Virus record (IMG/VR): IMGVR_UViG_3300042332_000166
Span: 1 to 28,058 of that record
DNA length: 28,058 nucleotides
Reading direction: 5' to 3' (one strand)
Origin: a virus
Part shown: one piece after another, positions 1-28,058 of the stretch
How the letters are laid out: each line of letters begins with the position of its first letter
Numbering within the stretch: the stretch's first letter is position 1
Program-made: the position numbers and the translations under genes
Notes under the pieces: generated by a model
What the model was told of the DNA's origin: nothing
The model's input: only the letters and a program-made list of their open reading frames with translations
The model's database searches: none

Positions 1-161
1 GCAAAAACGAGCGGATAGACGATACGCTCACGGCTTGGGGTTCGAAGATTTATCGTGTTGTCCGTGCCTACCGCAAGAGGGTCGCCCGTCCCGAAGGAGT
101 TGACCTGTGGATGAGCATTTGCAAGATCCAGCAGGGCTTGCTTGATTTTTATCCATGACAT
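1..161 (-). CDS. Probable neck/tail completion protein, 3'-truncated by window edge
   Basis: The first 53 codons of a gene that runs off the left edge. The protein begins MSWIKIKQALLDLANAHPQV and continues with NSFGTGDPL and a segment reading RERIVYPLVFA. Proteins with this pattern sit next to the portal and adaptor genes in Bacteroidota phages as I remember them, and the position here, last after portal and adaptor, fits a small neck, tail-terminator or tail completion component. The start at 161 is the first in-frame ATG after a stop at about 173-175. The opposite strand is also open here (3-158), but the minus-strand reading matches gene direction and spacing. The precise role is inferred from position only. 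Confidence 0.72.
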   Translation of the reverse strand, partial: MSWIKIKQALLDLANAHPQVNSFGTGDPLAVGTDNTINLRTPSRERIVYPLVF

Positions 162-203
162 AAGTCTGCAGTTTCAGTATGTTTTTTTTATGCGCTCCCA
201 TGC

Positions 204-785
204 TTAGCAGTCGTTACACGCCCCGAATTGTCCGTAAGGGTAGGGGTAGTCAAGGTTGCTGATTCCCATCCTCCTGTTGCGGTCCAAGACCATCCCGGTG
301 CGGTAGTTTGTAGCGTTCGGGTAAATCGTATCCAACGCAGAAGGAGGCGAGTTCCAAAGCGGATAGGAATTGCGGTTCTCCATCAGGTAGCGAGTAATCC
401 GCTCGGAGTACCACTCGGCATCGTTCTTGACCTTATCGGTCAGCCGGGTGATTTCCTCCATGCTCATTTGGCTTGATTCCTCGCTCGTTCTACGGACCAT
501 TCCTTTGTTCATGTACTTGAACGCTAAGACCATGGGCAACTCGTAGTAAAGCCATTGAATCATTGCAGGCTGAATGTAGTCCTCCAGCAGCGTTTGGTTG
601 AGTGCAGACGTTGAACCGCTGACCACTTGGCTGACGAGTTCCCCATACAACGGAGAGCCAACGATTGGCTGAATCCGCATCTCTTGGACCTTGATGACCG
701 TAGGCCGTATCTGCGTGTAACTGACGTTCTCGTTGATGATGCTATTGTCCAGTAGCGTTTCTTCGCTTATGAATAGTGCCTTCAT
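204..785 (-). CDS. Head-tail connector/adaptor-like protein
   Basis: A 193-residue, mostly helical protein that starts within the end of the portal gene (ATGA overlap), which implies translational coupling. Its size, alpha-helical N-terminal half (ALNQTLLEDYIQPAMIQWLY, residues about 60-80) and place directly after the portal match head-tail adaptor proteins of the gp6/DUF6712 type. These form a ring under the portal and join head to tail. The C-terminus is rich in Tyr and Pro and ends CNDC. The family call rests on context plus recognition of the sequence style, not on catalytic motifs. Another neck protein is possible. Confidence 0.6.
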   Translation of the reverse strand: MKALFISEETLLDNSIINENVSYTQIRPTVIKVQEMRIQPIVGSPLYGELVSQVVSGSTSALNQTLLEDYIQPAMIQWLYYELPMVLAFKYMNKGMVRRTSEESSQMSMEEITRLTDKVKNDAEWYSERITRYLMENRNSYPLWNSPPSALDTIYPNATNYRTGMVLDRNRRMGISNLDYPYPYGQFGACNDC

Positions 786-2893
786 GCCTTGCTGATTTTA
801 TTGCCTTTACGGATTACCAACTGCTGCTCCCATACATGCCTGCATTGTGGCCTGTTCACTCCGCTGGGCGTGTGATACCAACCGCCCCTCCTGTTCCAAA
901 CCGAGTAGCCCATGATTGCAGAAATCCCGTCGATGTCCTCACGGGTGTAAACCTTGCCCTGCCCTGCCAAGTCAAGCATCACCTTGCAGAACTCACGGCT
1001 GGAGCCTTTGTCCTTGTTACTGAAACCCGTGGCCCATGCGTACTTGTAGCGGACCTCCAGTACAGGCTCGGCAACTTCCTTGACATTCTTGGGAAGGTTC
1101 TGCTCGGCTATCTTATCCACCGCCCTGCTGATTGGGTAGCGGTCCTTGGTTATTAAGTAGGCGACTCGCTTGGCGACCTTCGCCTTGCTGACCCCGAACT
1201 CCTTTGCCATTTCTTCAACGCTTGCGTCCCGGTTCTTCTTGCGGTAGGCCTCAATCTTCAGGTCCAACTCTTTCTCTTCTTCGCCCAGTTCGGCAAAGGC
1301 CAAGCGGATGTTTTCGTCGATGTTGGTGTCGAACCGCATCGGCTTGGAGTGCATGACGTGGTAGTCGTCTGCATGACTTCCAAACTTGCTTGCAACCACT
1401 TCCAAGACCTTGAACTCTTCGTCGCCCCATCCGTAGTCCTCATCCTCATCGGGTTCGCTGAACTCTTGAGACTGCACTCCGAGCATCGTGTCAATCTCTT
1501 GGGCAGATAGGCCGAAGCCTGCTGACAGCATGGTCCGAGCCATTTCAAGAGTGATTTTCTCTTGCATGTACTGCCTGACAATACGCATCAGGTTTTGGTA
1601 CTCACGGCCTGACAACTTCTTGATGTTCTCGTTGCTCTGCAAGGCTTCCACGGCTTGCGGTTGCTCATCGGGTTGGGGGTTAGGTCCAACCACATCGGCA
1701 GGTTTCTCAAGCGGTTGCAGACCTGCTTTCTCACGAAGTTCGTCTTGGGTCATTATCTGCAACAGGGCTTGTTCGCTTAGTCGCTCGGTGATAGGCTCAA
1801 CGGGGATAAGTTCTATACCTTCCACGCCATTAAAGGATCCCAAGTAGTTGATCATCCGCTCCACTTTCCGCACCCGGTCGTTGACGTAGGTCGCCTTGAA
1901 TAGTTCGTAAGCCTCGACCAATTCGTTGCGTCCACCCAATTGGCCCTCGGTTTTCACCCCAAATAATTGTGGATTCGTTACACGGTGTGCGATAAATATC
2001 TCCTGCTGAATGGCTTTGTTCAGTATCTCGAACTGCTTATCCATGTCGCTTGGAGTTAATGGCTCCAGCGTAGGGGCCTTGGCTGCATCATCGTTGAAGG
2101 TTACAACGAAGCGACCAGCGTTGTCCGTTCCCGAAAACTTGCGTTTAATCTGCCTCTCGATGTCCCCCTGTTCTTCGGGTGTAGGAATCCCGTTGTTGAA
2201 GTTTATCAAGTAACCCCCCCAAAAATTGTTGCGCAGGTTGTTGTTGTGGAAGTTCGCCACTTGCACGTCTGCCTCAATCCAAGCATTGCCTCCGATGTAT
2301 TCCGGCAAAGGATAGTGCTTCACGCCTGCTGCATAGACCCTGTAATAAAACAACTGCTTTCCGAGGCGGTTCTCCGGGTCGAATGCAGGGATTTTCTCGA
2401 TGTCCCCGACCTTGGGGAACAACTGCATCATGTCGTCGTTGTACCAGTCAGCGACTTGAAACATCTTTTCCTCCTTGTCCACCCGGATTTTCTCGAACGG
2501 GATGTGTTCCATCTTGGCGATGGTCCCAAGTTTGGACCAAGTAACCGCAACCGCAAAGCCGTTGAATAGTTCTAAGTCAAGGACCAGTTTCTCCGTGATG
2601 TCGTTCAAATCCTCCGTGCTGGAAAGTCCGTCGAAGAACTTGATGAACCGGGCCTGCTGCTCCACGGTCAGGTTGTCGCCTGCCTGCCAGCCACCGCCCA
2701 TGATGTAGTTTACTTTCCCATTCACGATAGCGTTGTGCTTGGAGGACCTGCGATAGTTGTCAAGGAGGTAGTAGGGGTACTCGTTGGCAAATCCGTAGGT
2801 GATGTACTTGCCGGAGCGATTTTCCAGCATCACGGGAACCTTATGTTCTATCCCCAACCATTGGGTGAAGTGTTGAGTAGATTTATTACTCAT
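782..2893 (-). CDS. Portal protein with extended C-terminal domains
   Basis: A 703-residue protein. Residues about 1-400 resemble a phage portal: an aromatic-rich N-terminus, the stretch around PFEKIRVD (about 132-139), and a long helical stem including NPQLFGV and GRNELVEAYELFK. Portals form the dodecameric ring at the capsid vertex through which DNA is packaged. The protein is longer than a typical 400-550 residue portal. Residues 557-580 (SVEEMAKEFGVSKAKVAKRV) read as a helix-turn-helix, and residues about 615-690 (VYTREDI, RRGGWYH, CRHVWEQQ) resemble the C-terminal domain of minor head (MuF-like) proteins. The start at 2893 overlaps the preceding stop as ATGA. A run of seven C (plus strand, 2214-2220) sits inside an intact frame. 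Confidence 0.8.
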   Translation of the reverse strand: MSNKSTQHFTQWLGIEHKVPVMLENRSGKYITYGFANEYPYYLLDNYRRSSKHNAIVNGKVNYIMGGGWQAGDNLTVEQQARFIKFFDGLSSTEDLNDITEKLVLDLELFNGFAVAVTWSKLGTIAKMEHIPFEKIRVDKEEKMFQVADWYNDDMMQLFPKVGDIEKIPAFDPENRLGKQLFYYRVYAAGVKHYPLPEYIGGNAWIEADVQVANFHNNNLRNNFWGGYLINFNNGIPTPEEQGDIERQIKRKFSGTDNAGRFVVTFNDDAAKAPTLEPLTPSDMDKQFEILNKAIQQEIFIAHRVTNPQLFGVKTEGQLGGRNELVEAYELFKATYVNDRVRKVERMINYLGSFNGVEGIELIPVEPITERLSEQALLQIMTQDELREKAGLQPLEKPADVVGPNPQPDEQPQAVEALQSNENIKKLSGREYQNLMRIVRQYMQEKITLEMARTMLSAGFGLSAQEIDTMLGVQSQEFSEPDEDEDYGWGDEEFKVLEVVASKFGSHADDYHVMHSKPMRFDTNIDENIRLAFAELGEEEKELDLKIEAYRKKNRDASVEEMAKEFGVSKAKVAKRVAYLITKDRYPISRAVDKIAEQNLPKNVKEVAEPVLEVRYKYAWATGFSNKDKGSSREFCKVMLDLAGQGKVYTREDIDGISAIMGYSVWNRRGGWYHTPSGVNRPQCRHVWEQQLVIRKGNKISKA

Positions 2894-3450
2894 AGCGTTA
2901 CTGCGGTAAAGTTGAGGGACTGAATCGTGATGGGTTCAGCAGAGTTCTTTGAGTTGACCATGATGGTAAAGTCATCGTTGACCGCTGCGGTGAGGTAGGC
3001 TTCAAAATAGACCGCATGGCCATTGTCGTGGCTCATTGTAACCCCTGCCTTGCTGGATGCTATCGGTGTGCCTCCCTTGGCGATGTACCAGTCAAATTCC
3101 CTGTTGTTGCTTGCCGAAAAGGTCATATTTGCAGACACCTTCAACGCAGCCCCAGCGATGCCTGTGTAGGTAATCACGCAGGTGGTTTTGTTAATCGTAA
3201 AGTTGTAGGTTGACAAAATCCCCTCATCCATTGCAATCGTCAACTTAGCGGCTGCATTGCTTGTTGGAGTGAAGTTGGTATTGGATGCAACGCTCAAAGA
3301 GCCAAACCCCCGTTCCCGATTCAGGGTCGCAGTATCGGCAAGGTCGTCAAATAAACCGCCCACCCGTGCAGCGGTGTTCGCTCCAGCAGCGGTTTCGTTG
3401 GTAATGGTAGCAGCACTATCTTGTAGTTCGCTTCGTGTTTGTACGCTCAT
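2890..3450 (-). CDS. Probable fibre or appendage structural protein
   Basis: A 186-residue protein with a short helical N-terminus rich in Ala, Thr and Asn (RSELQDSAATITNETAAG), a conserved-looking LFDDLADT segment, and then a beta-rich C-terminal region of about 130 residues. This layout, a trimerising N-terminal anchor followed by a beta-sandwich head, is common in phage head or tail fibres and C1q/TNF-like appendages. It lies between another small beta-rich protein and the portal gene. TAATG overlap at its start and ATGA overlap at its end place it firmly in the late operon. The exact attachment site on the virion cannot be read from the sequence. Confidence 0.55.
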   Translation of the reverse strand: MSVQTRSELQDSAATITNETAAGANTAARVGGLFDDLADTATLNRERGFGSLSVASNTNFTPTSNAAAKLTIAMDEGILSTYNFTINKTTCVITYTGIAGAALKVSANMTFSASNNREFDWYIAKGGTPIASSKAGVTMSHDNGHAVYFEAYLTAAVNDDFTIMVNSKNSAEPITIQSLNFTAVTL

Positions 3451-3848
3451 TAGGCAAAAGTTGAGTCAAAGGTTAGGTCAAAGACACCCTCGTCGGATGC
3501 CCCGAAGACGCTATAATTGATTGAATTGGCGTAGGTGTTGAAGCCTATCGTTGCGGTTTGTAGAAAAGCCAAGCCCGTTTCAACGACCGCCAAAGCAGCG
3601 GCAACCGTGCTATTGGTATCGTAAACTTCGTAACGATACGAGCCTGTTTCAAGCGACCCCACGGTAAGCGAAAATCGGTCATAGCGGTTGGTATAGTTGG
3701 AAAGGTTGGCAGATTTCAGCAGGGTGTAGTCCGTCGTGGTGTTCTTTGCGATGCTCGTGAGTCGCAAGATGTAGCGGTCCCCCGTGCTGGCTCGCTCGGT
3801 CCAAGTAACGGTAATCGTGTTGGTCGTATTGGGGTTCAGGTAAAGCAT
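3450..3848 (-). CDS. Small beta-rich virion-associated protein
   Basis: A 132-residue protein beginning MLYLNPNTTNTITVTW, rich in Thr, Ser, Tyr and Asn with alternating hydrophobic positions and little helix. An Ig-like or other beta-sandwich fold is likely. Segments such as NRYDRFSLTVG and ETGSYRYEVYD look like beta strands of an adhesion or decoration domain. It overlaps the following fibre-like gene by one base (TAATG), suggesting the two are made together and may interact. Its leader (3855-3873) carries a copy of the GTAAATGT-N3-ATGCC element also found before the protease gene. The function is unknown beyond a probable structural role. Confidence 0.55.
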   Translation of the reverse strand: MLYLNPNTTNTITVTWTERASTGDRYILRLTSIAKNTTTDYTLLKSANLSNYTNRYDRFSLTVGSLETGSYRYEVYDTNSTVAAALAVVETGLAFLQTATIGFNTYANSINYSVFGASDEGVFDLTFDSTFA

Positions 3849-3854
3849 CTGCTT

Positions 3855-3873
3855 GTAAATGTGCGATGCCCCC
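3855..3873 (-). promoter_or_regulatory. Leader element GTAAATGT-N3-ATGCCCCC, copy 1
   Basis: On the plus strand GTAAATGT (3855-3862) is followed after three bases by ATGCCCCC (3866-3873), seven bases outside the start codon at 3848. The same arrangement occurs at 7804-7822 and, in shortened form, at 24917-24932. It may be a phage promoter or a mRNA leader signal; this is inference from repetition and position. Confidence 0.35.
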
Positions 3874-3878
3874 GAATT

Positions 3879-4955
3879 TCACAATTTGCGCCCAATCTGC
3901 CTGTATAGTTCGGCCCGCTTCTTGGCGGTTTCGACCACGTTGAACTGCTTTTTGATGTCACTCGTTAGGTTGTCAGCCAAGCCTTTACGCAGGTCGGGGT
4001 CAAGGATCAACTGCTTGATGTACTTGTACCAGTCCTTGGGTTTGTTGTAAGGCACGAGAAAGCCGTTCTCCCCGTGTCGGATGACATCGGTGTAAGGGAT
4101 GGTTTCGCTTGCGATGATGGCTTTGTTCATCCACCCGGCCTCTACCACCTTCAACTCGGATTTCAGTTTGTTGAACTTGGTGTCCCGGAGCGGTGCAAGG
4201 GTAACATTCACGAAGTTGTAGCCCCCGACATACGAATAAATATCCGCTGCTTGGATTCGTCCGTAGTTCGGGTTGTTGCCTTGGTCGCTTATGATTTTCT
4301 CGTAGCCCTCGTAAACGGGGTTGTTGTCGTTCCACCCTCCGAGATAGAGGCGGTACTTGCCGTCCAAGTTTGCGTCCCAGCGTAGTTTCTGCATCCCCTC
4401 ACGGAGCAGTTCCATGTCCTCGCCATGCTGCGCACCACCGAACCAACCGAACTTGACGAGGTGTTTGTCGGGTTCTTCCTCCGGGTTGGGAATGAACTGC
4501 TGATAGGCTTCGTAGGGTTCGTTCTGCAGAATGCTCACATTTGCATTTAGAGGCCGTATGCGGGACGCAAGATGCTCGGTGGTACAGGTAACCCAGTCAG
4601 CCAATTTGATGTGCTTACGGATGACCTCTGCGAGTTTGGTTTCGTGATAGTGGCGGTACATGATGTGGCCGCTTTCAAGCACCCAGTAATCGTCCAAGTC
4701 AAGGATGACTTTCGCTCCGTATTGGGTCAGGGCTTTGTAGACGTTCTCGACTTGCTCCATGGTTCCCTGACACCACAAACGGCTGAACAGGAACAGATCT
4801 ATTGAACGAAGCCCCTCGTCGCTAATCGTGGTGATGTTCTCCACGCACACATAGTCAAACTCCGGGTAGTTGTCGCCAAGGTATGCGTTCGGCATTTCGA
4901 GGCGGTAATAACTGCACCCGGTTGGATGGGCGTTATAGACAATGCAAATCTTCAT
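3879..4955 (-). CDS. Glycosyltransferase, GT-B fold (GT4-like)
   Basis: A 358-residue protein starting MKICIVYNAHPTGCSYYRLE; this start at 4955 gives the expected first beta strand of a GT-B enzyme directly after the Met. Further features are ILDLDDYW (mid N-domain), VKFGWFGGAQH at the start of the second Rossmann-like domain, and ASETIPYTDVIRHGENGFLV near the end, the E-x7-E-like donor-binding region typical of GT4 glycosyltransferases. Such enzymes move a sugar from an activated nucleotide donor to an acceptor. The gene lies among structural genes, directly after a terminator at 4961-4993, so virion glycosylation is a reasonable inference. Modification of a host surface glycan is the alternative. 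Confidence 0.75.
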   Translation of the reverse strand: MKICIVYNAHPTGCSYYRLEMPNAYLGDNYPEFDYVCVENITTISDEGLRSIDLFLFSRLWCQGTMEQVENVYKALTQYGAKVILDLDDYWVLESGHIMYRHYHETKLAEVIRKHIKLADWVTCTTEHLASRIRPLNANVSILQNEPYEAYQQFIPNPEEEPDKHLVKFGWFGGAQHGEDMELLREGMQKLRWDANLDGKYRLYLGGWNDNNPVYEGYEKIISDQGNNPNYGRIQAADIYSYVGGYNFVNVTLAPLRDTKFNKLKSELKVVEAGWMNKAIIASETIPYTDVIRHGENGFLVPYNKPKDWYKYIKQLILDPDLRKGLADNLTSDIKKQFNVVETAKKRAELYRQIGRKL

Positions 4956-4960
4956 GGGGT

Positions 4961-4993
4961 AAAAATAAGAAGGGCAGCCATTGCTGACTGCCC
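4961..4993 (-). terminator. Rho-independent terminator with GCAA tetraloop
   Basis: Read on the minus strand, a 9-bp stem (arms at 4985-4993 and 4972-4980, one G-T pair) closes a GCAA tetraloop and is followed by TTCTTATTTTT. It lies in the 77-bp gap after the tail-tube-like gene and before the glycosyltransferase gene. It should end or reduce transcription arriving from the capsid and tube genes. Confidence 0.75.
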
Positions 4994-5032
4994 CTCTCAA
5001 ACCTCAGATGATGAAAACCTGATGCGAAGATA

Positions 5033-5560
5033 CTACGAACCTGCGATTTGTGTGGCCAACGGTGTAAAAGTTGTTGACACAATCAAAAGCATTGGGTCGG
5101 GTTCCATCCCTGTCAGCGTCATTTCGTAGCCACTTCTATCTCCGAATGCAGTGCCACTGCCAGCAGTTCCAGCAGTTGCCTCAAGGCCATTCGCAGCACC
5201 CAACACCCAATAGCGGTTGTTGTTGTCTTGGACGATGACCAGCAGGCGGTTGCGAGCAAGCAGACGGAGTTCGTTGCGGACTGCAACTTGCAGTTTGTTG
5301 ATGGTAAAGGTAACCTCAGGGGTGTAGTAAATCGAGCCGTTCTCGATGCTTGCATTCAGCGTTTCCGTCATGGACGAAGTGGCCTTGGTCAAGTCGTACT
5401 CGTAGAAACCCGAAGAGAAACCTGTGAAGCCTGTAACAGTACCGGAGCCATTGGTGTTAACGGTTCCCGTAGCATTCCAGCCTTGGACGTAAATTGTTTT
5501 GATTCCACCTACGGAATCACGGCAGCCGAGGGCGTAGCCAGTAGTTAGGGAGCAGGACAT
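5033..5560 (-). CDS. Probable major tail (tube) protein
   Basis: A 175-residue protein beginning MSCSLTTGYALGCRDSVGGI. It is beta-rich and Gly/Thr-rich, with a central helix-friendly segment (LQVAVRNELRLLARNRLLVI, about residues 90-109) followed by DNNNRYWVLGAANG. The size and the strand-helix-strand plan fit a tail tube protein, and it lies directly after the major capsid gene with terminators on both sides, as expected of an abundant virion protein. The assignment is by context and general character; a capsid decoration protein cannot be excluded. The start at 5560 is preceded by an A/C-rich leader. Confidence 0.55.
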   Translation of the reverse strand: MSCSLTTGYALGCRDSVGGIKTIYVQGWNATGTVNTNGSGTVTGFTGFSSGFYEYDLTKATSSMTETLNASIENGSIYYTPEVTFTINKLQVAVRNELRLLARNRLLVIVQDNNNRYWVLGAANGLEATAGTAGSGTAFGDRSGYEMTLTGMEPDPMLLIVSTTFTPLATQIAGS

Positions 5561-5590
5561 ATGTGTTTGGGTTTTAAGTTACAAGAGAAC

Positions 5591-5617
5591 AAAAAGCGAG
5601 GGGAGGTTTCCCTCCCC
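5591..5617 (-). terminator. Rho-independent terminator with GAAA tetraloop after the capsid gene
   Basis: On the minus strand GGGGAGG, loop GAAA, CCTCCCC (arms 5611-5617 and 5600-5606), then TCGCTTTTT. It begins about nine bases after the major capsid stop codon, so it can set the ratio of capsid mRNA to downstream mRNA. Confidence 0.75.
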
Positions 5618-5625
5618 CCTACACA

Positions 5626-6546
5626 TTAGGTCAAGCGGAAGTCAACAACCAAGTCGGGGTAAGCGATTTGGACACCTGCTTTGAAGGCTGCTTGGAAGCG
5701 GACTTCATCGTTGTCTTTGCTGAACCAAATTGAGAACTGCTCCTCGTCGCTCAAAAGGTCGGTTCCGTAGAAGAAGTTACCGAGGTAAGACGAAACGATG
5801 CGGTTTGTTCCAGTCAAGCCGGGGACTGCAATGACACGGACGTTTGTGCCGGGATACATGATGTCCCCATCCGCAAGGCCAGCCAAGTCAACTTGGTTGT
5901 ACATAACCGCTGTGGAGGACTTGAAAGCACCAAGCAAGGTACGGAAGTTGTCCCAACCGCAGAAGATTACGAGGTCAGTCTTGGTCAAGATGGCCTGTGG
6001 GATTTGGTTGTAGATGCCGTCAAAGATGGCGATTGCGTTGCCTGTGGTGATACCAACGGACGCAGAAACCGCACCAGTGTTGCCGTTGATGGTAGAACCC
6101 GATGCAGCGTTCAACAACTGGTTGACACCTGAAAAGTAGGTGTTGCCCTTCCAAATTGCATTTTCCAAAGCCTCAGCGATGCGAAGTGCCTTCTGCTCGC
6201 TGAATGCCTGCTCGAAGGGAACGCCATCGTAGGTAGAGCCAGCAGTCAACTGGGTCTGCATCCAGTACTGCTCCAAGGAACGAGGGCAAAGGGTTTCTTG
6301 AACCTTCATACGGCCAACAGTGATGTTACGCTGCGTGAAGGCAGTCGTTCCTGATGTAGTGTAACCGCAAGCATCACCGCTTTGAATCAAAGCATCGGTG
6401 TCCATGAGGTTGAGGGCAGCAGCGAACTTGATGCCCACCTGCTTGGTGAACAGGGCTGCTGAACGAGCGGAGAATACCGCTTTGGTGATGAGAGGAAGCC
6501 TCTCTTGGTCGGTGTAGGAGGTTAATCCTGCAAAAGTAAATGCCAT
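5626..6546 (-). CDS. Major capsid protein (HK97-like)
   Basis: A 306-residue protein. The first 60 residues are helical (LPLITKAVFSARSAALFTKQ), followed by an extended-loop-like segment, a long spine helix (FEQAFSEQKALRIAEALENAIWKG, about residues 110-135) and a C-terminal half with the A-domain pattern TDLVIFCGWDNFRTLLGAF and a late FQAAFKAGVQIAYPDLV strand. This is the usual layout of HK97-fold shell proteins of this length. It sits right after the scaffold-like and protease genes, the standard head-maturation cassette, and is followed by a terminator. An A/C-rich leader (about 6547-6571) precedes the ATG. The absence of a long N-terminal delta domain agrees with a separate scaffold. Confidence 0.82.
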   Translation of the reverse strand: MAFTFAGLTSYTDQERLPLITKAVFSARSAALFTKQVGIKFAAALNLMDTDALIQSGDACGYTTSGTTAFTQRNITVGRMKVQETLCPRSLEQYWMQTQLTAGSTYDGVPFEQAFSEQKALRIAEALENAIWKGNTYFSGVNQLLNAASGSTINGNTGAVSASVGITTGNAIAIFDGIYNQIPQAILTKTDLVIFCGWDNFRTLLGAFKSSTAVMYNQVDLAGLADGDIMYPGTNVRVIAVPGLTGTNRIVSSYLGNFFYGTDLLSDEEQFSIWFSKDNDEVRFQAAFKAGVQIAYPDLVVDFRLT

Positions 6547-6571
6547 GGTTAGTGGGGGTTTAGGGGTTTAG
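6547..6571 (-). promoter_or_regulatory. CCAAACC-type leader before the capsid gene
   Basis: The minus-strand sequence immediately before the capsid ATG is a run of C and A in blocks (CTAAACCCCTAAACCCCCAC), like leaders at 20366, 20679, 20909, 25176, 26326, 27682 and 27824. There is no Shine-Dalgarno sequence. A role in translation initiation is inferred. Confidence 0.4.
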
Positions 6572-7203
6572 TTTTTGGATTTGAGTGATTGTAGTGCTTG
6601 TGCGAGTGCGTTGAAGTTCTGCGAGGCTTGGGCCTTACGCTGCTCAACGATTGCGGAACCGCTGGCCTTGGGGGCTTCTGCTGGGAGTTCGGAAACCTTT
6701 TCGACGATGTCGGCCATGGTTTCAACCTGCGATGCGAATGCAGACATTTTCTCCTTCATCTTGCCCATCTCGGCATAGGCTGCCTTGAGTTCTTCCATGA
6801 TGGCTCCGAGGTGCTTGGCGACGATAGCCTCGACGACTTCGGGGGTCATTGCGGGATATGCTTCCTTGATTTCCTCGGTTACCTCAACGGCTACTTCGGG
6901 GGTGATTTCAGCAGCAACGGGCAAGGCTTCGATTTCGGGGGTTGCTACTTCGGCAGCGATGACCTCGACGATCTTGCCTCCTTCGGTCTTGATAGTGCCA
7001 ACGCCTTCGACAACGTGTTCGCCATCGGGGGCAGGTAACGTGCCGTCTTCGGCAACAACGTAAACGGCAGTTCCGGCAACGAGGTCCCCGTCAACACGGA
7101 CAACCGTGCCATCGGTCAACTTGTAGTCGGCAAAGGACTGCTTTTGGGTGCTGAATTTGCGGAGTTCAGTCCGCAGGGATTCGATTGCGTTTTTGAGATT
7201 CAT
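6568..7203 (-). CDS. Scaffold-like head assembly protein
   Basis: A 211-residue acidic protein in two parts. Residues about 25-80 form a small beta domain with the pattern KLTDGTVVRVDGDLVAG and EDGTLPAPDGEHVVEGVG, which resembles domains seen in decoration/scaffold proteins of Bacteroidota phages. Residues about 85-210 are Glu/Ala/Val-rich and largely helical, with a likely coiled coil around EELKAAYAEMGKMKEKMSAF. Acidic, helical proteins between protease and major capsid genes are typically scaffolds that guide shell assembly and are later cleaved. The role is inferred from composition and neighbours; the small beta domain could instead decorate the capsid. Confidence 0.65.
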   Translation of the reverse strand: MNLKNAIESLRTELRKFSTQKQSFADYKLTDGTVVRVDGDLVAGTAVYVVAEDGTLPAPDGEHVVEGVGTIKTEGGKIVEVIAAEVATPEIEALPVAAEITPEVAVEVTEEIKEAYPAMTPEVVEAIVAKHLGAIMEELKAAYAEMGKMKEKMSAFASQVETMADIVEKVSELPAEAPKASGSAIVEQRKAQASQNFNALAQALQSLKSKN

Positions 7204-7205
7204 AG

Positions 7206-7799
7206 TTAGTGGGATTTGTAGGTGGGGGTTAATTGTTGCAAAAAAGCGGTTAATTCGTCAGCAAGGCCAGCGAGTGCGACCTCCAGTTCGGATTCGGTCT
7301 TGTCCATCCCGAAGAGTCCCTCAACGGAGAAACCCCTGAACAGGTTGCGGTTGTCCCACACCTCGTCGTTCTCGACCTTGAAGGAACCGAACCAAGAACC
7401 GTCGGGTGTGTCCTCGTAGCCCTTGGGAGGCATCACACCACGCTCGGAGTCGGTGATGTAGGACTCGAACATAAACACGCCATCCAGTTCGGCGTTGTGG
7501 TAAGCATTGACGTTGTGCTGGTTGCCTTGCTTAAAATACTTCTGCACGATCTTGCGGATGGTGGCCTTGTCAAAGACGACGTAGTATTCCCCGTAGGTTT
7601 CGTCCTTCCTAAAGATGGGAGTGTCTGCAAGCATGAGAGGCCCAGTCAGGACCCTCCGTTCGCCTGTTTCGGTGAACTTCTGCTTGGCTTTGCTGAAGGC
7701 TTGGAATGGCCGTTCGATGGCGGGCATATCGGTCAGGGCCACGAATTGGACCCCTTCATCCACCTCGTCCACGGTCATCCTGTAAATGGGTAGTTCCAT
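7206..7799 (-). CDS. Prohead maturation protease, XkdF/Peptidase_S78_2-like
   Basis: A 197-residue protein starting MELPIYRMTVDEVDEGVQFV. Characteristic segments are GPLMLADTPIFR (53-64), GEYYVVFDKATIRKIVQKYF (70-89), NVNAYHNAELDGVFMFESYI (96-115) and FRGFSVEGLFG (154-164). These match the XkdF-like putative serine protease family; His101 and Ser113 are candidate catalytic residues. The enzyme would cleave scaffold and possibly capsid N-termini during head maturation. The reading frame stays open to 8003, but that upstream part lies inside the tape measure gene and is basic and low in sense, so 7799 is preferred. The leader carries copy 2 of the GTAAATGT-N3-ATGCC element. Confidence 0.82.
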   Translation of the reverse strand: MELPIYRMTVDEVDEGVQFVALTDMPAIERPFQAFSKAKQKFTETGERRVLTGPLMLADTPIFRKDETYGEYYVVFDKATIRKIVQKYFKQGNQHNVNAYHNAELDGVFMFESYITDSERGVMPPKGYEDTPDGSWFGSFKVENDEVWDNRNLFRGFSVEGLFGMDKTESELEVALAGLADELTAFLQQLTPTYKSH

Positions 7800-7803
7800 G
7801 CAG

Positions 7804-7822
7804 GTAAATGTCCTATGCCCCC
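7804..7822 (-). promoter_or_regulatory. Leader element GTAAATGT-N3-ATGCCCCC, copy 2
   Basis: GTAAATGT (7804-7811) and ATGCCCCC (7815-7822) on the plus strand have the same 11-base offset as at 3855. The start codon of the protease is four bases away (7799). Part of the element overlaps the last codons and stop of the tape measure gene. Confidence 0.35.
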
Positions 7823-9321
7823 AAAGTTGCAAATTCCTCCAACCTCCGAACCCTGCGAGTGCTTTGGGTGATGTCCCGTTCCACCACATAGGCTCGCATC
7901 GGTGATGAGCCTTGGCCTTGGCCTGCCGAGAGTTCGCCCGTTCCGAGGTTGGTCGTTTGTGGGTTCGCAAAGATGGGCGGTGGTGCTGCGCTTGCTCCTG
8001 CACCCGTTACGTCTGCACCGGGAGAACCTGCTCCTGCTCCGCCTTGGAATTGTTGGGCCTTAATCTTGGCGACGTTTGCAAGACCAGCAGCAAGGGCAAG
8101 ACCCGCTTCCACGAACCTTTGCCCGGGGAATACGGATTCAGTTGGCTTCAAGGCAAGTGCAGAACTGACGGCAAGGTAGGTGTTCACGATGGCTTGGGCT
8201 ATGGATGCAGCCTTGGCGACATTGAAAGCCCGCTTTTGTGCTGCTTCGCTCTTTCCAGCCGATGCGATGATGATGTCGTTGATAACCCCAAAGGACTGAC
8301 CGACGTATTTCTCACGCAATCCAGCAAGGTCTTGCTCACGCTGGGCTTGGCCCATCTTGGATTTTGCGTCAGCCGTGTCCACCTGCATCCGCCTTTGTGC
8401 TTCGGCTTGCATCGCTTTGATTTGCAGTTGCTCCTGCTCGCTTAACCTATCCAACTCCATTTCGTAGAGTTGCAGGTTCAAGTCCTCCACGAACTTGATG
8501 ATGGCGTTGTTTTCCTCTCTCAACCGCTCCAAACGCTTTTGGGTGGCCTCTGCTTCCTTGCGTTGGCGTTCTTTGACCTGTGCCTCCCTCCTTTGGTCTG
8601 CTGCGATTTGGGCGTTCGTGTGGGCTTCGTATGCATCCCGGTAATTGGAGAGGGCTGCTTCTTCACGCAACAACGCCTGCTCCCTCGCTTTCGCTGCGAT
8701 GGCCGGGTCGGGTAGGTTCAGGAACCTGCGGACCGCTGCGGTGAGGTCGTCCCACTTGGCGATAAGTAGCCCTACGGCTGCAATGGCCGCACCGATACCC
8801 GTAGCAAGGAGGGCGATTCTAAACGCCTTCATAGCCCCGGTACTTGCCCCGACTGCTGTTGCGTAGAGGGCTTGTGCTGCTGCCTGCCCTTGGGTGATTA
8901 GAATAGAGTCCTTGTTGAGCAGGTTGGCTACCTGCTGCACTCCAGTAGCGAGAGCCATGGCCCCTTGGACCTTGAGCAACGATTTCTGCAAGTCCTCGTT
9001 CTCGGAGCCGAACAACGCTGCTGCACCTTGGGCGATTTGAAACCCTGCCGTTATCCCCTGCACCGCTGAAACAACGGTGTCAATCCTTACGGTGTCGCTT
9101 GCAAGGGTCTTGATTCGCTGCGAGGTGTCCCCAATTTGGTCTTTGAGTTTTCCCGCTTCGGCCTCCATTTGTTTGAACGCCTTCGTGCCTTCTTGTCCCG
9201 CCAAGGACATATCAATAAGCGTCTTTTGGAGTTCCCTGAGCCGTTGTTTAGCACTCGTCGTGCCTTGTGCGGTTGAGTCTTTAAGCCCTACTTCGAGGAC
9301 GATTTCTTTAGTAACTGCCAT
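7813..9321 (-). CDS. Tail tape measure protein
   Basis: A 502-residue protein dominated by alpha helix. Residues 20-160 are Ala/Gln-rich helices, residues 167-189 (AFRIALLATGIGAAIAAVGL) are strongly hydrophobic, as in the membrane-active part of tape measure proteins, and residues about 207-345 form a charged coiled coil rich in Arg, Glu, Gln and Ala. A second Ala-rich helix (residues about 355-425) leads to a Gly/Ala/Pro linker and the C-terminal segment MRAYVVERDITQSTRRVRRL. Tape measure proteins span the tail tube lumen and set tail length; 502 residues is short and suggests a short to moderate tail. It precedes the protease gene directly, which is unusual for this gene type. Confidence 0.8.
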   Translation of the reverse strand: MAVTKEIVLEVGLKDSTAQGTTSAKQRLRELQKTLIDMSLAGQEGTKAFKQMEAEAGKLKDQIGDTSQRIKTLASDTVRIDTVVSAVQGITAGFQIAQGAAALFGSENEDLQKSLLKVQGAMALATGVQQVANLLNKDSILITQGQAAAQALYATAVGASTGAMKAFRIALLATGIGAAIAAVGLLIAKWDDLTAAVRRFLNLPDPAIAAKAREQALLREEAALSNYRDAYEAHTNAQIAADQRREAQVKERQRKEAEATQKRLERLREENNAIIKFVEDLNLQLYEMELDRLSEQEQLQIKAMQAEAQRRMQVDTADAKSKMGQAQREQDLAGLREKYVGQSFGVINDIIIASAGKSEAAQKRAFNVAKAASIAQAIVNTYLAVSSALALKPTESVFPGQRFVEAGLALAAGLANVAKIKAQQFQGGAGAGSPGADVTGAGASAAPPPIFANPQTTNLGTGELSAGQGQGSSPMRAYVVERDITQSTRRVRRLEEFATLGA

Positions 9322-9327
9322 AGTTTT

Positions 9328-11727
9328 TTATTTGTCTGCCCATGCTGGTAATCCCGACACAACCTCCAAGACCTGACCTTCGGTTCCTATTCCCAAGTTG
9401 ACCCAATCGGCTCCGTCCCAATACTTGATGTCCCCTGCTGCATCGCCCGGGGTATAGCCTTCACCTGCTGGACCGACTGCACCCGTTGCTCCAGTCGCAC
9501 CCGTTTCACCCGGAGGACCTGCAACCGCTGGGAGTTCTTTGACCGATGGAATCGGGGGGACTTCGTTCGGGTAATCCGAGTCCGTTGCCGGAACAGGGCC
9601 GTCGTAGGGTAGGTAGCCAATTTGCTTGAACACGAACTCGGTCAAGTTGAGAATCCTGCGAAGGGTTACCCGGCAAGGCTTCTGCTGACCTATCTCGTAG
9701 TCCCTTACCTCTAACAACCGCCAACGGACCCCTCCGTAGTAGATGGGAGTGCGAAAGTCGAGTTGGCTGATGTCCACGGCATTGAGCATAATGGACAACT
9801 CCAACTGCATCGCTTCACGGCTGACCGTTTCTTGAATAAAATTCCACCAATAGATGTTGAAGAGGTTGTTGTTCGTGTATAGGTAGGGGTCGCTATTTGC
9901 GGCGACATTCACCGCATAGTACAACTGCTTGGGGATTCCAAAAGCAAGGTCGAAGTTTGCGTCGTAGGGGTTGTCAAGGTGGCTGACGAATGGCAGGCTC
10001 AACAACGATTCTGCGAGTGCTACCGAACCGCTGACCCCGTATTGGTAGGCCCACGTCGTCGGGGCTTCGATAAGGTTGTATTGGGCTATGCGGTAACCGC
10101 TCTGCAAGGTCTTGATGGTTCCTGATAAAGCGGAGCCGTCCAAGTCCCAAACCCTTGCAACGACCTTATCCGTTGTGAAGTTTGCAGGGATTAGAGTGCT
10201 GCAAGAGAGTTCAACGACGTTCTCTCCTTTGCCGTAGAAGTTGTCGGTCGTGAAGATTCGCCCTCCGTAGCCTTCCTTCGCCAATGGGTAGTTCGACTTG
10301 TCCAACTTTGACAAATAGTCCCCGGCATCCTTGTACTTGAACACGATAGTCTTGTACTGATTCGGGTCCCCGTTCGTGATGTTCTGCTCTGCATTCTCAT
10401 CCGATTTCTGCGACCAGTCAACCACTCCGCTGGAGTAGAAGTCCACCCAAGGCTCCACGATGAGGTTCTTGGGGTCGGATGGGTCCGGCATGAAGTAGAG
10501 GTTGAACATCTTTTGCAGGTCTTGCAGAAGGTCCGATTGCTTCACGTCAGCAGGCAGGGCGGTCCTCATGTCAACCGTGTGCAATGTTTGAGGGTTCTCC
10601 AAGCACTCCCATAGGACCGTTGCCCCGGACTGAATAGTGCCAGCACCTCCCGAAAATGGAGTCGTGAAAACGATGCCTATGTTTGCGGTCGTGTTTGCAG
10701 GAATGGTTACGTTTGGGAAAGTAACCGAGTTGTTTGAGAATATGTTTATGCCCGTGATGACCTGATTATCCGTAGAGTTGGTCAGGTTTCGGATACTCAT
10801 ATTTGCAACAGGCCTCGGTGCTGCAACAGTTACCCCAAAATTTACCGTTATGTTCCAACGAGTTGGGAACGAAGGCGCAACAAAGGTGCTTGACGAAGGA
10901 ACCCAATATCCGGGGCGGTCGTAATAACTTCCTGTTTCGTCTTGGAACTGCATCGTGTAGTTGATGTTTCCCGATGCGCTAATAGTTCCTGTACTTGCTA
11001 CGAAAATCGTTGACCCCGATAAGTTCAGTATTGCTTCCCCGGCAGCGTATGGAATGACCAACTTGCCGAACCGCTCCGAGTTAAAGAACTCCGATGTGTA
11101 CCGATACCCTGCCTGTGCGAAGATGAGGTCCACCATCTTCTTCACATAAATGCTTGGGGTCATCTTGTAAAAGGGAACCGAAAACCATCCCTGCGTAACC
11201 ACATCGGTATATCCGTAGGAATCCACCAAGCCGTAAACGTAACCGCTCGCACCCGATGCGGTCCAAGTCGCAGAAACATGGGCCGAGGTCAGCGTGTGGT
11301 TCATCCCGCTGACCCCAACGGTTGTCGCAAGGAGGTTGCCCTCAATGGACTTGAACAGGCTCACATCGTCCGAGAACAAACCGACTTCGTAGGTTACCTC
11401 GCCCCGGATTTTGGACATGGAAATCAGTTGCAGCACTCCGCTGAACACCTGCACCCCGTCCTCCCACATCGCTGCACGAATCTTCTTGTTCGGTTGGAAC
11501 CCACCCACGAAGGACTGAATGTTGTAGGCATGACCAAAGCAGTCCCTGTTGGTTGGCGTGTTTGGTAGGGTTATCGTCTTGGAGAAAGACCCCCTTCGCT
11601 TGGTGATGTCGGCAATGTCCTCCACCGAAAATGTCAGGGCGATGTCAATCTCGCCCATGGTGTCAAGGACGTAGGGAACCTCTGCGTTTGATTCGTTGAG
11701 AGGGTAGGCGATGAGGGTTACGCTCAT
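9328..11727 (-). CDS. Large tail/baseplate protein with collagen-like stalk
   Basis: A 799-residue protein. Residues about 1-130 form a distinctive domain (GEIDIALTFSVEDIADITKR, GSFSKTITLPNTPTNR, then AAMWEDGVQVFSGVLQL) that looks like a distal tail or baseplate hub module. The middle is beta-rich and Asn/Thr-rich. Residues 737-757 are seven G-X-Y triplets, GPP GET GAT GAT GAV GPA GEG, a short collagen-like trimeric stalk, followed by a tip with IKYWDGADWVNLGIG and GQVLEVVSGLPAWA, a pattern seen at the ends of phage fibre proteins. It probably sits at the tail tip and contributes to host recognition. It overlaps the preceding gene by ATGA. Confidence 0.65.
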   Translation of the reverse strand: MSVTLIAYPLNESNAEVPYVLDTMGEIDIALTFSVEDIADITKRRGSFSKTITLPNTPTNRDCFGHAYNIQSFVGGFQPNKKIRAAMWEDGVQVFSGVLQLISMSKIRGEVTYEVGLFSDDVSLFKSIEGNLLATTVGVSGMNHTLTSAHVSATWTASGASGYVYGLVDSYGYTDVVTQGWFSVPFYKMTPSIYVKKMVDLIFAQAGYRYTSEFFNSERFGKLVIPYAAGEAILNLSGSTIFVASTGTISASGNINYTMQFQDETGSYYDRPGYWVPSSSTFVAPSFPTRWNITVNFGVTVAAPRPVANMSIRNLTNSTDNQVITGINIFSNNSVTFPNVTIPANTTANIGIVFTTPFSGGAGTIQSGATVLWECLENPQTLHTVDMRTALPADVKQSDLLQDLQKMFNLYFMPDPSDPKNLIVEPWVDFYSSGVVDWSQKSDENAEQNITNGDPNQYKTIVFKYKDAGDYLSKLDKSNYPLAKEGYGGRIFTTDNFYGKGENVVELSCSTLIPANFTTDKVVARVWDLDGSALSGTIKTLQSGYRIAQYNLIEAPTTWAYQYGVSGSVALAESLLSLPFVSHLDNPYDANFDLAFGIPKQLYYAVNVAANSDPYLYTNNNLFNIYWWNFIQETVSREAMQLELSIMLNAVDISQLDFRTPIYYGGVRWRLLEVRDYEIGQQKPCRVTLRRILNLTEFVFKQIGYLPYDGPVPATDSDYPNEVPPIPSVKELPAVAGPPGETGATGATGAVGPAGEGYTPGDAAGDIKYWDGADWVNLGIGTEGQVLEVVSGLPAWADK

Positions 11728-13022
11728 AGGATGTTGTTCTTGTAAGCAACTGCAACCTCGACCTGCAACTGGGTAAGGCGGTCGTTCCTGCGAGTCGTGA
11801 ATTGGTAAGTGTTGGCGTTCACAATTGCTTCAACGAGTTGCCCATCCAGTTCAAGCCATACCTGCCCCGACCTGACCATCTCGATAAGCCATGCAGACTC
11901 GGCATCGGTCAGCCAATCGGAGTTGAGGGCGTAAACGTAGTCGAACTCCCCTGCCCACACCTTGTCGTAGGTGGTGGTCGCATAAACGTCCGAATTATAG
12001 CCGAAGGTCTGCCGGGTAATGTTGGCCCTCTTGCGGTTCTTAAGTGTAAAGACATACGCATCAAGCCCGCCCCACTTGTTTTGGAAGTGAACCGGGATGG
12101 AGTTGAATCGCTCGCAAAGCCCCTTGATGTAGGTGTACTCCTGACCAAAAGCGTCGTAGTTGTCCTCGTATAGTTCGTTGAATCGTTCCTCCAAGCAGAA
12201 TGAACTTTCGGCTGGGTCGGCTCCATCCGCATCGCAGCGTTGGTTAAAGTCGTTCCAAGCGGAGTCCCCAAAGGCGATGGTGTAGTATTCGCCTTCATTG
12301 GACGGGAATAGGTACTCACCGCTGAACCCGTCGCTGGCTTGCCCCGAAGTCAATGCCCGGATATTGGACGGCCCTGCACCAAAGCGGACGACTTGCTGCA
12401 CCGCTGGTTGGCCGTTGTTGACCGTGTAAACCCGTGTAAGCGTACCCCCTGCCGTGTAGTAGCGAATGAGGGCTTTGTCAAAGTTGGCCGTCGTGGTTCC
12501 CTTCCCTTGAGCGAGCCACCTCGCTTCGGTGTTGGAATGCCATACGAATCGGGTCGGGGTGGTCAAAGCCAAACTACCCAAAAGCGTACCCGAAGGGAAT
12601 CGAGTCGCAGAATTGTAGGACTGGAACTCTAACTGCTCCAAGTTCCCTGCAAAGGCAACATTCCCCGACACGGTGGTAACGGTTCCCGTCTGCACGACAG
12701 GCGTGTTCCCGTATTCGTCGAAGAAGTCCAAGCGATACCCCGAATAATAACCCGAATGATTGCTGAATGCGGTCTGCGTCAGCGATGGCTTGGTCGGTGC
12801 AATTAAGGTTTCAACGACCTTGGCGACATCGAAGAATCCTTGGTTGGTAATCGGCAATTTATCGCACTTTAACCGGGCGTATGTACTCCCTGCACTGTCT
12901 TTGACATCGCAAACGAATCGGTAATTAGGCTGGGCTATTTGGTCGCTGCTGACCTTGAAGAGCATCTTGTTGTAAACGGGTGTAGCCACTTGGGGCGACC
13001 CGGAAAGGACTGTTACTGCCAT
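11724..13022 (-). CDS. Tail/baseplate structural protein
   Basis: A 432-residue protein with few charged helices and many beta-strand-like segments, beginning MAVTVLSGSPQVATPVYNKM. The C-terminal part includes a Trp-rich stretch (WLTDAESAWLIEMVRSGQVW) and ends in a strand-rich segment (RRNDRLTQLQVEVAVAYKNN). Its place between the gp10-like protein and the large collagen-stalk protein, with an ATGA overlap to the latter, suggests a partner in the tail tip or baseplate. I do not recognise a specific enzymatic domain. Four Cys cluster loosely at residues about 260-310 (RCDADGADPAESSFCLEERF is part of this). Confidence 0.6.
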   Translation of the reverse strand: MAVTVLSGSPQVATPVYNKMLFKVSSDQIAQPNYRFVCDVKDSAGSTYARLKCDKLPITNQGFFDVAKVVETLIAPTKPSLTQTAFSNHSGYYSGYRLDFFDEYGNTPVVQTGTVTTVSGNVAFAGNLEQLEFQSYNSATRFPSGTLLGSLALTTPTRFVWHSNTEARWLAQGKGTTTANFDKALIRYYTAGGTLTRVYTVNNGQPAVQQVVRFGAGPSNIRALTSGQASDGFSGEYLFPSNEGEYYTIAFGDSAWNDFNQRCDADGADPAESSFCLEERFNELYEDNYDAFGQEYTYIKGLCERFNSIPVHFQNKWGGLDAYVFTLKNRKRANITRQTFGYNSDVYATTTYDKVWAGEFDYVYALNSDWLTDAESAWLIEMVRSGQVWLELDGQLVEAIVNANTYQFTTRRNDRLTQLQVEVAVAYKNNIL

Positions 13023-13023
13023 T

Positions 13024-13671
13024 TTATAGTTTGGTTGCTACGCTTATGGATTTGCCAAGGGTTTCAGCGATGGTGTTCACCAAAACGTCTATCATTTCGG
13101 GGGATAGGGCGTTAGACATGAAGTTCGTGGCCCGTGTCCCTCGTTGGAATACCCAATAGGCAACCGACCTGCCATCCACCAATCCCTGCTCTTGCTTCGT
13201 CCGCATCCGCTTGAGTTCACGGGAATAGGTTGGCACAACTGCTTTTTCCTTGTTGGCTATCCAATCGGCCATGGCTTGGGCAGGTGGGTACTTGTCCCTG
13301 TATTGGAATGGCGACCTTGGAGCCTTTAGGCTTGACGTTTTGCCTCGCACCCCTTGGTCAACATACTTCCAATAGGGGTTGGCCATGATAGCCACGACGA
13401 TTTGCTTTGCGGATAGTTCGATGTCTTCGGGGGCGATGGATGCCGATAGCGTTCCCCCTGCATTTGCGTTGGCTGCTTCGAGGTTTTTCTTCGCAAGTTC
13501 AATGACCCGTTCAATCCATTTGACCAGCACGTCGTGGGTTGGCGACTTGCCTCCACCTTTCGGGCCAACGACTGAACCAATCCCCTCCAAAGCGGTTTCG
13601 TCGATGCCCTTCATCGAACCGCTGCCGAACTTGCCTACGGGCTTACCATTGGCGAGGATGGTTGTTTCCAT
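13024..13671 (-). CDS. HK97 gp10-like tail completion/neck protein
   Basis: A 215-residue protein. The N-terminal 45 residues are Gly/Lys-rich (GPKGGGKSPTHDVL), then two helices, then NPYWKYVDQGVRGK (about residues 98-111) and, near the end, AYWVFQRGTRATNFMSNALS followed by a helix. A Tyr/Trp-Val-x-x-Gly pattern, an intervening loop with a Pro, and a final F-x-x-AL plus helix are features of gp10-like proteins that cap or complete the tail tube. This family assignment is moderate. It follows the tail chaperone gene; its start at 13671 has the GGACATTTACC-N3-ATG leader also seen at the protease gene. Confidence 0.5.
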   Translation of the reverse strand: METTILANGKPVGKFGSGSMKGIDETALEGIGSVVGPKGGGKSPTHDVLVKWIERVIELAKKNLEAANANAGGTLSASIAPEDIELSAKQIVVAIMANPYWKYVDQGVRGKTSSLKAPRSPFQYRDKYPPAQAMADWIANKEKAVVPTYSRELKRMRTKQEQGLVDGRSVAYWVFQRGTRATNFMSNALSPEMIDVLVNTIAETLGKSISVATKL

Positions 13672-13674
13672 GTG

Positions 13675-13685
13675 GGTAAATGTCC
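13675..13685 (-). promoter_or_regulatory. Leader element GGACATTTACC, three bases before ATG
   Basis: The minus strand reads GGACATTTACC-N3-ATG both here and before the protease gene (7803-7813), with identical spacing. It is the ACATTTAC half of the longer leader element; the GGCAT half is replaced by a G run. Confidence 0.3.
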
Positions 13686-13702
13686 CCCGTGCTGGAATGT
13701 GT

Positions 13703-13960
13703 CTATCTGCGCCTCGCTCGCTCCGCCTCCATCCGTTCGGCTTCCAAAATGTCGTGAATCAGGAGCGCATAGTTCAAAAACTCCACCGCCTTCATCGCAA
13801 AGATGGCATCGAACTTGAGAACGTCCTTGTTAGCCATCCTCCACACGACCATCAGCCAACCGTACCCTGCGAGAGGGCTTACGTCAACTCCCCTGCCTTC
13901 GTCATCAGGTGCTTGGAATAGTCGCTCAAAACTTTCAAGTAGGGTTCGGAACTTAACAAA
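13703..13960 (-). CDS. Tail assembly chaperone frameshift extension (T-like part)
   Basis: An open stretch in the -1 frame relative to the chaperone gene at 13879-14448. It can be joined after Phe163 through a run of nine T (13958-13966, read on the minus strand as T-TTT-TTT-TTG), giving a fusion of about 248 residues. The 85 added residues begin FVKFRTLLESFERLFQ and include GWLMVVWRMANKDVLKFD and a helical, Arg/Glu-rich end. Many siphoviruses make a G protein and a longer G-T fusion this way. An independent start at an internal ATG (for example 13837) is the alternative. Translation should be treated as join(14448..13960, 13960..13703). Confidence 0.55.
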   Translation of the reverse strand, partial: FVKFRTLLESFERLFQAPDDEGRGVDVSPLAGYGWLMVVWRMANKDVLKFDAIFAMKAVEFLNYALLIHDILEAERMEAERARRR

Positions 13961-14448
13961 AAAAAACTGACAACCCCCCAAACGTCCCCCACCTTGGCGT
14001 GTTTCTTCATCAGTTCGGCCCGCTCTGCATGGGCAGCCCCGTCGTATTTCTTGGGGAAGAATCCGAATAACCCACCTTCCCTGCACAAGGTCGCCATGAT
14101 TCGATGAAGGTTCTGCAACAACTGCTTTTCGTCGGTCGTGTTTGCGTCCATTAACTCTATCAACTGCCCAGCCGTCAACTCATCCGTGAACACGGTAGGT
14201 ATCCACCACTTGCCCCCGGCTTTGAACTTTCGCTTGTACCCAAGGGCAGGCAATGCGTTCCACTCGCTTATGATGGCCTTGTAACGCTTTAGGACGCTCT
14301 TGGCGGGCATTTCTCTTACGAGCGATATATCGACCCCCTCAACGATTGCAACGACTCCTGCGCGCTTGTCGTAGTCCCCAAGGACGCTTGAAAACTCAAT
14401 GGCTCCGATGCGTTGGAACTGGTCGATGGTGAGGTCTTGGAGTTTCAT
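13879..14448 (-). CDS. Tail assembly chaperone (G-like), with probable -1 frameshift site
   Basis: A 189-residue soluble helical protein, beginning MKLQDLTIDQFQRIGAIEFS. It has a central WWIPTVFTDELTAGQLIELM region and a conserved-looking GLFGFFPKKYDG segment. Size, helical content and a homopolymer slippery site near the end (13958-13966) with a following -1 open frame are typical of tail assembly chaperones, which bind the tape measure protein during tail assembly. Without a shift the protein ends shortly after with KHLMTKAGELT. The tape measure gene lies three genes downstream rather than next to it. Family recognition is indirect, so another tail role is possible. Confidence 0.6.
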   Translation of the reverse strand: MKLQDLTIDQFQRIGAIEFSSVLGDYDKRAGVVAIVEGVDISLVREMPAKSVLKRYKAIISEWNALPALGYKRKFKAGGKWWIPTVFTDELTAGQLIELMDANTTDEKQLLQNLHRIMATLCREGGLFGFFPKKYDGAAHAERAELMKKHAKVGDVWGVVSFFLLSSEPYLKVLSDYSKHLMTKAGELT

Positions 14449-14451
14449 GGG

Positions 14452-14940
14452 TCAGTAGTTTATGTAGTAGCCGTACACCGCATCCCCAACGAGCAATTTC
14501 AGTTCGGGGTATCTCAACGCCATCACTTCGGGGGTCAGGTCGGGTTGCCAATGCGTTTCGTACACATTCCCTTCCCATTCGCCCTGCCTGTACATATAAG
14601 GCACGGCAATCATGACCCTCTTGCCATTCATTCGGGTAAGCAGGTCCCTCGCCTCGTTAAAGGTTAAATGCTCAAAGACATCGCCCATAATCAGGTAGGT
14701 GTAGGCCGAAAAATCGAACTCACGAATATCCCCAATATGCAGGGTTTGGTAAAGGTCCTGCAAACCGAATCGGCTGACATACGGCTCGTGAATCTCGATG
14801 CCATCCATTTTGATGTCGGGAAGCAGCAGGGCGTAAGTTCCGCAACCGCATCCAATGTCAAGCACCCGGTCGGATTCGGTTAGAACCGAGCGGATATGGT
14901 TGCCAACAAAGTCTTTGTGGAACGGGTGTGAGTAGGGCAT
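14452..14940 (-). CDS. Class I SAM-dependent methyltransferase
   Basis: A 162-residue protein with the glycine-rich SAM-binding motif I VLDIGCGCG (residues 26-34), an acidic residue at the end of strand two (DGIEIHEPYV) and LIMGDVFEHL as motif IV, followed by a helix and strand. This is a compact Rossmann-fold methyltransferase of the type found in glycan and small-molecule modification. The start at 14940 (MPYSHPFHKDF) lies one base after the preceding stop (TAATATG); an ATG at 14961 is also in frame. It is grouped with two glycosyltransferase-like genes, so the acceptor may be a sugar chain, but the substrate is not visible. Confidence 0.78.
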   Translation of the reverse strand: MPYSHPFHKDFVGNHIRSVLTESDRVLDIGCGCGTYALLLPDIKMDGIEIHEPYVSRFGLQDLYQTLHIGDIREFDFSAYTYLIMGDVFEHLTFNEARDLLTRMNGKRVMIAVPYMYRQGEWEGNVYETHWQPDLTPEVMALRYPELKLLVGDAVYGYYINY

Positions 14941-14941
14941 A

Positions 14942-15685
14942 TTATCCGATTTGAAGTCCATCGGCTATCTTCTTGGCCGTGCTGGAGTGGTTTGCTTTGT
15001 CAAGGTATTGCCGGAACTCCCAATCCGAGTTCATCTCAACGGGTGTGATGTAGTAGGGCAGATGCCTGACCTCGTAGGGGGTCATCGTCCTCGCACCGCT
15101 AATGCAGACCTGATAGGTGTCGGCATGGTAGAAGGCGAAGGTCGTATCAACTGGAGCCAAGCGAAGGTTGCCATAGGTCGGTTGCTTGTGGTAGCGATGT
15201 TCAGCAGGTTGGAAGAATAGGGCGTTTTCGGGAACATCGTCAACACGAATGCCGAGGCCAATTTTGTCCTTGACATTGAACTGCACCCCGTTAAAGTCCT
15301 TGGCTTCTTCGTCCCGGTAGATGTAGGGGTACGAAGGCGAATCGTACCAAAGTTCACGCATCCGTACGATGGTGTCGTCAGGGCATCCCGAAAGGTCGAG
15401 GTCGGGGTCGGTTACGATGTAATCGGGGTAGCCAAAATCGGCTTTGATGCGTTTGTCAAATCCGAGCCTCCATGCCACAAGATGTCCCAAGTTCTGCCCC
15501 GTACGAACTACCGAAACGTCCTCATTCCCCTTTAGCGAATCGTACCACTCCAAGGTAGGGCCGTAAGTTGAACCGTTGTCAATGATAATGATAGGACCGC
15601 ATTCCTTCATCCGTTGCAGTTCCTTGACCATTGCCTTGGGCCAAGTGAAAAGATTAAAGTTGGTAATGAGGATAGGGACCTTCAT
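14942..15685 (-). CDS. Glycosyltransferase, family 2-like (GT-A)
   Basis: A 247-residue protein beginning MKVPILITNFNLFTWPKAMV. The N-terminal strand, the IIIIDNGST segment (about residues 32-40) and the metal-binding-like YIVTDPDLDLS (about 89-99, with a D-x-D) are hallmarks of GT-A fold glycosyltransferases of family 2. The C-terminal half (LAPVDTTFAFYHADTYQVC) is less typical. It lies one base after the end of another glycosyltransferase-like gene and directly before a methyltransferase gene. These three genes form a small glycan-modifying block inside the late operon. The acceptor could be a virion protein or a host envelope sugar. Confidence 0.75.
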   Translation of the reverse strand: MKVPILITNFNLFTWPKAMVKELQRMKECGPIIIIDNGSTYGPTLEWYDSLKGNEDVSVVRTGQNLGHLVAWRLGFDKRIKADFGYPDYIVTDPDLDLSGCPDDTIVRMRELWYDSPSYPYIYRDEEAKDFNGVQFNVKDKIGLGIRVDDVPENALFFQPAEHRYHKQPTYGNLRLAPVDTTFAFYHADTYQVCISGARTMTPYEVRHLPYYITPVEMNSDWEFRQYLDKANHSSTAKKIADGLQIG

Positions 15686-15686
15686 G

Positions 15687-16340
15687 CTAAAACGTGATTA
15701 CAAATTTTTCGGGACCCGGCCATCCGGGGTTGGTGTCGTGGACCTTGGTGTCGGGCTTCTTGCCAACCCAATGTTCGGCTTGCCAGCGGTGGTCCCGTAC
15801 AGGTTCGCCCAGTTCCTTGATGTGGCTTGACTTGGCCCACCAATAGGTTCCACCAAAGTAGGGGTAGCCGTCGGGGTTGTTTTGGTCCGCCATGTGGGGG
15901 AACTGCTCCTTGGTTATCCAATGACATCCCACCGCATCCACGCCTTCCAGCAGTTGCAGGCAGCGCTCCCAAGCAACCACGTTGAAGAAGGTCATGCTGC
16001 GATTCCAAAGTTGGTTGATGAGGGACGGGTCGCTTGCCCCCTTGGTATGAGCGTACAGGTACACGGCTTCTTCTTCTTGGCTTGCCCGGTACATCTCGGT
16101 AAGGGTCGCCTGCTCCCAAGCGTTAGTTCGGGTTACCACGACCTTGACCTTATCCGCAACCATCGATCCTTCCAGCACCTCCTTGACCGCCTTTCGTTGT
16201 TCGGGTGGACCGACGATGCCTACACGGATTTCGTCCAAGACATTGATAAGGCCGTAGTTGCAGACCGCCATCATGTGTTGATTCAGGATCAACTGCCAGT
16301 TGCCCCCGCAGTAGATGTGGTAGTAGTGGACGACTTTCAT
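15687..16340 (-). CDS. Glycosyltransferase-like protein
   Basis: A 217-residue protein starting MKVVHYYHIYCGGNWQLILN. It contains AVYLYAHTKGASDPS (about residues 91-105), a His-Thr-Lys-Gly pattern found in a group of phage and capsule-associated glycosyltransferase-like proteins, and YFGGTYWWAKSSHIKELG near the end, which resembles the acceptor-side motif of GT-A enzymes. The start at 16340 overlaps the stop of a 33-residue membrane peptide (TTATGA). The exact family is uncertain; the assignment relies on these two segments and on the adjacent glycosyltransferase and methyltransferase genes. Confidence 0.62.
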   Translation of the reverse strand: MKVVHYYHIYCGGNWQLILNQHMMAVCNYGLINVLDEIRVGIVGPPEQRKAVKEVLEGSMVADKVKVVVTRTNAWEQATLTEMYRASQEEEAVYLYAHTKGASDPSLINQLWNRSMTFFNVVAWERCLQLLEGVDAVGCHWITKEQFPHMADQNNPDGYPYFGGTYWWAKSSHIKELGEPVRDHRWQAEHWVGKKPDTKVHDTNPGWPGPEKFVITF

Positions 16341-16438
16341 AAGGTCCAAAGGAGGGTTAGAAGGGTGATGATAAAGAAAATGGCTGCAAGCGTCTTGCCG
16401 ATTTCGATTAGCAGGTCAAGGATGCGTTCGGTGTTCAT
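16337..16438 (-). CDS. 33-residue single-pass membrane peptide
   Basis: A very small gene filling the space between the large terminase and the glycosyltransferase-like gene. The peptide starts MNTERILDLLIEIGKTLAAI and continues with a hydrophobic run of Phe, Ile and Leu ending in Trp-Thr-Leu, so it has a charged N-terminus and one transmembrane helix. Its stop overlaps the next start as ATGA, the same coupling used by neighbouring genes, which supports it being real. A TAACTTTG sequence lies just before its ATG (16443-16450). A role in lysis or membrane-associated glycosylation is possible but not shown. Confidence 0.5.
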   Translation of the reverse strand: MNTERILDLLIEIGKTLAAIFFIITLLTLLWTL

Positions 16439-16447
16439 GCTTCAAAG

Positions 16448-17644
16448 TTACACCACAACATACTTCCCTGAGTTGCTTACTCTTAACTTGTTGAGAGCCA
16501 CATACCGCATCGCATCGCAGGCGTGGTTGAAGGAATCAATGGGAACCCCCGTGTTCTTGCCTTCCTTATCCGTAGCCCAAGTGTAGGACCGCAGTTCTTT
16601 GATAAGGTTGGTGGAATCCTTGGTAACCTGCAATTTAAAGCGTTTCAGGATGTCTATCCCGTTCCGAACCGAGTCGGGGCCTTTTTCGGCAGGCTTGATG
16701 TTGAAACCAAGTCGGTAGATTTCTTCGATGGACTTCGGTTCTGCTGAATCCGCCACTATCTCCCAAGCCCTTGTGATGCCCAGCGTCCGAAGTTTATCTG
16801 CGATGTCTTGGTTCGTGAGGCCCGTGGAGTAGAGCAGTTCTTGGATGAGTAGGCAGTCCCCTTGGCGGTAGATTGCTACGAGTGCCGTAGGGTCGTTGCT
16901 AAAGCCCCAGTCAAGCCCAAGGGCGACGAATTTCGCACGGCTGACATCTATACCCTCCACGACCTCGAAGTCCTCGTATATCGCACCCTGAAGCGTCCCG
17001 ACCTGACCGAGGCCATAGACCTTGTACCAGTTGGCCCAATACTCCGAAGTTTCAGCCTTGACCCGTGCTTTCTCGATGAAGTCCCTCGCACTCTTGGGGC
17101 AGGCTTCGTTGTCCTTGTAGGTTAGAATGAGGAAATCCACGTCCTCGTCTTGCATCAGTTCGGAGTGAAACCAAAACTCGTTGACCGGGTTCCAGTCAAG
17201 GATAACCGACTGCTTGGTCCGTGCTGCCAGTTCCGTGTAGGCGTGGAAGGATAGGTTGTTGGCCTCGTTCATGTAGAGCCTGTCCCTCCTTGCACCCCTT
17301 AACTTGGAGTCATCGTCAGCCGAAAAGAACTCGATGTAAGACCCGTTAGCGAACTTGTACCGAAAGTCGGTGGCGTTCCATCGGGCAGCGTTGAACCGTC
17401 CTGTAACGGTCATAATCTTCATAAAGTCCCTCATGGCCCCACGCTTGAGGTGTGGGATGGATTCCGCTACGACGCTCGTTTCCGTGTACGGATTCTTCGT
17501 GCAATGGTCAATCTCAACGGCAAGGATGGAGTACGTCTTGGATGCGGACGAGCCTCCTTGTACCCCTTTGACGAACCGCTTTAACTCACGGACCTTATTT
17601 ACGGCCGTGGTTCGGATGAACTTCTCCTGCTCTTTTACTGGCAT
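16448..17644 (-). CDS. terL: Terminase large subunit
   Basis: A 398-residue packaging motor protein. The ATPase half has a Walker A-like GGSSASKT (residues 30-37) and a Walker B-like LYMNEANN (123-130). The nuclease half has the expected acidic residues: Asp245 in GLDWGFSND, Asp299 in IVADSAEPKS and Asp377 in HACDAMRYV. This is the PBSX/Terminase_3-like arrangement of RNase H-type nuclease. It translocates DNA into the prohead and cuts concatemers. The gene overlaps the small subunit by one base (TGATG). All motifs are present and the length is normal, so packaging should be functional. Confidence 0.92.
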   Translation of the reverse strand: MPVKEQEKFIRTTAVNKVRELKRFVKGVQGGSSASKTYSILAVEIDHCTKNPYTETSVVAESIPHLKRGAMRDFMKIMTVTGRFNAARWNATDFRYKFANGSYIEFFSADDDSKLRGARRDRLYMNEANNLSFHAYTELAARTKQSVILDWNPVNEFWFHSELMQDEDVDFLILTYKDNEACPKSARDFIEKARVKAETSEYWANWYKVYGLGQVGTLQGAIYEDFEVVEGIDVSRAKFVALGLDWGFSNDPTALVAIYRQGDCLLIQELLYSTGLTNQDIADKLRTLGITRAWEIVADSAEPKSIEEIYRLGFNIKPAEKGPDSVRNGIDILKRFKLQVTKDSTNLIKELRSYTWATDKEGKNTGVPIDSFNHACDAMRYVALNKLRVSNSGKYVVV

Positions 17645-18060
17645 CAGTCATTGTCAGGGAATAGGGGCTGCTCGATGTGGACCGTGTTCTCTTGACGCTC
17701 CACGAGGTTGTTGAGGCGTTGAGTGATGGATGGGTTGTAGATGCCAGCCATGCCCCCTCGGATTTGGTCCTCCCTTATGGCCTGCTTTATGCGTGAACAG
17801 ACCTCCACATAATTTTCGTACCTGTTGTCAGGATTCGTGAAGTATTGGTCAACTCCCTTGGCAACCCCTGACTTCCAAATGTAAAGCGTAAAGCCGTCAA
17901 AGGTCAATGGGCATTCCTTTTCCCTCAACACTTCCATGGCCTTGGGTCCAACCCAATCCTTAACGATAATGGGCTTGGACTTGGTTTCCGTGCAGTATTG
18001 CTCAAAAATCGCCCAAAGTTCTTCGGGGGTTTCAAATGCTTTTGGCCTGCCTCGTTGCAT
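17644..18060 (-). CDS. terS: Terminase small subunit
   Basis: A 138-residue protein starting MQRGRPKAFETPEELWAIFE. The basic GRPKAF start, the helical segment with DWVGPKAMEVLREK, the LYIWKSGVAKGVDQYF region and the end with YNPSITQRLNNLVE resemble DNA-packaging small terminase subunits (Terminase_2/gp3-like families). These recognise the packaging site and regulate the large subunit. It directly precedes the large subunit with a TGATG overlap, which makes the assignment strong. The start shares one base with the stop of the small gene before it. Confidence 0.82.
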   Translation of the reverse strand: MQRGRPKAFETPEELWAIFEQYCTETKSKPIIVKDWVGPKAMEVLREKECPLTFDGFTLYIWKSGVAKGVDQYFTNPDNRYENYVEVCSRIKQAIREDQIRGGMAGIYNPSITQRLNNLVERQENTVHIEQPLFPDND

Positions 18061-18200
18061 CAGTATTCGATTTTGTCTATGAGTTCGTCTATTTTGTCCA
18101 CTATCTTCATCTTCACGGCAAATGCGTTCGGGGAGTTAGACTCATCCACCGCTCCGATGCAGTCGCACAGGGTCGTAATCACCATCATCAGCGAGTCCAT
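18060..18200 (-). CDS. Small helical protein, about 46 residues
   Basis: A short reading frame between a virion-associated gene and the small terminase gene, ending with a TGATG overlap to the latter. From the ATG at 18200 it reads MDSLMMVITTLCDCIGAVDE and ends with an amphipathic helix (VDKIDELIDKIEY). The frame remains open further upstream, with sensible Lys/Asp/Glu-rich residues (KAKDDEAQVQ), so a start at an upstream GTG is possible. No family is recognised. The coupling overlap and the composition support it as a gene. Confidence 0.5.
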   Translation of the reverse strand: MDSLMMVITTLCDCIGAVDESNSPNAFAVKMKIVDKIDELIDKIEY

Positions 18201-18222
18201 CCGAGCCTGCACTTGGGCTTCG

Positions 18223-18693
18223 TCATCCTTCGCCTTCAAGTTCCCCAAGTTCTCGGAGTTTATTTCTTGACCATGAGAGAGCCGACTTGCCACCCCAAAG
18301 CAGGTAACTGATGTAACCGCAGTCGCTGGTATCGTCAGCGTTGTCGTAGTAGGTTTCTGCCCGGGACAGGTAGGAGTGCATCCGCTTGATGGTTTCCACC
18401 GAGATGGGTTCGCCCTTGGACAAAGTTGCTGCACGAACTTTGCCCGTCTGCGTGGCACACTTGTTCCCGTTCCTTTCGTTGAGTTCTATCCCCCGCTTGG
18501 CATTGGCCCGAATCTCTTGGCCGTAGTCGGAGTATGACTCGAATTGCTGCCTCTTGTGATTCTCCCACGTTGAGCCGCAAACCGCAAGCCGTTGAGCCGT
18601 ATCGGGGAACTCCGCATTGGTTTGGTTATTGCTCATGCAGCGACCGATGAAGCCTTCTCTTGACTCGTTATTGTTCGGGATTGGCAGGGGCAT
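18223..18693 (-). CDS. Phage protein with EFPD/QR-A-VC and YLSRAE motifs
   Basis: A 156-residue protein beginning MPLPIPNNNESREGFIGRCM, followed by EFPDTAQRLAVC (about residues 28-39). This N-terminal pattern occurs in several phage head or protease-associated proteins. The second half, MHSYLSRAETYYDNAD followed by a Gly/Trp segment (YLLWGGKSALSW, about 130-141), forms a helical module also seen next to prohead proteases. It overlaps the previous gene by 26 bases and lies upstream of the terminase genes. The molecular role is unknown; a capsid or maturation accessory function is plausible. Confidence 0.62.
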   Translation of the reverse strand: MPLPIPNNNESREGFIGRCMSNNQTNAEFPDTAQRLAVCGSTWENHKRQQFESYSDYGQEIRANAKRGIELNERNGNKCATQTGKVRAATLSKGEPISVETIKRMHSYLSRAETYYDNADDTSDCGYISYLLWGGKSALSWSRNKLRELGELEGEG

Positions 18694-18937
18694 TCAGGGA
18701 GTGGTTTATGGTGTTTTGGTTTACTTCGAGGAACAAGTCCGCTTGTAGGTAAATGTATTGAAGAGCCGATTTTACGCAGTCAGCACACCACCAATTTGTA
18801 GGGGGTCGTCCGTGAGCGGTCAGGATGGCTTGCAGTTCCCCAACGGCATCGGGTGGCAGTCGCATCGTCAGCGAGGCCACATATTGGTCCCAGTACTTCC
18901 TGTGCTTTTGGGCCACGACGAACTGGTCGTTGGTCAT
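18668..18937 (-). CDS. Hypothetical protein with WWCADCV motif
   Basis: An 89-residue protein starting MTNDQFVVAQKHRKYWDQYV; the start at 18937 overlaps the preceding stop as ATGA, and the longer upstream frame is therefore rejected. The sequence has a helical N-terminal half, TNWWCADCVKSALQYIY in the middle (a Cys-x2-Cys pair that may bind metal) and an Asn/Pro-rich tail. Its 3' end overlaps the next gene. No family function is known to me. A TACATTTACC sequence resembling the leader element lies inside it, probably by chance since it codes for YIYL. Confidence 0.6.
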   Translation of the reverse strand: MTNDQFVVAQKHRKYWDQYVASLTMRLPPDAVGELQAILTAHGRPPTNWWCADCVKSALQYIYLQADLFLEVNQNTINHSLNAPANPEQ

Positions 18938-19185
18938 TTGAAGGTCCATTCCCGGATAATTATTGCGGTGGCAGATGAGGCGAGGCCAAGTATCGGGGCC
19001 AAGTACCATTGGCAGGTTGGCAGGGTCATTGCAACCCCAAGCCAAAACCCGAAGCAGGTCATGCACGAAAACGGCTTCCGCTTGGCGAATGGCAAAGCGT
19101 AGAACCATCCCGGCAGCACCCGGAACTCCACAACCGCAAGGGTCGCTAAAGCACTAATCAGGATTGGAAAAACCAGTATATCCAT
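18934..19185 (-). CDS. Small multi-pass membrane protein
   Basis: An 83-residue hydrophobic protein with two or three transmembrane segments: about residues 3-20 (LVFPILISALATLAVVEF), 44-58 with the motif FSCMTCFGFWLGV, and 61-78 (LGLASSATAIIIR near the end). The Cys-x2-Cys within a membrane-adjacent turn resembles small inner membrane proteins of the DUF1360 kind, though it is shorter. It overlaps the sigma-like gene by 32 bases and is coupled to the next gene by ATGA. Function is unknown; a lysis-associated role cannot be excluded, but nothing specific supports it. Confidence 0.55.
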   Translation of the reverse strand: MDILVFPILISALATLAVVEFRVLPGWFYALPFAKRKPFSCMTCFGFWLGVAMTLPTCQWYLAPILGLASSATAIIIREWTFK

Positions 19186-19702
19186 TTGCTTCTATTGCGG
19201 TTTTGATTTTGGCCTTGGCCTGTTCGATGGAGTAAATGATGGACCTGTACGGGATGCCCGTTTCTCGGCTCATAGCCTTCATGTTGCCCGTCTGCATGAG
19301 CAGGTTGAGCAGTTCTTTGTCGTACGGGAACGCCCCATCCTTGGCCCAAGAATCCATCTCTTGCTGGGCGATGGCCCAAAGGTCGTCAAGCAAGGTGTCG
19401 TAGTCCTTCCCCTGTTCTTGGGTTTCGGGGTCCACCTCGACCCGCTCGTCGTGGTGTCGGTACTTCTTGGCGAACTGATTGTTGTTGCCCCGGTACAGGT
19501 TCATGATGAGCCGAACGATGTAAAAACGCAGGTAGCCTTGGACCTGCATCTTGGTAATTTTTTCGGGGTCCTTTTCGAGCAGAATCAGGACGACCTCTTG
19601 TTCGAGATCCTTCCAAAGCGGATTGCCCCCAGTGATGGTGAGGCAAGCCTTGCGGATTTCTCCGCTTCGATAAAGGTCAAGGACGATGCTCTCTGCGTTC
19701 AC
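19154..19702 (-). CDS. Sigma-70-like phage transcription factor
   Basis: A 182-residue protein. Residues about 25-75 (LWKDLEQEVVLILLEKDPEK, then YLRFYIVRLIMNLYRG) follow the pattern of sigma factor region 2: the D-L-x-Q-E helix and the R-L-I-x-N segment. The C-terminus (KAMSRETGIPYRSIIYSIEQ, about 145-164) reads as a region 4-like helix-turn-helix. A product of this kind would bind host RNA polymerase and direct it to phage promoters. The start is GTG at 19702, the first good start after a stop. It lies at the boundary between early and late genes, a fitting place for a late-gene activator. The assignment is by motif and remains moderate. Confidence 0.6.
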   Translation of the reverse strand: MNAESIVLDLYRSGEIRKACLTITGGNPLWKDLEQEVVLILLEKDPEKITKMQVQGYLRFYIVRLIMNLYRGNNNQFAKKYRHHDERVEVDPETQEQGKDYDTLLDDLWAIAQQEMDSWAKDGAFPYDKELLNLLMQTGNMKAMSRETGIPYRSIIYSIEQAKAKIKTAIEANGYTGFSNPD

Positions 19703-19728
19703 TAACGCAAAGATGGAGGGGGTTGTTG

Positions 19729-20028
19729 TTAATGTTGCAAAAAATCCCGTGTCCTGTTGAGAACCTGTGTACGAAGGAACTTGATGTCCGGTCTTGCTCT
19801 CATGTTTTTGGCAAGGATTTCGAGGTTGTGCATGACCGTTGCGTGGTTCCTCTTGATGATTCGACCGATTTGGCAGTAGGTGTAGAGGTACTCGGAGTAG
19901 GCGATGTCGGCAAAGATGCTTCGAGCCAGCACCAGTTCTTGGGTCTTGACTTCGCTCAAGATGTCATCGGGGCTGACTCCGACGACCTCTGCGGTATATC
20001 CGAGGATTGTGCGTGAGATTAGGTCCAT
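19729..20028 (-). CDS. Stand-alone DnaA domain IV-like protein
   Basis: A 99-residue protein starting MDLISRTILGYTAEVVGVSP. The rest follows the DNA-binding domain IV of DnaA: a first helix with ILSEVKTQELVLARSIFADI, then YTYCQIGRIIKRNHATVMHN, where the IGR-x-x-x-R-x-H-A-T-V pattern corresponds to the DnaA signature that contacts the DnaA box. The AAA+ domain is absent. The protein could bind DnaA boxes in the phage or host origin, either to recruit or to compete with host DnaA. Upstream in-frame sequence to 20205 overlaps the DUF551 gene and was not accepted. Confidence 0.72.
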   Translation of the reverse strand: MDLISRTILGYTAEVVGVSPDDILSEVKTQELVLARSIFADIAYSEYLYTYCQIGRIIKRNHATVMHNLEILAKNMRARPDIKFLRTQVLNRTRDFLQH

Positions 20029-20030
20029 GG

Positions 20031-20210
20031 TTAAAACGGGTTTGAGGGTAGAGGCATCCAATGGCTCACTTCGGTCAGGAACCAAGTTTGATGCTCGTAG
20101 TACCAACGGCCATCCCCAAGCCATGCGTAGGCTTGGTTCATGTCGGTCGTGAAAATCAGGACAGGCTCGTAAGGCTTCGGCATTCGGTCCAAGCATTTTA
20201 TCCATTCCAT
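20031..20210 (-). CDS. DUF551 family protein
   Basis: A 59-residue protein reading MEWIKCLDRMPKPYEPVLIF and ending VSHWMPLPSNPF. The W-I-x5-M-P, the V-L strand and the terminal (V-x-)H-W-M-P-L-P are the defining positions of DUF551, a family of small phage and prophage proteins of unknown function. The length and both ends match the family, which fixes the start at 20210. It is tightly packed with two neighbours. Confidence 0.85.
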   Translation of the reverse strand: MEWIKCLDRMPKPYEPVLIFTTDMNQAYAWLGDGRWYYEHQTWFLTEVSHWMPLPSNPF

Positions 20211-20212
20211 GG

Positions 20213-20365
20213 TCAGGCGTTTTTGGCTTGGAGGATACGACCGAGCAGGGTCCAGTTGACGGACCAAGCCTTGATGGTTTCGGATTTGTCGGGGCGGTTG
20301 CAGTTGACGCACTCCTTGCGGATGTGAATCTGCCAGCGTCGGAAATCGGTCGGTGTGGTTTTCAT
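20213..20365 (-). CDS. Small hypothetical protein with CVNC motif
   Basis: A 50-residue, basic protein starting MKTTPTDFRRWQIHIRKECV, with a Cys-x2-Cys pair (CVNC) that could be half of a zinc site. The ATG at 20365 lies directly after a strong A/C-rich leader (20366-20386), which decides against the longer upstream frame to 20422. No family is recognised. Confidence 0.55.
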   Translation of the reverse strand: MKTTPTDFRRWQIHIRKECVNCNRPDKSETIKAWSVNWTLLGRILQAKNA

Positions 20366-20386
20366 GGGTTTGGGGTTTGGGGTTAA
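20366..20386 (-). promoter_or_regulatory. CCAAACC-type leader
   Basis: Minus-strand sequence directly before the ATG at 20365 reads TTAACCCCAAACCCCAAACC. Two nearly identical leaders precede the starts at 20678 and 20908. It replaces a Shine-Dalgarno sequence. Confidence 0.45.
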
Positions 20387-20405
20387 CGAATAAGGAAGTT
20401 GGCGG

Positions 20406-20678
20406 TCATTGCCTTTCGACAATTACATAACCATTATCGTGAAAAATTGCGTGTTCATGTTTTAAAATAAATTCCGTTGTTGCTTCAACTCCATTGCTTG
20501 CAAGGTATTTGCCGTTTTTCAACTCAAAGAAAACCACCTTTGAAATCGGCAACGAATCTTCATCAGTAGTGGGACTCAATTCTTCGACATACTTCTCCAA
20601 AGCCTCAATGTAATCAAAGACGTTCAGCATATCGCCTTGGTCGGTTGGCTGGGTGTAATGTTCTCGGAGCGGTTTCAT
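20406..20678 (-). CDS. Hypothetical protein
   Basis: A 90-residue acidic protein beginning MKPLREHYTQPTDQGDMLNV. The first half contains a short helix (FDYIEALEKYVEEL), the second half is strand-rich (KVVFFELKNGKYLASNG and ending NGYVIVERQ). It starts with an ATGA overlap within the A/C-rich leader that also encodes the last residues (PNP) of the previous gene. A+T content here is visibly higher than in the late genes. No known family. Confidence 0.6.
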   Translation of the reverse strand: MKPLREHYTQPTDQGDMLNVFDYIEALEKYVEELSPTTDEDSLPISKVVFFELKNGKYLASNGVEATTEFILKHEHAIFHDNGYVIVERQ

Positions 20679-20908
20679 GGGTTTGGGGTTTGGTTATCCG
20701 TTGGAAACAGATTTGGATTTTTTTTGCAGATGTTTACGTTCTCAAAACTAAGCATCGATGTATGGAATGAATCGCAAAATTCGCACTTATAGTACCCCTT
20801 ATGGTACTCTATCCATTTGTGCGAGTCGTACTTAAGTCGCGCCCAATACATTCTTTCTTGTTGTTCGGGAGTGAGGATTATTTCATCTTCTTTAATTGGT
20901 ATATTCAT
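20675..20908 (-). CDS. Small putative zinc-binding protein
   Basis: A 77-residue protein starting MNIPIKEDEIILTPEQQERM. After an N-terminal helix it has HKWIEYHKGYYKCEFCDSFH, with a Cys-x2-Cys pair, His residues and a later Cys (NICKKNP), which together could form a zinc ribbon. The TPEQQERM segment is a common helix start. It begins after an A/C-rich leader (20909-20927) and its last codons lie in the next leader. Function unknown. Confidence 0.6.
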   Translation of the reverse strand: MNIPIKEDEIILTPEQQERMYWARLKYDSHKWIEYHKGYYKCEFCDSFHTSMLSFENVNICKKNPNLFPTDNQTPNP

Positions 20909-20925
20909 CGGTTTGGGGTTTGGTT

Positions 20926-20945
20926 GGTAAGTTTATAGGCTGACG
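20926..20945. repeat. 20-bp motif GGTMAG-N5-AGGCTGACG, copy 1
   Basis: One of three copies (20926-20945, 20959-20978, 21239-21258) of GGTMAGNNNNNAGGCTGACG on the plus strand, with 15 fixed or two-way positions. Copies 1 and 2 are 33 bp apart in the 85-bp gap between two small genes. Confidence 0.55.
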
Positions 20946-20958
20946 CTGGGGGAGGTTT

Positions 20959-20978
20959 GGTAAGAACAGAGGCTGACG
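20959..20978. repeat. 20-bp motif GGTMAG-N5-AGGCTGACG, copy 2
   Basis: Second copy of the motif, reading GGTAAG, five bases AACAG, then AGGCTGACG. It lies 15 bp after the end of the small gene at 20994-21197 in transcription direction. Confidence 0.55.
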
Positions 20979-20993
20979 GTTATCGATTGCGTA

Positions 20994-21197
20994 TTAAACG
21001 TGCGTTCGTGTTTCCGAATCCCAAATTTCAGTCCATTTGAAGTTCTTCCAGCTGTCCTTCCATATAGATTTAAACTCTTCTTTGATTTTTGCTTCAAAAT
21101 TTCTTGCCTCTTCCAAGGTGTCAAAGTCCTCCTGAAAATCATTCATCCCTCCTTCAGGATAATAGGCATCACCTGCAAATACTAAGAATCGTTTCAT
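20994..21197 (-). CDS. Hypothetical protein (MKRFLVFAGDAYYPEGG)
   Basis: A 67-residue protein starting MKRFLVFAGDAYYPEGGMND, then DFDTLEEARNFEAKIKEEF, a helix, and a Trp-rich end. A short beta strand, a Tyr-Tyr-Pro-x-Gly-Gly loop and an amphipathic helix is a plan I associate with small phage proteins of unknown function. The ATG at 21197 follows a 47-bp leader that is repeated before another gene, so the longer upstream frame to 21308 was not chosen. Confidence 0.62.
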   Translation of the reverse strand: MKRFLVFAGDAYYPEGGMNDFQEDFDTLEEARNFEAKIKEEFKSIWKDSWKNFKWTEIWDSETRTHV

Positions 21198-21240
21198 AGG
21201 CTTAAGGTTTGAAATAACTGATACCTCCCACACGAATCGG
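21198..21240 (-). repeat. Imperfect 43-47 bp repeat, leader copy
   Basis: This stretch matches 21514-21560 with a few differences; the 20 bases from 21221 to 21240 (GATACCTCCCACACGAATCG on the plus strand) are identical to 21541-21560. Both copies end just before the ATG of a following gene. In the other copy the sequence codes for the end of the lipoprotein. Confidence 0.7.
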
Positions 21241-21258
21241 TCAGGGTGTAGGCTGACG
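21239..21258. repeat. 20-bp motif GGTMAG-N5-AGGCTGACG, copy 3
   Basis: Third copy, reading GGTCAG, GGTGT, AGGCTGACG. It directly abuts the 43-47 bp leader repeat, in the 94-bp gap upstream of the gene starting at 21197. Confidence 0.5.
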
Positions 21259-21291
21259 ATTTGTAGTGGGCGAACTTCACAAATAAGCGAG

Positions 21292-21513
21292 TTATGCTCC
21301 ATTGCCATTGTTTGAGTAACGCTTCACCACATTTTCAAAGTATTCATCTTCGGGCAAATAGTATAACCCTAATCTATCCCTATCTCTCATATCACGCCCA
21401 GCGTTTAGCAGTTCATCAAATAATTGTCTAAACAATGGCAACGAGAGCATAACAGCACCTATATTCAATTGCGGTTTCTGTGGTTCATTCAAGTTTTGTT
21501 CTTCTGTTTTCAT
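21292..21513 (-). CDS. Hypothetical protein
   Basis: A 73-residue protein with a polar N-terminus (MKTEEQNLNEPQKPQLNIGA), a hydrophobic helix (VMLSLPLFRQLFDELLNAGR) and a Tyr/Asp-rich end (LYYLPEDEYFENVVKRYSNN). It starts one base after the lipoprotein gene. The AGGTTTTAAGG leader before its ATG is part of the duplicated segment. No family recognised. Confidence 0.58.
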   Translation of the reverse strand: MKTEEQNLNEPQKPQLNIGAVMLSLPLFRQLFDELLNAGRDMRDRDRLGLYYLPEDEYFENVVKRYSNNGNGA

Positions 21514-21560
21514 TTCATTTAGGTTTTAAGGTTTGAAAAAGTTGATACCTCCCACACGAA
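21514..21560 (-). repeat. Imperfect 43-47 bp repeat, coding copy
   Basis: Copy of the 21198-21240 sequence. Here it encodes the last 15 residues of the lipoprotein (DSCGRYQLFQTLKPK) and forms the space before the next ATG at 21513. Confidence 0.7.
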
Positions 21561-21709
21561 TCGACCTTGGTCTTGACCTGCGGCCCGAATCCGTTGGAAC
21601 GGGATAGCACATACTCGCAGGCGTTACCCTTGGCCCGGACCTCAATCACCTTCCATGGGCGGTCGTTGGTGCAAGCGGTCAGCAGGAACAGTAGTAGCAG
21701 TCGGGCCAT
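21515..21709 (-). CDS. Small lipoprotein
   Basis: A 64-residue protein starting MARLLLLFLLTACTNDRPWK. The short basic n-region, Leu-rich h-region and the lipobox LTAC, with Cys13 as the lipidated residue, form a signal peptidase II site. The mature part is about 52 residues with two more Cys (ACEYVL and DSCGRY) that could pair. Small phage lipoproteins can act as superinfection-exclusion factors or outer spanins, but this gene lies among replication genes rather than lysis genes. The function is unknown; the lipoprotein nature is well supported. Confidence 0.7.
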   Translation of the reverse strand: MARLLLLFLLTACTNDRPWKVIEVRAKGNACEYVLSRSNGFGPQVKTKVDSCGRYQLFQTLKPK

Positions 21710-21726
21710 GGAACAAATCTACACAC

Positions 21727-22056
21727 CTATTCCACACTTGCGACCACTCGCTGAAAATCCTCAACGCTTCGGATTACCTCGTATCGATACCCTGCCTCTT
21801 GGACCACTCCCTGCCACCACTTCTGGGAGAGGGACTGCTTGCCTTTATTGGCTTTGAACTCCAAGAAGATGGCCCCTTTGTCGGACAGGTAGGTCATGTC
21901 TGCAACCCCAGCGGTCAGGCCGATGCCTTTGAGAAAATGACCGTTTGTTCGGCTTCGGGGGTTGTTAAGGTTGAGGAACAACCGCCCCTCTTCGTGGGGC
22001 TTCAAGAGTTTGAACAACTTCACGCAGGCTGCTTGCAGGGTATATTCCGGGGTCAT
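21727..22056 (-). CDS. VRR-NUC domain nuclease
   Basis: A 109-residue protein. The core motifs of the VRR-NUC family are present: LKGIGLTAGVADMTYL (G-x-x-D of the active site), FLEFKANKGKQS (E-x-K) and QKWWQGVVQEAGYRYEVIRS (the Q and Tyr/Val end). These small PD-(D/E)XK nucleases occur in phage replication regions and may act on branched or structured DNA. The start at 22056 forms TAATG with the preceding stop; an ATG four codons earlier (22068) is also in frame. The location after the helicase and PP-loop genes fits a DNA-processing role. Confidence 0.85.
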   Translation of the reverse strand: MTPEYTLQAACVKLFKLLKPHEEGRLFLNLNNPRSRTNGHFLKGIGLTAGVADMTYLSDKGAIFLEFKANKGKQSLSQKWWQGVVQEAGYRYEVIRSVEDFQRVVASVE

Positions 22057-22865
22057 TAGCACATACAATTAAAATCTTCTTGGTCAAAATCAAATTCCAT
22101 CGGGGTTCCTTGCTGGGCCATCTTCACATAGTCGTTGATGGATTTGTTGCCCCTAAAACTTGTGTGGCCGTATTTCTGCTCATACTTGGCCCACCAGTCC
22201 ACGAATCGGGTTCCGTGTTGTATTGTTTCAACGATGTTCCTATCGGATTTCTTCCAGCAAAGTTCGCAGTTGCCAAGTTTGGAATGGATGCCCAGTTCAA
22301 AGGGTTGTTTCTGCCACCACTCCGTAAGTTCACGCTGGCCGATAGGTTTCTCAAAATCGGTCAGTAGCGGATAGATTCGCTTGTCCTCTGCTTTGATTTC
22401 GGGCCAAGAGATTCGTTTGGGCATATCTTCTGCCCGGAACCCGATGCTGGTTACAAAGTTTTTGGTCTTAAAATATTCCTTCGCAAACTTTTGGATGGGC
22501 CTTGTTTTCAAGTAATCCGAGCAGTATGGGGCTTTTGAGTGAGGTAATCCCTCGTAGTCCCCCTTGTTTAATTGCATTATCGCCCCATCAAATGGCTCTG
22601 CATTGATTGCAAGTTCGTCCCATTCCACCACCTTGTATCCTACCCCTACGCCCATCGTTTCGGAATAAACACCTTCAATCTTCACGATATTGATACCCCA
22701 ATACTTCTCGCAGTTTTTAAGAAACTCAATCGTTTCGGGTCGTTCCATTCCCGTGTTCGCAAAAACAAAGACCTTGTTGTCGTCCTTGTATTTAGGGTCC
22801 GTATGCAGGATGTAGGACATCATAGCCGAAGAACGGCCACCGCTGATTGAGGCGAGGATGTTCAT
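22056..22865 (-). CDS. PAPS reductase-like PP-loop protein
   Basis: A 269-residue protein starting MNILASISGGRSSAMMSYIL, with the PP-loop SGGRSSA at residues 8-14 that binds the ATP pyrophosphate. It continues with VFVFANTGMERPETIEFLKN, YCSDYLKTRPIQKF (a Cys and the basic motif typical of the phosphoadenosine phosphosulfate reductase superfamily) and a C-terminal NCELCWKKSD with a Cys pair that may hold a metal or Fe-S site. Related phage proteins include DndC-like and sulfurtransferase-like enzymes; substrate unknown. The start at 22865 overlaps the helicase stop by ATGA. Confidence 0.78.
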   Translation of the reverse strand: MNILASISGGRSSAMMSYILHTDPKYKDDNKVFVFANTGMERPETIEFLKNCEKYWGINIVKIEGVYSETMGVGVGYKVVEWDELAINAEPFDGAIMQLNKGDYEGLPHSKAPYCSDYLKTRPIQKFAKEYFKTKNFVTSIGFRAEDMPKRISWPEIKAEDKRIYPLLTDFEKPIGQRELTEWWQKQPFELGIHSKLGNCELCWKKSDRNIVETIQHGTRFVDWWAKYEQKYGHTSFRGNKSINDYVKMAQQGTPMEFDFDQEDFNCMC

Positions 22866-24130
22866 AAAGGATATTCGTTGGCTTTGGTGTAGGGCAGTTG
22901 ACATTGGACTTGGGCGATGCCAAGGCTACCGTTCCTGTTCTTACGAAAGATGACCTCCATCAGGTCTTGCTCTGCGCTCTTGTCGTGTTCGTATGGACGA
23001 TAAACAAAAGCGATTTTGTCGGCATCGAACTCCAGTTGCCCGGTTTCCCGTAGGTCGGACATGATGGGGCGATGGTCTGCCCTGCCTTCGGTTGCCCGTG
23101 AGAGCGAAGAAACCACGACCCCGAATACCTTTTGCCTCTTGCAGATTGCTTTGAGTTGCTTGCTGATGTTGGTCATCTGCTCAATCTTGGGCTTGGGCTT
23201 GTCAATCTTGGCGGGTTCTACGAGTTGCAGGTAGTCAAGGTAGAAACCGACGATTCCGAACTTGGCCTTGAGTTTAGCGATTTCTCCTTCGATTCGGTCG
23301 AGGTTGGCTTGATGCAGGTCAACGATATACAAGGGTTTTCCCTTTAATTGGTCAGCCTTTTGTGCCAAGGTCAGGTACTGCTCGGTGCTGATTCGCTCGT
23401 CGGGTTTTAGGAATGCAGACCCGTCCATGGTTCCAAGGTTGGAGAGCATCCGCTGGGTCAATTGGTCTGCTGACATCTCCATTGTGAAGAAAACGACGGG
23501 AATATCGGCCATGGCTTGGTTCATGGCTATTTGAAGTGCAAGCAGGGTCTTACCCATCGCAGGCCTACCACCTACGAGGATGAACTCGGACGGCTTGAAC
23601 CCGGTGCAGATGTTGTCAAGCGGTCGGATAAAGGTTTGGTAGATTTGGTCCTTGCGTCTTCCTTCCCGGACCTCGTTCATGTTGGCGAGGAAGTCTTTGG
23701 CGAGTTCGTGGGCCGAGGATTCGGAGGCGTTGGATTCGACGGCTTGGATGGATTGATAGCGTTGGAACGCTTTGGGTATGTCCCTGTCGTGAGCCAGTTC
23801 TTCCATGATTCTCGCTTCTTCACGTTCCTTCCAAAGGTCGTGCAGGTCGGATGCGTAGGTCTTCCAGTTGCTCACAAGCCCTGCTTCAGGGTCAATGCCT
23901 TCGAGCAGGACGTGGGCTTGGCCTTGGTCTGCAAGGTGCTTGTAGACGGTTACGACATCCACCTCTCGCTCTGCTTTGTGAAGGGATTCGATGGCCCTGT
24001 ATAGGAGGACGTTGTTGCCTGTGAATAGGCGTTCAGGGATTTGGGTTAGGAGGACGGTTCGGTTCACGAACTTGTCCATAAGGCAGCCGAGTAACTTTCG
24101 TTCAGCGGACAACTGGTAAGGGTTCATCAT
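22862..24130 (-). CDS. dnaB: DnaB-like replicative helicase
   Basis: A 422-residue hexameric helicase that unwinds the phage replication fork. Residues about 1-105 form the DnaB N-terminal helical domain (AERKLLGCLMDK near the start). The RecA-like domain has Walker A GGRPAMGKT (187-195), PVVFFTMEMS (211-220) with the glutamate, Walker B FYLDYLQLV (296-304), SSLSRATEGR (341-350) and the final RETGQLEFDADKIAFVYRP (361-379), all in the standard order and spacing of DnaB. Length is slightly below bacterial DnaB. The preceding DnaD-like protein overlaps it by 29 bases and probably loads it. Confidence 0.93.
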   Translation of the reverse strand: MMNPYQLSAERKLLGCLMDKFVNRTVLLTQIPERLFTGNNVLLYRAIESLHKAEREVDVVTVYKHLADQGQAHVLLEGIDPEAGLVSNWKTYASDLHDLWKEREEARIMEELAHDRDIPKAFQRYQSIQAVESNASESSAHELAKDFLANMNEVREGRRKDQIYQTFIRPLDNICTGFKPSEFILVGGRPAMGKTLLALQIAMNQAMADIPVVFFTMEMSADQLTQRMLSNLGTMDGSAFLKPDERISTEQYLTLAQKADQLKGKPLYIVDLHQANLDRIEGEIAKLKAKFGIVGFYLDYLQLVEPAKIDKPKPKIEQMTNISKQLKAICKRQKVFGVVVSSLSRATEGRADHRPIMSDLRETGQLEFDADKIAFVYRPYEHDKSAEQDLMEVIFRKNRNGSLGIAQVQCQLPYTKANEYPL

Positions 24131-24806
24131 CGGAGGTTAAATTTGAGTATGCGAAGTTAGGTGTTCGTAGGATGGCTTGGTCCTCCCAGCGTTTGCCGTT
24201 GAGGTAGGTGGAAGGATGCGGAACGAATTGTGCAGGGGTTTCGGAGTAGAGGCGTTGAATGTTGCTGACTGCCAGTTCTTGCTCGGTCTTGGTTAGGCGT
24301 AGGAATGAACGCTTGGCTCTTGCCTTGTCGGTCTTGCGTGGGAATGCTTTCCAAAAGCCCTCGAACTGCTCACTCACATTTTCTCTTCTCTCCTCTTCTC
24401 TTCTCTCCTCTTCTCTATTGAACACAGGTTCAACCTCAGTTGAAGGTAGGTTCAACATAGGTTCAACGTGAGTTGGAGTTTCTTCAACCTTGGTGAGCCT
24501 TCGTTCGGCACTCCTTTTGCCTGCTTCGGACATCTTTGTACGGTGCAAATTGGCCTCTTCCCATTGAATATCAAGGAATTTGATGAAGACGTACTGCCCA
24601 TTGGTTTCAACAAGTTTGGTTGTGAGTAGTCGCTCCAAGTGTCCATCACCCTCCAAGTGAGCATGGTCGTGAGTCATCTCACATTCTGCGTTCCAATACA
24701 CGCAGCAAAGGCGTAGGAATGCGACCTGAACTTCGGCAGGTTGCCGTGATATTCTGCCCATCATCCAATCGGCTGGGGAGAATTTGAACCAAGATATTTG
24801 CTTCAT
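24102..24806 (-). CDS. DnaD-like replication protein (probable helicase loader)
   Basis: A 234-residue protein. The N-terminus MKQISWFKFSPADWMMGRIS is the usual beginning of phage replication initiator proteins with a winged helix (DnaD/DUF1376-like). The middle is a low-complexity linker rich in Glu and Arg, encoded by tandem repeats. The C-terminus (FEGFWKAFPRKTDKARAKRS, then VPHPSTYLNGKRWED) matches the conserved tail of many phage O-like/DnaD-like proteins that contact the replicative helicase. It lies directly before the DnaB gene. The expected role is to bind origin DNA and load DnaB; no origin was located. Confidence 0.75.
   Translation of the reverse strand: MKQISWFKFSPADWMMGRISRQPAEVQVAFLRLCCVYWNAECEMTHDHAHLEGDGHLERLLTTKLVETNGQYVFIKFLDIQWEEANLHRTKMSEAGKRSAERRLTKVEETPTHVEPMLNLPSTEVEPVFNREEERREEERRENVSEQFEGFWKAFPRKTDKARAKRSFLRLTKTEQELAVSNIQRLYSETPAQFVPHPSTYLNGKRWEDQAILRTPNFAYSNLTSDDEPLPVVR
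24381..24416. repeat. 15-bp tandem repeat inside replication gene
   Basis: TTCTCTTCTCTCCTC occurs twice head to tail (24381-24395, 24396-24410) followed by TTCTCT. On the coding strand it gives repeating Arg-Glu-Glu-Glu-Arg residues in a linker. AGGTTCAAC occurs three more times just beside it (24426, 24448, 24459). Confidence 0.85.
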
Positions 24807-24812
24807 AGCGGT

Positions 24813-24846
24813 AAAAAAAAACCCCGACTGGTCGCAGCAGCCGGGG
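24813..24846 (-). terminator. Strong Rho-independent terminator before the DnaD/DnaB operon
   Basis: On the minus strand a 9-bp GC-rich stem (arms 24838-24846 and 24822-24830) with a 7-nt loop is followed by nine T (24821 to 24813). It sits only about seven bases before the start of the DnaD-like gene, so read-through or antitermination is needed for expression from upstream. Confidence 0.8.
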
Positions 24847-24887
24847 CGGGGGTTAGTTGAGGAACCCTTTTATCTGACATCTACTTG

Positions 24888-24895
24888 GCTGCGAC
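24888..24895 (-). promoter_or_regulatory. Possible antiterminator segment
   Basis: On the minus strand GTCGCAGC at this site is complementary to GCTGCGAC (24831-24838) in the loop and arm of the terminator about 50 bases downstream. Pairing would break the terminator stem. This is inference from complementarity. Confidence 0.3.
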
Positions 24896-24916
24896 TTCAA
24901 GCGGATGCGTTTAATT

Positions 24917-24932
24917 GTAAATGTATTATGCC
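24917..24932 (-). promoter_or_regulatory. Leader element GTAAATGT-N3-ATGCC, copy 3
   Basis: GTAAATGT (24917-24924) followed by ATTATGCC keeps the 11-base offset seen at 3855 and 7804. It lies between the SSB-tail gene and the terminator, just downstream of a TAAATTTG sequence. Confidence 0.3.
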
Positions 24933-24934
24933 TG

Positions 24935-24942
24935 CAAATTTA
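24935..24942 (-). promoter_or_regulatory. Putative Bacteroidota-type -7 promoter element
   Basis: The minus strand reads TAAATTTG, an exact match to the TAnnTTTG consensus of Bacteroidota primary sigma factor promoters. It lies just after a stop codon and about 130 bases before the next gene. No clear -33 TTTG or TTG was found at the usual spacing, which keeps confidence low. Confidence 0.35.
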
Positions 24943-24944
24943 CA

Positions 24945-25175
24945 CTAAAAAGGCAGGTCCGAGCCTTGTTTTTGTGAATTTTCTTGCTCTTGCATCGGCT
25001 CCATTTTACCTGATAGGAACTTCTTTCCGTTGGCTGCTTCTTTGAGCCAGCAGGAGAGTTTCATTTTAGTCCCGTCAGGCAGGACGGCATCGCCTCGGTA
25101 GTCCGGGCGTTTGGGGTTGTCGCCCTTATCGTTTACGAACAGGGTGAAGGTGTTGGGTTGGGGAGTGTAACTCAT
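24945..25175 (-). CDS. Small OB-like protein with SSB-type C-terminal tip
   Basis: A 76-residue protein beginning MSYTPQPNTFTLFVNDKGDN. It has a small beta core (YRGDAVLPDGTKMKLSCWLK, then GKKFLSGKMEP) resembling single-domain proteins near SSB genes in phages, then a Gln-rich linker ending GSDLPF. The terminal Asp-Leu-Pro-Phe resembles the acidic tip by which SSB proteins recruit replication partners. It may bind single-stranded DNA or act as an SSB accessory, but it is shorter than a normal SSB. A leader of A/C blocks precedes its ATG. Confidence 0.6.
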   Translation of the reverse strand: MSYTPQPNTFTLFVNDKGDNPKRPDYRGDAVLPDGTKMKLSCWLKEAANGKKFLSGKMEPMQEQENSQKQGSDLPF

Positions 25176-25191
25176 GGGGTTTTGGTTTTGG

Positions 25192-25437
25192 TTAGGGGAT
25201 TAGTTGATATTTTTTGCCGTTGTGTTCGATTATTTCGGGGGTGCGGTTGTCTTTAATAATTCCATCTGAATCTTCATAGTAGATTATATTGGCTTGTGAA
25301 TCTCGTATAAACTTGGCCCAAAATCCGTTTGACAATTCAATATATATTGGTGCTCCATTCTTATCTCGAATGTAAAGGCCGCCATTGGCCTTGAAGTCCC
25401 ATTTTAGCCATTGGCCTATTGTTTGTCCGTTTTTCAT
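25192..25437 (-). CDS. Tandem paralog B, short repeat protein
   Basis: An 81-residue protein starting MKNGQTIGQWLKWDFKANGG, with GLYIRDKNGAPIYIELSNGF and ANIIYYEDSDGIIKDNR, and ending PEIIEHNGKKYQLIP. It matches its upstream neighbour at 54 of 81 positions without gaps, by hand count. The alternating Gly/Asn turn and Tyr/Ile strand pattern (x-G-x-x-I-Y-Y-E) suggests a small antiparallel sheet with internal repeats. Function unknown; presence of two copies suggests a binding or counter-defence role, which is speculation. Confidence 0.7.
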   Translation of the reverse strand: MKNGQTIGQWLKWDFKANGGLYIRDKNGAPIYIELSNGFWAKFIRDSQANIIYYEDSDGIIKDNRTPEIIEHNGKKYQLIP

Positions 25438-25439
25438 GG

Positions 25440-25685
25440 TTAGGGGATTAGTTGGTATTTGCGTCCGTTGTGTTCAATTATTTCGGGGATGCGGTTGTCA
25501 GTAATGACGCCATCTGAATTTTCATAGTAGATGACATCGCCATTCGAATTACGTTCGCGCCTATCCCAAAAGCCACTTGGACATTCTTGGTAGATGAGAT
25601 TGTTATTCTTATCTCGAATGTAAAGGTTGCCATTAACCTCAAAGTCCCAGTTCAGCCATTGGCCAAATGTTTGTCCGTCTTTCAT
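25440..25685 (-). CDS. Tandem paralog A, short repeat protein
   Basis: An 81-residue protein starting MKDGQTFGQWLNWDFEVNGN and ending PEIIEHNGRKYQLIP, the close relative of the next gene. The start and end are the best conserved parts, and the middle (QECPSGFWDRRERNSNGDVI) is the most diverged. It starts with an ATGA overlap to the winged-helix gene, and two bases separate its stop from the second copy. The pair results from a tandem duplication followed by divergence. Confidence 0.72.
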   Translation of the reverse strand: MKDGQTFGQWLNWDFEVNGNLYIRDKNNNLIYQECPSGFWDRRERNSNGDVIYYENSDGVITDNRIPEIIEHNGRKYQLIP

Positions 25686-25879
25686 TGTTCTTGATTTTTG
25701 GTTTTAATTGAGTAAGTGCAAAGGGTTTTCTCTACGACCTCTCCAGAGGCCCGTAAATCCCTTATGATTCGGTAGGTGGCCCCTTTGCTCGTTCCAAGAA
25801 TATCTTGCAACTGAGAGGCTCTGAGAGGCTTCTGCGATAATAACCGCAAAGCCTTGATGGTGTTGATTACTTGCTTCAT
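25682..25879 (-). CDS. Winged helix-turn-helix protein
   Basis: A 65-residue protein starting MKQVINTIKALRLLSQKPLR. ASQLQDILGTSKGATYRIIR (residues about 21-40) is a helix-turn-helix with the recognition helix containing Tyr-Arg-Ile-Ile-Arg, and EVVEKTLCTYSIKT is the wing strand. It resembles small MarR/IclR-type DNA-binding modules without a sensor domain. It may regulate early phage genes. The ATG at 25879 overlaps the previous stop (ATGA); a longer frame to 25924 is disfavoured by this coupling. Confidence 0.68.
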   Translation of the reverse strand: MKQVINTIKALRLLSQKPLRASQLQDILGTSKGATYRIIRDLRASGEVVEKTLCTYSIKTKNQEQ

Positions 25880-26325
25880 CGGAACGATACGGCTATGGAC
25901 GCTTTGGTGGCCTTGGCGGTGCATACTGGAACCTGCTCGCCTGTTGATTCGTCAAAGATAGCGGTCTTCCCGGCTTGCCTGAACGCCATCTTGAGCAGTT
26001 CCTCCCTCGCTTTCATTTGAGATTTAAGGTCGGCATACACTTCGTCTTCCTCGTAGTTCGGGGTTAGGCTCCCTTCCTTGAGGGTTATCTCCGCTCCGAA
26101 GGCTTGGAAGGTCTTGCCGTGCTTCGAGGCTTCGTCGGCTACGGTCTGCTCGGTGGCCTTGATGGTGGCTTCCAAAGCCTTGACGATGGCCTTCAGTTTG
26201 ATGTGGGCCTCCACCGGGTTGACCTCTCCGTCATTGATTCGGTCGGTCAGTTGCTGGGCGATTTGGGCTATCTCTGCCTTGCAGATGTCAGCCTTTGGTA
26301 TTGTGATGAGAGTTGGGTGAATCAT
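25876..26325 (-). CDS. Hypothetical helical (coiled-coil) protein
   Basis: A 149-residue protein starting MIHPTLITIPKADICKAEIA. Residues about 15-75 form long amphipathic helices (LKAIVKALEATIKATEQTVA), then a loop with KTFQAFGAEITLKEGSLTPN, another helix (KSQMKAREELLKMAFRQAGK) and a short tail. The layout resembles helical phage proteins near recombination genes, but I recognise no family. It overlaps both neighbours by four bases. Confidence 0.6.
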   Translation of the reverse strand: MIHPTLITIPKADICKAEIAQIAQQLTDRINDGEVNPVEAHIKLKAIVKALEATIKATEQTVADEASKHGKTFQAFGAEITLKEGSLTPNYEEDEVYADLKSQMKAREELLKMAFRQAGKTAIFDESTGEQVPVCTAKATKASIAVSFR

Positions 26326-26816
26326 GTGGTTTGGGTTAGGATTTGGTTTATTTTTTCAATGATTAGTTCGCCAATGTACTTTCGGCAGATGTCAGCGGTT
26401 TGCATTCTATTAGCAGCGGCAGCAACATAGGCAGCGGCAGCGGCAGCGTAATAGGCAGCGGCAGCGTAAGCGGCAGCGGCAGCGGCAGCGTAATAGGCAC
26501 CGTCAGCCTCAGCGTAATAGGCAGCGTCAGCGGCAGCGTCTAACTCTTCACGGGTCGCTTTGCCTTCGCCAAAAGCAATAGCAACATCAACCGCCTTTAT
26601 GCTGCGCTCGTCCTTCATCAAGTGCCTAATTATGTTGGCACAATGTCCCTTGGCAAGGGTCAGCGGTTGCAGTCCGATGTCGCACTTTTTGGCAAGCCAT
26701 AGGAGCCAATCCCCTCGGTGGCAGGTTGCAACGACTTCTTCTATCGTCTTGTTTCCTGCCCACTCAACGGCAGGCTTGCAGGCCTCTACGGATTGTAAGT
26801 ATTGATTAAAGGTCAT
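26322..26816 (-). CDS. Imm5-like putative immunity-type protein with Ala repeat
   Basis: A 164-residue protein. The N-terminus (MTFNQYLQSVEACKPAVEWA, then TCHRGDWLLWLAKK) and the DERSIKAVDVAIAFGEGKATREEL segment match the Imm5-like family common in phages and first named as immunity proteins. The middle (residues about 97-138) is an Ala/Tyr array, AYYA or AYAA units, encoded by GCAGCG-like repeats, followed by NRMQTADICRKYI. Imm5-like proteins in phages have unknown roles; a real toxin-immunity function here is not supported by a toxin gene. The repeat could vary in length by slippage. Confidence 0.72.
   Translation of the reverse strand: MTFNQYLQSVEACKPAVEWAGNKTIEEVVATCHRGDWLLWLAKKCDIGLQPLTLAKGHCANIIRHLMKDERSIKAVDVAIAFGEGKATREELDAAADAAYYAEADGAYYAAAAAAAYAAAAYYAAAAAAYVAAAANRMQTADICRKYIGELIIEKINQILTQTT
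26407..26545. repeat. GGCAGC-type microsatellite coding for poly-Ala
   Basis: Plus strand runs of GGCAGC units are broken by GTAATA at partly regular distance, for example GGCAGCGGCAGCGTAATA. In the protein this is the alternation of Ala runs with Tyr-Tyr. Confidence 0.85.
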
Positions 26817-27034
26817 GGCTTCGATTTAAAAGCGTCAAAGATTTGGTTGCAATACTGGCCATAAGGGATGCCAAGTGCATTGGACAGGTCGATGCACTCG
26901 CCAAGGGTCAGTTGGATGCAAAGGGTTTTCTCGCTCAAGGCTTTGACCAAGTCAAGGCCAATAATGGGAAATTTCTCTTTGAACTCAAGGAGTTTCCGAA
27001 ACTCCTCGGCATTCATTTTTTCAAGTAGGTTCAT
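26813..27034 (-). CDS. Hypothetical protein
   Basis: A 73-residue helical protein beginning MNLLEKMNAEEFRKLLEFKE, with LVKALSEKTLCIQLTLGECI and LGIPYGQYCNQIFDAFKSKP. It is coupled by ATGA overlaps to the Rad52-like gene before and the Imm5-like gene after it. The helix-turn-helix-like segment CIDLSNALGIPYGQYCNQIF could bind DNA, but this is only suggestive. No family recognised. Confidence 0.58.
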   Translation of the reverse strand: MNLLEKMNAEEFRKLLEFKEKFPIIGLDLVKALSEKTLCIQLTLGECIDLSNALGIPYGQYCNQIFDAFKSKP

Positions 27035-27681
27035 GATTTTGCAAGTTGGTTTTGGATGAATTGGATGCCTTTTTCAAAGCGTGCAGGGGTCATATGGTCG
27101 ATGTCCTTCATGAACTTCGCCTGTTGCTCCTTTGGTAGTTTCTCAAGCAATGCGAGGAAGTCCGCCTTGAGGGTTGCGGTGGTCAGTTCGTCGTAGGAAG
27201 GGACCAGTCCGAGTTTGTCGTTGAGGTCCAGCAAATTGGCGTTGGCGGGCTTGGGGGCTGCTCCGTGCTTGCCTTTGTACACATCAATTCCAATCCCAAT
27301 CCATGAGGCAATTTTGGTGATGGCATCGGTGGTCGCTCCTTTGGCTGCGTCGCCCGGGTCGGAGTTGGTGGAGGATGCGATGCACTCGTAGTAGATTGCG
27401 TATTCGGGAACCGTGAAGATGGTCTTGACTACTGCCGTGTATTCGATACGCTCACGGCCTGCATTGGTGGTCGTGTGGACCGTTGTGATGGGACTGGACA
27501 GGTCGGTCTTAACAACCCAAGTACCTACACCAAATACTTGGTTCAGTCGCTCGGTTACGAAGATTCCCTTAATAGTTGAGAGGCCAGCCATGCGAGGATG
27601 GGCCGCAATGGCTTCGGGTGGTAGAGGCTCGGCAATCTTGGCGAGTTGCTCCGGGGTTAACTTGTTGGGGACTATTGTCAT
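27031..27681 (-). CDS. Rad52-family single-strand annealing protein
   Basis: A 216-residue protein. Residues about 1-110 contain RLNQVFGVGTWVVKTD and EYTAVVKTIFTVPEYAIYYE-like strands (RIEYTAVVKTIF), and residues 111-137 have DAAKGATTDAITKIASWIGI followed by DVYKG, the signature of Rad52/DdrA-like annealing proteins in phages. These proteins anneal complementary single strands during recombination and replication repair. The C-terminal helices (KADFLALLEKLPKEQQAKFM) may mediate ring contacts or partner binding. The start at 27681 follows an A/C-rich leader. No exonuclease partner is in view, but the VRR-NUC gene lies in the same region. Confidence 0.78.
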   Translation of the reverse strand: MTIVPNKLTPEQLAKIAEPLPPEAIAAHPRMAGLSTIKGIFVTERLNQVFGVGTWVVKTDLSSPITTVHTTTNAGRERIEYTAVVKTIFTVPEYAIYYECIASSTNSDPGDAAKGATTDAITKIASWIGIGIDVYKGKHGAAPKPANANLLDLNDKLGLVPSYDELTTATLKADFLALLEKLPKEQQAKFMKDIDHMTPARFEKGIQFIQNQLAKS

Positions 27682-27703
27682 GGTTTTGAGGTTTGGTTTG
27701 GGT
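27682..27703 (-). promoter_or_regulatory. CCAAACC-type leader before the Rad52-like gene
   Basis: Minus-strand sequence before the ATG at 27681 reads CCCAAACCAAACCTCAAAAC. It fills the gap after the 39-residue gene. Confidence 0.4.
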
Positions 27704-27823
27704 TTAGTTGGTGATAAGTGCGAAGATGAACCTTCCGAAGAAGGCGATGCCGAGGCAGGCGGTCAGCAGGATGTAGCCCGTTGCGAGGGCTGCTTTGAGT
27801 TTGGCTTTGGTTTCGTGGTTCAT
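27704..27823 (-). CDS. 39-residue membrane peptide
   Basis: A very small gene starting MNHETKAKLKAALATGYILL and continuing with Thr-Ala-Cys, Leu-Gly-Ile-Ala and two Phe before Gly-Arg. A Lys-rich N-terminus and one hydrophobic helix of about 20 residues indicate a membrane peptide; the Thr-Ala-Cys is lipobox-like but lies too deep in the helix to be sure. An A/C-rich leader (27824-27843) directly before the ATG supports it as real. Function unknown. Confidence 0.52.
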   Translation of the reverse strand: MNHETKAKLKAALATGYILLTACLGIAFFGRFIFALITN

Positions 27824-27843
27824 GGGTTTGAGGTTTGAGGTTA
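27824..27843 (-). promoter_or_regulatory. CCAAACC-type leader
   Basis: Minus-strand TAACCTCAAACCTCAAACCC ends directly at the ATG of the 39-residue gene. A heptamer (CTCAAAC) is repeated twice. Confidence 0.4.
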
Positions 27844-27879
27844 AAGAATGTGCGTTGGCGAGTCGCACCCCTCGGTTGG

Positions 27880-28058
27880 TTAGTGCTTGAATGTAAGGTT
27901 TTTTGCTACATTCTTTTTGCGGTGTACTGAGCGTAAGGCCAAAAATTCAGCAGTTTCATGGTCTGCCCCATTCTGTATTTCAAACTGATAGGAGGCGTTA
28001 AAGAGAACTTTCCATGCACCTGTAAGAGATTCAACTGCTGGACTGTAAGTTTGTTTGT
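27880..28058 (-). CDS. Hypothetical protein, 5'-truncated by window edge
   Basis: The last 58 codons of a gene entering from the right edge. The readable part includes TYSPAVESLTGAWKVLFNAS, then FEIQNGADHETAEFLALRSV and a basic end (HRKKNVAKNLTFKH). Composition and absence of stops support this frame over a second open frame that lacks sensible composition. A short inverted repeat (GAATGTA at 27889-27895, TACATTC at 27907-27913) lies in its last codons. No family recognised from the fragment. Confidence 0.5.
   Translation of the reverse strand, partial: KQTYSPAVESLTGAWKVLFNASYQFEIQNGADHETAEFLALRSVHRKKNVAKNLTFKH

What the first reader, a model, noticed from the sequence alone, without database searches (positions are those of the whole stretch)
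13703..14448. Probable programmed -1 frameshift in the tail assembly chaperone gene
The 189-residue gene contains nine consecutive T on its coding strand (13966 to 13958), phased as AGT TTT TTT TTG. A -1 slip there enters an open frame that runs on to 13703, giving a product of about 248 residues. Frameshifted G/G-T chaperones are well established in siphoviruses. Both reading frames after the slip look protein-like.
Basis: partly seen in the sequence, partly recalled or inferred. Interest (0 to 1): 0.6.

Follow-up and report, generated by a model that had tools for sequence, protein, structure and literature searches.

The report
Conserved slippage site in phage chaperone gene
A run of nine or ten T's, never fewer in every one of some 260 related environmental virus sequences that span the site, lets these phages make two versions of a probable tail-building helper protein from one gene, and the pattern suggests that it is the RNA-copying enzyme, rather than the ribosome, that stutters there.

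Summary
In a 189-codon gene (14448-13879, minus strand) nine T's (13966-13958) sit as AGT TTT TTT TTG, and the -1 frame stays open to 13703, giving a 248-residue fusion. It is not chance. In the close family (80 contigs plus the window) the run is invariant, and the -1 frame evolves as protein (48 of 58 third codon positions vary, pN/pS 0.017, 4 distinct peptides from 56 DNA sequences). Searches with the terminase or with the downstream domain, which do not select for the run, and with a related chaperone gave about 180 divergent loci. All that span the site carry T9 or T10, none fewer. The family includes gp38/gp39 of Nonlabens phage P12024S, annotated there as two hypothetical genes.

The gene is best read as a G / G-T tail assembly chaperone, although no profile or fold search confirms that. 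Run length, not codon phase, is conserved: when one flanking T is lost, another is gained on the other side (four independent cases). No RNA structure accompanies the run. This favours transcriptional slippage over ribosomal -1 frameshifting, without proving it. A second, unrelated chaperone family of Bacteroidota phages carries A9-A11 at its junction. Verdict: real recoding, a new variant of a known kind.

The parts
13879..14448 (-). 0-frame ORF, 189 aa: short product, G-like protein of the putative tail assembly chaperone
   Evidence: AlphaFold2 model mean pLDDT 88.5, almost all helical; pN/pS 0.040 in the close family; fold match to P12024S gp38 at E 9e-7
13958..13966 (-). T9 slippage run, AGT TTT TTT TTG in frame 0
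   Evidence: invariant in 80 close relatives; T9 or T10 in all divergent loci that span the site
13960..13966 (-). in-frame heptamer T_TTT_TTT contained in the run (what a ribosomal -1 slip would need)
   Evidence: in frame in 180 of 180 loci
13703..13966 (-). -1 frame extension, about 87 codons: T-like domain (linker plus predicted three-helix C-terminal part)
   Evidence: third-position variation in the -1 frame, pN/pS 0.017; conserved F..KWGWY..LA.GD motif in relatives; model; C-terminal 50 residues at pLDDT 85-88
13703..14448 (-). whole recoded gene; G-T fusion of 248 aa when one U is added (or two are lost, or the ribosome slips -1)
13024..13671 (-). next gene; its homologue also follows the homologous gene pair in P12024S (gp42, one small gene further on); tail/neck-type protein by position
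   Evidence: (phrog_29822)
7813..9321 (-). tape measure protein, downstream on the same strand with three genes in between
   Evidence: PHROG tail length tape measure protein, E 1e-11
16448..17644 (-). terminase large subunit, upstream; used to fetch divergent relatives without selecting for the run

Best explanation
The gene is the tail assembly chaperone of a tailed phage related to Inhavirus (Bacteroidota hosts). It makes two proteins. Faithful expression gives the 189-residue G-like protein. On the T9 run the nascent RNA is held by a weak hybrid of nine U:A pairs; RNA polymerase slips there and adds one U in a fraction of transcripts, and normal translation of those gives the 248-residue G-T fusion. 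Shown by sequence: a conserved run of 9 or more, a -1 frame under purifying selection, no independent start in many relatives. Inferred: that the proteins are G and G-T of the lambda type, and that the slip is transcriptional rather than ribosomal. The recoding itself I hold at about 0.97; the confidence below is for the transcriptional mechanism.
For: The run has at least 9 T's in every locus that spans the site: 80 close relatives, 72 loci found by terminase, 31 found by a related chaperone, 79 found by the T domain without its first 12 residues. T8 runs occur elsewhere in these loci (35 in 1,050 kb), yet none is at this site. The T's beyond the heptamer are split 1+1, 1+2, 2+1, 2+0 or 0+2, never fewer than two in sum. 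On the tree there are 14 changes among these states, including four independent losses of one flanking T, each made good on the other side. A ribosomal heptamer needs seven T's and would not need this. Nine is the length from which A/T runs are avoided in genes of many bacteria and used for transcriptional slippage (PMC1088944), and fits the 9-10 bp RNA-DNA hybrid (PMC5009743). P2-like phages, read as ribosomal, use T6G or T7G/T7C (PMC3931495). No excess RNA structure lies 3' or 5' of the run (51 representatives, mean z -0.10, 0.03, 0.12; controls -0.01, -0.04). The -1 frame is protein-coding. 98 of 102 loci have no ATG, and 38 no ATG/GTG/TTG, that could start the T domain separately. An unrelated chaperone family has A9-A11 with three AAA Lys codons at its junction in 10 divergent members (P about 8e-7 from codon usage).
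Against: No RNA or protein data. Any run of 9 or more contains an in-frame U_UUU_UUU, so ribosomal slippage is possible in every case, and a longer run might simply raise its rate. Lambda's own G-T shift is low-level, so absence of RNA structure is weak evidence. The T in the fourth codon is partly explained by the -1 frame residue (Leu/Phe). Chaperone identity is not confirmed by PDB fold search (HK97 gp13 only at E 8.2), Pfam or PHROG. Three genes separate it from the tape measure gene. Of the other Bacteroidota isolates looked at, RAP44 and 6H show no run of 8 or more at the presumed junction.
Confidence: 0.6

Rival explanations
1. Programmed ribosomal -1 frameshifting on U_UUU_UUU, as in lambda G/G-T and P2 E/E': two Phe tRNAs slip back one base and translation goes on in the -1 frame.
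For: Heptamer in frame 0 in 180 of 180 loci. T6G and T7G/T7C sites are described for tail genes of P2-like phages (PMC3931495). -1 frameshifting is the standard mechanism for this gene in most tailed phages (PMC5009743).
Against: Needs seven T's, yet at least nine are kept in all loci in three different phases with compensating changes. No RNA structure on either side.
Confidence: 0.35
2. Two separate overlapping genes: the -1 frame ORF is expressed from its own start (as annotated for gp39 of P12024S) and the T run is incidental.
For: P12024S records list gp38 and gp39 as separate genes.
Against: 98 of 102 loci have no ATG and 38 have no ATG/GTG/TTG between the last -1 stop and the conserved W motif. 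Some close relatives have a -1 stop directly before the run (L036, L045). The invariant run would be unexplained.
Confidence: 0.03
3. Sequencing or assembly artefact, or a phase-variable tract changed by replication slippage.
For: Homopolymers are error-prone; BF8P1 in another family has A11 where relatives have A10.
Against: T9 or T10, both out of frame, in some 260 contigs from many samples, with no T8 or T11. A phase-variable tract would show in-frame and out-of-frame lengths.
Confidence: 0.01
4. Real recoding, but the protein pair is not a tail assembly chaperone (independent of which machine slips).
For: No PHROG, Pfam or PDB family confirms the function. The gene is not adjacent to the tape measure gene.
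Against: Same-strand position between packaging and tail genes, the short/long architecture, helical fold, and weak fold matches to annotated chaperones (E 0.06 and 0.34) all fit G/G-T.
Confidence: 0.15

Closest known systems
Phage lambda G / G-T tail assembly chaperones
   Same: Short and long product from overlapping frames, the long one through a -1 frame change near the end of the first gene; gene lies in the structural block
   Different: Lambda is a ribosomal -1 shift (PMC5009743). Here a homopolymer of 9 or more takes the place of the mixed heptamer, no sequence or solved-fold similarity was found, and the gene is not next to the tape measure gene
P2-like E / E+E' (T6G, T7G, T7C slippery sites)
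   Same: T run at the -1 shift point of a tail assembly gene (PMC3931495)
   Different: P2-type runs are 6-7 T's; here 9-10 and never fewer
Thermus thermophilus dnaX and IS elements with A9/T9 transcriptional slippage
   Same: Nine A/T, frame change by a slipping polymerase, stop codons close by in other frames (PMC1088944, PMC5009743)
   Different: Different gene; in this phage the DNA is out of frame and slippage would yield the longer product
Nonlabens phage P12024S gp38/gp39 (phrog_32199 / phrog_38404)
   Same: Homologous pair by fold (E 9e-7) and position, T9 at the junction, -1 frame open
   Different: About 16% protein identity, run in another codon phase (CTT TTT TTT TAT); annotated as separate hypothetical genes

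Membership tests
G / G-T tail assembly chaperone (lambda type) | Two overlapping frames joined by a frame change near the end of the first | tested here: met
G / G-T tail assembly chaperone (lambda type) | Sequence or fold similarity to a known chaperone | tested here: not met
   PHROG, Pfam, PDB sequence: none; PDB fold: HK97 gp13 at E 8.2; viral fold library: annotated chaperones only at E 0.06 and 0.34. Known members share little sequence among themselves (PMC5009743), so this lowers the claim only moderately
G / G-T tail assembly chaperone (lambda type) | Gene directly upstream of the tape measure gene | tested here: not met
   same strand and upstream, but three genes lie between
G / G-T tail assembly chaperone (lambda type) | Long product binds tail tube protein, G part binds the tape measure; neither in the virion | not testable with these tools
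   needs biochemistry
Ribosomal -1 frameshift site | X_XXY_YYZ heptamer in frame 0 | tested here: met
   T_TTT_TTT in 180 of 180
Ribosomal -1 frameshift site | Stimulatory RNA structure | tested here: not met
   not all bacterial sites have one
Transcriptional slippage site | A or T homopolymer of about 8-9 or more, length conserved irrespective of codon phase | tested here: met
   length criterion from PMC1088944 and PMC5009743
Transcriptional slippage site | mRNA population with more or fewer U than the DNA | not testable with these tools
   no RNA data held

The most novel reading that the evidence does not exclude
Tailed phages of Bacteroidota have, in several unrelated chaperone families, moved the G/G-T decision from the ribosome to RNA polymerase: T9-T10 in the Inhavirus-like and window family (out of frame), A9-A11 in the B40-8/B124-14/Croceibacter/Flavobacterium/Elizabethkingia family (in frame in most, with stops close by in both other frames), A8-A9 in the 11b/phi10:1 family.
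Probability: 0.45. Interest if true: 0.75.

Novelty: new variant of a known kind. Interest (0 to 1): 0.58.

Why it matters
G/G-T frameshifting is a textbook case of programmed ribosomal frameshifting and fixes the ratio of the proteins that build the tail. If large groups of abundant aquatic and gut phages set that ratio by polymerase slippage instead, the same regulatory need has been met by a different machine, and a specific, cheap test (count U's in the mRNA) decides it. It also corrects annotation: phrog_32199 and phrog_38404, and gp38/gp39 of P12024S, are two parts of one product that has no function assigned in those databases.

Tried and rejected
Named phages and bacterial genomes gave no hit for the 248-residue fusion. 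Two searches with very diverse alignments had no conserved stretch. PDB fold search of the G model and PDB sequence searches of both profiles gave nothing significant. Conserved RNA structure near the run: tested and rejected. Rapid closure of the third frame as a sign of selection: one T less gives a stop after a median of 2 codons, but the baseline is 5, so it is weak. Homology of the T9 family with the A10 family: hhalign probability under 1%, rejected. Independent start for the T domain: rejected in most loci. For RAP44, 6H and P12002S no clear homopolymer junction was found.

Full report
Observation. The window is a 28,058-base virus record. On its minus strand an ORF of 189 codons (14448-13879) holds nine T's at 13966-13958 in the phase AGT TTT TTT TTG, and the -1 frame is open to a stop at 13703. 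Reading the transcript with ten U's instead of nine gives 248 residues; with eight, 164. A run of nine A or T somewhere in 28 kb is not surprising in itself (0.7 expected), so the question is conservation.

Close family. A scan with the 189-residue protein gave 80 contigs at 98-100% protein identity. All have exactly T9, and all that reach far enough have the same -1 stop. Among 56 distinct full-length sequences, the stretch after the 0-frame stop varies at 48 of 58 third positions of the -1 frame but at 1 of 58 second positions. pN/pS is 0.017 in the -1 frame, against 2.3 and 4.7 in the other two. The 56 DNA sequences encode only 4 distinct -1 peptides, none with a stop. The T run does not vary at all, though 117 of 160 third positions of the upstream part do.

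Distant family. The nearest isolates are Nonlabens phages P12024S/L. Their gp38 has T9 (CTT TTT TTT TAT), and its -1 frame contains the separately annotated gp39. A scan with a terminase alignment, which cannot select for the run, gave 80 loci. Every locus that spans the chaperone site (72 read in full) has T9 or T10 with an open -1 frame; the rest end before it. A scan with a related chaperone gave 31 more places, all T9. A scan with the T domain cut 12 residues after the run gave 79 loci checked: 59 T9, 20 T10, none shorter. A few contigs were found by more than one scan. In 1,050 kb of these loci there are 35 T8 runs but 140 T9 and 27 T10, most of the latter two at this site.

Not two genes. 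In 98 of 102 loci there is no ATG, and in 38 no ATG, GTG or TTG, that could start the -1 frame before its conserved W motif. Some members have a -1 stop directly before the run.

Mechanism. The run occurs in all three codon phases (GTT TTT TTT TAC; TTT TTT TTT GTG; AGT TTT TTT TTG). Counting T's outside the heptamer T_TTT_TTT, 159 distinct proteins show 1+1 (131), 1+2 (16), 2+1 (6), 2+0 (4) and 0+2 (2), never fewer than two. On a tree built without the run there are 14 changes among these states, and the change to 2+0 or 0+2 happened four times. So loss of a T on one side goes with a gain on the other. A ribosome needs the seven T's only; P2-like phages are described with T6G, T7G or T7C (PMC3931495). 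Nine is the length at which genes of many bacteria avoid A/T runs and at which slippage is exploited (PMC1088944; PMC5009743). No RNA structure beyond chance lies next to the run. I therefore favour transcriptional slippage at about two to one. An in-frame U_UUU_UUU is present in every case, so ribosomal slippage is not excluded.

Function. The G-like part is predicted with good confidence as an almost all-helical protein (pLDDT 88.5). It matches other uncharacterised phage proteins, among them P12024S gp38 (E 9e-7) and a protein of Flavobacterium phage 6H (E 2e-4), and annotated chaperones only at E 0.06 and 0.34. The T part is modelled as a poor linker and a better three-helix end. No Pfam, PHROG or PDB match gives a function. 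phrog_32199 and phrog_38404, which the relatives match, have no assigned function. The chaperone name rests on architecture, on place in the structural block and on the tape measure gene downstream. Some library proteins match both the G and the T model (A0A516L611, A0A6J5N0W0), which suggests relatives fused in one frame; I could not fetch their DNA.

Beyond this family. In Bacteroides phage B124-14 and relatives the gene annotated in some records as tail assembly chaperone is one ORF of about 250 codons with A10 at codon 132. All 14 members read (Bacteroides, Parabacteroides, Alistipes, Elizabethkingia, Croceibacter, Flavobacterium) have A9-A11 there; BF8P1 has A11 and is split. Three successive Lys are AAA in all ten divergent members, although AAG makes up a third of Lys elsewhere in the genes (P about 8e-7). 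One A more or less gives a product of about 131-159 residues. This family is not detectably related to the T9 family. Croceibacter P2559S has A8 and is out of frame; Flavobacterium 11b and Cellulophaga phi10:1 have A9 and A8 at the junction of another pair. RAP44 and 6H do not show it, so it is common but not general. I found no paper in the library that describes transcriptional slippage for a tail assembly chaperone; the library is incomplete.

Noticed in passing
L300-L313 (Bacteroides, Parabacteroides, Alistipes, Elizabethkingia, Croceibacter, Flavobacterium phages): A9-A11 run at codon 126-132 of a single-frame tail assembly chaperone gene in all 14 members read, with stops close by in both other frames; BF8P1 (A11) is split. 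Looks like a Thermus dnaX-type slippage site.
   Followed up: partly
L166 18173 (Flavobacterium phage 11b), L210 36889 (Cellulophaga phage phi10:1), L168 14747 (Croceibacter phage P2559S): A9, A8 and A8 at the junction of two overlapping genes just upstream of the presumed tape measure gene; the fused frame would need one A more (11b) or one A less / two more (the other two).
   Followed up: partly
L209 10352-10927 (Flavobacterium phage 6H gp10): Probable fold relative of the window protein without a long T run; its PHROG family (25418) has a 293-position profile, so relatives may be fused in one frame.
   Followed up: no
window 14452-16349 and 3879-5000: A methyltransferase-like and several glycosyltransferase-like genes (by eye from the translations) lie between terminase and chaperone and between structural genes; P12024S has none between its terminase and chaperone genes.
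   Followed up: no
window 24813-24821: A second nine-base run (T9 on the minus strand) a few bases upstream of the start of the gene 24806-24102.
   Followed up: no
window 25192-25685: Two adjacent 81-codon genes that are clear tandem duplicates of each other (MK.GQT.GQWL.WDF).
   Followed up: no
window 26322-26816: Protein with a long alanine/tyrosine-rich low-complexity stretch.
   Followed up: no
window 9328-11727: C-terminal part of a large tail-module protein holds a short collagen-like stretch (GPPGETGATGATGAVGPAGEG).
   Followed up: no
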